Assembly (NCBI GenBank): GCA_033064195.1 | Contig: JARBJD010000098.1 | Location: 168,843 to 232,842 of the forward strand | Direction of reading: 5' to 3' | From: Blattamonas nauphoetae | Taxonomy: Eukaryota > Preaxostyla > Oxymonadida | Length of the DNA stretch: 64,000 bases | Part shown: positions 1-64,000 of the stretch, in pieces | Position numbering within the stretch: position 1 is the stretch's first letter | How the letters are laid out: each line of letters starts with the position of its first letter | Notes under the pieces: model-generated | Seen by the model: only the letters and a program-made list of their open reading frames with translations | Told to the model about the DNA's origin: nothing | Databases searched by the model: none | Position numbers and translations under genes: made by a program

Positions 1-1557
1 GGTAAAGTTTCAACTGAATCAAAACCAAAAAATCGTTTGACTCCGAACGTTGAAGAAGAAGCCGCTCGCCTTTTTGAAATTGGAGTTCCTTCTAGTGATG
101 TTCTCCAGTCTTTAAAAACTAATCATGGGTCGGAAGCTCAAATTTCTGATATATACTACCTGAGATCAGCGTATCGCCAAGCTAAAGACGGAAACGATTC
201 ATTCGAAAATATCATTGCAATGATTGACAAAAAACAATATAGTGTGGATTGGCGTCTGGACGAAAAAGAAGTGGTTTCCTCTTTTATGGTGTATTCAGCT
301 GTGTCTCTCCAACTCTTTTCTCAATTTCCAACCGTTGTGCTATTGGATGCAACGTATTCAACAAATCGACTGGGCTATCATCTTGTGCAGGTTCTTGGGA
401 GACACGCTATCGGCAATTTTTTCACAATATGTTATGTGTTTACTCTACGAGAAAGGAAGGAGGACTATGACTGGATCTTCCACCAACTTCTATCTCACAC
501 AAACGGGTTGTCCAAAACTAAAGTTATTATTACGGATTCTGCCCAAGCCGAAATTCAATCGATCAAGTCTGTCCTTCCAAATGTCAAACACATGTTGTGC
601 ATATGGCACATTCTCCGAAACATCGAGGCTCGAATTCGAACTCAATATGAGGAAATTGAACAAGCAGACGAAGCTATGAATTTCTTCAGAAAACAGTGGA
701 ACGTTCTGAATGGTCCCATGGATATCTCAGCCTTTGACGATGCCAAAAATCATTTTATTCAGACTTTTGTCGAGGATGACAGGAATTGGGATGATTTTCT
801 TCAATATATGGAGAAACAGTGGTTTCCATTGTCTCCATATTTCATTCATTGTTTTACAGATCGCTATCCCCATCTTGGGATACGTACAACGTCTCCAGTC
901 GAGGGGATGCATGCTGCTTTAAAAAACCATCTCCCATCTCGAAATGTCCGGTTGGTGGAAACTGTCAAGCGAATATTGGATTTCGATGCCAATCAAAAAG
1001 ATGAAATTCGGCGCATTGTGCAGTTTCAGCGAACCAACAGACTCAATCGACTGAAATTCAATCCTACGCTAACACATCTCTGGGGCAAAATATCATTTCT
1101 CGGTATCAAAACACTTCTTGATTTTATGTCCCCTTCTAATGCTGCAAGACCGTGTACCACCACCACGACGACAACTCTTCTTTTACCCTGCGTCCATATC
1201 CTGAACAGGTATCAAGCAGATCAAACACCTTTTCCGCTAAGGACTATCCCAGGAGTGTGGCGACTTTATGGCGACGAAGAGCCATCTGACCCCTTTTCTG
1301 AGGATAGTTGGGTGCGTACCTATCACGTCGGTGATCGCTTTCAACTGCTCAGGACAGCCAAACTTCCACCTATTCAACGCTCTCCTTCATCCCACCTTGG
1401 AGCCTCGGAGTCTCTCCGCTGCTCAGAACCTCTGGCGGAACGAACAATCAAAGCAACGAAAAGGAAGAAGCCATCAGGTTCCAAACAACAAGATAAGAAA
1501 ACTATGAAAAGGGCAGACACGAAATCATTAACGCTTATGGATCTAAGTCATGACTGA
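1..1557 (+). CDS. MULE-family transposase, 5' partial
   Basis: The frame is open from base 1 and the first in-frame Met is internal, so the N-terminus lies outside the window. It looks like a Mutator-like (FAR1/FHY3-type) DDE transposase. A first catalytic Asp sits in LLDATYSTN (near base 346) and a second in VIITDSAQAE (near 535). The MULE signature CIWHILRN follows, and a candidate Glu sits in TSPVEGMHAALK (near 901). The Lys-rich tail contains LAERTIKATKRKK. A very similar block, AAAERTIKVVKRH, stands in front of the OTU domain in the hAT element at 53.75-58.93 kb. Here the frame stops at 1555-1557 with no OTU domain. No terminal inverted repeats of this element were found. Function (element transposition) is inferred from the family; activity is unknown. 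Confidence 0.85.
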   Translation, partial: GKVSTESKPKNRLTPNVEEEAARLFEIGVPSSDVLQSLKTNHGSEAQISDIYYLRSAYRQAKDGNDSFENIIAMIDKKQYSVDWRLDEKEVVSSFMVYSAVSLQLFSQFPTVVLLDATYSTNRLGYHLVQVLGRHAIGNFFTICYVFTLRERKEDYDWIFHQLLSHTNGLSKTKVIITDSAQAEIQSIKSVLPNVKHMLCIWHILRNIEARIRTQYEEIEQADEAMNFFRKQWNVLNGPMDISAFDDAKNHFIQTFVEDDRNWDDFLQYMEKQWFPLSPYFIHCFTDRYPHLGIRTTSPVEGMHAALKNHLPSRNVRLVETVKRILDFDANQKDEIRRIVQFQRTNRLNRLKFNPTLTHLWGKISFLGIKTLLDFMSPSNAARPCTTTTTTTLLLPCVHILNRYQADQTPFPLRTIPGVWRLYGDEEPSDPFSEDSWVRTYHVGDRFQLLRTAKLPPIQRSPSSHLGASESLRCSEPLAERTIKATKRKKPSGSKQQDKKTMKRADTKSLTLMDLSHD

Positions 1558-3263
1558 GAGGAAGTATTGACATTGTTGATCATTCGACACTTCAAGTTCA
1601 TTTTGTCTTTTATGTAACGAACTGTGTGAAATGAAGATTCACCAGATATGGGACATCCTCTCCATCGCCTAGTGCCCACCCTCGCTTGTTGTTGTCAGCC
1701 GGTTCACTCATCTCCTTTTTCACTAGTTTATGTTCATTCTGGTTCTCATCTCCATTTTTGTACAGATGTAGGGACTCCACAATGACTCCCTCAATCTTGC
1801 ACATGAATGAGGAACCCACTATCAAGTCAAACAATCTGGGCTCTCAGTGCACCTTTTGATTTGTATCGGTGGATTCTCAGATGCTACTGGAGAATTAGAT
1901 GATGACAGTGACCATCCTCATTGGTCCATCCACAATGAAGGCTTAATGTACTGTCTGCATTCATCCATTGTACTCATTTTCCATTTCTATCCCGACTTCC
2001 ATTCAGATCAGTCCAATTCCACGCAATGATGAGTCGGAACAGGAATCAAGAAGACAATGATGATGAGAAGGGGGTGATTTGCTAGCATCATAAATGAGAC
2101 ATTGGCTTCAACGGACAAGTGGAGAACGCAAAGATCATTTTCGGATCGCTCACAAATTCCGCTCAGATTCTGTCCTCGATGCTAGTTATGTCCAACAATT
2201 CGGAGAAAATGAACAATTGTCTGTATTGACACTATTATACCGGATGGTGGACGCTGAGCTGGTCGAAAACGCCGATCATGGTACTTCCTCGCTCGCTGGG
2301 GAGTTCCAACTCTTCTTCATCGGCTCCCTCCCAATCATTTCCTAGCCCACCACATCACCATATACGGTCGACCACTCCCCACCGACCACCCCGCACTGTC
2401 GAATCCTCGCTACCGGCTTCGTTCGCCCCCAATCCTCCGCATCTCCCCCATCGTTGATCTGGAAACAGGAGTCGAGGCAATGTCACCATTTTCAGTGTGG
2501 GTAATGTTACTCACCATTCTCCGAGATAATTACTCTCAGGGCGACACGGCGCGATATTTCAGAATGTTGGGACCGACATCCACGGATTCTTGGATATTCT
2601 CCACAATGAAGTGGAGGAAGTCAACACTCGTGCTATGCACTTTGAATTAACGTGGGGAGCGCATCAGCAGATTTTTTGTGGACTTCGGGAGCGATTCGGA
2701 CAACACAGTACTGTTTATATCTTGTTTGGGGTATTGGAGGAGATGGAGATGTATGCTTGGATCAAACTGCAGGCCATATGCTCGTTGGAGGAATCGGAAT
2801 TGATGATACTGGAAACCAAACGTCAGATCCAAAACAAAGATTTGTCGAAGTAGGAAAGAGCGGAAATCAACGATGAAAAACAGATATGGTGGTTACATTG
2901 GGGAATGATAAAGAAAGTGGGGAGGAACAATCTGACGGCCTGGACTCAAAAGCCTTTGAAAGTGCTCCCACTTCAGACGAGTGATCTCCATACAAACGAT
3001 CCCTCGTTCCACTCTTGAAGCAAGGAACCAACTCACTATTCAGAAAAGATGCATCAACTACAAACTCACACTCTCCTCGGTTGCCGCAACATGACAGAAA
3101 TGAGGATCCTTACAAACACACCTTGTTATCACAAATTGCATCTCCTGTTCGTCCACATTTGATTAATGGTTGTCTGGATACGATCCAACTCGATTCCCCA
3201 ACCGGTTAACAGTCACATAACCGTCACCCTCCCTGATTCCACGTAGCTCCTGCAACTCGAAAT
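1558..3263. other. Degenerate region after the MULE gene
   Basis: No intact gene is recognised. Short open stretches at 2094-2345 and 2590-2876 (+) have protein-like composition but switch frame and lack recognisable motifs. They may be remnants of a MULE accessory ORF or an unrelated pseudogene. Confidence 0.3.
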
Positions 3264-4121
3264 GGGTGATTCTAAATGAATTGTTACCCGCGTATTTTCT
3301 TCTGTCATATGAGCAGAAACTCAATACAATTTTCAGAGCGCTCATATTCTCCTTCATTCGACATGATTAAGGTGTTTTCCATTTTTCTGACTCTTCATCC
3401 AATCTTTTCCGTCTGATTTCTTCTTTCAGCGATCCTTCTTCGCTCAAACTAACACGTTCCCCCAAAATTGTGCAAGTACCTCGTTCTAACACATCATTTG
3501 AAGCTGACCTCCATCGTTTGAACAGTGTATATATTCTCATCTTCGCTTTCCAAGTCCGTTTTATTTCAACTCAGATCTATCAATGACACTTGACATCTCT
3601 ATGTTTTATTGTGATTTCGAGTTTTTCATCTCTTTTCCTTCAGCTGTATCATTCAGATCTGGTAGTCTCGTTCTTCTCTTCTCACAGTGAACTTGCGTTT
3701 TCTGATCTGCCTCCCTCCTCTGTAGCAAACCATTAAAAGTGTCGTTCCTTCATTTCCACGTCACAAACACGCCATTCTGACACACACCAGAAATTTCATA
3801 GAGATCTTTTATGTTTGAAGTGAGATATCCAAAATAAGCTTTTCACGGTTTTTTGGATGATATATGTTTTCAATTCGCATTTCTCTCACAAATCCGTTTT
3901 TTTATGTCGTTTACCACCACCTCTTTGATTTCTGAAACGTTGTGAAGAAAAAAAAGTGATAAAATGTCCAGATCCTATAAGAGCTCAATCGAACGCGATC
4001 AAAGCAAAATCTACAAAATTTAGCACTTTTCAGTCCTGAAAGCAGATGAATGCAAATTGTGCAATTTTTAATTTTTTGTAACGCACCATAGTGTAAAGTA
4101 ACATTTCATTTAGAATCACCC
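3264..4121. mobile_element. Inverted-end element, family A copy 1 (858 bp)
   Basis: The left end begins GGGTGATTCTAAATGAA and the right end is its inverse, ending TTCATTTAGAATCACCC. The interior is AT-rich and non-coding. A second copy at 10851-11710 has the same ends and nearly the same length, and the two share an interior block that includes the phrase CGCACCATAGTGT. A non-autonomous DNA transposon is the likely nature. No target duplication was established. Confidence 0.55.
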
Positions 4122-5389
4122 AAATCAGTGTGAACTGATGTCATATAGAACGGAGAAGAAAGAGAGATGAATGGGTCAGCCAGTCGCACTCACTAAAATG
4201 AGCACCATTCATCCTCACATCATGATGAGTTCTCCAAACATTGGTTGATCTCCTCACTTCATCAAACTTTTTGTGGATTTGTGTTGATGAAAGGATGCTG
4301 AGAGAAACTCATTCAAAACTGAAGTCTTCACAGATGAAAAAGCGTTCAATAAACAAAAATAACGAACAAAGAGAGCGGCTCCAACAGCCCCCACATCTGA
4401 GAAGAGCGAAATAAAGAAAAGGATACCAAGCACAAGTGCATGAAGGAGATACACTCGACCGTGTCCCTCCAAAGAATGCAGGAACATACACTTCGGTTCG
4501 TCCAAACTCCGTTTGTCCTTTCGAGACATTCTTTCCTTTCTTCATTTCAAATATCGATGTCTGGAACTTCGAGTTCATCATTGCTCTGAAAATACTGCCC
4601 CATACTGGTCCGAACATGTGTAGATTTTAACTGGACGTCATTACGTTTTCAAATGATCGAAAATTATCAAGTAGCCTGAAATCATTCAGTTTGAAGAGTG
4701 AAAGCTGCGAACTGACGGATTTTGTGGTTCCAATGGAGTCGAACATTGACAGGTGACTTCCGAATAAGCAAAAAGTGTTATAGACTGGTTTCGACTCGTT
4801 GTTAGGAGGCTGGTCTCTTTTTCAATCTCGCACCGTTTGTTGTCGATAAAGCAATTGTGAAGGATGGTTACCTCCATCAATTGTCATTATCGCCCATCAT
4901 GATTTGACTGATGCTCTTCTATCGATCATCTTGAGGTGGGGTGTGTCTCGTTTCAACTGTCTTCATTTTGCCTTCATATCAGCCGCCATACAAGTGTCAT
5001 TGCAAGAGTAGTGTTGTTTTCTTCCAGCTTCTGTCCGTAAATCCCAATATTCAATCGCACGAGTTGTCTCGTTAGCCGTGTTCGTCGCAACAAGAATCCA
5101 CTGTTGGGATGATCTCAGTCAACACTCCTTCATCGACGAGATGAACACTGATTTGAATCTCAACACATATGACTGTTCCAATTCCTTCTCTCATGAAGTG
5201 CAAATATGTCATCCTTCATCCATTTCGGCAGACGCAGCTTCGCAATCCCAACCAATTTGTCTGTCCCCTTCAGCATGGGTTGCTGAATTTGTCCTTCCAT
5301 ATTTCTCTTGGAAGAAACAATCAGTCGTGGTGTTGTCTCAGTCGCTTTCATCAAGCCTTCACATCGTGTTCTGATCGTTGTTCTTCTGA
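4122..5389. other. AT-rich intergenic DNA
   Basis: Only short overlapping frames on both strands, with no recognisable protein, RNA or repeat. Confidence 0.4.
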
Positions 5390-8300
5390 TAGACCCTCCA
5401 CAAAACCGGTTTTATTTATTAAACCGGCTAAATTCAGACAAAAATATGAGAGCCTTCATATCTCGGCTATGAGTCAAAGTGAAGCGTATTAAAAACGAGT
5501 CGCAATAATTAGGCTATCTGCATCAGATTGGGATTGTTCAGAACACTTTTTCAAAGAATGGGTATCTAAATTCAACTCCGCCTCTCTCTCAGTATTTAAG
5601 ATCGTCGATGTCTAATTTACCATCTGGCACCTCTTCTCCATCACCACCACTAATTTATCAAAAGATTACCTCATCTACAGACAATCTCCACACAACGTAG
5701 CAAAATTCTCTGAAAAACTCGTTGTATTTTGATGCAAATGCGACACTGGATTCACTAACATCACCAAACGACTCAAAATCCTCCATTCCTCGATATCTTT
5801 CCTTAATACGGTCGAGACCACACGACACATAACCCCCTCACTTCGAGTTCTTAACTTCGTTCATCGCCATTCCAATCGTGTTGAATATCATTTTCCATGA
5901 TTTAACAGATATGTTCGAGTCAATGAATCCTCTTTCATTGGACAACTCTCCCCTCCATCGAGAAATAGCTCGACGATAGGTACAGGGCTGTCAGGCACGA
6001 TGGATTGTCCTGTCCCGGTGCTCAAACGACCAAGTACTCTCCTGCGACCCACACTCTCTCAGCAGACGTTCCTGCCTCTCACCACACCAGCCGCCCATCC
6101 CACCCTTCCCGACCCGCCCATTTCGCCAGTCGGAGAAGACAACGAGGGCACCCTTCCACCGCAGCCACGACCCACACTGATGATGATCAAACGCCGGGCT
6201 CGATCAGGAGGCAGTACGGCCTTCTCAGACTTCCCGCGCCACAAATTCCCCACAGCTGGTACTACTCCCGCAAGCATAGCCGTCGCTCGCTTCTCCGACG
6301 CCTCCCAAATCAGCGTCGACGACGAGATCTTCACCAATCGCGTCCAGCGCGTCCTCGAACAATAAATGCGGATAGGGACGATCATTCTTGTCGGCGACTC
6401 CACCACACAGACTCTCCGCCGTACCACAAAAATGGAGGCGCAGCGGAGCGACTTCAGGAAAGGCAAGACATGCTTCGAACTCGAATCCATCTTCGTCTAC
6501 TCTGCCTCACCGCTCTCCGATGTGAATGTCGCTCTGGACAATCAAGATCATCGCGCCGGACGAGTTCGTCGAGGTTGTGTTCCCCGAAGAGTTCAACATC
6601 GTCGTCGGCGCTGTGCAAGGCAACACTGGTCCGAAGAAACCGAACCTCACCACGTCTGTTCCATCTGGTGGGACAGCGATGCTAAAATGAAGAGAGTATC
6701 ACAAGCTTACCAAATACCGAAGCTCCAACTCGCTCAGATTCTACAGCCACTCTGCCTCAGAAGAAGCTGCCTTTTCCATCCATCTACCTCCTCGATCTCT
6801 ACAGAGTTCACAGAGTGTCTTCCATCTCTCCTTCATTCTCCTTCTTGCTTCCCCTTCTGCTCGACACTGGTGTGGCGAACTGCGGCGAGTCCAGCGCAGA
6901 CACAACTTGCGGTGTTGGGTGTGATGCCCACTCTCGGTGAGCTGTTTCTGCTGTGTCGGAGCGGAAGAAGGGCGGGCTGGGCGGATGGACAGTCTCGTCC
7001 AGTCTGGCTCCATACTCGTCCTCTCCCTCCATCCGCACAGTATCCTCGCCCTCTGCCTCCTCTCCCCGTCCACATCTCGCCCATTGTCCAGCGTCTTCTC
7101 TCCCCTCCAACGACGAGAGTGGTCTCACGTTCCTCTTCATCTCTGACATCAAACTCTCCTGATCTCTCACGGTCTCTTCTTCTAATTCGTATGTTCGATA
7201 TGTCTGCACTGAGAACTGATCAGTCTGCGCCAGTTCAACTTGAAGTGTATCATCTCCCCCACTCACCCTCTTCCCCAACACTGTCGACCGACGCGGTGTC
7301 GATCCAAACCGCGCTGCATCTGGCCCTGACTCGAAGACTTCGGCCACAACGTTCCCGATGTCCTTCAGAGGAAGCTGAAAGCGACGCTAAGGCAGGATCT
7401 CCTCTCTCTCTTTCCGCTTCTCCCACCACACCCTCCCACTTCGCATGGGCGACCTGCTCTGCCTCTTCCGCACTTCTGTAGCTGTCTACACCTTCCGATC
7501 GCGCTGAACCAGACTCAGAATGATCCGCGTCTCTTCCGGCTGCTTCGGCTTCCTCTTCCGCCACAGAGGTATGTTCGGTGTCGTTCGGCTGCGAGTCGTC
7601 CGATCAGCCGGAAACGACGTCAGTTCAAACGTCTGCTCTCCGATCGACGACGCACTCTCACTCGTCTCGTTCTCGAACCCAGACCAATCCGACACGCTCT
7701 CGTCTCCAACATCTCCCCAATCTCCGCGCCACGACGACTCTTCTCTAATCCGCTCCAACGAGTCTGACGAGCACCTCATTTTCAACTCCATCACCTATTT
7801 CCGCAGAACAAGGTGCACGCTCTCTCCCGATTCACTCTCGTCCTCTCCATCCCCTTCCTTCCATTCTCGCAGTCGCACATAATCCGACTCCATCGGCCCC
7901 CCAACAGCGCAGCCTCATCTTTCCCCTCCTACCCCAACTCTGGTCCTGTTTGATGGAAGCCGAGAGAGGAGGGATGGGGGAACGATTGTACCGAAGAGCG
8001 GTGTTCCCTCGCCTCCTCTGCTTCTGCCTCTTCCCTCCCTGTTCCCTCTTCTTCTCCACCCAACTCCGAAATCGATGGGGGCGTGTGGATGTCTGATGGT
8101 GATAGAAAACGGGACAAGTTCTGTTCCTTCTCTGACCCTTCGGAGTCCTTCAACGATGGCGAGGAATACAGCGCTTCTGATGAAGGAACGTTCGGCCGAG
8201 CTAGAGTCGCTCAACACCAAAGACACTGTCGTCGTCCTCACCAACACTGGGCATTAGCCAGACTGGGTCGAACATCTCCCGGCCAGCTGGGCAGGCACCC

Positions 8301-8541
8301 AGACAGGACAACCAGAGTGCAATCCTGAAGGCCAGTTGATACGATCCATTCATTTCATCTCCCCATACTTTTGAGTCAGACACATTTCAGATCAAATGTC
8401 GATGTAATTTTCTCTCAAAATGAAGTTGTCAAATAGTCAAGAAGAGCGAAGAAGACATCCTTTCCCTATTACTGTTCAAATTCTGGGCCTAGTCGAATAA
8501 AACCGGTTATTTATATTTTAGCCGGTTTTGTGGAGGGACTA
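5390..8541. mobile_element. Pack-type TIR element 1 (about 3.15 kb)
   Basis: Left end TAGACCCTCCACAAAACCGG; right end, read inward, TAGTCCCTCCACAAAACCGG. The TIRs are about 25 bp and start in a TA. The first roughly 550 bp (to about 5,940) and last roughly 80 bp are clearly homologous to the ends of element 2 (29663-32722). Examples are shared AAGATCGTCGATGTCTAATT and GAGTCAATGAATCCT on the left and AATTCTGGG on the right. The interiors differ, are GC-richer than the flanks and hold broken coding sequence. This architecture matches Pack-type DNA transposons that carry captured gene pieces. No transposase is visible. TA target duplication is possible but unproven. Confidence 0.75.
5990..8383 (+). 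pseudogene. Broken coding cargo of element 1
   Basis: Protein-like stretches run on the plus strand but change frame repeatedly. One covers 6000-6365. One around 6366-6540 contains LVGDSTTQTLRRTTKM. One around 6536-6690, in another frame, contains PDEFVEVVFPEEFNIVVGAV. Further pieces lie at 7450-7880 and 8075-8380, the last containing LMKERSAELESLNTKD. Composition is markedly more GC-rich than the flanks. Several long antisense frames are acidic, low-complexity shadows. No protein family was recognised. It appears to be one or more captured genes in decay rather than element-encoded functions. Confidence 0.45.
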
Positions 8542-8839
8542 TGACTGTTCCCAGGATCGGTGATCTCAAGTGAACTCGACACAACAATGCCTGTACCCAG
8601 TATTGATGAGGCTGTTGGACGTCGTGAGTGAAAAAAGGCAGAGCGGCGAGACGAGCGATGGATGCGGCTGGAAGACTCGATTCAGTGTCACCAGCGTGTC
8701 AAGGTTAGCATTCTCTTCATTCACTCTTCGTCCTGTTCCATTGTCTTTCTTCCTTTGTATTCGATTATCTTCTTAATCTGCCTCGCGAGAAGACGACGAG
8801 TTTCAGAAGCAGTACACTTTTTTCCCACTATTGTCGACT

Positions 8840-10316
8840 GTTCTCAACGACTTTCACCATCTCGCCAGGTACGTCTTCGGAAATATCCTCTCCACTTTTT
8901 TCATAGGAAAGAAACCAGAAGTCGTACGATTCGGTCAACACCTTCAGGAAACAACAAGAAGCGAACCGACTGATACGTGATGAAGATGAACGCCAAGAGC
9001 TGTTCCGATGCATTTTGACACTTAACGTGAATGTATGCGTCTTCCAACCATTCCGATAATCGTTCGCTCTTCCACATTCTCGTTTCTGAACATCACCACT
9101 CTTCCTTCCTCAGTTCATGATTAAACCAGAAGCGACTTCTTCGATGACCACATTCCATCAACGCATGTATGGAAATGAACGACATCATGATCAACATCGG
9201 ATGGAACAAGATTCATAAAAGCTGAGAAAGTGTTAGGCAATAAGAATCCCGGCTGAACCTTTCACCCAGACATCACAGCAACCAAGGATCTTCGATGGAA
9301 CGATGCGTATGCCAATATATAATTCACTTCTTCAGCAACAAGCGTCACCGTTTCAGTATTCTCATCATTGATCGAAATTCACATGTTTCTCGATCTGAAA
9401 GACGAATGCCAAGCACCAGCATTCCTGACAGCCACTTTCTCTTCGCAAGGAATACAAACTCTCTCATGAAAGAAACAATGAAAGCGATCTTCAGCTCACA
9501 CATGGACAGGAGATCAGTTCCGACACCCCAGACAAATGTGAATACGAAGAAATTCATGCAAAATGAACTATATCAGTCGGAGCTTTGGAAGCAAATTCAC
9601 TCTGAGGTTACTAAACGTTTGCACCAGTCACAACAGCATCGACCATCGAAATTGAATTGTCCAAACCGAACCTTGTGCTGGACTATGAAGTGACAACAAT
9701 TGGGAATTGGATACGTGTGTCATGGGAAGGAGAGAACATCTTCATCGACAAGAGGCACAACATGGCACTTTGGATGTTTCAAAACAAAGGCGAAGCTTGT
9801 ATGACAGAATACACGCGGACGATCGTAAGTTGAACACACGAAGTTGTTGTTTCACTGAAAGAGCTCACCCACTGGTCTGCGATCAAGATTGGGAATAGTG
9901 TAAAGACAGAACAGCCGGCCTAACACCCTGTTGAATGATCTGTTCCTCAAACCAAGAATTCCTACTATTTCTAGAACTCAGAAGTCGCACGAATGGTGAC
10001 AGATACAAAAACTCGACGCTACTGTCACTACCTTCGAGAGTGTCGCGCGATCAACACGTTTTATTCGCACACCGCCACTATCTCCACGCCCATCCAGCGA
10101 AGCTCGCCTGACGCAGTTCCCCAAAGCAATGTACTGGTCGAATATGACAAGGAGGAATTTCACAACGCCTGTGTGCTCCCAGTTGCATCGCGAGTCGTCC
10201 ACGCGATCGCCGCATCCTCAACCACTGAATCGCGTCTTCTGATCGAACAGAAGGGCGAGATCGATGTGGCACCAGCCATGCAAGATATAGTGACGTTCTC
10301 ATCTTACTCTTAGAAG
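8840..10316 (+). CDS. Possible spliced hypothetical gene, exons unresolved
   Basis: Several coding-like blocks lie on the plus strand, separated by T-rich intron-like DNA. One block at about 8945-9030 contains QQEANRLIRDEDERQELF and is followed by a GTGAAT donor. A second at about 9640-9824 contains LSKPNLVLDYEVTTIGNW and GENIFIDKRHNMALWMF, and ends at a GTAAGT donor (9825). A third at about 9990-10240 contains TVTTFESVARSTRFIRTPP. No family was recognised and no start codon could be fixed. It may be intact or decayed. Confidence 0.3.
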
Positions 10317-10850
10317 TGTGATGGTGATTCTTCGGCGGTGGCGTGAGCGTTGCTGAAGGAAGTAGAATGGGGAAGATTCGGCAAAGATAGGCGACACAAA
10401 ACATGGAAGAAAAAGAATCAGAATGGGATAGTGTGGAAAGCATGATGTGGCGAACACTGCGACGGAGGTGTGGAGGAAAGAACGATCAGACTCAGTGGGC
10501 TGAAAGCACATGGCGGTGTGGGTTAATGTTGATGAGCGAAAGAGAAAGAGGTGGAACGAGAAGAGATGGAGCGACAAGCTGCAGATGAGCAAGCAGATCA
10601 AGAAGAACGAGACAAAAAGCTCCTTCTCGAAGCTGAACATCAACGGAATCGAAAGAAAGAGGAAAAGAGGAAAGATGCTGAGAGACATATGAGCGATTCT
10701 CAATCAAATAAGTGACGCGTGGGTTCGTAGTATCCACGAAGACTATTGTCCTCACAATCAAAATTCATCGTCTACAATCCCGAAACTCATCATTTGTGAA
10801 CTTTTTTCATTTTCAAAAAACATAGTAGTTGTCTCGATCATCACAGAAAT

Positions 10851-11710
10851 GGGCGATTCTGAATGAAAGGACGCGTGCGTTACAACTCCGTCAACATTTG
10901 AAAGATCGTTGAGAAAGCTATTCATCTCCCAGGAACAATCAAAATCTCCATCTTGAAGGTTTATATTATCTCTTTTTTTCATTTTCACTCACTTTTCTAC
11001 AAATTCAAAGATCAGGTGACTCATTCTCCATCAAACAACTTTAATCGGTCAGATCGATGATTGAACCGACCTTATACCGTGTATTGCATGCGATTCTTTT
11101 GGTTTGTGTCATTTATTTCGTTCACATTGACAGACACTCAGCACTTTTTTCAGGTGAGACGGATCGTGTCTAACAGGCAGAAAACAATCTGGCCTGTTCA
11201 CCTATCTGATGCTTTCTCCTGTTTTCACTCGATCATGTATCTTTTGTCATGAATTTCTCATCTTATAGATCACAAACTGACACGGACTTGTTGATCGTCC
11301 TCCTTGTCCTCTAATTCAGATCAATCTCAATTTCCCTTCACTTTATATCTCAAACCACCTTAATTGGATATGTCTCTCCAATTCTTAAGTCTAAATTCAT
11401 CAATCTTGTCGAATCTTCCGATCCGCACTTTTCACGTCTTTTTCTTCAATAGATGTATTTGTATTGGTTCTCTCACACAGAATAGGGTTTTTACGTTGTT
11501 TTACATCATTTCTCCATTTTTCAACTTGTTCTGTGATAAAAAGTGTGCAAAAGTGTCCGGATCAAAAAATGGCTTTATCGAACGCGATCCTACTTGAAAT
11601 CCAGTAATTCACTCTTTTTCTGTCGACTAAACAGATGAACGGTAATTGTGCAAATAATGATTTTTTGGGACGCACCATAGTGTTTTGCGACCTTTCAAAG
11701 AGAATCGCCC
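10851..11710. mobile_element. Inverted-end element, family A copy 2 (860 bp)
   Basis: Left end GGGCGATTCTGAATGAAAGG; right end CCTTTCAAAGAGAATCGCCC, an imperfect inverse. Length and interior resemble the copy at 3264-4121, including CGAACGCGATC and GGACGCACCATAGTGT. No ORF of note is present. Confidence 0.55.
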
Positions 11711-12010
11711 AAATGTCTCCTTTTTTTCAGTTTTTCTCTTTAATCGATGATTTATATCCGTTGTCTCACATAGAGACCTCTTTTTTTGTTGTTTTGCATC
11801 CTTTCCCTGCCTTTGAACATGTTTTGTAACAAAAAGTGTGCAAAAATGTGCTGATCTTAAAAACACCATTTCAAGCGCGATCATGCATGAAATCCAAAAA
11901 TTCACCTGTACTCTGTCTATTAAACACTTGAACGATATTTAGGTGATTTTTAATTTTTTCCACGCACATATATGATTTTCCACATTTCATTGAGAATCGC
12001 TCATATGAAC
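11711..12010. repeat. Partial third copy of family A 3' part
   Basis: About 290 bp repeat the right-hand half of the adjacent element in diverged form, with AACAAAAAGTGTGCAAAAATG and TTTCATTGAGAATCGCTC. The spacing to the same phrases in copy 2 is about 295 bp. This suggests a tandem partial duplication of the element's end. Confidence 0.5.
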
Positions 12011-12282
12011 AGCACACAATCTGCTCTTGGTGCCTCCCTGACGCACGCCTCTTCTTCCTCATCATTTGTCCAGGCTATAAAGATCTCCGTCATCATTTCA
12101 CATCATCAGAGTTGTTTACTCCCTTTTTCTTTGTGAATTCCATCACCATTCTCGTTTTGATACGAAAAAGGTCTGATCTTCCGATTATCACAAAGCGGAA
12201 TGTTATCCATGAAGTGAGGAGAAAAAGAACAAAATGGTGTCGAAGTAGTTGTGAGGAGGAAAAAGAAAAAGAGAAAAAGTCG

Positions 12283-12360
12283 CTCATGTGGGGGATTGAA
12301 CCCACGACCTGTTGATAGAAAGGCTTGAGTCATATCCAACTCGACTACGCTTGTATCATA
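12283..12360 (-). tRNA. tRNA-like sequence, probably degenerate
   Basis: Read on the minus strand, TAGTCGAGTTGG fits an A box/D arm and GTGGGTTCAATCCCC fits a B box/T arm. A pol III-type TTTTT follows one base after the likely 3' end. The D stem GTCG/TGAC pairs. The T loop has one base too many, the anticodon stem is weak and the expected acceptor strands do not pair. No anticodon is assigned. It is either a tRNA pseudogene or a tRNA-derived repeat. Confidence 0.35.
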
Positions 12361-14170
12361 GTCAGTCAAAAAGCCGGGACGTGTCAAAAACCCGGGACGG
12401 GGCAAAAGGGGATTTTTTGGTGGGACTTTTCCTCTGGATTTCGATAAATACGCTTTATTTCATTCTAACTTTCTTTCCTCACACGAATTAGATTATTTTT
12501 GGACCAAATTCAGAAAAAATCGTGGAACTGCCAAATATATGGGGAGAAATGGACGTCTCTTTTTTTCGTGGACGATCATGACGAAGATGTCACAAATAGC
12601 TGTATCCTCGCTCGGCTGTCCGAATTCAATTCATACAAGCCTAATGAACCCTGAAGTCCCGGGTTTATCTCCTAAAGATAAGTCGTAAATTGTGATGAAA
12701 AAGGAGAACACACACTCAATGTGATTCCATGCTAGTCGATAATATCCATTAGGGGAAAGCCTAAGGAAAGGAGGATAATGAAATATTCAGAGTGATCAAG
12801 GCAATATCAATACCCAAAGAGCAAAGAAGAAGGTGAAAGTGTGTGATGACATTGACTTGTGAATGAGTACGAGAGGTGAACAAAGACTTTACGTACAATG
12901 TCAACAGAGGGGGACGGTTCCAGTAAACGAGTGCATTTCAGGACCCACTGATCGAGCAGTGTGACATGAAATCTTGATATTCAAATTAAGGATCGTGTTT
13001 CTGGATCCGCTCAATATGAGGTTGAAATACGTAATTTGAAAAGAAAAACTTGAAATGCAGACAATAAAATCCTATCTCACATCAGAAACACCCAAAACAT
13101 GCTTCCACATCATCATCACCCAAATGGTGCATAAATGTGCAGTATGTTCGATGCACACAGGAACTCTGTCCCACCAGACCTCGAATGTCCCCCTTCTTCG
13201 TTGATCTTTAGTGCATTCATATCATCTTGATCACTCCAGAGATGTCCTTCTTATCAATGTCTTGCTGCCGAATTCAGAAGCCGTTCTTCACAGAATGTCT
13301 TATTAAGTTCGAGAAGGACAACGAGAAATCGAAAATCGATGCGATTAGTTCTCTCCACTCCAAGATACTGTCAGATCTGTTTGTGATTCATGGATCATTC
13401 TCTTTTGTTTCGGTTCGTCGTTGTCTCAACTTTATCGGTGTCTTGCAACTCAGTGCCTTCATCTGCTTTCTCGTTTGTTTTCGTTCGAACGGAGAGTGGG
13501 GGAAATGAGTTCCTGTGTGGTGTCGGGTGGATGGTTGGAAGAGTTTCGCTGAATTTTGTCCGAACCCTGCTCAGACCACTCTTCGATGTTGCTGTTCTTT
13601 TCTCACCCCTTCCCTTTCCTTGATATCTGGTTCTGTTTGTGTCATGTCAGGTATATGTGACGAGTTTGGTGTCTCTCATTGTGAGTGTCCATTGAAGCAT
13701 GTTCGTGGTTGTGTGAGCTCTCATCTTCATTCACTCGTTGAGCTGATCTCTGTTTGTCCCCTCTTCTCTTTTCATCACGATCTTCTTTTCTTGAGTGATG
13801 TTCGTGTTGTGTTCTGATTGAACTCAGAAACCTTGAACATTTGACGAGAGTGTGGGGAATAATATGTTTGGGAGGGACTAATCACGAGTGATGGACGACA
13901 TCTTTCAGGAAACGGACGTCAGAAGTATCGCGTTATCTTGGAGATATCGGATCAAATACGTTAATGGGTCGAACTCCGCCCAAAACTGCTGGGAGTGTTC
14001 GAACCGGACTAAAAGTGGATCAATGCAACCAGTGGTATTTTCTGACATGTAAAAGGCACCTCACTCTCCAAATTTTTCAACCTTTTTTGAGCAACCCATT
14101 TTTTGTAGAAGTGTCCCGGGTATTTGACAGACTACATAAATCACATCAACGTCCAAATAGATACTTGAGA
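12361..14170. other. No resolved gene
   Basis: AT-rich DNA. A short exon-like frame at 13227-13395 (+) contains LIKFEKDNEKSKIDAISS but cannot be joined to anything. The rest is T-rich and unassigned. Confidence 0.3.
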
Positions 14171-14171
14171 G

Positions 14172-14303
14172 AATTTTCACCTCCCAACCGAGATTTTCAC
14201 CTCCCGCCGAGATTTTCACCTCCCACCGAGATTCTCACCTCCCACCGAAATTTTCACCTCCCACCGAAATTTTCACCTCCCACCGAGATTCTCACCTCCC
14301 AAT
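14172..14303. repeat. 19-bp minisatellite
   Basis: About seven imperfect copies of GAGATTTTCACCTCCCACC, with A/G and T/C variants. It lies directly downstream of the Merlin transposase remnant on the minus strand. Confidence 0.85.
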
Positions 14304-15874
14304 AGAAGTACCCGTACAAAGTCCTGGCAGTTCCCCTTTCTTGGCGAAGTCTTGGCAATCTCTTTTTCTTTTGAGTATCCTTCTTTGAACGATCAACGAG
14401 TTTTTTCTTGCCTCGTTTGTTCGCACCAGCCAGATGACGTTGTCGTTTGGAAATGTGCTGCCATTTTCGAGTTTTTCGTCGCTTGTCCTGAACATCTTTC
14501 AGTTTTGACTTTTCAAGTACTGCCATTTCCACCATGGTCAGGGACCTGAGAAGGATCTGATCGATCAGACCTTCATTGATCAGACCTAATTTTTGTTCTT
14601 AACAGACTGTTTCATGAAAAGAGAGTTTACTTTCGAAAAAAACTGTGAAATGAGTCTAATCGACCATTCGAGAGGCTATCTGGTCATAATTGATTGTTTA
14701 TTGGTTGAATTGAACTGGTACGATGAAGAAAATGAAGTGAGTAATTGGAAAAAGAGGAAAATCGATACTCCTAATTAGGAAACGGATCAGACCCCCACTT
14801 CTGTGAGGTGTGATCCATGATCACACCTCATACAGTAAACTACAGACCTGATCAGGTCCCTGACCATGGTGTTGTGATCGTCTCGTGTTGTGCGACCGAT
14901 GGCAGTGCAGAAGTCCGAAAATGAGTTACCAGAATCCCGATTCATTTTTGTACAGAAATAACTGTCGTGAAACCAACGTGGGACACCATTTGAAGGAAGA
15001 CATTGTCGGAGACGTCGCCAAGACGCCTCAATGTTATTTGTGGTAAATCCTTCTTTGTTCACCCATTCGTTTCGTTTGTAAATTACCACTTGGTGATTGG
15101 TGCCGAGCGATTCGATACCGTGATAGCCAGCCCATCCATCTGTCACAACTGTTGATCCTGGGGCAATATGCTTCTGGAGAATGTCAAGTAAAGTCTGAGC
15201 GTCTCTGTTTGCGACGCGCTCAAGAAACATTTGACGAATTCCGCTTGAATCAGCCTGACAATATCCACCAACAATCCATTCATTCTGCCTTGTTGCACCA
15301 CAGTTTCATCTTGATCGACTGAAACAAGCTTCATCCAATTCGACGATAACATCTTTTCCACCAATGAGTCTGTCAGGGAGTGTACTTCTGACATTGCAAT
15401 GAGTCGGAACTGTTGAAACCAAGATACAACTGTTCCATTCGATTTGATCGAACAATCAATCATGATTTGTTAAATCGACTTTTCTACCCAGAAGGAATGG
15501 CACTGTTGGATGATTTGTCGAGTTGAAAGGCGAGATCTTAAAAGTATGGTTTGATCCCGAATTGTCGTTTTAGCGGCATCGTGTCCGCAGCGATAGGTCC
15601 TTGAGAACCTGTCACTATCCTTCTTTTGGAGGATGAGTGATGTGCTCCGGTGACATTTTGGGCAACAGATCTCCGACGGGAGAAGCCCCATGAGTTGGGA
15701 AAATTTACTGACATTCTCAGGTGTGTCGGTTATTTTTGCCAATATCGCTTCCGACAGATTCTCGATTAGCAATGAATCGTCGTGTGAATTTCGGGGTCCC
15801 TGGGTTGGAAGACAAATAAAACTTGGTACCGCGCCAAAATGTTTACATCGAGAGAAAACACTTAAATACTGCAA
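14254..15874 (-). pseudogene. Merlin/IS1595-type (ISXO2-like) transposase pseudogene
   Basis: The N-terminal part (15874 down to 15470) has a zinc ribbon CPKCH...YRCGH followed by a helix-turn-helix-like stretch with LSTRQIIQQCH. The catalytic core has VIVELDEACF, then VVTDGWAGYHG and NNIEASWRRLRQCLP, the ISXO2-like DDE/N core. After the nested MITE (14539-14862), the Lys/Arg-rich C-terminus resumes with EKSKLKDVQDKRRK. Breaks are an in-frame TAA at 15470-15472, a frameshift just after LTDSL (about 15370), an in-frame TGA between FSRSR and NCGATRQ (about 15317), and the MITE itself. The family normally moves small DNA elements. This copy is inactive. Confidence 0.8.
14539..14862. mobile_element. 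hAT-type MITE nested in the Merlin gene (324 bp)
   Basis: Perfect inverted ends CAGGGACCTGA...TCAGGTCCCTG, flanked on both sides by ACCATGGT (14531-14538 and 14863-14870). The CAGGG start and 8-bp duplication fit hAT. The duplicated site is itself palindromic, so a 6-bp CCATGG duplication with a TCAGGG start is also possible. Deleting the element and one duplicate joins the transposase frame as ...HNTMVEMAVLEKSK.... No coding capacity. Confidence 0.8.
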
Positions 15875-17695
15875 AAGCCGGAAATACTAACCTTTTTCTC
15901 AACTTTTTCCACTCGTTTTTCCGCAAGCCATCAATTTTGTACCAAATAAAGTGCATTGTTATCGTAAAGATCTCGACAGAAGCTGCTCAACAATAAGAAG
16001 GTACATTTTTTCACTCATTATATCGCCAGGTTTCATCGCCTGATACGACGCGTCGTCTTCTATCTTGTTCCGAAGAGTGTCTGTGTGTAGTCCTCCAGAA
16101 AGAGCCATATTCATTGGATGGAAATGTCTCCTGAAATCTCAAAAAGATTGAACAATCAACGACAAGGATTTTCAATCAGAACCGCCTATCAAGTCAATTA
16201 TTTGAGGAGAATACCAACTTTGAATTGTTAGCTTGTCTTCGCTCCCCGAAACAGGCGAATCTAGACCAGTTTATTCATTCCTCCACTCTTAATCAAATAT
16301 CTCCAATCAATCAAAAAAAAAGAAAATAGCCGACTTAGATGAGCATAGATAATCAATTTTCACACTGATCGACGATGATCTTCTTTGTTCCGTTTGTTCT
16401 GCATTCAAAACCACTTTGAAGGGACACAAGACGGAGTATTCTCGAATGGAATGAATCCCAAGCGTTGTGATCCATTCAGACACATCACCAATCAGCACCA
16501 TTCTCAAAACAACCCCCAATTCGGAACACAAATCCACTTTTCTATGATCGAGAGATCACCTTCAAACAAGTAGATCAGTCCTGCAGATGTTTTGTGCACT
16601 CAAGGAAATCGCTGTCTATTTCAGGAAACCTACCTATACTTCAACATTATCCATGAAATCTAATGAAATGCACGTTCTTCCCTTCTTTCCAAACAACGAC
16701 GACGTTTTTTCAACAGATACAGTCCGAATAGCCTCAAGGGAAAACTCGAGAATGTCAAAAGACCCAAACTTTTTTGAAATGAAAGAAATGAGACGAGAAT
16801 CAGGATGATTAGTCCCTGATAGAAAAATCCTGCTCCAGAGCTTGTTTTTCGCAATTTCGTGATTGAAAGTGAGAGGGAAAAAATGGAGAGTCGCTTAAGC
16901 TTCCACTCCAAAATCCAATGGTCGTTGTGGAGGAGAGAACATTGGATCTAAAATGGCACAGATTTTCAGAATTGTTGGTATCTCCAATCTGCTTCTCAGT
17001 TCCGTATCTAAAAGCGTTCTGAACTGAAAATTTTAAATTGCATTGATAACAACTTGATGAGCCTGTATCATCTGTGGGAATGTGAATAAATGATGTTGGA
17101 GCTTGGTGGTCAGCGCCGAGAATACCTAGAGAATCTATTTTAATGCCGAGAGTTTTGGTTGAAAGAAAGAATCACAGATTCGTTTCACCAGTTGCTCATC
17201 ACAGCCTTCTTGATCGAGTCCACATGCTTCTGAGTGAAATCGTTGTCAAGATCCCTGATGAGTGAACGATAATGGTATCATGAAGAGGTTTTAGGTGAGT
17301 CTAAATCCTCTCCCGGGATTAGTTGGAGATTACATTGTATTTTTACGCATAAACTCATCATCGAACAAAGAGAGGAGAGCTGTTTTCACACTCATTTTAG
17401 ATTCTTCGTTGAAAAGCATCGTTTTTCTTCGCGATTTCTGAGGATATGAGATTGAACAGTTCCGGAGCTACCCACAAGGACATGGGTGTACCGTTTCCTC
17501 TCACGTCACACAAGTCTACCCACGATTCGACCAATCTCACTGGATGAAATGAGATACAACGCTTCAACAAAACAAACAGCTCTTCCTTTCCTCTCCAAAC
17601 TACTTCATCTTCAACGAACACATTCATGCCACCGCGATTGAGTCATTCAAATGGACGAATCATCGCTTCAAAACTAAACATTTCACCCTGGGAAG
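15875..17695. other. Mostly unassigned DNA
   Basis: No confident gene. A 76-codon frame at 17397-17627 (-) contains GKEELFVLLKRCISFHPVRL and has ordinary protein composition. It could be a fragment of an ARM-like gene, but nothing recognisable flanks it. Confidence 0.25.
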
Positions 17696-18409
17696 GTGAT
17701 CGGACGAGCTGATTGGAAGACATTCTACGTTGTGAAATCAAAACCACTAAACACAATGACTGTTCTTTTCGTCGCGGCTGCGTCGGGTCATTCGTATCGA
17801 ACACATTTCATTTTCCATTCTTCAGACCCACTACCAACCATCATCGACTGCAAGGCTGAGAAAGTATCAATCCAAAATTCAGAAAAGGGCTGGAGGACGA
17901 AACAAATTCTCGAAGACATCGTCAAGAATAACCTTTTTCCGGAGATAGAGAAAGTCAGATCACTTCATCTTCGCTTGTGGAATGACCAGAGGGAAAAAAG
18001 TTGTTTAGCAGCTGGAAAGGCCAGACAGAGGTACATTGAACAATCAAGACGGAATGCACAGAAGCAAGGCATTGAATGGAGCGGCGCAATGGAAGAGCAA
18101 GCTGTTTTGACCATGAAACCACTTCCCCAGAATCCTTCAACTGACTACACCGGGCGGCCCAGTCGACGAGCTCTCCTCATCTTAGATTGTCACTTCCTCC
18201 ACCATCTTCCACAATTCATGTTGGTTGACAAGATTTAAATGACAATTCCACAGGAAAAGGGCAGTATAAAGCTCTTTGCTCCATTCTCTCAACCTTTAGA
18301 CTCTAGCCGAACAACTGTGTCTGCATTTGCACCGACCATAATTCCAGAATTCCGACTCACAATCCGCTACATTGACACCCAATGGAGGAAGAAGGAAATC
18401 ATGGAATAA
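17696..18409 (+). pseudogene. pogo/Tigger-like (DDE_1) transposase remnant
   Basis: The frame carries the DDE_1 pattern: TVLFVAAASGHSYRTHFIF (core strand and following segment), RALLILDCHFLHH (usual LLLDGHxSH), then, after an in-frame TAA at 18236-18238, LFAPFSQPLDSS (usual ...QPLD). Only the C-terminal half of a transposase is seen. The catalytic context is degraded, with DCHFLHH replacing DGHSSH. Inactive transposon debris is inferred. Confidence 0.6.
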
Positions 18410-18654
18410 GTGACTATTCCAAACAAAAAATAAAGCCTTGAACAAAGATCCATCTATACAAGTTTCAAACTCAAATGGTAGATCACTGTGACTTGATGTT
18501 CCGGTCCCCTCAGTTCAGTGCCACTCGGAGTCGAACATGACTCTCATGGACTTCTTGGGTTATGAAACAAAACTATCAATCCAATTCTCACTTGTTGGAC
18601 CAAATTGAAAAGTTGTGGGATCATGTTGACAAGATCAAACCAAATTAAAATAAA

Positions 18655-20085
18655 ATGTCCTCCGTTGAAAAACAGACTCTGTTCAAGGTGCCAATTCAAT
18701 CACCATTTTCAAACACAGATGGTACTGTTTATACCGGTGAAAGATTGGTTTGGATTTTCATTCTGTATTTCAATCGTCGAACTGGACTTTTGTCACTGAT
18801 TCATTTCTCGTTCTTTGTATCATTTATCACTCCTTTGTTCTCTCTCTTCGAAATCGTATTCATTCATCTTCTGATGACCATGCTTCAGATGAAGGAATTC
18901 CGAAGATGTGAAAGCGAGTTCAAGAATGGCGATGAAACGACCCAATTTACTATCGCTCATTCTGTCCTCAACATGCTTCTATCAGGCTTGCTTGTGGAGA
19001 TATTCACGATTGTTGCATTCTTTGCGAACATATTCCTCTGATTTTGATTGTTCATTCTTCATTCTTTTTATATCTCAGAACCAACAAAAATGAAGGAACG
19101 AAGTGAAATTGGGATTCGGAGTGGATTGTTGGAAAGATTTTCGGAACGGCTTTCCTCAGACTGTTCATCCACCCTTTCTGTCTGTCTCCCTTATTCTCTC
19201 GATATCATCGTATTTCTCAATCGTGTTATTTTCATGATTTTCAGGCAGTTCTGTCAAGTGTGATTGGGGTGATGGTGATATCAGTGTCGGAAGGACGACA
19301 GAAACTTCGGAGCGACTTGATTCCTTCTCTTCTTGTCCTCTCCTCAGTTTGTTCCTCTCTTTCTTCATTCCTTCTCTTCCTCCATCTTAATCCTCTTCTC
19401 GTTGCTTTATGATCGATCAGCATGCAGACAGTTCGTTGTCGACACCAGCCACACACTCGATTGGGTATCCTCCTTTCTCTTTCTTCATCGTACTCTTGTC
19501 CATCTTGATGTCTCGATTTCTTTATGGTCTGGAGTCTTCTGTGTGGAGGAAGTCTTTCGTGTCAGGAAGTGGAGGGAGTGTTGAGTTCAGGAATTGTTGA
19601 GCGACTTTGCACACAAATTGAAGCCGAATCAAGCGATGTGGATGTTCTGACAACACTTCTTGTTCTGGACCGATTGTGTCGTGGCCTTCGATCTCACATT
19701 GACAACGAACAGCATTCGAAATCAACTAGCCAGAAGAATGAAGAACAGGAAGATGACAAGCTCTCGTTGACTCGTCGCTGCGGATTCGCACTTGCTCGAA
19801 TTGAGAAGGCAGTTCTGATGCTGGAGAAGCGAGTTGGAGGAAAGATGGATGGCGACGAGACAACACAAAACATCCTAAAAGAAGTTGGAGGAATAATGGT
19901 TCGTCATTTCCGATCGTCGATCCACTCGTCGAAGAAACAGATTGGAGCGATTGAGATTGACTTGGCCGCAGAACGAAGAGACATGGAAGCTGAACGAGAA
20001 ACAGCGAAGAAAGCAGAAGAGGAGAGACAGAAAGAGTATGTGAGGAAGACGAGAGCGATGGAAGAGTCTGTATCTCTTTTTCAAC
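18655..20085 (+). CDS. Spliced alpha-solenoid/coiled-coil protein, model incomplete
   Basis: An apparent start at 18655 reads MSSVEKQTLFKVPIQSPF. Later exon-like blocks follow: 18893-18990 (ETTQFTIAHSVLNMLLSGLL), 19085-19165 (KMKERSEIGIRSGLLERF), 19256-19330 (SVIGVMVISVSEGRQKLRSD), and 19577-20070 (VLSSGIVERLCTQIEAESSD, then a helical segment and a Glu/Lys-rich coiled coil). T-rich, GT...AG-bounded gaps separate them. The style resembles ARM-like solenoid proteins of oxymonads, but no named family is asserted. The last exon runs without a stop into the start of ATG3, so where this gene ends, and whether it is intact, is unclear. Confidence 0.4.
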
Positions 20086-21207
20086 ATGGATGTTGCACAA
20101 TTCTTTCCGTTCATCGTTATTTTCTCACCCGTCTCCTTTTCCTGCAACTCAGAAAGATATCAGGTAGAACACAGGAAGCCCTGCAGAACGAAGGCAAAGA
20201 AATCGCGCTAACTGTGAAGGAAGTTCCCACCAAATCAACTTTCGTTAAAGACGGCAAAATCACCCCCGATGAATTTATCGCAGCTGGTCTGTTCTTCCTT
20301 TTGTTTCCACCTTCACAAATATTCTCAAATGTCATCTAGGTGATCGTCTCGTGATGAAAAACCCAGTTTGGGCATGGTATGAATCACTCCCTCTTGTTCC
20401 ATCGACCGTCGTCTCATAGGCAAGGTGGTGACGCAGACAAGAAGCTGTGGTATCTCCCGGATAATAAGCAGTTCCTCAAGCTCAAGTCCATTCCATGCCG
20501 AGTACGTGCCAGTGCTCTTGCTGTCGAGGCCAAGGAAGAGACAAGTCTTCATCTTCTCCTAAGCTCATTTTCATCTCTTCTCTCTCATCTGCATCAACTA
20601 ATATTTCCACACTCAGATAATCTCTCCTCTGAGCCAGCCAAAGAACCCAACCCTTCTGACGACGAAGAAGAAGAAGAGGAGGATGTCATCTTCGACCCTC
20701 CTTCAGAAGATGATTGTGTTTGACCCACTGAATTTCACATCTACCCTTTTTAGGTTTTTTCCATTGGAAACCCATACCGTCGATTCGATGCAACGATCTG
20801 TTATGATCTGTCCTCTCTCTCTCCTCGTCTCTTCTTGTACGGTTATGACGAAGTGTGTTTTCATCAACAATTTTTGATGCTCTTATTTAGGATGAGACGA
20901 CTCCGTTGACAATCGAACAAATCCTCGAGGATCTCAGCGAAGTTTGACAATTTCACTTTTGTGATTCTTCTGTCCCAAATAGGAATATCCCGCTACAGCA
21001 GCTACTACACTTCCCCATCCTCATCTTGGCATTCCCTGGACCGCTATTGACACTTCCAATCACTCAATCATCATGAAGAGCATGATCGATCGCGAAGCTG
21101 AAGCGGGACGGACATTGAAGGTCGAACAGTACATGTTCTTTTTCCTCAAGTTTGTCCAAACAATCTGCCCCACTCTTGAGATTGAAAAGACAATTATGTC
21201 GGAATAG
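20086..21207 (+). CDS. ATG3: ATG3-like E2 enzyme lacking the catalytic cysteine
   Basis: ATG3 is the E2 that transfers ATG8 to phosphatidylethanolamine in autophagy. Eight exons are read. Introns are 20109-20152, 20287-20339, 20377-20419, 20545-20616, 20718-20753, 20853-20890 and 20942-20982 (36-72 nt). Exons sum to 795 nt, i.e. 264 residues plus TAG. Landmarks are GKITPDEFIAAGDRLV (residues 42-57), NPVWAW (60-65), LPDNKQFLKLKSIPC (77-91), an acidic flexible region (about 112-139), RRFDATICYDLSSLSPRLFLYGYDE (149-173), HPHLGIPW (202-209) and FFFLKFVQTICPTLE (242-256). At the active site, where ATG3 has HPCxH, this protein reads DTSNH (213-217), so the catalytic Cys is Ser215 (TCC). It is shorter than the usual ~310 residues. 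The structure is otherwise intact, so it may be a non-catalytic ATG8-system protein or a fresh pseudogene. Confidence 0.9.
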
Positions 21208-21511
21208 GCCTTCGTGTTCCTCCCCATTTTTCGAAGCAATTTATCATTGATCTCGCGTTGTTTGTTTTTATCTCTCACTTTCACATTATCGTTCTGAAGA
21301 CGATTGAGTTGATAAAGTGAGAGACTACGTCAAATGAGCAGGAATGGTTTTCACAAGGAGTTGAAATGAAATAATGGTCAAGATCGTGAAGGTTCATTCC
21401 TTTTTTCACTGGATGGATTTTCTCGTCATACACCATGTTTGTAACAGTCTCAACTTCTCTGATGTGTGTTCTCTCAGCATCCTTCAGCACACCCATTATT
21501 TCAAAATACAG
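21208..21511. other. ATG3-protease intergenic region
   Basis: About 300 bp without a supported gene. The candidate signal peptide and start of the protease gene lie just downstream. Confidence 0.4.
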
Positions 21512-23340
21512 ATGTTGTCTCATCTCATTCTGGTTCTTATCGAAGCATCCTCCATTGTGGACATTGTCAACAACGATCCTACGTCCACGTGGGTTGCTGT
21601 TGATTACCATCCAAGCATCATGTCGCTCGAAAAATTGAAGCGCCGGGTTAATCCTCACGTCACCTTCCCTCGCGGCCAACGCTTCACTGTGCCTGACGAA
21701 GATATCAAGAATGCTCTTCCGGAAGAATTTGATTCTCGCCAGCGTTGGCCTGTCGAATTCGCTGGAATCAGAGATCAAGGAGACTGCGGCTCCTGCTGGG
21801 CGTTTGCCATCACCACCGTTGTTGCCGACCGCGATGCCATCAAGGGATCCCCTCGTGGGCATTTGTCTGCTCAGGATCTTGTCTCCTGCGACACAAATGA
21901 TTATGGCTGTGGCGGATCCGAAATGTATAGGGGGTGCATTAATTACGTCCCCTCAGGTTTTCTCGATATATGATGAATGAAGACAATGACCAATACCGAT
22001 ATGAGTCATAAACATCTGTGATGCTCAGATTAGTGAACACATTTCACAATGATACTTCTTAATTTACGATTTTCAGCAGAGTTCCTGTTTCAGACACACG
22101 AATCCCAATCAACTATCACATTATTTTAAGAGGATGTCCATTCTACGGATTCAAATACATGAAAAAGACACAAATTGTTGAAGAATAAACAAATATCTTC
22201 CCATTGGAAGGTAAGTGGAGGATCCACACCACCGTCAACAACACAGATTCCCATATGTCTATCCACATCTCCATTCCGAAAGACACTCTCAAAACATGCT
22301 TCAAAGATGATTAAAGTCAATGACAGTCGATTTCAACGAAACCATGCATCTTTTCGTTCGCTTCATCAATCGATCCTCTCGAAAGAGGTATTGCGATTTT
22401 CATTTCTCAAAATCAGTTTTCGTTTCTGGAAATAGGGGAAGAAATACACGTTTCCTCAACATATGGAATTTTCAACCATGGTTCGAGTTTTCACTGACTT
22501 CTTCGTGGATCATGAAAGTGATTCGATTCAAGTCTCATTTTGAACATTTTTACGTCTTTCTAAGATTATAAGAAGATGACATAAGTGATATCGGTGATAA
22601 AACTCAACTTTCATACCTTCCAATGAAAAACGAATGACTTTTCATTTTTCCACCACACATGTGAATGAGGCTCTTATTTTACATTTTTAGAACACTGCAC
22701 GATAAAAGAGTTGAAAAGAACTCTGAAAATGAAATGATTTCTGGAAGTGTTTCTCATAGCTGAAAATATTCGTCAATCACCATCAGAAATGAGTGAATTG
22801 AGAGATCTATCACACAAAATATCGAAAATTTGAACAGAAACATGACTTACCAATGTTTAAGACATTCACGAAAAATCCAGTAATGTTAACTTAACAGATA
22901 TTGAAAAAACCTGAGGGGACGTAATTAATGCACCCCCTATACCCTGCTTGGGACTGGATGGTCTCCGACGGAGCAGCGACGGAAGAATGCATTCCTTATG
23001 TGTCTGGCGGAGGGTGAATCCCATTGTGGCCCTCAAAATGCAATAACGGATCGGACATCGTTCGCCATCGTGCAAGATCGATCTATTTTCCCGACACCGA
23101 ACTGAAGATTATGCAGGAAATATACGAATTTGGGCCTGTCCAAGCCAATATGTACACATTCCAAGACTTCTCGACGTACAAATCGGGAAATTATGAACAC
23201 AAGACGGGCAAGTGGCTGGCCGGCCATGCCGTCGTTAATCTTGGATGGGGGGTCGAAAAAAATGTTCAATTTAGGCGGTGCCAGAACATCTGAGGGGAGG
23301 TGGAGGGCATGTGGTGCATTCAGATTCTGGAATCCCGTCT
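21512..23340 (+). pseudogene. Cathepsin B-like cysteine protease, interrupted and decayed
   Basis: A start at 21512 gives a short hydrophobic signal (MLSHLILVLIEASS). A cathepsin B-type propeptide follows, then the mature start LPEEFDSRQRW, the active-site segment IRDQGDCGSCWAF (catalytic Cys) and CGGSEMY. The frame is then cut by the TIR element at 21928-22939. After it, PAWDWMVSDGAATEECIPY continues in register, then CNNGSD, FGPVQANMYTFQDF and the His motif GHAVVNLGWG. Further damage is an in-frame TGA after YVSGGG (about 23017), and a frame change after GWGVEK with the NSWG segment badly degraded (GRWRACGAFRFW). Family role is lysosomal/phagosomal proteolysis. This copy is not expected to make an enzyme. 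Confidence 0.85.
21928..22939. mobile_element. TIR element inserted in the cathepsin gene (1,012 bp)
   Basis: Ends TAGGGGGTGCATTAATTACG and the exact inverse, with inverted identity continuing through CCCCTCAGGTTTT (about 35 bp). TA flanks both sides (21926-21927, 22940-22941). Removing the element and one TA restores the codons for Met-Tyr-Pro and the protease frame. The interior is AT-rich with no transposase. A non-autonomous Tc1/mariner-like or related TA-targeting element is inferred. Confidence 0.85.
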
Positions 23341-23714
23341 AGAGTTGAGAAAATGATTCCGACATTTCTGTTGATATAGATGTCTTGATTGAATGCGATC
23401 GCAACAATAATGGAAAGAATGCAGGAATATTTCACAATAAATAGGAAACTTGGAATATAACACATATTTCGAGGATGATCCGAGACTTTTCTGGTTGAAG
23501 AAATTGTTGTGGATTGATCGGAACACATAGAAATGTTTGGGGATTTTGATCAGGTATTTCATATTTTGATTCATCATCATACCATGACCTTCTTTCCTCT
23601 CCTCTCGTTTCCATTCCTGCTCTCTTCAGAATAACTCATTCTTGGATTCACCAACTTCGACAGTCTTTTTCTTCTCCTTTCACGATAGTATCATCTCTCA
23701 TTGATTCTTCGTAG
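23341..23714. other. Intergenic / possible 5' exons of the SPRY gene
   Basis: T-rich with several intron-like GT...AG segments. A candidate acceptor ends at 23714. No start codon could be assigned to the gene that follows. Confidence 0.35.
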
Positions 23715-25538
23715 AAACCACTGTCGATTGACTCGGTGTTGGAGGAACTGACAAGATCGGGCTCGGATGTTTCAGTGATTGTGAACACGCGAGACTGGAA
23801 TCAGATTCCAGTTCTTATTCGGGAGTGGGATGGAAAAGATGAAGGAACGATAATGCGGCTGCTGGATGAGATGTCGCGAATTCTGACATTGGCGTCAGAT
23901 TCGGAAGTTGCTATGGCGAACAAACGACTTCTCCACTCCTCTCTCTCTGCCCTCTCCCAAAATCCCACTCTCCCAAAGAAGGGACGCCTCCGAATCACAC
24001 AATCACTGGCTGCGTTGGATTCTGTCCCCGATGGGCCTTTTGTGCTTGTGGAGACAGAAGAATTCCGAAGGATGGAACAATCGCACTCCGAACGTGAACA
24101 GAGATCATCCAAAACACATAAAAACGAAAGGGAACCGGAATCAAGAATTACTGCTTTACAATTGGAGTTGGAAGAACAAAAGAAGGAGACAAGAGATGCG
24201 GAAGAAGCGAAGAAGAAAGCAGAGAAACAGAGAGACCGCGAAGAGAGAGGAAAGGTGAGAGTGATTGATGCAATGAGGAGCAGTCGAACAGACAACGACC
24301 AATTAAAACTGCAACTTGCAAATCTTCCAATTTGGATCGGAGCAGACTCACTCCAAACACTCGACCGAACTGCTCAAGCACTCACTCCAACCACTCTCAC
24401 ACAATTCATCGCCACTTCAGATGACAGTCCATGGAGAACATCATTCACTGGCCCGATCAACGAGGGAGAGTGGGAACTCAAAATCAGAGCAAGTGAAAAC
24501 ACTTTCTTGAATGTGAGTGTGTTCTTCTCTCTTCTCATCTTTTCAGTGCTTGGCTTCCTCCAACATCCACTTCCTGAGAATGCAACTCAGAACAGTTGTG
24601 GAGCCTGGAAGAAAGGGATTGGTGGTGATTTCATTCTTTGGAATGGAAAAATGTGGAAAGCAGGAGAATACGAGCCAGAGGGAACAAACAAGAAGTGCGA
24701 TCGAATTGGGCAGACAGCAGCGATTCGAGTGAACATGTGGACTCGAGAAGCTCGACTGTTTGTGGACGATGAGGAACAGCCTGGGATCTTCACCGACATC
24801 CCGTCTCCTCTCAGCCTCGCAATCACAACTGGATTCACTGTTGATAATCTCTCAGTTGAAGTGCTGTGGCTGAAACGACTCCGAGGAAATGAGGAACTCG
24901 AACAAGCAGCTTTTGAAGAACGGAGATCCCTGAAATCAGAAAATGAGAGATTAAAACAGCAACTGACCGATGTTCCGATTTGGACAGGCTCTTCTCCACT
25001 CCAAACACTCGACCGAACTGCTCAAGCACTCACTCCAACCACTCTCACACAATTCATCGCCACTTCAGATGACAGTCCATGGAGAACATCATTCACTGGC
25101 CCGATCAACGAGGGAGAGTGGGAACTCAAAATCAGAGCAAGTGAAAACACTTTCTTGAATGTGAGTGTGTTCTTCTCTCTTCTCATCTTTTCAGATCTTG
25201 CCTTTCTCAGACACCCACTTCCTGAAAATGCCACACAACATAGTTGTGGATATTGGCTGAATGGGATTGGTGGTGACTTTTATCTTTGGAATGGAAAAAT
25301 GTGGAAAAATGGAGAATTCAAGCCAGCTGGAACAAACAAGAAGTGCGATCGAATTGGGCAGACAGCAGCGATTCGAGTGAACATGAGGACTCGAGAAGCT
25401 CGACTGTTTGTGGACGATGAGGAGCAGCCTGGGATCTTCACCGACATCCCTTCTCCTCTCTGCCTCGGAATCACAACTGGATTCACTGTTGATAATCGAT
25501 CGGTTGAAGTGCTGTGGCTCAAACGACTCCGATCCTAA
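23715..25538 (+). CDS. Coiled-coil protein with two SPRY-like domains, 5' incomplete
   Basis: The frame opens after an acceptor (TTCGTAG|AAACCACTG) and has no ATG, so at least one upstream exon is missing from the model. An ARM-like helical segment comes first, then a Glu/Lys-rich coiled coil at about 24080-24270. Two tandem SPRY-like domains follow, each with LDRTAQALTPTTLTQF, INEGEWELKIRASENTF, NKKCDRIGQTAAIRVNM and TREARLFVDDEEQPGIF, linked by a short coiled coil. Each domain has a 30-nt intron, 24517-24546 and 25165-25194, both GTGTGT...TTTTCAG. Because 30 is a multiple of three and lacks stops, the unspliced frame also stays open. The alternative donor three bases earlier (GTGAGT) would break the frame. 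Likely a cytosolic interaction protein; the partner is unknown. Confidence 0.7.
   Translation, partial: KPLSIDSVLEELTRSGSDVSVIVNTRDWNQIPVLIREWDGKDEGTIMRLLDEMSRILTLASDSEVAMANKRLLHSSLSALSQNPTLPKKGRLRITQSLAALDSVPDGPFVLVETEEFRRMEQSHSEREQRSSKTHKNEREPESRITALQLELEEQKKETRDAEEAKKKAEKQRDREERGKVRVIDAMRSSRTDNDQLKLQLANLPIWIGADSLQTLDRTAQALTPTTLTQFIATSDDSPWRTSFTGPINEGEWELKIRASENTFLNVSVFFSLLIFSVLGFLQHPLPENATQNSCGAWKKGIGGDFILWNGKMWKAGEYEPEGTNKKCDRIGQTAAIRVNMWTREARLFVDDEEQPGIFTDIPSPLSLAITTGFTVDNLSVEVLWLKRLRGNEELEQAAFEERRSLKSENERLKQQLTDVPIWTGSSPLQTLDRTAQALTPTTLTQFIATSDDSPWRTSFTGPINEGEWELKIRASENTFLNVSVFFSLLIFSDLAFLRHPLPENATQHSCGYWLNGIGGDFYLWNGKMWKNGEFKPAGTNKKCDRIGQTAAIRVNMRTREARLFVDDEEQPGIFTDIPSPLCLGITTGFTVDNRSVEVLWLKRLRS
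24349..25194. repeat. Tandem near-identical SPRY/intron duplication
   Basis: About 200 bp ending at the intron acceptors (24349-24546 and 24997-25194) appear identical between the two domains, including the whole 30-nt intron. Downstream halves are similar but not identical. This points to recent duplication or gene conversion of one half. Confidence 0.7.
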
Positions 25539-26729
25539 CGAGTCTTCCAGATCCAGACTGACCTCTTTGTCTTGTTTTATCTGACGGAACCAGGGTGTTC
25601 CATTTTGCGGGCAAGGTCTGAAGATAGTGTTGAAATGTTGAGAAAAGGGCGGTCTAATTGTGGTGAAGTTGTCATTGGGAGAGGCAGGCATAATGTTCAG
25701 CCGAAAGAGAGAACGAGTGTTCGGAGTGGTACCCATCATAAATCCAGATCATTAGTTCCTTTTCCTCAAATCTCATTGAAGTGCTTGAAGAATGAACTGA
25801 GAGCGTGAAGAGATAGACTCACTCGTTTTTTCCACGTATTCAACTTCATTTCCATCCAGAATCTGGAGTGGCGACTCATCACTTTTCCATGTCATGTACG
25901 TCGTTTTCATCTTCTATATTCTCATATTCATCTCTTTCACCTTGCTTTCTATCATTTTCTTCTCTTTGCCGCCATGTCACCTGACAATTGTCTGCTGTTT
26001 TCAGTTCCCCATTTTGAATCAAGAATCTTCAGCCGTCGATGCAACCATGATCCATATCAATAGAAGTCTCGCCACCAAAATATCTGTGTTCTCCCTTTCG
26101 ATATCATCTTTCACCTTACAAGAGTTTTGTTGGGTCATCATTCATCACCAAACATACATCGCTCCTCGAAGTTGAAATAGGTTCGTTTTGTCCATCTAAA
26201 CAAGCCATCGTCACTCTTATTTCATTAAAATCAAAATTTATGTATGAGCAGTCCATTATCTCATCTAACGTTGTGGATCGAGCAGCCACAATTATGAACT
26301 GTCTCTATTCGCGAATTCAGCAAAATCTCCAGTTAACACGATATCTACTCTTCCTCTTTCGCAAATTTGTTGAAGAAAAAAGTCCAATTGTATCTGAAGG
26401 ATCGTCCTTTGATATGCTCTTGTCTCCACACAACCATCTCCAATCCGTCGTAACTATCGACATCTTTCAACCGATCACTCCAAAAGTTCTTTCTGCAAAC
26501 ATTTTCAGATCTTAAATGTTGGATTTCATCCCGGTATCCTTTCCACTTTGGAGAAATTAGCGTTTCTTTCATCACCTCTCTCCGATCCCCTCCACAAATC
26601 TCTCATCTCCTTCATCCAACACTCTATCTCATTTTTCGGTCAGGGCAATTGGTCTCTTTTAGAAACTGATTCTGAAATCTAACTCAAATCATCAAATTTC
26701 ATCACATCCTCAATCACCTTCTCACAATC
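25539..26729. other. No supported gene
   Basis: AT-rich DNA with short frames on both strands (for example 25894-26175 and 26240-26515, +), none with recognisable motifs. Confidence 0.3.
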
Positions 26730-28995
26730 ACGATTTGCCCAACTTTGGTTCCGCAGCAGCATCTCAACATTCCCGGCTACATCACAGTTCACTACATCCT
26801 GTCAAAATCCAGTGTTCAACCTCTCATCGATCCTCCAACTCAACACTCCTTTTGTCGACTTCATCCTCTCCGTCTGGAGCACCGACCATGAGCGACCGCT
26901 GGCTGTGATTGAACAGATTGTTCCGCAGCCGCTGACCAGCGTGGCGTGAGTGCATCAGCCCAGGAACATGACATCCTCTCGCCCCCACTCCAATCGTGGA
27001 TGAGGTTTGACCCATTCAGATCGTCTCAACTTAGCCAGCTGTCGAATTTGCCCACTAAGACATATCATTCTCTCCGAAGCGAAGGCTCCACTCCCCACAC
27101 AACCCGACACTCGACGAATCAAATTGGAGCTGGATCAGCGGTTGGACAAGGCGAGGAGAGCGTGGAAAGATAAGGAAGCCTAAATCAAGGAAGAGATCTC
27201 GAGACTGCGGAGCAAACAAAAGTCCACCAAGGTGCACCAGCACGATCCGTCGGACGAGGAAGACGAAGCCCCGCACCGCTCGAGGACGGGAATGTCATCA
27301 CAACGGAAAAGTCAATCACTGTCACCCTCCCCGCACGTCAATTCAGTATGGCGTAGTACAACGCACAGAGACGTGGATCGACTCGACCATCCACGTCTCG
27401 TCGTCGCTGATCATCCACGTCACACTGCACACCATCCTCGCCAACGAGCCGAGTTGGTGAGATGGGCCCTGTTGGTCAGATACCACAACTCAGGTCAGCT
27501 TGACCTCTCAGCTGATGGGAACAGGACAACTGTGTGCCTCTTCTACTCGCTGGTTCCGAAGAGTCGCCTCAGATTGGCTACTCAAACTCCAGCCGACCTC
27601 ACACTCCCAAACCCACAATCGGAGTTCAGCCTGCCCTCCAAAGACTTACCACGACTGGTTCTGCCTCATCTTCATTTCTGCCGCTCCGTTGTCTGTCGAG
27701 TTTGGTGTGGCCGAGGATGTTGTGTGTGAATCGATAAGAACGTCGAGCATGTCTTCCGAGTCGACTGTCTTGGCCAACTCTCCTCGCTCGCTTCCACAAC
27801 GTCCTTCTCTGACCATTTCGAACTGTCTTAACACTTTGTGTATGGTTTGGTGAGTTGCCTGGGCTCGTTCAACCACATTCTCTCCAATCGATCTGTCCCA
27901 ATAATTTTGAAAAGAGCCAAAACACTATGGATGGTTTCACTTTTTTTATTTTTCTCCAAATTCTTAAAATCACTCAAATATGATGGAAAAGGGGTTTGTT
28001 TCGAAATTGAGCTTCGATCGTGACGAGAAACGACACTTTTTTGAAACGCCAATTGAACACATTTATTGTTTCAAAAACAGATGAGAGAAGATCATGAGGT
28101 GAGACAATGTGAAAAAAGAAGGTTCTACAATGGAGAGTACGGATAAGATGTATTGTGAAGAAATAGAGGCAAAATACTCAATAGTCTCGAAAATGCTCTA
28201 TTGCACTTGAATTATCAGTTGAAATTAGATTTCTGCATGAACCCAGGAGTACAAGTATTTTTTCTTGAATTGGACACATGTTTGCACCCATCTGGCAAGA
28301 TCATCATCGATCGTGTCCTAAACACTCCTTTCCTTTGTCTATCTGAAATTATGAGAGATAATTGAGAACAAACAGGTTTTATATGTCTGTTTGACACTGG
28401 TGAAGAGACATTGGGACATCATTATCTTAATCTCCAAGAGTAACCGTCATGGAAAAAGAGAATCCGCTTTCAGGTGCTACGAGTTTCAAAGAAAGTGAAA
28501 AGAGCACACCCGATCTTCACACATGTGACTTGATGTACATCGATCTGAGTGGAACGCAGTTTATCAAAGGTGGAGCAGTGAGGTCACAATGAAGGTTGGA
28601 GAGTCAGTGCTTGAAAAGAGGATGTGTAGAAACGAAGTTTTGAGAGAAGATATCCGTGGAGATTGAGGACTTTAATCTGTTCCTGGAACAAGAATAGACA
28701 GAATTTGATAGAAAGACCAGTGAAACGGATGGATTCTTTCAAAATTATTGGGACATCTCGTCTCCTCGTCATGTCTGGTTGGAGCCTCTTCCGTCCTTTC
28801 CTCTCCTCCCACATCGACTCTTTCGTCAAATCACTCGCCGACGGCTCGTACGACCAGCGAGTCATTCCCGTCCATCTTTTGGCAGGCTCTTTGCCTGAAG
28901 TGTTCTTCCATCCAGTTTGGATGAGCGAGACGCTGCTGTACGACATCTGCTCGATTGAATGGAACGACAAACCAGAACACAGACTTTTCAATTGA
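26730..28995 (+). pseudogene. Degenerate gene split by a TIR element
   Basis: GC-richer coding-like sequence. One frame has LNTPFVDFILSVWSTDHERP (about 26828-26887). Another has a coiled-coil stretch LDQRLDKARRAWKDKEA, a stop and EEISRLRSKQKSTKVHQ (about 27130-27240). After the element at 27894-28755, a last open stretch contains SLADGSYDQRVIPVHLLAGS and ends at the TGA at 28993-28995. Joining across the element keeps the frame (...HILSNRS / RLLVMSGW...). Multiple stops and frame changes argue for a pseudogene. Family not recognised. Confidence 0.4.
27894..28755. mobile_element. TIR element, family C (862 bp)
   Basis: Ends TGTCCCAATAATTTTGAAA and the exact inverse TTTCAAAATTATTGGGACA. AT-rich interior with no transposase. 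Flanks give no convincing target duplication (TC at most). Non-autonomous DNA transposon inferred. Confidence 0.65.
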
Positions 28996-29284
28996 AGTCT
29001 TCTCTTGTCGTGTCTAATCGTCCATCATTCCCATCCCATCTCCCACAACCCCACTCTCAACTCGCTCCGTAGACATAAGTACACAACCCTTCATCGAACA
29101 ATGTGATTCTTTCAATTTCGGATGCAGATTCATGGAAATTGAGTGTGGAGGATTTCAGAATGACATGAAAGCCAGAAGATGAAACTGTGTTGGTGGTTGT
29201 GAAGAATGAATGAATGATTGTGAATAACCATGCGATATGAACCCACACGTCTTTCGATGACCTTACACTGCTTTGATCCGGTTC
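28996..29284. other. Short intergenic stretch
   Basis: No gene recognised. It lies between the degenerate gene and the truncated SPRY copy. Confidence 0.3.
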
Positions 29285-29662
29285 TGTTAGGGCCAACAAG
29301 CCGTCGATCTCATCGACGAGTCCTCATGTTCACTCGAATCGCTGCTGTCTGCCCAACTCGATCGCACCTCTTGTTGGTTCCATTTGGCTTGAATTCCTTC
29401 CCTCCTGTCCACATTCTTCCATCCCAAAGAATGGAGTGTCCGCCAATTCCGCCGAGATAGCCTCCACACAGTGTTTGTGTGGCATTTTCAGGAAGTGGAT
29501 GTCTGAGGAAGCCAAGCACTGAAAAGATGAGAAGAGAAAAGAACACACTCGTCAAGTCGACAGGTTTGTCTTGAGCCCTGATTTTGAGTTCCCACTCTCC
29601 GTCGTTGATCGGACGAGTGAAGGCTGTTCTACAACCCATTCGAAGTTGGATGACTTGGGTGA
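29285..29662 (-). pseudogene. Truncated SPRY-like copy
   Basis: Paralogue of the SPRY-like domains at 24.3-25.5 kb. It begins abruptly at TQVIQLRMGCRTAFTRP, matching the paralogue's TQF...WRTSFTGP, right at the left end of element 2. It keeps DGEWELKIRAQ, a 30-nt intron with the same GTGTGT...TTTTCAG ends, LPENATQ and GQTAAIRVNMRTR, then stops early through a deletion or frame change. Both ends are missing, so it is not functional. Confidence 0.75.
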
Positions 29663-32600
29663 TAGACCCTCCACAAACCCGTTTTTAAATATAAACCCGT
29701 TTTTATTCGAAAAGAACTTAATAATCCTAATATCTCAGCAGTGAGTCAAAGTTAGGTGAATTAGAAACGAGTTGCAATATCTAGGTTATCTGCATCTGAT
29801 TTAAATTGTGTCGAACTCAATTTCAAAGAATGGGTATCTAATTTCAACTCCCCCTCTCTCTCAGAATATAAGATCGTCGATGTCTAATTTCCCGTCTACC
29901 ACCTCTTCTCCATCACCACCACTATTTTTTCAGAAGATTACCACATCTATCGACAAGCTCATCAACCACCAACACAAAAGTCAATGATCAATTCGTTCTC
30001 CGGAGATCTAATTGAGAATTTGGAGGAACAAACATCACAAGACGATTAAAAGTCATCCATTGTTCGATGTTTGTCCATGAATGAAGAGAATATCACACGA
30101 ACCGTGACACAACCAATTCGTGTTGTAAACTTGCTTTATCACCATTCAGATCATGTTGGACACTCTTTTACATGATTTAACACATGTTGCCGAGTCAATG
30201 AATCCTATACAAAGAACTCTGGCCAGCCCACCTTTGCCCGTGGGGGCGTCATCTGGCCTTGTGCGACTGGTGATGCGCGGGACTGATGAGGTACAGCGAC
30301 ATGGACAACGCGCTCGAGATGATCTCCAACGCCGCCGAGTACGACTTCATGGCCACCTCCCAGACAGCCAGTCAGTGAGGCACGCAATCGACTTCGCGAA
30401 GGAGTTCTCGGAGAAGACGCTCATACGCACCTTCACACAAGTCGTCGCGGCACTCCTTCTCTTGCAGGGTCTCTCACCACCGAGCTCGCCCGCCGGCAGG
30501 TCCAGGAATCCATCTCATCAGAACCCTTGTGATCCAGCCTCAGGCCCACCAGAAAGCGAGGTCACCAAAGATATCACCCCATTTCATCCACCTCAGGGTG
30601 TTTTTCAGATGACCAGCGAGTCGACAAGAGCAACAGTTGCAACTCTCCCTCCGATCCCAAAGCGAGCTATGCTTCCCCCTCACCCTGCTCCACCCACCCA
30701 CCAATTGCTCCTCGCGGGAAGCAGGACGAGCCAGAGCGGAAGGAAGAGGACAAGAAGGATGATTCTGACAACAGCGACTTGATTGAACTGGACCCAAAAC
30801 CCAAACAGGAAAACACAACTCGTCCGGCTGATCTGACACGACACACCCCGCCAACAACGTCTTCAGATGCACATGTCGCAACGAGGCAGTTCACATGAGC
30901 ACCAACAACAGCCGAAGAGCACCGTCTCTCTCCAAATGAATTGGACAGTGATGCCGAACAGCAGATTGGAGTGGTCAAGCAGAAGGATGGCAGTGTCGAC
31001 TCATCTCTGAAACAGGAATTAGAACAACTCGTCGACACATCCGCATCTTCTGCATCGAATGCAGATCTGTTGCGAATAATCGATTCTTTGAAAGCAACAC
31101 TCGTCGAAGTAGAACGACAGCGCTCGGCTGACAAGGCGAAGTATGAAAAAAGAACTACGAACAATAGGTTCAGTCTCGGCTGAGGAACACTCCGAACTGA
31201 CTCGTCTCACAGAGGAGAACGCTCGACTGACCGAAACAATGTCAGAGTTCCAAGTTCGAGCAGCTTCGCTGGCCACAGACAAAAACACGCCGGAAAAGAG
31301 TTTGGAGTAGACGAGGCAGAAGATGGAGATGGAGCGGGAGAACAACACGCGGTTGGAGGAGACGAAGAGGGAGGTGGATGAGTGGATTGGGATGAACAAA
31401 GAGAAGAGCCATTCCATCGAGACACTCCACACGAACATTGATCAGCTCACGACTGAGCGAGACACACTCAAAGCCAACCTGACCGCAACAAACCAGTCAC
31501 TCGACGAATCCAACCAGCGGTGTGCATCTCATCTCATTCATCGTCTTTGCTCTTCGTTCTTTCATGCCCTTCTCTCCTCAATCATTCTCCTTTCTGTTTT
31601 CCTTTCTTCCCTTCAGCATCGACACCCTCTCCTTCGAGGTCTCTTCCCTCCTTGCCCAAAACGCAGAACTGGAGCACCTTCTCTCCAAAGACTGGCTCAT
31701 CACGACCGACAAGCAGACAGAATGTATTGGAGTGAGCGAGTCAGCTGCACAACTCTCCTCAATCGAGAAATTCAGGCCTGCCAGCGTCACTTCACACCAA
31801 CCGCACTACTTGGACGACATCGGCGACAAGATCGGATCGTATATGATGCACTTCACTGAGAGTGACATGAGAAAGGTGAGAGAGTACTCCTACGCGCTGG
31901 AGAAGGGTGAGGAAGTGAACAAGACACAGTTGCGGCGGACCCGAAGCGATCTGCAGTCCCAAACGACAATCCAGCCACTCCAAGTTCCCACTCTTGCTTA
32001 GCCAGCCAAAACGAAGAGGGGAAAGAAGCTGTCACTCGCACCTCTCTCGCCCGCCAAGCACGTGCCCAGAATGACCCCTCGCAAACAACGATCGAAGCGG
32101 AACATGCAGCCGGTGACAGAACACGACGTGGAGAAGCAGCAGAAGGAGATGGAGCGGAGAGTGGTCGAGCAGGCTCGCAAGTTCAACAAATACATTTCCA
32201 GCCAAGTCGGCACCGTCGCTTCACTCACCGCCGCCAACGAGAACACGGATGGGCAGAAGAGCGTTCTCGACTAGATGTGAAGGATCAGCGAATGCTTCGA
32301 AACGTTCAAAATGAAGGAATACTTCATCGAGAATGTGGTTTGTGTTTCTTCTCCTCTTCTCATCGTTATTGCTCTTCTGCCATCTTTCTTCACTCCTCTC
32401 TCTTCATTGTCTCTCTCTGCCTCTTCAGGATCTCGTCGTCCTGTCCTTCTGTGTCTTCTTCTCGTTCTGACAACAGATCGAGACTGAGACACGGTCATCC
32501 CCTGTGGACACGCGCTCTTCAGCCATCTTACATCCTCACTACCCATTCTTTAGATCCATTCTCATTTCATCAATCAATATCAAGTGCAATTTCTCTCTCA

Positions 32601-32722
32601 ATACCATCACCAATGCATTTCTAGGAATATATAAGATGACTTTTTTCCACTATAGTTCGAATTCTGGGTCTAGGTGAATAAAAACGGGTTTATATATTTT
32701 TGACGGGTTTGTGGAGGCACTA
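29663..32722. mobile_element. Pack-type TIR element 2 (about 3.06 kb)
   Basis: Left end TAGACCCTCCACAAACCCG; right end, read inward, TAGTGCCTCCACAAACCCG. The left ~550 bp and right ~80 bp match element 1 (5390-8541). The central ~2.1 kb is unrelated to element 1's and is a broken coiled-coil gene. Its two flanks are pieces of unrelated genes (SPRY on the left, beta-helix on the right), both truncated at the element, so it sits on a rearrangement breakpoint rather than a simple insertion. Confidence 0.75.
30150..32275 (+). pseudogene. Broken coiled-coil gene carried by element 2
   Basis: Coding-like blocks in order: an N-terminal piece with EMISNAAEYDFMATSQTAS (about 30325-30370); a charged piece with RKEEDKKDDSDNSDLIELD; coiled coil with SLKQELEQLVDT and ETKREVDEWIGMNKEKSHS; then EVSSLLAQNAELEHLLSKDW, and a basic C-terminus with MTPRKQRSKRNMQ. 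A 108-nt GTGTGC...CTTCAG intron separates SLDESNQR from IDTLSFEV (about 31520-31618). Stops occur after ATRQFT, after PEKSLE and after QVPTLA, plus frame changes. The cellular parent is not in the window and was not identified. Confidence 0.55.
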
Positions 32723-35055
32723 TCAGTGAACGTGACAGTCAGATTGAGGCTGGGACTCCCTTCGAAGTGGATTGTGTACTCACCCACTTCCAATTTATAT
32801 CCTTCCAGCGAGACCAACACTTCCCCAATTGTTCCTGGTTGGCAGACGATCTTGCGGACACGTGGAGCAAAAGAAGTGAAGATGGATGACGGAGGATCAG
32901 GGACGTCGAGGAGAGTGTTCGAAATTGAGGCAGCGATGAGTGAATAGAGTGTTTGGAACTGAAGTCTGTCGCTGTCTCCGAATGACAACACAGCGCTGGT
33001 TCCAGTTGTGGAGGAAGCGAGGAAGTTGACAACGACAATACGACATGTGGCAGGCGGTGGATCCTCTGAATTTGTATTGTTTGGTTGAGTGTTGTCCAGC
33101 AGCAGCAGCATCGTCCCTTTCACTGCGTCTTTTGTCGTAACTTCAACTTGGCCTTGAGCGTCGTTGGCTGTCTGTGTGAGTCGGAGACTGGCGATGGTCG
33201 TGACTGTCCCAAACGGTTGGATGATCTCTGTTTGAACGTCGCAACCAAAGAAATTGAGACTCGTGTCAGGGTTGTCGGTAAAGCAATTTGATACACGATC
33301 CATCAGTTCAGGTGGAGTATCCGAGCTACAGTTGATGTATACATCACTTCCACGTGGCGCGAAATTGCCTCTGAACTGCACAGACTCCATTTCAAGCTTT
33401 GTTTGGAAGACAAGCGCTGCCCCACCATCGCCAGCCGTCGACTTGACTGAACAGTCCATAAATACACTCTGGCTGATTGTGGCTGTCTTAACTCTTTGAA
33501 GAAGTAAGGCACCTGCAGAGGATTGTGGAGATGAAGCTGTCATGTTCTTGAAGAAGCACTTGTCGATGGAGAGGAGTGTGGAATATTGATAAATGAGAGC
33601 TGCACCAAAGTCGGCAGCGGAGCAATTCACAAATGAACAGAGTGCGATGACCAGATTGCCTGGGTCTCCTGCGCCTTCGATGAACAGTGCGCCGCTTCTG
33701 GCTCCTTCGATTTCTTTGAATGAACATTCAGTCATTGTGATGTCATGAAGGGCAACCACATGTGCACACGCAGCTGAATATTCTGTTGAGATCATTGAGG
33801 TGAATGTGCACAGGTGGAAGGTGAGGAGGAGGGGAGGATCAATTTCGGTGTAGACGAATGTGTCGTCCTGTTTGAAGTGTTTGTGAGTGATTAGGGTTGG
33901 TTCGTCGTTCGATGAACAGTGCGAGAAGGAGGTGTTGACCCAACCAACTTTTGACAAAGGCCATTGAGAAGAACAAGTTCTGAACGAGATCTCCCCGACA
34001 ATAACTTCCCCCGATCGTATTGAATCGTGGGAGAGCAATCCAAAGTCCAGCAGAGGGCCCGTTCCCACAATCAGCGACACATTTGACAAAAGCAGTCCAG
34101 CCCCACTCACAGACAGGAATGGGGACATGCGACTTGGATGGAGTGAGTCCGTTGATGATGAATCGCGTGGGGGTGTTGGGAGACACGTGGCTGTCCGAAC
34201 CAGGGGAAGAAGAACCATCGAAGAGGATGAGATCTGTCACTCCGGCTTCCGGTTCTTGGGTCTTGCCAAATTGAGGTAAGGTTAGATCGTTGGTGTTTTG
34301 CGAATTTAGGTTAATGTTGAAGGAAAACAAGTTTCGAAAATGAGATAGGAGAAACAAGGGACAGTATTTGAAGTGAAAGCTGTTGTGAGGTCTGAATTTG
34401 CTGATGATCGGAGTGAATCATGGGTTCGCTTGGAGTAGATCTCACCAACGATAGCTGAACTACGATCACTAAATCATTGATTCAACTAGAGAAGCTCTGA
34501 ACTGCAGTTTTGTGGAACAGGGAAAAACTGAAATGGAGTTAAAAGAATGAGTGGTCTGATCGCACCCTTTATTCCTTGTTACAAGACCCAAGAACCGGAA
34601 GTCGGAGTGACAGATGTGAGAACAATCAATAACACTGATCGAACTCCCAACTCCTTCCAGTCCTGATCCCACCACAAATGCTGTCTGTTTCGAGTTCGAC
34701 ACAATCTTGCTCCATGACACAACCACTGAGGACGATGACACTTTTGCCAAAGCCATCCCATCACTTCCACAGTCAAATATCACCTTCGTAAGTGACACTG
34801 TCGAGTTATCAAAGAAGAACAGTGAATGGGACATGTCTATGTGAGCTTTGTGGATGTTTTTCCCTCCATTTTCAGTGTCGTGGATATCACCGGGTAATCG
34901 AGGAGTTCTAGGACACCCGGAGAGAGATGGAGAACATCGGAGTTTTGATTTCCGTTGAAGTTGTCACGATTAAGATGATAATCCATGATGTCAGACAGAG
35001 ACATTGCTCCATGCGAAGCGATAGTCAAAATAAAGAGCCATAAAGTATCCAGCAT
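32723..35055 (-). pseudogene. Secreted beta-helix/Ig-repeat protein, frameshifted and truncated
   Basis: The start at 35055 has a signal peptide (MLDTLWLFILTIASHG). The frame breaks at an A-run near 34857, where KMEGKTSTKL should continue as KNIHKAHIDMSHSLFFF. It resumes at 34834 with beta-helix-type text, then breaks again between about 34480 and 34218. The long block 34218-32723 has right-handed beta-helix repeats (CTFTSMIST, CSFKEIEGARSGA, CFFKNMTAS, VFMDCSVKS) and an Ig-like tail (PRVRKIVCQPGTIGEVLVS). It ends inside element 2's TIR, so the C-terminus, transmembrane and kinase parts seen in the neighbouring paralogue are missing. It is divergent from the intact-looking paralogue at 35260. 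Confidence 0.75.
34232..34615. repeat. 33-bp inverted repeat inside the beta-helix pseudogene
   Basis: Arms 34232-34264 and 34583-34615 are inverse with one mismatch (AGAACCGGAAG[C/T]CGGAGTG). The coding frame is lost between them, so this may mark a local inversion or a small foldback insertion. Confidence 0.6.
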
Positions 35056-35259
35056 TCCAAAAAGAGGAAATGATTGAAGATCATAAACCCATTCTTCAAA
35101 TAAATCAGTTCCTCATCACCTGAATTTTCATCTTTCACAAATTACGCACAGATGAATGAGATCCTGGTGAACAAAACGGCAAATCGTTGAAGACACACAA
35201 TTTAAAAAGAATCACAATCAAACAATGGGTCTTGATCCACTTAGATCTTCTCGAATAAA
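35056..35259. promoter_or_regulatory. Divergent intergenic region of two receptor genes
   Basis: About 200 AT-rich bases separate two oppositely transcribed beta-helix genes, so it should hold both 5' regions. No specific element can be assigned. Confidence 0.35.
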
Positions 35260-38200
35260 TTGATGACAAAGTTTTTGTTCATCGCCACTCTACTCTTCTC
35301 CACTCGCTCTCTTGTTCCGCCATTTCCATCCTCTTCTCAATCGTTTCAAAGCGCCCAAGATGTCTTTGAAAATGCAAAGATGTTTACCAAATCAAAGATT
35401 TTGAGGCTCAACCAGGACGTCGTGATCTCCTCGACCATCCCAATCAAATCAGAAGACGTCTCCCTGATTGGGAATAGGACCACATTCCTCTTCCAGGAAC
35501 ACGACTCGCCAAATATCCAACATCCCGTGTCGTCTCCGAATCAGCAGTCAACAACAAGAACTTCGCCCAGATCTGCACAATCGAGTGATCATGAAACAAC
35601 AGCCACAATGTTCATGTTTGATATTCGGAATAGCACGTTTTGTGTTGATGGAGTGCACGCGCTGGTGAATTCGGACTCGAAATCAATCTGCTCTGTGGCT
35701 GGCTCTTTTGTGCGGTTTTCGAGCAGCTCGATCACATCCAACAGCGATACTTGTCCGTTCGTGGTCATCGCATCTGAAAATGGGGAGAGATCATCGGGAT
35801 CGACTGTGATGTTGTGTGACGTGACACATCACTCGAGATCGGACTCGATTGCACCATTTGTTGGCCTGGCCCATCCACACTCATCGCTGGTCTCGTCAGC
35901 ATCTGCCGACTTGTCTGATCTTCGAGCTGCCGAAATGGAAGGGATTGCAGTGATTGGAACAGGCCTCAGTTTGGAGTCGAAGGATCTTGTTTTTGGAACT
36001 GGTCCTCTGTTCTCGTTTGGGATGAATGAACAGGAATGCTCTTTGGGTTCCTCTGGTTGTGCTCTTCGAATGGAAACAGATCTGCTCTCAAGCACTCTTG
36101 TGGATGTTACCTCGTCGTCCGCGTTCTCGTCAGGCAAGCAACAGTTCGGAAGTGAAGTGAGCCAGCTCGTTATTGGGAGTTGTGTTCGCCAGAGCACGAA
36201 CCACGACAGCGGGACAGGAATGATGTCGCCGAACTTGGGAGGAAATCTGCTGTGCCTGAACACCTCCTTCTCGTCCTGCATCCGCCAAACAAACGCCGAC
36301 TTGGAAATCTCATTCGAAAACCGAACCCAAACATCCAATCCCGGTCGTTTCTCGACTATCCCAGCAGGAACACCCTCCGTCACGTTCACTCTCTGCACGT
36401 TCAACACGATGACAGTCGCAGCAGGATCAAACAACGGCGGAGCAGCAATCTATTTCGTATTCTCGTCCTCGCTCACCGTTCAGGCTTGCTTCTTCCACAA
36501 ATGCTCCTGCACTGGGAGTGACGCTGATGGGGGAGCAATTCACTGCACGTTTAGTTCCTACTTCCGATATCCTCTGTCAATCCACGATTCCTCTTTCACG
36601 AACTGTTCTTCCAGTGATTGCGGTGGAAGCATCCAATCGAGCTGGACAACTGAAATACTGGTCGATGGTTGCTTTTTTGAGAAGTCAAAAGCTGCTCGTC
36701 TTGGAACTCTGAACATCAATTCACACCATGTCAACATTGCCAACACAGTATTCGTTGACTGCAGTGCAGGAAGTCAAGGCGGAGGGATGTACATTTCAGG
36801 AACCCCGACTTCGATTTCGCTCTCCTCCGTCCGGTTCCGCGGATGCTCCTCGCCAGAATATCCAAACTCGAGAGACATAGCTTTGACAATTTACTCGGAT
36901 CAATTCTCGGCGGACAGGTTCGTCTCTTGCGACTCGACGTCTGGTTCGCCTAATATTTATTTCTATGGCGATTATGTACCAGACAGCACACTCGTTCCAC
37001 AAATCCCTCTCACAGCCTCCACTGAGATCAAGTCCGTCGATGTTGCGATCGATGGAGATGAGGCAACAGTGAGAGTATTCACAACAAACTCGATCAAAGG
37101 AACGATGGCTGTGCTGCTGGATGGGTCGAATGTTCCTCGATTCGTCCATGTCGTGTTCGGAGATGACACAACAACGTCCAACTTGGGAACAGGAGTCGTT
37201 TCGTCTGGACCGAATGGGATTTTGCCTGAAGCTGACTATGTCTTCCGATCAGCGGCAGTGAAAGGATATCGACTGGAGAGCTCGATCGGGCCGTTCATTT
37301 TCGAAGCATCTTCAACACTGGATGGATTGAGCTCAGCAGAGATTGTTGTGAGTGGAGCAAACTTGAAGGAAGGGAGTTATTGGATGGTGATTGCGAAGGG
37401 TGGGAAGGAATGGAACATCCCACTGACTCTGTTGAACTCAACAACACTTACAGGAACAGCACCTCTGGATTCAACACCAGGAGATGGAACACTGGAATGG
37501 TCGACAGAATACGAAGTGACGAAAGTGATGTGGGATGGAGGAGAGGAACCAGAAAAAGACATCACACTTCGAGAATCGCTGACATTGACCACACCAGCCG
37601 AACCACCTCGAATCACAGCAGTTGACTGTGCTCTGAATGGAAAGAAAGACGTTGTGATTGTTAAGCTGACTGGAAGAAGTCTGACATCAGATGGACAGAC
37701 ACTTGTGGTTGTGTCTCAAACATCAAACGAGATGGTGTCGAGTGGAGAGCTGTTCAACGTGACATCAACGAAGTGTTTTGTGAACTTTCCGATTGCTGAA
37801 AGTGAATCAAACACGCATGTTGTGTTTGGAGGAACATACGATTTGAAGTCATTTGAGTCAGATTCGTCGTCGATTCTTGTTGATTCTGGTCTGTTCTTCG
37901 AAGTTCCTCATCCACCCCGAATCACCTCACTCAAACCAGATACCGAGGTCAACTCTTCCACTTTCGTTCTCGCTGTTTCTGGTGAGAATCTGCCATCTGG
38001 GAAGACATTCATAGTGACATTGACTTCGGGTCCTTCTTTCACAGTTTCATTCAGCTCGACAAGTGGTGGAACATCAACGATCGGAATTGGAGGATGTGGA
38101 CAACTCCAATACAACACAGACTACACAATCCAATCAGTGACCCGAAAAGTGGATGGAGAGGACGACCACATCCTCCTCTCTTCCTCATCATTCAAAACCC

Positions 38201-41200
38201 CACTCGGTCCAACACTTTCCTCAGTTTCGTGTGATTTTTCGTCATCCAATCCTAACTTTTTGAATCTGACTCTCTCAACACAACGAATGCCGCTGGAAGA
38301 CTTCACACTCACTCTGAAGTCATCTGAATCGCCTCCTGCAACCCTTTCTCTCACCATCACTTCTTCTGACCTCTCGACTGGGTTCGTTCTTGTGGAAGTG
38401 TACAACAAGACAGGCACTCTGAAATATGGAACAACATATTCGATTGATGGAATGAACAGTTCATCAGTTGTGGCTGTTGTCACTGCTCTTCCTTTCACGA
38501 CTAAGCCTGAACCGATTCGGATCACATCAGCTGGCTGCTCACTGAAAGATGATAAACAGAAATCAGCAGTGGTGACACTGAATGGAGTGAAGTTGGGAGG
38601 AGAGAGGAGATTCTCTATTGGTGTTCGGAAGATGGAAGGATCGACATTGATTGGTGATGAGATTGAACTGTCTGGAACACTCTCTGGTGAATCTTCATCG
38701 ACCACATACACCCACACTGAACTGATCTTCGGGAATGCCGAACCTCACCTTTCATACAACACGAAATATGCGATCACACGATTCAACGTCGAAGACTCGA
38801 TTTCTGTTGTGGATGCCAATGTCACATTCTCTGTTCCTGCTGAACCAGCTCGTCTGACATCTGTACTTTCTCTTCTTCAGTATTCATCAGACAGCAAGAT
38901 TGCGACGATCTCTCTTTCGGGGATTGGGATGGAAGGAGACTACAATCTGACACTCTCTGTGGACTCGAGTGAAACAGACAATGTCACTCTGACAGCCACA
39001 TTCGATTCAGATGGAAGTGGAACGTTGACAGCTGTTCTGTTCGACTCTTCTGATCCATCAACTGTCGATCTGTCGTACAACACGCGATACGAAGTGGTTG
39101 ATGTGACACTTGGACCCGATTCCATGTTCTTCGAGAGTGGATTGGTCTTCACCACAATGCCTGTCCCTCCTCGTCTGCTCTCCATCAGCGTGGGTGATTC
39201 CACAGTTGCACTGGACTTCGTGGAACTCTCATTTGGTTCGATTGCTCTTCCAAGCGAAGCCACCTTCACGCTGACATTGGAATCTGTGCACTCTGATGGG
39301 ACGACACCTCATCAGAAAGTGATCAATCTCAAAACAGATCCATCTGGTCAGCTCGCACTCCATCAAGCTCAACTGTATCCATTTGAGACCGAAACAGAAA
39401 AGAAGAAAGGCCAGCTGGAATACGGCACGGAATACAAAGTGGTGAGCTTCCAAAGTGGAGACACAACAATCCTTTTTGAAGACAGCACAACTCGAATCCA
39501 GACTCCAATGGAACCAGCTCGCATTGTGAGGATCAAAACGAGAGAGCTCAACAATGTTCGAACGAAGATGATTGTGTCTCTGGATGGACGTGCTCTGCTC
39601 TCTCGAACAGGAAAAGTGAGTCTGACAGATGGAAGCTCAATCTGGGAATCGTTGTCGGATGTGACCATCGTGGACGACACACACTGCACAGCTGAGTTCG
39701 CAGTTGGAAAAGAAGAAACATCAGAAATGCTGAAATGTGGCAAACGATACACACTGACAGGAAGCTGGTCAGAATTGAGTGGATTTCTTGTGGAAGATGG
39801 AATTGATGTTGTTGTTCCCTTCCTTTGGACAATCACAAACATGAAGTTCAATTTCTCGAACACTCTGCACACTGTGTGTTTTGTGAATCTGACTGGAACA
39901 GATCTGATTGTTGGAGAATCGCTGAATGTGACTCTGAACTCCTCGTTCTCCTTCATCGCCACGATCACTTCAGAAACCGAAGCACAATCAACAGAACTGC
40001 TGATTGGATGGCCAACGACACTTCAACACAACACAGAATACACAATCACTTCGGTTGAAGCGACAGATGCCGATCTTGGGAAGCCCATCTTCGCTTCTGG
40101 GATTTCAGACACGACTGGCTCAAAATGCAATCCTTTCGTGATTTTTGTGGATTCTGGATTGTCTTCAGATTCGACGTTGTTCTGTGGAGATTTGGAACGA
40201 CCGTGCAGTTCGATTGAGGATGGATGGAAGATTGTGGAAGGGATTGGGATTTCGTCGTTGTCGATGTCAATCGTTCACAACACAACGCAGAACGAGCAAG
40301 TTCGAATGATGTCTGGACATGAAGTTGTGATTGGATCACTGCCGACGACGAAACCAGAGCTGTTTGTGTCTCCTCCATCCTTATCGGAAATGGAAGGAGA
40401 GGGAATGGTTGAAGTTGTTGGAGGGCGATTGCGGCTTCGTGACGTTGATGTGGTTCTGTCGGACCCGCCTTCGCTGATCTTCATTCGAATGGTTGGAGGA
40501 CATCTGACGATGGAGACATGCACGCTCGCATCGACATCATCCACACTCTCGAATTCTGACGCCTCGTTGTGTTTGTAGAGTGGAGGAGCGATTGTTCTTG
40601 AAGAGGCGACAACGGCAATAACGTCTTCGACATTCTCAGAGCTGCCCTTTGGAGCGATCAACTTGAAAGGTGGAAACTTGACCATTCAAGGTTCAATCTT
40701 CGAAAGCAACAATCCACAATTATCTGGTTTCCCTTCTTTCCGTCGCAACATTCGATGTTCTGGGGAGGGACACGTGAAGATTGGGAGTCTGAATGGAGGG
40801 GATGGATCATCGGAGAAGCATCCTCATCTGTGGCTGTCACACGACGATTGTGTGTTGAGTGGGGAGGATGTGAATGTGAATGCTCCGTTCTTCATCCCAA
40901 CACTCTCTTCGTCGTCGACGACCACGCTGAACAAGACATCGCAAGCATTCGATTTGACGATGAAAGGATCGACGCTGATTCCTTGCTCACTGATTCTGGA
41001 AGTGTTTGAGAAGAAGAAAGATGGGAGTGTGGGAAAGACAGTTCGGATTCCACTTTCTGTCGACTCAGTGAAATCATTCAACGAGACTCGGATCGAAATG
41101 AGTCTGGCTGTGTCGTCGCTGTCAGGATTGGAGAAGAGTCTGGAATGGAGTGGTCGTGTTGTGTATGGACTGAACGAATCAACGACATCATTTGTGATTC

Positions 41201-42267
41201 AGAAGAATTCGGTGGATCGCGCCGCACAAGCTGTGATTGAGAACATAAAATGGTGGATTCCCGTCCTTGCCTCTCTGGTCTTCCTCCTCATTCTCATCGT
41301 CATTGTCATCATCGTTTGCTGGCGACGTCGAAAGAACAATAAGAAATCGGAGATGCATGTTCCACAAGAACTGGACGAAGAAGACGAAGCTCGTATATGT
41401 CTGGATCAGAAGATGGACGAAACGATTGCTGGGAACAGTGATGATTGTCTGATCAAATCGCAACAAACAGTGAATCCGAACATGAACCATCCCGATCCAA
41501 CATCAACCTCAGCACCAATTGGAGGGGTACACTTTGTGGAAGTGTTGGGAGAGACGGGAGAAGTGGAGTTGGTGGATTTGATGAAAGCAGACACACTGTT
41601 CGATGTTCTGCACCGACCGGAAAAACAGAAAGCAATTTACAAAAAGGAATTAAGTCGGAAGATGGCGAAGGGACTGATTCGAATTGTGAAAGATTACAAG
41701 ACGAGCGGAATCATCACGCGCTTCTCTCCTCACTGGGTGCTTGTGAACAACAGTGTGGTTCAGCTTCGATTGGGGACGATTGACGAAAACACGCTGGAAG
41801 GACATAGAACACAGAATGACAGCAAACAAGGCCCGATCGTTGGAGACGAAGCGAAAGGGTCTTTTTTCGGGGGAAGGCTCTCAGCTGCGAAAAGTGAGAC
41901 AACTGAGGGCCAGCGCTGGAGAGCACCAGAAGCGAGTCGATCGAATGTGGAGAAGATTGATATTGAGTCAGCGTTGGTGTTCAGTTTGGGATTGGTTCTG
42001 TGGGAAGTGTGGACGGGCGAAGTGCCTTGGAAAGAGATGGACGAAGCGAACGCAGCTCGTCAGAACGAGGGAGGAGTTCAGCCGAACCTGAAACTGGTTT
42101 TGGACACATCGATTCGGGAGTTGATCTCGAGATGTCTGTCGTTCGATCCGAAAGAGCGTCCGAGCCTTCAAGATGTGTTTGATGGATTGACTGGTTCGGA
42201 GTGGAAGATGCCTGAACAGCCATCACATGTTGCCAACACAAGTGATGCCCTCGATGTCCACTCGTGA
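35260..42267 (+). CDS. Receptor-like beta-helix/Ig-repeat pseudokinase with one in-frame TAG
   Basis: One 2,335-codon frame broken only by TAG at 40576-40578. Signal peptide MTKFLFIATLLFSTRSLV. Right-handed beta-helix repeats run at about residues 370-590 (CTFNTMTV, ACFFHKCSC, SSFTNCSSSDCGG, VFVDCSAGSQGGG). About eight Ig/IPT-like repeats of roughly 100 residues run at about 680-1630, each opening PPRITxx or EPARIxx and ending near YNTxYxI. A second helix-like part spans the TAG. A transmembrane segment lies at 41250-41320 (WIPVLASLVFLLILIVI, then CWRRRKNN), and a cytosolic kinase-like C-lobe at about 41590-42200. There the HRD loop is RFSPHWVLVNN and DFG is RLG, while RWRAPEA and LVLWEVWTGEVPW are kept, so it looks like a pseudokinase. 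The TAG replaces a likely GAG in LCL(E)SGGAIVLEE. It may be a nonsense mutation or readthrough. Confidence 0.8.
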
Positions 42268-42963
42268 TTTCTTCTCTTTTTCGTTTTTTCTGAGCCATGC
42301 CCTCTTCTTTCTCATCATTCACCTCTCCCACAACCCTTCTCACTATTTGACTGGTTTTTCATTCTCTTCGTTTTGCACGTCATTCACCACATTTCCTCTT
42401 TCTCACAATCATCCCTCACTATGAACTTCACTCCACTCAGCACTCTCCACTTCACCTTTTCTTTGAGATGTGTTTTGTGGTTCATCTTTTGGATGATTGT
42501 GCTTGCTTTCTTCACTCCTCATCTCTCTCTTCTCACACAACCCTCCTCGCGATGACTCAGGCACACTTCTTGATTTTCTCTCTCCATTCAACTCGCATGT
42601 CACCATCGTCTTTTCATTTTTTGGCATGGTTCTTGTTGATTGTCAGTCTTTTTCACCTTTGTTTGTTCGATTTGTCATTGTTTGGTTGACCAAACTTCGC
42701 GAGATGTGTATCTCGCTGTATCTATCACAGCACGCCACACATCATCCATTTCTCACAACATTTTCTTCATCCTTCTTCACCCGCTTTCTTCAATCCATCC
42801 GTGAAATCGTTGTTGGACACCACAACCGATCTTCCCAACATCAATCCGAAAACATAGCCTCTGTCCAGAAAAACGAATTTTGTCGCAAAAGAAGTTATAT
42901 TATGTGTATATGAATGAGAATAGTGAATGAAAACAGATCAAAACGAAATCAGAGACTGACAGA
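42268..42963. other. T-rich convergent intergenic region
   Basis: Pyrimidine-rich on the plus strand, between two convergent genes. Open frames here are low-complexity (Phe/Ser/His/Leu) and not believed. It probably holds the two 3' ends. Confidence 0.5.
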
Positions 42964-44823
42964 TTACTCATCAACAAGCATTTCATGATCCTCCAGTGCT
43001 TCCGGATTGAGCTTAGCCTCCCTCATCTTCGCCGCCAAAAACACCTTGTTCATAGACCCTTCCTTCGCAAAGAATTCCTGATAGGACGGGTGTTGGCTTG
43101 CCGGAATCTGTTTTTTCACAACTTTCTGTCTCTTCACTCTTTCCATCACCGAATCATCCGCTCCCTGCCTCGTCGGTTCAACTGATTTGACTGTCGAACG
43201 CTGGGTCACCGCGAGTTTCGCTTTGAGACTTTCAATTTCAGCGGATTGTTGGTTGATCGTTGCTTTGAATTCTTCTTCCTTTGCTTCCCACTCTTTCCGT
43301 GCTGTTTGCAGCGCATCTTCGGAAACCGTGTCAGATGATGTTTGTGGAGCGGATTGCGCAATTTCAAGTTGTTTCCTCAGGTTTTTGATTTCTTCTTCCA
43401 AAGCGCTCTTTTCTCCTTCCAATTGTTTCTTATCTGCCTCAAATGTGTTCTTATCCGTTTGGGATTGTGTCTCCAGCTCAGCGTACGATTTCTTCAGCTT
43501 TTCAAGTTCAGTTTCTGTCTCACTTCGTTTTCTTCTCTCCAGATCCAAATCTGCGTTCGCCTGTTCCAGAGCAGCATTCAATGCCTGTCCAGCATCGTTT
43601 CCGTCATTTGCCGATTCAAGTGCCGCAGAAAGACGAATGTTCTCATTTTTGACTTTCCCCAATTCATTTTCCAAATTTCTGATTTCTTCTGAGTATTTTG
43701 CGATAGATTCGTCGTTTGCTTCTTTCGCTGCTTTCAATTCCCCCGAAAGACGGATGTTTTCTTGTTCTTTGTCTTGAAGGAGGGCATTCACTTTTTCAAG
43801 TTCTTTCTTCAGCTCTTCCTGTTCCGCACTTCTCCCTGCTTCTCCTGCTTCAATCTGCTCTGATAATTGCTGTACCTTCTTTTCTGATTCTTCCAGCTTC
43901 GATTGCAATTCCTCCAAATTCGTCACTTTCTGTTCCAGCTCCTTGTTCCGCTTCTTTTCCTCTTCCAACATTCCCTGCAGTCCCGCCAACTCCTCTCGAA
44001 GGGCGTTTTGTTCCCCTTCTCCTTTCTGAGCACTGTCGCTTTGAAGGCGAGCCATTTCGCTCTCCGCAGTTTCCTTCGCTTTCTTCAGTTCTTCCACTTC
44101 TCCCAGCAAGTTTGTGACTTTCGCTTCGTATTCCGCGCGTTTTGCTTCTTCTTTTTCCAGTTCTTCCTTCAACGACGCTGTTTGAGCAAGCAATTCAGTG
44201 TTCGATTGTGTCAAATTGGAGATTGTGCTTTCCTGGTTTCCTATCTGTTTTCGAAGCTCTTCCAATTCCACTCCATTCGCACCCACTTCATTGGTTGCAA
44301 TTTCTTGGCCTGAGCTCGATTGATAGGAAGTGGGAAGATCGGCCTGTGTCGTCTCCTCCGGCACGTCGACAGGGTGTGTCTGATCATATTCCGCTCCCAC
44401 GCCTGCTTTTCTCATTTCTGCAATCCACAATTTCTTCTTTTCGCGGGCCTTTCTGCTGGCTTCTCGGTTGGCTTCGTCGGTCGGAGTTGACTGTCCTTGT
44501 TGAGCTCTTTCAGTCTGTTCTTCTTCCCATATTTGGGTCTCCATTGTTCGTATATCCTCCCAAGCCAGATCCAGATAGTATTGAACTTGGACATCAACAT
44601 TTGTGGTGGAGAGAATGAGCAGATCGGTTATTTGTTCGATCTTCCATCCCAAATGAATTTGAGGCGAGAGGCAACTGAGAGCATATCCCAATGTCTCAGT
44701 AGTGATAAAATACGACGGAAAAGCCGGATCGTTCTCGATCTGAATTTGGAACCACGCTTTCAAATATTCAGAATTTTGGTTGGGGGATGCCTGATTAAGT
44801 CCCAAAAAGAGAAGAACAGACAC
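42964..44823 (-). CDS. 619-residue coiled-coil protein, single exon
   Basis: Intact frame from ATG at 44823. Residues ~18-110 form a helical head (SEYLKAWFQIQIENDPAFPS, IHLGWKIEQITDLLIL) that loosely recalls augmin/HAUS1-type N-termini. Residues ~190-540 are an almost uninterrupted coiled coil with heptads and repeated phrases such as ENIRLSGELKAAKEAN and ENIRLSAALESANDGN, an internal duplication. The C-terminus has HPSYQEFFAKEGSMNKVFLA then KMREAKLNPEALE, resembling the short motif at the end of WASH-complex CCDC53/formin-like proteins. Function is not assigned; a cytoskeletal scaffold is a reasonable guess. No introns seen. Confidence 0.75.
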   Translation of the reverse strand: MSVLLFLGLNQASPNQNSEYLKAWFQIQIENDPAFPSYFITTETLGYALSCLSPQIHLGWKIEQITDLLILSTTNVDVQVQYYLDLAWEDIRTMETQIWEEEQTERAQQGQSTPTDEANREASRKAREKKKLWIAEMRKAGVGAEYDQTHPVDVPEETTQADLPTSYQSSSGQEIATNEVGANGVELEELRKQIGNQESTISNLTQSNTELLAQTASLKEELEKEEAKRAEYEAKVTNLLGEVEELKKAKETAESEMARLQSDSAQKGEGEQNALREELAGLQGMLEEEKKRNKELEQKVTNLEELQSKLEESEKKVQQLSEQIEAGEAGRSAEQEELKKELEKVNALLQDKEQENIRLSGELKAAKEANDESIAKYSEEIRNLENELGKVKNENIRLSAALESANDGNDAGQALNAALEQANADLDLERRKRSETETELEKLKKSYAELETQSQTDKNTFEADKKQLEGEKSALEEEIKNLRKQLEIAQSAPQTSSDTVSEDALQTARKEWEAKEEEFKATINQQSAEIESLKAKLAVTQRSTVKSVEPTRQGADDSVMERVKRQKVVKKQIPASQHPSYQEFFAKEGSMNKVFLAAKMREAKLNPEALEDHEMLVDE

Positions 44824-45096
44824 AAAATAATGTGAAGAGGGTGTGGACAGGATATCCTGGGTCTTCAGGAATTAAACCGTCTGGAATTCCTCCTACAACA
44901 TTTTTGATTGTTTGGAGGCCGTTATACTGAAATAGGGGACGAAAAAAGAGGAAAATGATACAGAGAGATATATGAAGAATAAAAATATGTCAAGGAGTGT
45001 TGAGACAAGAGACAAACCATCACACTGGAATCGGAGGCCATCGTGATCACGTTGCACACAATGAAGAATCCATTCAAATTAATAAAGTGTTGAGAA
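44824..45096. other. Intergenic
   Basis: No gene recognised. It includes the region upstream of the coiled-coil gene (read on minus). Confidence 0.35.
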
Positions 45097-45387
45097 TTAG
45101 TTGGGGCTGGACGTAATATTCAATGAATAGTAGCGAAATGGCAAACAGTCCAAAAGGAGAGATGACAGGCGAAAGAGTGAGTCTGATTGACCGGATTCAT
45201 CCATTTGGTCCAATTGAAGTAATTGCGAAATTTCCTGTGTAACGAGCAGAAAAAAGTAAAAAAAAGAAAGAAAATGAATAGTGCATGAATAACGAGGAGA
45301 ATGTGGCGGTTGTGGATGAATGAACAGGAAAGTGATGCAGACAGTGTAGGCATCTGGTGCGTTGGAGTATGGGAGAGTTGAAGCCAT
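45097..45387 (-). CDS. Possible small spliced hypothetical protein
   Basis: ATG at 45387 gives MASTLPYSNAPDAYT. A 108-nt intron follows (45235-45342, GTCTGC...ACACAG), then EISQLLQLDQMDESGQSDS to TAA at 45097. The product would be about 60 residues. The intron has the T-rich composition seen in confirmed introns nearby. The unspliced frame is also open because 108 is a multiple of three. No family assigned. Confidence 0.3.
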   Translation of the reverse strand: MASTLPYSNAPDAYTVCITFLFIHPQPPHSPRYSCTIHFLSFFYFFLLVTQEISQLLQLDQMDESGQSDSLFRLSSLLLDCLPFRYYSLNITSSPN

Positions 45388-45674
45388 GGAGAAACTATAG
45401 TGCTGATGAGGCGCGAGAGTTTCTTGAAGATGAAAAGGGCAAGTGTGCGGAGAGATTAAGTAATGGGACGAACAAATTGCCAAAAAAAGGAGATGAATAA
45501 ACATATCTTGGTGAGAAGTGATGCATAATGAAGTGATTGAACTCGTTGGAAGATGAATGAAACCAAATTATCCTTTCAAACAGGATATGGATTTCTGGTG
45601 AGTGAATGTAAGTCATGTCAATGTCTGATGTCTTCGAAAAGATCACAGAAATCATCTCTGCGCTGATTTACGCA

Positions 45675-46516
45675 TCATTCCCATGTGACATTCCTCATTC
45701 TCGGGGTAATTGGTGTTGGTCGTTGCTGTTGTGCGATTTTGTCGATTCTGAACGACGTTTCTTGACCAGAAAGGGTGAACTTGAAAGAGAAAAAAAGAGA
45801 TTAACAAACCCCAATTCTGACAGACGGAGGAAGACCAGAAACATAAGACCGGCCAGTTTTCCCATTCACGAAGAATTGAACTGTTCGAGGTGTCGATTCC
45901 ATGTCCACCTCCATCCGCACACAATCTCCTTCTCGCAAAGAGGAGTAGCAGGAAGCATATTGTGGTAGACGTTTGGTGGATGGTGTGTTGCACCAGAGAT
46001 CCTCAGTCGATGAAGAGAGTGAGACAGAATCTGAAGATATGAGGAAGAGGGAAACACACCCTTCACATCCCATCCAAGTTGTTCACCCAATTTGGGGACA
46101 GTAACAGTCGAGTCGAGAAGACCAAAGAAGAGCATTCCATAAAGATCTGAGGAAGATGACGAAGAAAACAGGAAACAATTGATAATGGGAAGACAGAGAA
46201 TCGTTAGAGTGACTGACACAATTCCTTGTGTGATCGGATCTTCAATGAGAGCAGTGGAGAGGCGAGCTAATCCAAAAACATCAAGATCAACCTCGGAACG
46301 AGTGATGATGGAGCCGTTAATGATTAAATGGGATCTGCCTGTGAATAGAAGAGGCGGGAGAGTGACACGAGGGGCAGGTATCGGATTTGAGGCATCACAT
46401 CTCGATTCATCCCATGAGTTTGGATGCGACGATGGGGAGAGGTTTATCAGTCTCTCCGAATCGACAGACGAAACACAGTGGATGTTAAGGTCAATGACAG
46501 TTGGATAGAGTTTCAT
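45675..46516 (-). CDS. SPRY-domain protein, paralogue 1
   Basis: Three introns, 46147-46176 (30 nt), 46031-46059 (29 nt) and 45781-45810 (30 nt), give 753 nt, 250 residues plus stop. The N-terminal half shares SVDSERLIN and TLPPLLFTGRSHLIIN with paralogue 4. The SPRY core has FGLLDSTVTVPKLGEQLGWD, then NTPSTKRLP, REGDCVRMEVDMESTPRTV, FVNGKTGRSYVSGLPPSVRI and FTLSGQETSFRIDKIA. The start at 46516 aligns with that of paralogue 4. SPRY domains bind protein partners; the partner here is unknown. First of four same-strand copies to 53.4 kb. Confidence 0.8.
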
Positions 46517-46600
46517 TGACCCTGTACGTGTTCAGGGAATGATGATCGGACCCATCTGATCCCATTTCTTGTCACTTGTTGACTTTACTACTCCTTGAGA

Positions 46601-47400
46601 TCAGAGAAGGAGAGTAAATCTCACGTGAAAGAACAGAAGATGAATCATGGAAAAAAAATGTGTTTTGAACAAGAAATAATTGAAAGATGTGTGAATGAAC
46701 AGAAAGAATCGATGTAGTGCATCTAAATTTTGCTCTCTCAGCGATTTCTCGTTTTCAGCGGCATGGCTGTCACAATCTTCATTTCTGATCTGCGAGGCAC
46801 ATACATCCAGCTTCATTTCGACATCTGACGGCCGAATCCATTTCTGTCCGAAGAGTCGATTATCGCGTGCTTGTGTGCTCTGTCCCGCTTTATGTGCATC
46901 CTCTGCATCATTCGAGGAGAGATGAATCGTTGAGTGGTTGGCTGGGTGGAGTGATGAAGATGAGTGTGCACCGGCTTGTGTCTGTCATTGCTGGTCATCC
47001 CTGTTGATCACAACGAAGAAGAGTGGCTGAACAAGTGCTGATTCAACTGCACACTTCTGCGACTCTCTCGACGGGTCCAGGTGCGGCGGTTCGAATGTTG
47101 GTTTGGTCCGTTCATTGCTGCTCGTCTGCTGACGCAAAGATGGTTGACATTCGAAGGGAGTGACATTTTGAGAGCTGGGCATTGTGCTGACGGTGTCGAT
47201 AGGCCAAAGATGCAAAGATGGGATGTCGTCGATGGAGTGGTTGTTCGAGAGTCGTTCAGGATGATTCAAATCTAAAGTGTTGGCAAATAATTGTGAAAGC
47301 ATCAAAATATGAAGAAGATCCACATGAGATCCTCGAATATGGTGAGTGGACGGCGTTCGTTCTGATCATCGTCGGCTGATTCTGTGTCGCTTCAGCTACC
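46601..47400. repeat. Segmental duplicate carrying the hAT empty site
   Basis: Near-identical to 53470-53752 joined to 58933-59457, i.e. to the sequence on both sides of the hAT element. The unoccupied target CTCTGTCC is at 46878-46885. On the minus strand it has exon-like phrases (NRLFGQKWIRPSDVEMKLDV, SLREQNLDALHRFF, and LWPIDTVSTMPSSQN) conserved between copies, but no complete gene could be built. Confidence 0.85.
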
Positions 47401-48481
47401 GTTGACGACAGTTCACTCCCAATAAGTCCGACAATGTGATCGAATAAACCACGACACAGCCTCCGTTGTCTTCTGCCTTGTCGGTCATCAACATCTGCTC
47501 CAGCACATCCGAGAATCCCTCCCTCGTCAGGAAGCGAGTAACAATCGTTCCCGACCGACCAATGCTTCCTTCCTGCTCGTTCCATTCTGACTGCACAACG
47601 ATCAGATTAGAAAGACAATACATTTTGGAGAGATCAGAAGGGCAAGAAGTAAGGAAGTTTGGGATCGAGAGAAGAACGGGCAGTGTTTGGATGAAATGCA
47701 TCGTTTGAGGGTGAGACGGAGAGATGCGGATGATCTGAGCCAGAAGAGACACGAATTGTAGTGAAATCATTTCTTCGTCGAACGAGTGGTGGTTGAGGCA
47801 CAAGTGGCGAATGAATGCTCCAGATGGCACAAGAATGTGTTGCAGAACTGTTTGATGAACAGTGTTTCTGTCCAAATGATGTTCAATTTCGAGTGTTTCA
47901 AGAATATGTGGTGATGTAAGTCGGATGAGATGGATGAAGGCAGCTAGGAGTGAGGGGACGACACCTGGAGCACCTGCAAAAGAAAGAGACTGTGGGTTGA
48001 GAGGGGCGAGAAGTTGGGGGATCAGATTGAGGTTGATGAGGGATAGACACAGTTTTGGGGAAGTGTGGCGGATCAGTGTGGTGACCATCCTCAGCGTGGA
48101 TGTAATGATTGTATTGTTGGAGGACGAGGTGAGCACAGCGACAGAAGACACAAATTCCATCGCAGACTCATCGGCAGATGATGGGACCAGGCCAAGGATG
48201 AAGTGATGAGGGTCTTGATAGATTGTAGTTCCGATTGTTTTGAGAAGGTGGTCCACTTTCCTTGTCAACACATCATCAAATGGATGACCGCCCTTGACAA
48301 TTTGCACAAGTGATCGAAATATCGTCAATAACTCTGAATGTGAGTTTGGTTGTTCAACATCCCAATCGGCGAAGGCTGAATGATCTGGAAATGATGAAAA
48401 GACATCGGGGGACACACGGGAGTGAGTAGGTTCAGATGAGAGAATTTTAGCAGAAGGTTGGTCACTCATAAAGCTGGTCAT
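47396..48481 (-). CDS. ARM-like alpha-solenoid protein, 361 residues
   Basis: Intact single-exon frame from ATG at 48481 (a second Met four codons on is an alternative start). Helical repeats rich in Leu/Ile, for example LLTIFRSLVQIVKGGHPF, LRMVTTLIRHTSPKLC, LLAAFIHLIRLTSPHI and VSLLAQIIRISPSHPQ. The C-terminal block has QTLPVLLSIPNFLTS, QSEWNEQEG and REGFSDVLEQMLMTDK. That block closely recalls a large lineage-specific family of Blattamonas proteins. This is from memory and unsearched. Molecular role unknown; protein interaction is likely from the fold. Confidence 0.7.
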   Translation of the reverse strand: MTSFMSDQPSAKILSSEPTHSRVSPDVFSSFPDHSAFADWDVEQPNSHSELLTIFRSLVQIVKGGHPFDDVLTRKVDHLLKTIGTTIYQDPHHFILGLVPSSADESAMEFVSSVAVLTSSSNNTIITSTLRMVTTLIRHTSPKLCLSLINLNLIPQLLAPLNPQSLSFAGAPGVVPSLLAAFIHLIRLTSPHILETLEIEHHLDRNTVHQTVLQHILVPSGAFIRHLCLNHHSFDEEMISLQFVSLLAQIIRISPSHPQTMHFIQTLPVLLSIPNFLTSCPSDLSKMYCLSNLIVVQSEWNEQEGSIGRSGTIVTRFLTREGFSDVLEQMLMTDKAEDNGGCVVVYSITLSDLLGVNCRQR

Positions 48482-49131
48482 GATGAAATATAAATAAGTA
48501 TGGGTGCACCAGAAAACAAAAGCTGTCTTGCCATTCGCTCTTCCTCACTCACTCCTTTTAGACATTATATCGAGTGCATTCTGTGATGTTAAAATTCTCC
48601 TCAGCCGTTTCCTCGTTTCCCTGTCTCGTTCTCTTGATTCGTTTTGGTCCACAGAAGTGTATCTCACCACGCTTCCCCCAAGAGAGGGAGAATCGATGAT
48701 GATACGCACTTTTGATTGATTTGAAAGTGTCGGGAGGCAGATGGAGTGATTGCAGAGAGACGATGCGCGGAAAAGGCTGTCTTCAGGTTTCCTCGCTTTG
48801 AAGAGACGGTGGAGGAACACTTCCACTGAATCGGCTCAACGAGCGAGACAACAAGGCATGCCAGTTGGTATGGCTTATGAAATGTTGTGGTCTGGACTGA
48901 TCAGAATCGGCTTTTGTGTCGACCGTCGATTGTCGCGTGTTTGAGTTTGTGAGGGCTGGTTCTGTCCATCCACTCTTTGTCTTTCATTGTTGCATGCTCC
49001 ACTTCGGTTGGATTGGGTTTGTGATCCTTCAGGGACGTCGTTCAGAACAGTCGAGTGACATCGTGAAGACGGCAGAGTTCAGAGAGGAAATGACAAGTGG
49101 AGCAGTCAGAATGAGCATCCGAGTCCTGTTT
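48482..49131. other. Intergenic with duplicated fragments
   Basis: No confident gene. The stretch 48816-48886 (CACTGAATCGGCTCAACGAG and on) recurs at 60869-60938 just right of the foldback element. A minus frame at 48545-48826 has exon-like composition but no recognisable motif. Confidence 0.35.
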
Positions 49132-49922
49132 TCAATTCCACGTGATTTCTCTCATTTCTGGGGTGATCGGTGTTGGCTTCTCTTGTCGAGCGATTCTGTC
49201 GATTCGGACTGATGTTCCATGACCAGAAACAGTGAACTTGAAAGAGAACGAAAATCAAGAGAAGCAAACTCCAATTCTGACAGATCGTGGAAGACCAGAG
49301 ACGAAATATTCTCCACTTTCGCCATTCACAAAGAATTGGACTGTTCGAGGTGTCGATTCCATGTCCACCTCCATCCGCAGACAATCTCCTTCTCTCAATT
49401 TGGAGTGGCATGACTCAAAATGAGGCGAGTGGAGTGTGGATGGTGCGTGTAGATAGACGTCACCAGAATATGAATCCAAAGAGGCAGAATCTTAAGAAAT
49501 GAGGAAGAAAAAAACACACTCTCTACATCCCATCCAAGAGCTTGACCTATTTTGGGGACAGGAGTTGTTGAGTCGAGAATTCCAAACCTTACAACTCCAG
49601 AATAAACTGAAGACGATGACGAAGAAAATGACAAACACCAGACTGTGGAAAGAGAGAGAAGGGTGACGGTGACAGACACAATTCCTTGTGTGATGGGATG
49701 TTTCAGGAGAATAGAGATGCTGCTGAAATATCTTTTTGAATCCACGTTTGTGCTTGAACGAGTGATTGTGGTGTTATCGATTACAAAATGAGAACTAGAA
49801 GTGAACAGAAGAGGAGGCAATGCGAGTAGTTGTGCTGGTCGAATCCCATTCAGCGTCTGTTCAGTGATGGCAAGATTGGATTCTGTCTTGGTTTTCCTCA
49901 ATGATGAAGATGAATGTCCCAT
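49132..49922 (-). CDS. SPRY-domain protein, paralogue 2
   Basis: Introns 49607-49636 (30 nt), 49491-49519 (29 nt) and 49237-49269 (33 nt) leave 699 nt, 232 residues plus stop, the same length as paralogue 3. The N-terminus shares QTLNGIRPAQLL with paralogue 3. SPRY core: FGILDSTTPVPKIGQALGWD, YLHAPSTLHSPHFESCHS, REGDCLRMEVDMESTPRTV, FVNGESGEYFVSGLPRSVRI and FTVSGHGTSVRIDRIA, ending MREITWN. Read without splicing, the frame breaks at intron 2, which confirms removal of 29 nt. Confidence 0.8.
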
Positions 49923-50902
49923 CCGTCCAAAAATCGATTCGGCTCAATACTCAGAGGGAGAATAGAGATTGTATGAAACGTGTTCTGAGATCAGAACGAA
50001 ATCAATTTGATCATACCCACAAACGCTGATATGAAAATGTGAATGGGGAAGTTGTGAAGGTGATACTCTCATTTGTTTGATAGACACCAATTACCGAAAT
50101 TCGAAACGATTATCAATGGGAGAGAATGAATCATGAGAAAGAAAAGGTGATTAAAACTTAATGCGAGTGGGGCATCGTTGGCGTGAACAGCTTCCATCTC
50201 AACCGCAGAGTGTCACAATGAGAGCAAGATAGCGATTTTTGGGTGAAGAGCAGGCCATTCGTCGGCTTCTTTTGAGATGGACGCGATGTAAAAGCGAAGC
50301 CAGTCCATCGCATGTCGGGCATCTCATCAGAACTGTCGGCGTGCATGTGCTCCCAAATGGCCCTCCCACACTTCCGAGCTGCAATCCCCACGTCACACTT
50401 CGTCCACGCGAGCACTGTTCCACTCTTTCTCAGTCCTTCACACAATCTGTTCTCTCACCTTTCATGTCATCTCTGTCACCTCAATCAACAGAAACGGACA
50501 CACGTGGCAAAATCACTGCAACACCAGTCGAATCTGATGGGATAGAAGAATCGGAGAGAAATGATGAAGAGAGGCAGGAATGACGCACAAAATTGCAGAA
50601 TCGAGAAATCAATGGCAATAACGGAGTGAACAACACACACGAAGTTAGATCCGTCAATCAGAAGGGATAGAAAAAAAAACGGAGAGTGTTGTGTCGTCGT
50701 CTGGTAACATCGACAAATCACTCCACTCGCATTGTCCAATCCAAGCTCAAGAGAATCCATCTCATTCTCGTGCACAATCCTCCACGAGACAACAGTTTTG
50801 TTGAGACATGACGAGTCAGATGTCGTTGATTGTGCGTTGTCCGATTCGATGTCTGATATCTTAGAAAAAGCCGCATAAATCATCTCCGTGCAGATTCACA
50901 CA
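49923..50902. repeat. Intergenic block duplicated at 51.8-52.55 kb
   Basis: The part at about 50158-50900 recurs at about 51920-52548. On minus, an exon-like frame with NEMDSLELGLDNASGVICR is matched in the other copy by NEMDPLELGLGSASEEICR. Further down, a frame with WTKCDVGIAARKCGRAIWEH is matched by WTKCQVEIAARKCGSAIWEH. These may belong to a small spliced gene downstream of each SPRY copy, but no full model or family could be established. Confidence 0.5.
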
Positions 50903-51694
50903 TCAGTCCCACGTGATTTCTCTCATTTCTGGGGTGAGAGGCGTTGGTCTTTGCTGTTTTGCGATTCTGTCGATTCTGAAAGATGTTCCTTGACCAGAAA
51001 CAGAGAACTGGGAAGAGATAAGAACAGACTGAGGATCACACTCCAATTCTGACAGATCGTGGAATGCCAGAAACAAAACAGCGGCCGCTTTCGCCATTCA
51101 CAAAGAATAGGACTGTTCGAGGTGTCGATTCCATGTCCACCTCCATCCGCACACAATCTCCTTCCTTCAAATAGGAGTGGCAGGAATCAAATCGATACTG
51201 GTGTCCCGTGGATGGTGTGTTGCGATAGAGACCGCCATTAAAGGAGAATGATGAGAGAGAATCTGGAGAGATGAAAATGAGGGAAGCACGCCCTTCACAA
51301 TATATCCAAGTGCATCACCCAATTTGGGCACAGCGGCAGTCGAGTCGAGGAGACCAATCATAATGTCTCCTGGGCCATCTGAAGACGATGATGATAAAAT
51401 AGACAAACAGCCGATGTTTGGAAGGGAAAGGATCGTCAGAGAGACTGACAGTATTCCATTTGTGATTGGAGTTTTCGGGAGAACAGAGATGCTGTTGTAA
51501 AATCTGTGAGGATCCGGGTTTGTGCTTGAATGTGTGATTGTGGTGTTCGCGATTGTAAAAAAAGAACGAGATGTGACACGAAGGGGAGGCAATGTGAGTA
51601 GTTGTGCAGGTCGAATCCCATTCAGGGTTTGTTTGGCGATGGTTGGATTCGATTTTGTATTCGTTTTCCTCAATGTGGAACATAAAAGTCCCAT
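50903..51694 (-). CDS. SPRY-domain protein, paralogue 3, with a GC-AG intron
   Basis: Introns 51379-51408 (30 nt), 51263-51291 (29 nt) and 51008-51041 (34 nt) leave 699 nt, 232 residues plus stop. Intron 2 begins GCGTGC where paralogues have GTGTGT, so it would be a GC-AG intron. The downstream SPRY frame (SLSSFSFNGG, REGD-like KEGDCVRMEVDMESTPRTV, VNGESGRCFVSGIPRSVRI) is only reached if these 29 nt are removed. It ends FSVSGQGTSF...EITWD. If the GC donor is not used, the product truncates within the SPRY core. Confidence 0.75.
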
Positions 51695-52548
51695 TCGATC
51701 AGAAGATGATTGGGCTCAAAACTCAGAGGGAGAATATAGATGATTTTGAAAACGTATGCTGAAATCAGAACGAAATCAATTTGATCATGCCCACAGTGAG
51801 ATGATGATTGGAATGGTGAAGTTTTGATGGTGATACTCTCATTCTTTTGAGACACACAAATTATTAGGATTCAGCCTGATGATGGATGGGATAGAATGAA
51901 TCATTGTGGACAAAGTGGAATGAAAACTTGGTGTGGGAGGGGTATCACGGTCGAGAATAACTTCCATCTCCACCGCAGAATCCCACAATGCCAAGTGTTG
52001 GTTAATGTCGGGTGAAGAGCAGGCGTGTCGTTGGCTTCTTCCGAGATGGACGAGCTGTCTCAGCGAAGCCTGCCCATCGCATGTCGGGCATTTCATCAAA
52101 ACTGTCGGTGTGAATGTGCTCCCAAATGGCACTCCCACACTTCCGAGCTGCAATCTCCACCTGACACTTCGTCCACGCGAGCAATGTTCCACTCTTTCTC
52201 AGTCCTTCACACAATCTGTTCTCTCACCTTTCATGTCATCTCTGTCATCTCAATCAACAGAAACGGACACACGTGGCAAAATCACTGCAAGAGCCGTCGA
52301 ATCTGATGGGAAAGAAGAATCGGAGAGAAATGATGAAGAAAGGTAGGAATGATGTGCACAAAATTGCAGAATCGTGAAATCAATGGCAAGAGAGGAGTGA
52401 ACAACACACACACCGATTTAACCGATAATTGGAAGAGATAGAAGAGTAATCGGAGACTGTTGTGTTGCCGTCTTGTAACTTCGGCAGATCTCCTCACTCG
52501 CACTGCCCAATCCAAGCTCAAGAGGGTCCATCTCATTCTCGTGCGCAA
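51695..52548. repeat. Second copy of the SPRY-downstream block
   Basis: Homologous to 50158-50900 (see there), downstream of paralogue 4 on the minus strand. Both strands have open frames across the shared block, and coding strand is not certain. Confidence 0.45.
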
Positions 52549-53385
52549 TCATCGCCATCTGATTTGGTCGATTTCTGGTGTGATAGACGATGGATGGGCT
52601 TGTTGGATGATTCTGTCGATTCTGAAAGATTGCCCTGCCCAAAAAGTGTGAACTTGAAAGAGAACGAATACAAAAAGAAACAAACTCCGATTCTGACAGA
52701 TGGTGGAAGACCAGACATATAACAGCGGCCACTTTCGCCATTCACAAAGAATTGGACTGTTCCAGGTGTTGATTTCATGTCCACCTCAATCCGAACACAA
52801 TCGCCTTCTCTCAATTCGGAGTGGCAGGGCTCAAAATGAGGCGAGTGGAGTGTGGATGGGGGGTTACTCCCGAGTGATCCTCTCATCGAAGTGAGGGAGA
52901 GTGAGTCTGAAGAGATGAGGAAAAAGGGAGATAAACCCTCAACATCCCATCCAAGTGTTGCACCCGTTTTGGGGACAGGAGCAGTAGAGTCGAGAACACC
53001 AAATCGAACGAAATCTGAGGACGATGGGGAAGACAAATTACAAACGATCAATGCTGGGCAGAGCTTGAATAGTGATCGTGACCGATATAATGCCTGAAGT
53101 GATCGGATCTCGAAGAAGCGCTGAGCTGGGGCGAGCGAATTCAAGAACTCCCAGATCAACCTCGGAACGAGTGAGAGCGGTTTCATTGATGATGAAATGG
53201 GATGGGTCGGTGAATAGAAGAGGCGGAAGAGTAATAAGAGGGACTGTAACGGAAGCTGTGGCATTACATCTCGATTTTGACAATGAGAATGGAGTTGACG
53301 ATGGGGAGTGGTTGATAAGTCTCTCCGAATCGACAGACGACACAACATGTATATTATCTTCAGTGCCTGTTGAGGAGAGTGTCAT
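52549..53385 (-). CDS. SPRY-domain protein, paralogue 4, frameshifted near the end
   Basis: Introns 53015-53045 (31 nt), 52907-52936 (30 nt) and 52653-52685 (33 nt). The 31-nt intron explains an apparent frameshift. The N-terminal half matches paralogue 1 (SVDSERLIN, TLPPLLFTDPSHFIIN). The core has FGVLDSTAPVPKTGATLGWD, REGDCVRIEVDMKSTPGTV and FVNGESGRCYMSGLPPSVRI. In the last exon one base is missing relative to paralogues (FTLFGQGNL...). The family frame would end at 52549, whereas the actual frame continues to a stop at 52533, giving 252 residues with an unrelated tail. Probably a recent frameshift; a functional variant is possible. Confidence 0.7.
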
Positions 53386-53469
53386 GGACCCCGATTGTTG
53401 AGAGAGTGATGATCGCGCCCATTTGATCCCATTTCATGTCCAAAGTGGGCTCCATTTCTTCTCGAGTTC

Positions 53470-53752
53470 ACATAAAGAGAATATATCTCACGTGAAAGAA
53501 CAGAAGATGAATCATGAAAATAAAATGTGTCTTGAACAAGAAATTATCGAAAGATGTGAAAATGAACAGAAAGAATCGATGCAGCGCTTCTAAATTTTGC
53601 TCTCTCAGCGATTTCTCGTTTTCAGCGGCATGGCTGTCACAATCTTCATTTCTGATCTGCGAGGCACATACATCCAGCTTCATTTCGACATCTGACGGCC
53701 GAATCCATTTCTGTCCGAAGAGTCGATTATCGCGTGCTTGTGTGCTCTGTCC
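53470..53752. repeat. Left flank of the hAT insertion (segmental copy)
   Basis: Near-identical to 46601-46885. It ends with the target duplication CTCTGTCC at 53745-53752. Confidence 0.85.
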
Positions 53753-54107
53753 TAGGGAGGAGCAATTGTCCGGACAGAGGGGTGCGCTGTCCGACCTCGG
53801 ACAGCGCTTATTTCGGAGGTCAAGCAAATTAGGCGAAACAATGGGTGGGATCAGAACTGGAGAGTAAAAGAGAGGAGAATAACAGTGATGCCGCACGAAA
53901 GATAATACAGACGGGTTTGATCTCTTAGTTACTGAAGTATTTTTCCTTGTGTATTCTTATCATTCGCAAATTTTCCAGCGCGAACACACAACCATCCCCA
54001 AATCACATGGCGTAGTTGCGGGAGGTGCCGACTCGCATCACACAACATACCCAAGTGTGCTCTTTCTGTTCAACATTGTCTTTTGCTCATATTCTCTTTC
54101 CCTTCAG

Positions 54108-54740
54108 GTGAACTCCTGCTCGATCGTGCCCCTCCCTCACTCATCCCCGATTGTTGGCGTTGCCGATCCCTGGCATTATGCAGCGCAAACAGGTTTGCTC
54201 TCTGTTCCTCATTCTTTCATCACTTTATCTCTTTCCCTTCAGGTGAACTCCTGCTCGATCGTGCCCCTCCCTCACTCATCCCCGATTGTTGGCGTTGCCG
54301 ATCCCTGGCATTATGCAGCGCAAACAGGTTTGCTCTCTCTGTTCCTCATTCTTTCATCACTTTATCTCTTTCCCTTCAGGTGAACTCCTGCTCGATCGTG
54401 CCCCTCCCTCACTCATCCCCGATTGTTGGCGTTGCCGATCCCTGGCATTATGCAGCGCAAACAGGTTTGCTCTCTGTTCCTCATTCTTTCATCACTTTAT
54501 CTCTTTCCCTTCAGGTGAACTCCTGCTCGATCGTGCCCCCTCCCTCACTCATCCCCGATTGTTGGCGTTGCCGATCCCTGGCATTTTGCAGCGCAAACAG
54601 GTTTGTTTCTCTGTTCCTCATTCTTTCATCACTTTATCTCTTTCCCTTCAGGTGAACTCCTGCTCGATCGTCGAACCTTCCCTCAACCGAACGAGATCGT
54701 TGCGGCAACCGATCACTCGCGTGCTGTGACATATACCGGT
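54108..54740 (+). repeat. Tandem 135/137-bp units resembling exon plus intron
   Basis: Five units start at 54108, 54243, 54380, 54515 and 54652. Each has an 85-86-nt segment (GTGAACTCCTGCTCGATCGT...) and a 50-52-nt segment with intron features (GTTTGCTCT...TTTCCCTTCAG). The last unit diverges strongly, and sequence just upstream (VVAGGADSHHTTYP) looks like an older, more diverged unit. Units read as IVGVADPWHYAAQTG. Removing the intron-like part leaves 85 nt, not a multiple of three. Whether these are spliced exons or 45-codon repeats is open. Confidence 0.75.
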
Positions 54741-55008
54741 CTGCTCTCGCTCTTTTCATCTTTCACTCTCCTAGATGCACTTTTACCTTTCTTTCACCTC
54801 TCTTGTGTAGATCCGAGTCTCTACTCTCATGCAGTCATCATTTCGGTATTTTATTTCCTTTAAAACTCTCCCTGTTCTTTCCTCACTCTCTTCTAGATTC
54901 CCAGAACTCAAGCAACGACTTCATTTCATACCAACATCACTTTGTCTGTTCGAGAAAAGCGATTGAAATTACGGAAGGAGACGATGAGGAAAAGCTTCAG
55001 AGACATGA

Positions 55009-55540
55009 GAAAAGGGAAGGAGGAGATGAGAATGGGGTAGGAGGAGATGAGAAAGGGAAGGAGGAGATGAGAATGGGGAAGGAGGAGATGAGAATGGGGA
55101 AGGAGGAGATGAGAATGGGGAAGGAGGAGATGAGAATGGGGAAGGAGGAGATGAGAATGGGGAAGGAGGAGATGAGAATGGGGAAGGAGGAGATGAGAAT
55201 GGGGAAGGAGGAGATGAGAATGGGGAAGGAGGAGATGAGAATGGGGAAGGAGGAGATGAGAATGGGGAAGGAGGAGATGAGAATGGGGAAGGAGGAGATG
55301 AGAATGGGGAAGGAGGAGATGAGAATGGGGAAGGAGGAGATGAGAAAGGGAAGGAGGAGATGAGAAAGGGGATGGAGGAGATGAGAATGGGGAAGGAGGA
55401 GATGAGAAAGGGTAGGAGGAGATGAGAATGAGGTAGGAGGAGATGAGAATGGGGAAGGAGGAGATGAGAATGGGGAAGGAGGAGATGAGAATGGGGAAGG
55501 AGGAGATGAGAATGGGGATGGAGGAGATGAGATTGGGAAT
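55009..55540 (+). repeat. 21-bp minisatellite
   Basis: About 25 copies of GAGGAGATGAGAATGGGGAAG with few variants. Read on plus it encodes EEMRMGK repeats, and the frame 54803-55363 runs through it. That frame has low-complexity composition and is not claimed as a gene. Confidence 0.9.
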
Positions 55541-55659
55541 CAGATTGGCTGTCTTAGAGTCTAAATCACTCTCTGATCACTCTTTCGCTTTCCATTCTAA
55601 AACAGTTCTGACCCAAATCAACATTTTGATCAACATGAAATGAATCACCCTTCTCTCAA

Positions 55660-56340
55660 TTACTTGGCTACTGGAATCATCGGCTGATAATGATTCCCAT
55701 TAACATAGGCAACACGAAGAGCTGGTTGTTGGCGAACGACTTGTGATGGTTGAAGCATCGTTGCAATCGGCCTCATGCAACTGGAATGGATGATGATCTG
55801 TCTCTGGAGAAGGTGGGACACAGCAACTATTTCCCACATCTCAACTGGGGTGGTTTGGAGAAGGTTCTCGCTCATTCTGTTCTCCCAGTCGTGTAGAAAC
55901 GTATCAACATCGATCGACTCTCTGTTCTGATTCATATATTCCACCGTTTGTCTTCTAAGCTCGGAAACAGAAAGGTCAACATCGGGGAGGAGAAGAAGAA
56001 TGGAGTGGTAGAAGCAGGAACCATTGGTCACAGAGTCGCCCCTAGTCCAACATCTCGCATATCTCGCGTCGAATCGGATTTCATCCAGAGATCTTGGATC
56101 AGTTCGAATGGATTTCGAATCACTGCCACCATTCACACGTAACTCCATCTGCATGGAGGACTCATCTCGTTTTCTCTTTTCTATTGGTGGTAGGCTGTGA
56201 AAGGATTCAGGCAGAGAAGCAACTCGAAGAATGGCGTCATTCGTTTTGGACGACAACCGGGGACGTTTGAGGGAAGCATGGCGCTTCACAACCTTGATTG
56301 TCCTTTCGGCTGCTGCTTGGGTTGGAGGAGTACGGAGCAA
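55660..56340 (-). CDS. OTU cysteine protease-like domain of the hAT element
   Basis: The 226-codon frame begins LRTPPTQAAAERTIKVVKRH, matching the Lys-rich tail of the MULE transposase at 1-1557. An OTU-like fold follows: RGDSVTNGSCFYHSI (candidate catalytic Cys in GSCFY; the usual Asp before GxC is Asn), then helical text with WENRMSENLLQTTP, MWEIVAVSHLLQRQIIIHS and the His motif NGNHYQPMI at the C-terminus. OTU enzymes cleave ubiquitin chains. The frame abuts the transposase frame (shift near 56330), so it was probably one transposase-OTU polyprotein. The stop at 55660 is followed by no further coding. Activity not testable here. Confidence 0.7.
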   Translation of the reverse strand: MLRTPPTQAAAERTIKVVKRHASLKRPRLSSKTNDAILRVASLPESFHSLPPIEKRKRDESSMQMELRVNGGSDSKSIRTDPRSLDEIRFDARYARCWTRGDSVTNGSCFYHSILLLLPDVDLSVSELRRQTVEYMNQNRESIDVDTFLHDWENRMSENLLQTTPVEMWEIVAVSHLLQRQIIIHSSCMRPIATMLQPSQVVRQQPALRVAYVNGNHYQPMIPVAK

Positions 56341-58215
56341 CGTGTCTGCGAGAAATGCAAGATGATAGAATTCCGAGTCTTCAGTTTCGACTTCCTTCTT
56401 CCAAAGTCGAGACTGCTTCTCATCAAACGGTGTTGGTTCGGAACTGTTCCTCCTTCAAGCCACACTTCATAGGTAGACAAATTCCGATCTATTTCTTCCT
56501 TTTGTGCCTTGGGGAAGGTGGATTCGAGAAGGATTTCGAGGTTTGCGACCATTGAGCTGGTTTGTGTTAATTGCGGAATGAAGGAACTGGCCAGTGGACG
56601 GGTGAATCGGACCACTTCATCAATTTCAACAGCCACTTCGACTCCTTTCGAGACAGAATCACCTGGTTGTACGAGTAGAATGATTTCGTCATCATCACTT
56701 CTCCTCATCGAGGACCTCTCGTCAAGGCAAGTTCTCCAAGACTCTCTCTTTCTCTGTCGAGCTTGTTCAATGGAATGGATTGCCACTGTATCCTCATCAT
56801 CCTCTTCACTCTCCATTTCTACTTCGGATTCCTCTCGATTCTTTGTCGTCCGTTGCAACTTAGTTCGAAGCCTGTTGATGAATGCTTCATCCCAGTGTTC
56901 TGGCCGACTAGGTCGGTGCCATTCTGATATCAGACCGTCCACACAAGTCAAGAAAGTTCTGCCTTGATACGCCTCTCTCCCACACGACGTCAGAGAGTAT
57001 CCGAGAATGGCTGCGTACCCGTCGTCATCGAGGAGAGTGAGTCGACACACCTCGGTGGCCAAGTCGTTGATGAGATTGGCCCATTGAAATGAGACAGAGT
57101 GCACACTTTGTGCAAGGGAGCACAACAGATAGACGAGGTTTGTGAGGGAGTGGTGGTGAGTTTGCAATCGACATGGTATTCCTCTCTAAAATGCCAACTG
57201 TATTGAAGAGAGGGTTAATCAAGTCGTGAAGGAGGTCCATAAAATGGAGTTCACTGTCGGATAGAGCCATCAATGTCGAAAGCGATTGACGGTTCGCTCT
57301 GTACCATTGAACAATCGGGCCGCACGAAATCCAACGCGAGCCGATGAACTTTGGCGGATTGGGGACATCTGTTTTGGAGATTGGTACAGTCTCGGAAAAA
57401 GTGGAAAGAAGTTCGAGTGATGCTCGAAGGAGAACTGATCGAGAGTGAAGATGACGAAGGGCTGTGTTCAGTTTGTGGGCCCAATACTGGAAATGAAGTG
57501 GTACGAAACCATACAACTCGGACAATGGCTGAAGCAGCATCTCCCTTCTCGCTTCAGTGTTCGGATGAAACACCGATACGTATCCAGAGCCTCCATCCGT
57601 TACGAAGCAGTGGATCCGCACTCCAGTTTCATATAGATTCCTCACTTCATCAAGGATAGCAGTGGCAGAATCAATGCCGCTCGCTGATATTTCCCGAATG
57701 GAGTGAAAACGAGGGAAAGATTGTTGACTTGGATCTGTAAGAACGAACACGTGTGTGTGTTCGTGACCAGCTGGTGGTGTCACCCCATCGACGCACATTG
57801 ACACAGTGGACGTCACATCACAAGATGTTTCTCGAAGTTGTTCCGATAGTTTGACCATGTTTCCGGGAGAGTGAGAATCGAGATGTTTGAGGAAGAAGTT
57901 CAGAAGTGGGCCTGTTGGGAAACCTTTGACCAAGTTTGATGAGCGATTCTTCCATTTTTACAAACCCATTGTCTTCAACCGTCCTGAATGGTGTTCCGGA
58001 TCGGGCAAAGAATACAAGAACTGACTGCTCAACCTGAGAGAGTTGAGAATCTCTCTCATGATTCTGTGCTTCTTCGATTGTCCTCCTATGACCTGCTTCA
58101 ATGAGCGCGGATATTGTTTGGGTGGATGATGGGTTGAACCGACATTGATGAGCATCGAAAGAAGTGAGGGTTCCACGACCATAGAAGCGGCATAAGCTCC
58201 CATTTTATCCAGACT
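56286..58215 (-). pseudogene. hAT transposase, frameshifted
   Basis: The N-terminal part (about 58120-57930) reads SALIEAGHRRTIEEAQNHER then VLVFFARSGTPFRTVEDNGF, the usual hAT/DUF659 opening. A frame change near 57935 leads to KGFPTGPLLNFF. The catalytic core has MCVDGVTPPAGHEHT, CFVTDGGSGYVSVF and FQYWAHKLNTALRHL (the usual CxxHxLN with Cys replaced by Tyr/Trp text). A second shift near 57172 leads to LTNLVYLLCSLAQS, with HWDEAFINRLRTKLQRTT and an acidic linker, continuing to about 56290. At least two, probably three, frameshifts make it inactive as read. Confidence 0.8.
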
Positions 58216-58245
58216 GAGACATTGAAAATCTTTTTGTCGGCGCAT

Positions 58246-58932
58246 AAAGATTTCGTTCGGAGGTTTAAGCGATAGTATTTCGCATAGGCTCTTCCGCCAC
58301 TTGTTTTCCTCTCAACTCTTGTAATGATGAGAGATTGATTATGAGGATGGCGGATAATGTCTTTTCTTCAAATGGTGACGAGTTAATGAGAAAAGAGAAG
58401 ACCAGTTGCGTTGTGAATTGTTTTTCGAATTGATTTCGATCTCATGAGTGAAATGTTTTTGTGCATAGATCTCTGTTCTGATGGCTGAAAGAGTTGAAAA
58501 TCTTAACGAGTGCGAAGTTGAAACTGATGAAGAAGTTACCTTCCGATTCGAGTTCGAATCAAAACTGTCGCGTGGGTTGATCGTCCGATGTCCGGGACTG
58601 GACAGTTATGTCCGTTTTCAATTGATCACGATTGGATAATAAAGAAATTCAAATCATTCTTTTTTTCAATACAGGAGAGATTGTCCAAGATCGGACATGG
58701 TTGGACATTTAAACAATTAATGGGTCATTTTGTCCGAATTCTCAATTCATGTTTCTAATCTCTATTTATGGACAAATTTTGAACAATATCATGATTTAAA
58801 AAGTGTTTAAACTCGAATGGAGGGTTATTCACAGGTAGTCACGTTGCAAGAATTGAATTATCTCAGATTGGACATGACCTCTGTCCGATGTCCGAAGAAA
58901 CTCTTGTTTTGTCCGTCCGTTGCTCATCCTTA
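58246..58932. other. Non-coding right end of the hAT element
   Basis: AT-rich, with several TGTCCG/CGGACA motifs (e.g. GTCCGATGTCCG near 58585 and 58875). Similar motifs lie at the left end (GTCCGGACAG, GTCCGACCTCGGACAG at 53769-53806), consistent with subterminal transposase-binding repeats of hAT elements. Confidence 0.55.
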
Positions 58933-59462
58933 CTCTGTCCCGCTTTATGTGCATCCTCTGCATCATTCGAGGAGAGATGAATCGTTGAGTGGTTGGCTGG
59001 GTGGAGTGATGAAGATGAGTGTGCACCGGCTTGTGTCTGTCATTGCTGGTCATCCCTGTTGATCACAACGAAGAAGAGTGGCTGAACAAGTGCTGATTCA
59101 ACTGCACACTTCTGCGACTCTCTCGACGGGTCCAGGTGCGGCGGTTCGAATGTTGGTTTGGTCCGTTCATTGCTGCTCGTCTGCTGACGCAAAGATGGTT
59201 GACATTCGAAGGGAGTGACATTTTGAGAGCTGGGCATTGTGCTGACGGTGTCGATAGGCCAAAGATGCGAAGATGGGATGTCGTCGACGAAGTGACAGTT
59301 TGAGAGTCGTTCCGAAAGATCCAATCTTGAGCTGGTGGGTAATAATTGTGAAAAGTGTCAAAAAATGAAGAAGATACAAGTGATATGCTCGAATATGGAG
59401 AGTGGCCGGCGTTCGGCCTGAGTTTAAATCAGTTGATTCTGTGTCGCTTTGAGGAGACGACG
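58933..59462. repeat. Right flank of the hAT insertion (segmental copy)
   Basis: Starts with the second CTCTGTCC and continues the duplicate of 46878-47400. Similarity fades near 59457 where the foldback element begins. Confidence 0.85.
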
Positions 59463-60862
59463 TATAGTAGTAAAATAACCCGGCGAGGGTAAAATAACCC
59501 GGGGTGAAAACCCCCTTTTTTGGACCCCTCTTTCCGTCCATCCCATATTTCTCGGAACCAAAATTTTTTTGGGTCCCACTTTTTTTTCCATAATGTTTGT
59601 CTCAACTCCTACTATCGATCGAGGTAGAAATCGAACCTCCAAAATAGGATCCTGGGCCGGGGGTGCCTATTTCGGAACCATATTTTGGCCTATTTTTGAC
59701 TTATTTTTGGCTCCTAAATAGGAGGTCCTTAACATTTAAGCTGAGGGGATCCAAACTTCACGACCACTTTTCTCCACGCCTGTTCCAAATTTTTCTTTCT
59801 CGTTTCATTTCTGGTTGTTTGGGATGTTTTTTCTCTCGAAATCACAATTTTGAAAATGAAAAATCCTGGGGACCTGGGTTGAAATTTAGGGTCAAAACTG
59901 ACTTCCCTGTAGAAGAAGCTTAGGGATCTGAAAACTTGTTTTGATCATATCTCCACAACCAGACATAGTTCCGACATGAGGTTTTCACCAATATGGATGT
60001 TTTGTTGGATTATAGTTTTTCTGAAAATTTTGAAAAATTTCGAAGACCTCCTATTTTGTCGTTTTTGATAGTTTTCGTGTTTCTCTGAGAATAAATCCCA
60101 ACTCCTCTCCTCCCAAGCACGATTCTAACCAATTTTAACATTTGGATTCGATTCTGATTGTGTCTGCATCATTTTGACTAAATGTGGAGACGGGTGCATC
60201 ATCCCATGTCAAGTGACAGCTCTCCTTTCGAACCAATGCCAAAAACCCACAAAAAAATCTCAACTGCCGCAAGGGGATTTGTTTTTCAAAATTTTCAGAA
60301 AAAACTATAATCCAACAAAACATCCATATTGGTGAAAACCTCATGTCGGAACTATGTCTGGTTGTGGAGATATGATCAAAACAAGTTTTCAGATCCCTAA
60401 GCTTCTTCTACAGGGAAGTCAGTTTTTGACCCTAAATTTCAACCCAGGTCCCCCCAGGATTTTTCATTTTTCAAAAAATTGTGATTTCGAGAGAAAAACA
60501 TCCCAAACAACCAGAAATGAAACGAGAAAGAAAAATTTGGAACAGGCGTGGAGAAAAGTGGTCGTGAAGTTTGGATCCCCTCAGCTTAAATGTTAAGGAC
60601 CTCCTATTTAGGAGCCAAAAATAAGTCAAAAATAGGCCAAAATATGGTTCCGAAATAGGCACCCCCGGCCCAGGATCCTATTTTGGAGGTTCGATTTCTA
60701 CCTCGATCGATAGTAGGAGTTGAGACAAACATTATGGAAAAAAAAGTGGGACCCAAAAAAATTTTGGTTCCGAGAAATATGGGATGGACGGAAAGAGGGG
60801 TCCAAAAAAGGGGGTTTTCACCCCGGGTTATTTTACCCTCGCCGGGTTATTTTACTACTATA
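59463..60862. mobile_element. Foldback element with about 570-bp inverted arms
   Basis: Starts TATAGTAGTAAAATAACCC and ends with the exact inverse GGGTTATTTTACTACTATA. Arms run from 59463 to about 60030 and from about 60290 to 60862, almost perfectly inverse, enclosing roughly 260 bp. Mirrored open frames on both strands (for example 59663-59923 and 60471-60662) are the same sequence read twice and are not genes. TA is the probable target. The right flank (60869-60938) matches 48816-48886. Confidence 0.9.
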
Positions 60863-61339
60863 TGAACAGTTCCACTGAATCGGCTCAACGAGCGACACAA
60901 CAAGGCATGCCAGTTGGGATGGCTTATGAAATGTGGGTTGATATTTTTGACATCAGAGATCGTAACGGAAAAAGTTCGAGTGACATTTCGATTTTCGAAT
61001 ATCCTTTAATCCTTCACAAATTCACATTGTTTACATTTCTAAATGAAGATTCCGGACGTTCTGATCTGCAAATTTGTTCAGTCTCGGGATGTGGTCTGAT
61101 CCAACCATAATCGTATCTTTTTATGACATTTTCTTACGGGGCCGTTTTTTCGATTTCAAAAGTTGTCGAATACATCGTTGTCAAGAATGAATGAGTTCTC
61201 AATAGTCTTTTTTATGATTATGCTCTCTATTTCGTCATCTCAAATCGATACGTTTTATTGGCCCGAAAGACAACTTAGTCATGAGTTATGTGCACAGTTT
61301 TAGAAAAAATGTTCATGGAACCAATACAGTGAAATGGAT
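60863..61339. other. Intergenic with a duplicated fragment
   Basis: Apart from the 70-bp match to 48816-48886, no gene or repeat is recognised. Confidence 0.35.
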
Positions 61340-61576
61340 TCACGAGAAAGATGCACACTTCCAGTTTGGAGCTTCTGAAGTTGGAAATGTGTGGGTGTGG
61401 AGAATTGACTTGACGACGATCTCCCACTCGTCCTGCCGTAGCTGCTCAGCGTCTAATCTCGTCTGCGTGTGTTGTGGTTTGATATCGACGAGATCTGCCT
61501 CAAGAGTCCCACTTTCGTCCTTTGCTTTGGATACAGCTTCGCACAAGTCAAAATGAACTCTACCCGACACAGCCAT
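61340..61576 (-). CDS. Hypothetical 78-codon frame
   Basis: Protein-like composition (VHFDLCEAVSKAKDESGTLE, LDAEQLRQDEWEIVVKS). No family recognised. No confirmed start context or partner exon. Could be an exon of a larger gene. Confidence 0.3.
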   Translation of the reverse strand: MAVSGRVHFDLCEAVSKAKDESGTLEADLVDIKPQHTQTRLDAEQLRQDEWEIVVKSILHTHTFPTSEAPNWKCASFS

Positions 61577-61876
61577 TCCAATTCATCAGCCATCCCCATT
61601 CCCTTCACCCTCGGGCAGCTCAAGAAGAGAGTGGCGTGTGAAAGAGATAAGGCGAGCGAGAGAGTGGCGGTTTACGGTCTGAACTGTCGTGACTGAATGA
61701 CAGTCAAACGAGCCAACGACCACTCCACACAATCAATGATAATGTCTTGTTCTGCCTCCGTTCTCTATTTAGCGTGAGTTGGGATCTTCATGTTCTTCTT
61801 TGGTTTAGATGAAGGTATCTGTTTGTTCTGATGTGAGTTCAGGACAGGTAGGATCGCTGGAAGCAGATTGGACAGG

Positions 61877-63330
61877 TTATTGAGGGGATGATATGGCTGC
61901 GTCTGAGTCGATGGTCGTTTCTTTAGTGTCTTCATTTCTCGTCAATTGATCATTTTCCTCCTTCAATTCTGTTTTCGCTTCCTTCACTAGTGTTTTCTCT
62001 TTCTCTTCTTGTGCTTTGTTTGTTTCTGCGATTGTGTCTCCATATGAATCCCAATCTCTCGGGGATCTTTTCATTTTGTGATTCCTCTTGAATGTCCGAT
62101 AGTGGTTCTGAGATAGTTCCTGCTTCAAGATGTGGTTGATGTGCTTCTGGTGGTTCTAGTGTTTCGGATCTGTCCTGTACTTCTACAGTTTTTCTCTTCT
62201 CAACTTCCTCTTCCTTGTCCTCTTTTATCCTTCTTCTTTCCAGTTGGTTTGGTTCATTCCGATTTCCTTGACTGTTTTGTGTTCTTGTTCTATCCAGTGA
62301 ACCATCCCAATACTCTGCATTGCCCGATTTTCGTGCATTCATCCTTCTGAGTCTTCCTTCCGACTTTGGTGGTGGTGGAAGGGCCTCCTCCTCTTCTCCA
62401 TGTTTGATAGCAGTTGAGTGGGTTGTGAATATGTGCAGGGTGCTTAGGCAGCTTGGGAGGTTGGTCGGTGGTTGACGGTGGATACTTGGTAAATAGTGAG
62501 ATCTGGTTCCCCATTCCACCAAGGATCTCGTTTGAGATTGTCAACTGGGAGAGTGGATTAGCTTTGTTGTTGAATGGGAGCGGAAAGACCGATTCGGTGC
62601 GGACGATGATTTCAGGTAGTGCAGTTTTGTTGCGGTCCTGTCGATGTTGCGAGGGTGTAGGCTGCAGAGAGGGTAGGTTGTTTGTTTCGTCAGTGTGGAT
62701 AGGAGATTGGGCGATGGAGGAGATGGTTGGGAGATGTTAGGTGTTCGACCTGTGCGTTCACGACCCGATCTGGACAGTGAATAGGGTCTGGTCGGTGGAG
62801 GGGGTATTAAAATGAATATGCAGGGACATTGAAAGGGTGAAGTGTGTAGAGTGGCACGTGTGAGTAATCCAACTGTTGGGTGGTGTGGAGGTGGTCAGAG
62901 GGTATGAATTTACAAAATGACGAGTTCTGAGATCACGGGCGGGTTTGGGACATTGGGGTGAGCAATTTGAAAGGATGATGCACGGCCATAGTGGGTATCT
63001 GGCGTGCGATCACAGTGATTGACATTTTTCTCGGTCGGATCTTGCTCCGGGGCCTCCATCAGCTGGAAAAGACTTGTTAAGGTGCAGAAGTGCAAAAGGG
63101 GGTGTAACAGGTATAAAAAGCGCGTCCAAGCCGGGAAAGTCTGTCATTCGAATTGTGGCGAAGCGTGCGAAATGGGTAAAACCAAGATTCAATTTAGAGA
63201 TTGTTGTGAGATTCACGAGTGGATGTGAGAATGTGGAGAGAGAGTAAGGATTTGAGATCTCGAGGATGGGAATGAAGAAATGATTTGGAGAAAGTGAAAC
63301 GAGAAATAAGACGAAATGAAGAAGTTTCAA
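61877..63330 (-). pseudogene. Degenerate low-complexity coding region
   Basis: Coding-like text on minus in several frames: MTDFPGLDALFIPVTPPFAL (about 63150), FQIAHPNVPNPPVISELV (about 62960), PEIIVRTESVFPLPFNNKAN then LTISNEILGGMGNQISLFTK (62600-62490), then a Glu/Arg-rich part (RRIKEDKEEEVEKRKTVEV, 62250-62150) whose frame switches near 62090 to an acidic tail ending at 61877. No family recognised. Frame changes suggest a pseudogene. Confidence 0.4.
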
Positions 63331-63448
63331 GGCAGAAATGAAAAGAAAAGATCAAGTCTCGAAGAGACGGACATCAGAAGCTAATAGGATCTCCGAGCTG
63401 AGAATGAGATGTCAGGATACGTTTGGGTTGCGGTAGGTAAGGCAGGTG

Positions 63449-64000
63449 CAGAGAGGCGTGGAGCGAGGAAAGCGAGTGCAGAGAGGCGTGCAGCGAGGGA
63501 AGCGAGTGCAGAGTGGCGGAAGCGAGGGACGCGAGTGCAGAGAGGCATGGAGCGAGGAAAGCGAGTGCAGAGTGGCGTGCAGCAAGGGAAGCGAGTGCAG
63601 AGAGGCATGGAGCGAGGGAAGCGGAGTGCAGAGAGGCGTGGGAGCGAGGGAAGCGAGTGCAGAGAGGCGTGGAGCGAGGGAAGCGAGTGCAGAGAGGCGT
63701 GGAGCGAGGGAAGCGAGTGCAGAGAGGCGTGGAGCGAGGGAAGCGGAGTAGAGAGGCATGGAGCGAGGAAAGCGAGTGCAGAGAGGTGTGGAGCGAGGGA
63801 AGCGAGTGCAGAGGCGTGGAGCGAGGAAAGCGAGTGCAGAGAGGCGTGGAGCGAGGGAAGCGGGTGCAGAGAGGCGTGGAGCGAGGGGAAGCGAGTGCAG
63901 AGAGGCGTGGAGCGAGGGAAGTGCAGAGAGGCGTGGAGCGAGGGAAGCGAGTGCAGAGAGGCGGAGCGAGGAAGGAGTGCAGAGGCATGGAGCGAGGGAA
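63449..64000. repeat. 30-bp minisatellite, runs off the window
   Basis: About 18 copies of GCAGAGAGGCGTGGAGCGAG + GGAAGCGAGT with small indels and substitutions. The minus frames (LPSLHASLHS-type decapeptides) are translations of the repeat and are not claimed as proteins. Confidence 0.95.

Follow-up and report, generated by a model that had tools for sequence, protein, structure and literature searches.

An ATG3 copy of Blattamonas nauphoetae with a dismantled catalytic centre and a replaced first exon: a candidate pseudo-E2

In a 64,000-nucleotide stretch of Blattamonas nauphoetae DNA (the window; contig C836, 168843-232842, of the 88.3-Mb, 837-contig assembly that served as the searched genome) we found an ATG3 copy whose catalytic centre has been dismantled and whose exons 2-8 still give an open, spliceable reading. 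We favour the interpretation that this copy is a non-catalytic ATG3 paralogue retained under selection, a pseudo-E2, over that of a recent pseudogene, and give it a probability of about one half. The features on which the argument rests are collected in Table 1.

Table 1. Features of the window ATG3 copy, its surroundings and the related loci of the genome
Feature	Position	Strand	Evidence or remark
5' half of coiled-coil multigene-family gene	18838-20065	+	collinear with C102:46927-48168
Candidate in-frame first coding exon of fused gene	19983-20035	+	Met at 19983, or further upstream; GT-donor frame check
Overlap of two collinear blocks, 59 bp, deletion junction	20007-20065	+	repeat shared by coiled-coil gene and ATG3 intron 1 fragment
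ATG3-side collinear block	20007-21927	+	matches C102:51895-53860
Candidate intron 1	20036-20152	+	donor GTATGT, acceptor CAG; mostly former ATG3 intron 1; includes 20086-20108
ATG3 exon 2	20153-20286	+	spliced reading against paralogues
ATG3 exon 3	20340-20376	+	spliced reading against paralogues
ATG3 exon 4	20420-20544	+	42-bp in-frame deletion near 20540; DNA and codon alignments
ATG3 exon 5	20617-20717	+	acidic flexible region, strongly diverged
ATG3 exon 6	20754-20852	+	Y169S/Y170S at 20811-20816; the second is the yeast Tyr179 equivalent
ATG3 exon 7	20891-20941	+	spliced reading against paralogues
ATG3 exon 8	20983-21207	+	stop TAG at 21205-21207
K204T/T205A, exon 8	20995-21000	+	yeast Lys212/Thr213; alignment
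H222D/P223T/C224S/K225N, exon 8	21049-21060	+	alignment
110-bp run identical to C102 copy, probable gene-conversion tract	21082-21191	+	permutation P=0.0002
PF03987 locus in window			DTSNH
ATG3 locus on C223			HPCKH
ATG3 locus on C102			HPCKH
ATG3 locus on C235			divergent, HPCKH
ATG10-like gene on C223	L012 6780-7500		HPCGT

Splicing of exons 2-8 (plus strand, 20153-21207) gives an open ATG3 reading of 256 residues. It matches the PF03987 (Autophagy_act_C) profile with 121.5 bits (E 5.6e-35; cut-off 24.4), compared with 160.2 bits for the ATG3 of contig C223; this is its only Pfam match at E≤0.05, and the solved chains that it matches at E≤0.001 are all ATG3 (6/6). The exon layout is common to the window copy and its close paralogues on C223 and C102, the C-terminal FLKF segment is present, all 13 splice dinucleotides of exons 2-8 are GT or AG, and these exons contain neither stops nor frameshifts, with none of their splice sites lost. 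The GC content of the window (41-57% in 2-kb bins) is similar to that of the B. nauphoetae genome, for which the accessible part of PMC10703272 gives 44.96%. A DNA search of the genome with the window ATG3 returned four matches: itself, the copies on C102 (85%) and C223 (77%), and a short second match on C102. Judged by sequence, these results show the window copy to be a relative of catalytically intact ATG3s, with its nearest relative on C102.

The active site reads DTSNH (Ser codon at 21055-21057) at the place of the HPC[KR]H of the close paralogues and of human, Arabidopsis and yeast ATG3, as the first-pass annotation of this DNA had seen. Four adjacent codons (222 to 225; residue numbering follows the C223 copy) have changed relative to both close paralogues, which is more than one sequencing error would produce and bears out the annotation on this point too. 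The window copy was aligned with six other ATG3s (C223, C102, C235, human, Arabidopsis and yeast), and no other Cys of its reading fell on the active site; the annotation had named such a Cys among the findings that would speak against the loss. Forty positions are identical in all six, and the window copy differs at seven of them (Y160F, Y170S, K204T, T205A, H222D, P223T and C224S); when invariance is relaxed to five of the six ATG3s, it differs at 11 of 70.

In the accessible text of PMC6689050 on yeast Atg3, Cys234 is the catalytic residue, Thr213 is essential, and Tyr179 and His232 are described as important. With yeast residues counted by hand from C234, the alignment places these at C224, T205, Y170 and H222, and all four catalytic residues named in that text are replaced in the window copy (Cys to Ser, Thr to Ala, Tyr to Ser and His to Asp). 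The presence of all four among the seven of 40 changed positions has a hypergeometric P of 0.0004, in a test devised after the changes were seen. Many further substitutions lie in exons 5-7 and at the start of exon 8. The annotation had described the loss as local, with an intact neighbouring core. This did not hold, and loss of the Cys alone was rejected as an account of the copy, since the equivalents of Tyr179, Lys212 and Thr213 and a 14-residue segment with an LIR-like motif have been lost as well. That ordinary E2 chemistry has been lost is nearly certain given these replacements: without the Cys no ATG8 thioester should be possible, and therefore no ATG8 lipidation by this protein would be expected.

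The 42-bp deletion in exon 4 took a 14-residue segment containing DDDWVAPE, which resembles an LIR. The W motif is kept at the other three ATG3 loci (C223, C102 and C235). According to the available portion of PMC10214526, the LIR of human ATG3 is W107-VDT (W107-T110) and is conserved across species and kingdoms, its Trp strictly so; S. cerevisiae, which has no such motif, is an exception. Because yeast also lacks it, a human-type LIR is common in ATG3 and not strictly defining. From that source and from DGWLAT at the same place in Arabidopsis, we infer that WVAP is the equivalent of the human WVDT (the human row of our alignment lacks the LIR stretch). The same portion reports that LC3 lipidation failed in human cells with either ATG3 C264A or ATG3 without the LIR, both of which still bound ATG5-ATG12 and ATG16L1. 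As the putative LIR segment is deleted, binding of ATG8 by the window protein is unlikely, and transfer of ATG8 from ATG7 should be poor. The first-pass suggestion of a non-catalytic ATG8-binding protein is thus sustained in its first half and undermined in its second.

The window copy also lacks the first exon of ATG3. In the C223 and C102 genes this exon is ATGGCAGACAA or ATGAGCAA, followed by GTATGTG, and it encodes only MAD(K) or MS(K). The annotation had described a complete eight-exon gene of 264 codons plus a stop. Its arithmetic is reproduced if 20086-20108 was taken as exon 1, as we suppose; this stretch aligns to ATG3 intron 1 of both C223 and C102, and seven ATG3 exons are left. The window and C102 are collinear in two blocks, one covering the 5' half of a coiled-coil gene, where 1268 aligned positions are 82.6% identical, and one on the ATG3 side. 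C102 has the stretch matching the overlap of the two blocks in two places, the coiled-coil gene and, as a fragment, intron 1 of ATG3, and relative to C102 the blocks leave ~3.8 kb missing in the window. The simplest history that we infer is loss of exon 1 by recombination between these repeats, with ~3.8 kb deleted. Sequence upstream of the native ATG3 start exon was removed by the same deletion.

The coiled-coil open reading frame carrying the candidate first coding exon opens at 19524 and is in frame with ATG3 exon 2, either through the GTATGT donor at 20036 or with the intron kept. Translation as a coiled-coil/ATG3 fusion is a candidate outcome, in which the N-terminal region that forms the site of the amphipathic membrane helix in ATG3 would keep its exon 2 part and have its exon 1 part replaced. 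The coiled-coil family has at least 157 matches in the genome, and no Pfam family scored above cut-off in the two members tried, one of which (19524-20085) had none at E≤0.001. Intron 1 of the C102 ATG3 (HPCKH) is itself partly duplicated and holds ~60 bp of coiled-coil-gene DNA (L011 1499-1743), which by hand count could be interpreted as an additional in-frame exon of 30 nt.

Selection was assessed by fitting codon models by maximum likelihood to the three close copies (window, C102 and C223; 255 codons). The window branch had an ω of 0.43, compared with 0.10 for C102 and 0.18 for C223; this value was below 1 (p=0.013) and above that of the other branches (p=0.008), and omitting exon 5, the end of exon 8 or the two together still left it below 1 (p 0.006-0.02). 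For exons 2-4 (99 codons) the window ω was 0.17 (p 0.002-0.003 against 1). From exon 5 to the exon 8 site (114 codons) it was 0.56-0.61, not distinct from 1 and higher than on the other branches (p 0.004-0.005). The two parts differ only weakly (p 0.075; 0.042 when the end of exon 8 is joined to exons 2-4). Selection on the window ATG3 is relaxed, not absent, and the constraint could predate the catalytic loss. The 110-bp identity with C102 looks like the product of gene conversion; we therefore rejected the lack of change at the end of exon 8 as proof of constraint. Descent of exons 5-8 from an unsampled, diverged donor was considered as well. The introns between these exons have diverged less than the coding parts, so simple conversion from such a donor would not account for the pattern. 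In the coiled-coil part, the window branch is very short and gave ω point estimates of 9-20, not distinct from 1 (p 0.09-0.15; three trios of 159-161 codons each); no constraint is seen there on this branch.

With 13 ambiguous codons omitted, the window branch carries 38 nonsynonymous changes at 568 sites, 23 synonymous changes at 158 and 13 intron changes at 380. Nonsynonymous change exceeded intron change on this branch (p=0.04, or 0.004 if the 13 ambiguous nucleotides are all assigned to it) and was lower than that of introns in C102 and C223; the comparison of exons 6 to the exon 8 site with introns 4-7 gave p=0.052. Because synonymous change also outpaces the introns, on the window branch most of all and on the C102 branch, the introns serve badly as a neutral reference, and we make no claim of positive selection on the window ATG3. 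About 60 neutral substitutions would be expected to cause 42 residue changes, the number counted. Neutral evolution was simulated from an inferred ancestor with chosen substitution numbers, indel rates of 0.04 and 0.08 per substitution and a frameshift share of 0.8, the indel rates being a rough reading from alignment gaps. The probability of escaping any stop, splice hit and frameshift was 0.02-0.045 at 30 substitutions and 0.0007-0.0023 at 58. For the 87 changes of the window branch, ambiguous sites included, the probability of no stop alone was 0.05.

Downstream, an element of ~1.01 kb (21928-22939), bounded by terminal inverted repeats (TAGGGGGTGCATTAATTACG...) and flanked by TA on both sides, interrupts a gene copy that we take to be cathepsin-like; the C102 copy is uninterrupted there. 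Among the 40 of 99 candidates that were scored, at least 22 copies of the element, the window one included, reach 976 bp or more with 98-100% identity, and these sequences point to a recent spread. At the start of the window, a long open reading (1-1554) presumably resembles a MULE/FAR1-type transposase.

Across the genome, the profile search for PF03987 gave eight matches, which represent five loci (Table 1). The ATG3s on C223, C102 and C235 each have HPCKH and an LIR-like W motif, in agreement with the annotation's proposal that this ATG3 is an additional one alongside a normal gene, and the search that it had recommended for another ATG3 with HPC and for ATG8, ATG7 and ATG5 found them all. 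On C223, the HPCKH ATG3 is followed ~5 kb downstream by the ATG10-like gene. ATG7 and ATG5 have one match each, and ATG4 (Peptidase_C54) has 12 on eight contigs (C7, C157, C163, C334, C423, C778, C84 and C123). There are two ATG8 loci; the one on C235, where the protein ends in GENTFG plus two residues, is ~14 kb from the divergent ATG3. ATG12 (PF04110) was detected neither in this genome nor in 14 control genomes, so that this search had no positive control.

Against this inventory, the annotation's further idea that ATG8 lipidation has been lost in the lineage has practically no standing. The dead window copy and the undetected ATG12 (given a search without a positive control) would agree with it, but the three HPCKH loci, the ATG10-like gene, ATG7, ATG5, ATG4 and both ATG8 loci tell against it. 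Conjugation of ATG8 through an oxyester, with Ser as the nucleophile, would suit the Cys to Ser substitution, and Ser oxyesters are known for E2s. We nevertheless consider it most improbable, as the equivalents of His, Pro, Thr213, Tyr179 and Lys212 and the LIR segment are also gone. An artefact of assembly or polishing, such as a collapsed mix of paralogues, comes to mind because paralogues of high identity exist (85% and 77% at the DNA level). The published B. nauphoetae assembly was, however, built with Nanopore and Illumina data according to the accessible part of PMC10703272, the active-site changes are seen in neither of the close paralogues and preserve frame and splice sites, and outside 18838-23296 the window and C102:41000-70999 are not collinear and share scattered repeats only. 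We judge an artefact very unlikely.

The serious competitor is a recent pseudogene, to which we give somewhat less than an even chance. An ATG3 duplicate, once enzymatic, would have lost exon 1 and its catalytic residues and would now be drifting, its frame not yet broken. The same observations speak for this history and against retention as a pseudo-E2: the native start exon is gone, the coiled-coil part is unconstrained, the adjacent cathepsin-like copy (as we name it) is interrupted by an element, and an ω of 0.43 also fits a constrained phase followed by neutral drift. If the copy is such a relic, it would clearly illustrate how a repeat-mediated deletion can create a fused reading frame. 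Yet a neutral phase long enough to yield the excess of nonsynonymous change should have broken the frame or the splicing (P intact 0.0007-0.045 between 58 and 30 substitutions), and frame and splice sites are intact. The changes at invariant sites are concentrated on catalytic residues, and the ω of exons 2-4 is well below 1. These three observations favour a retained pseudo-E2.

On the pseudo-E2 reading, the constrained exons 2-4 and the unbroken frame would suggest that the protein has been kept for its E2-like fold. Its most likely role would be that of an uncharged scaffold or competitor in contact with ATG7, ATG12-ATG5 or the phagophore membrane, and the intact ATG3s would carry out the conjugation chemistry beside it. 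We put forward only tentatively, and as rather unlikely, that the copy represents an oxymonad branch of pseudo-E2 ATG3s, fused to a coiled coil and without catalytic centre or LIR, which has kept the fold and tunes ATG8 lipidation by competing or partnering. A full-text search of open papers, outside which most subscription papers lie, found no report of a pseudoenzyme ATG3, and the accessible parts of a ciliate ATG paper (PMC5244887) and of PMC10942982 describe no Cys-less ATG3. If expressed, the window copy would extend to an autophagy E2 the idea, familiar from UEVs, of E2 folds kept without catalysis, and would be a natural separation of ATG3 scaffold from chemistry in a cell reportedly without mitochondria.

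Compared with active ATG3, the E2-like enzyme of ATG8 lipidation, the window copy shares the family match, the layout of exons 2-8 and the FLKF segment, but it differs in having no equivalents of the catalytic Cys, His, Thr213 and Tyr179, no LIR segment and no exon 1 of its own. The C102 ATG3 is like it in DNA (85% identity), in its flanks and in the coiled-coil fragment in intron 1, whereas it keeps exon 1, WVAPE, the Tyr, the Thr and HPCKH, and has an ω of 0.10. Among known pseudo-E2s, the UEVs (Mms2, TSG101, the UEVL domain of VPS37A and BRCC45), as described in the available parts of the literature, likewise have an E2-like domain without a catalytic Cys. In the accessible text of PMC10211241, Mms2 is an allosteric partner and BRCC45 a scaffold, and in that of PMC10942982 the VPS37A UEVL acts in autophagosome closure. 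UEVs are likened to ubiquitin E2s, whereas the window copy is closest to ATG3 itself. By analogy, our preferred reading is that it would be an ATG3-derived pseudoenzyme, UEV-like in its working and not a UEV.
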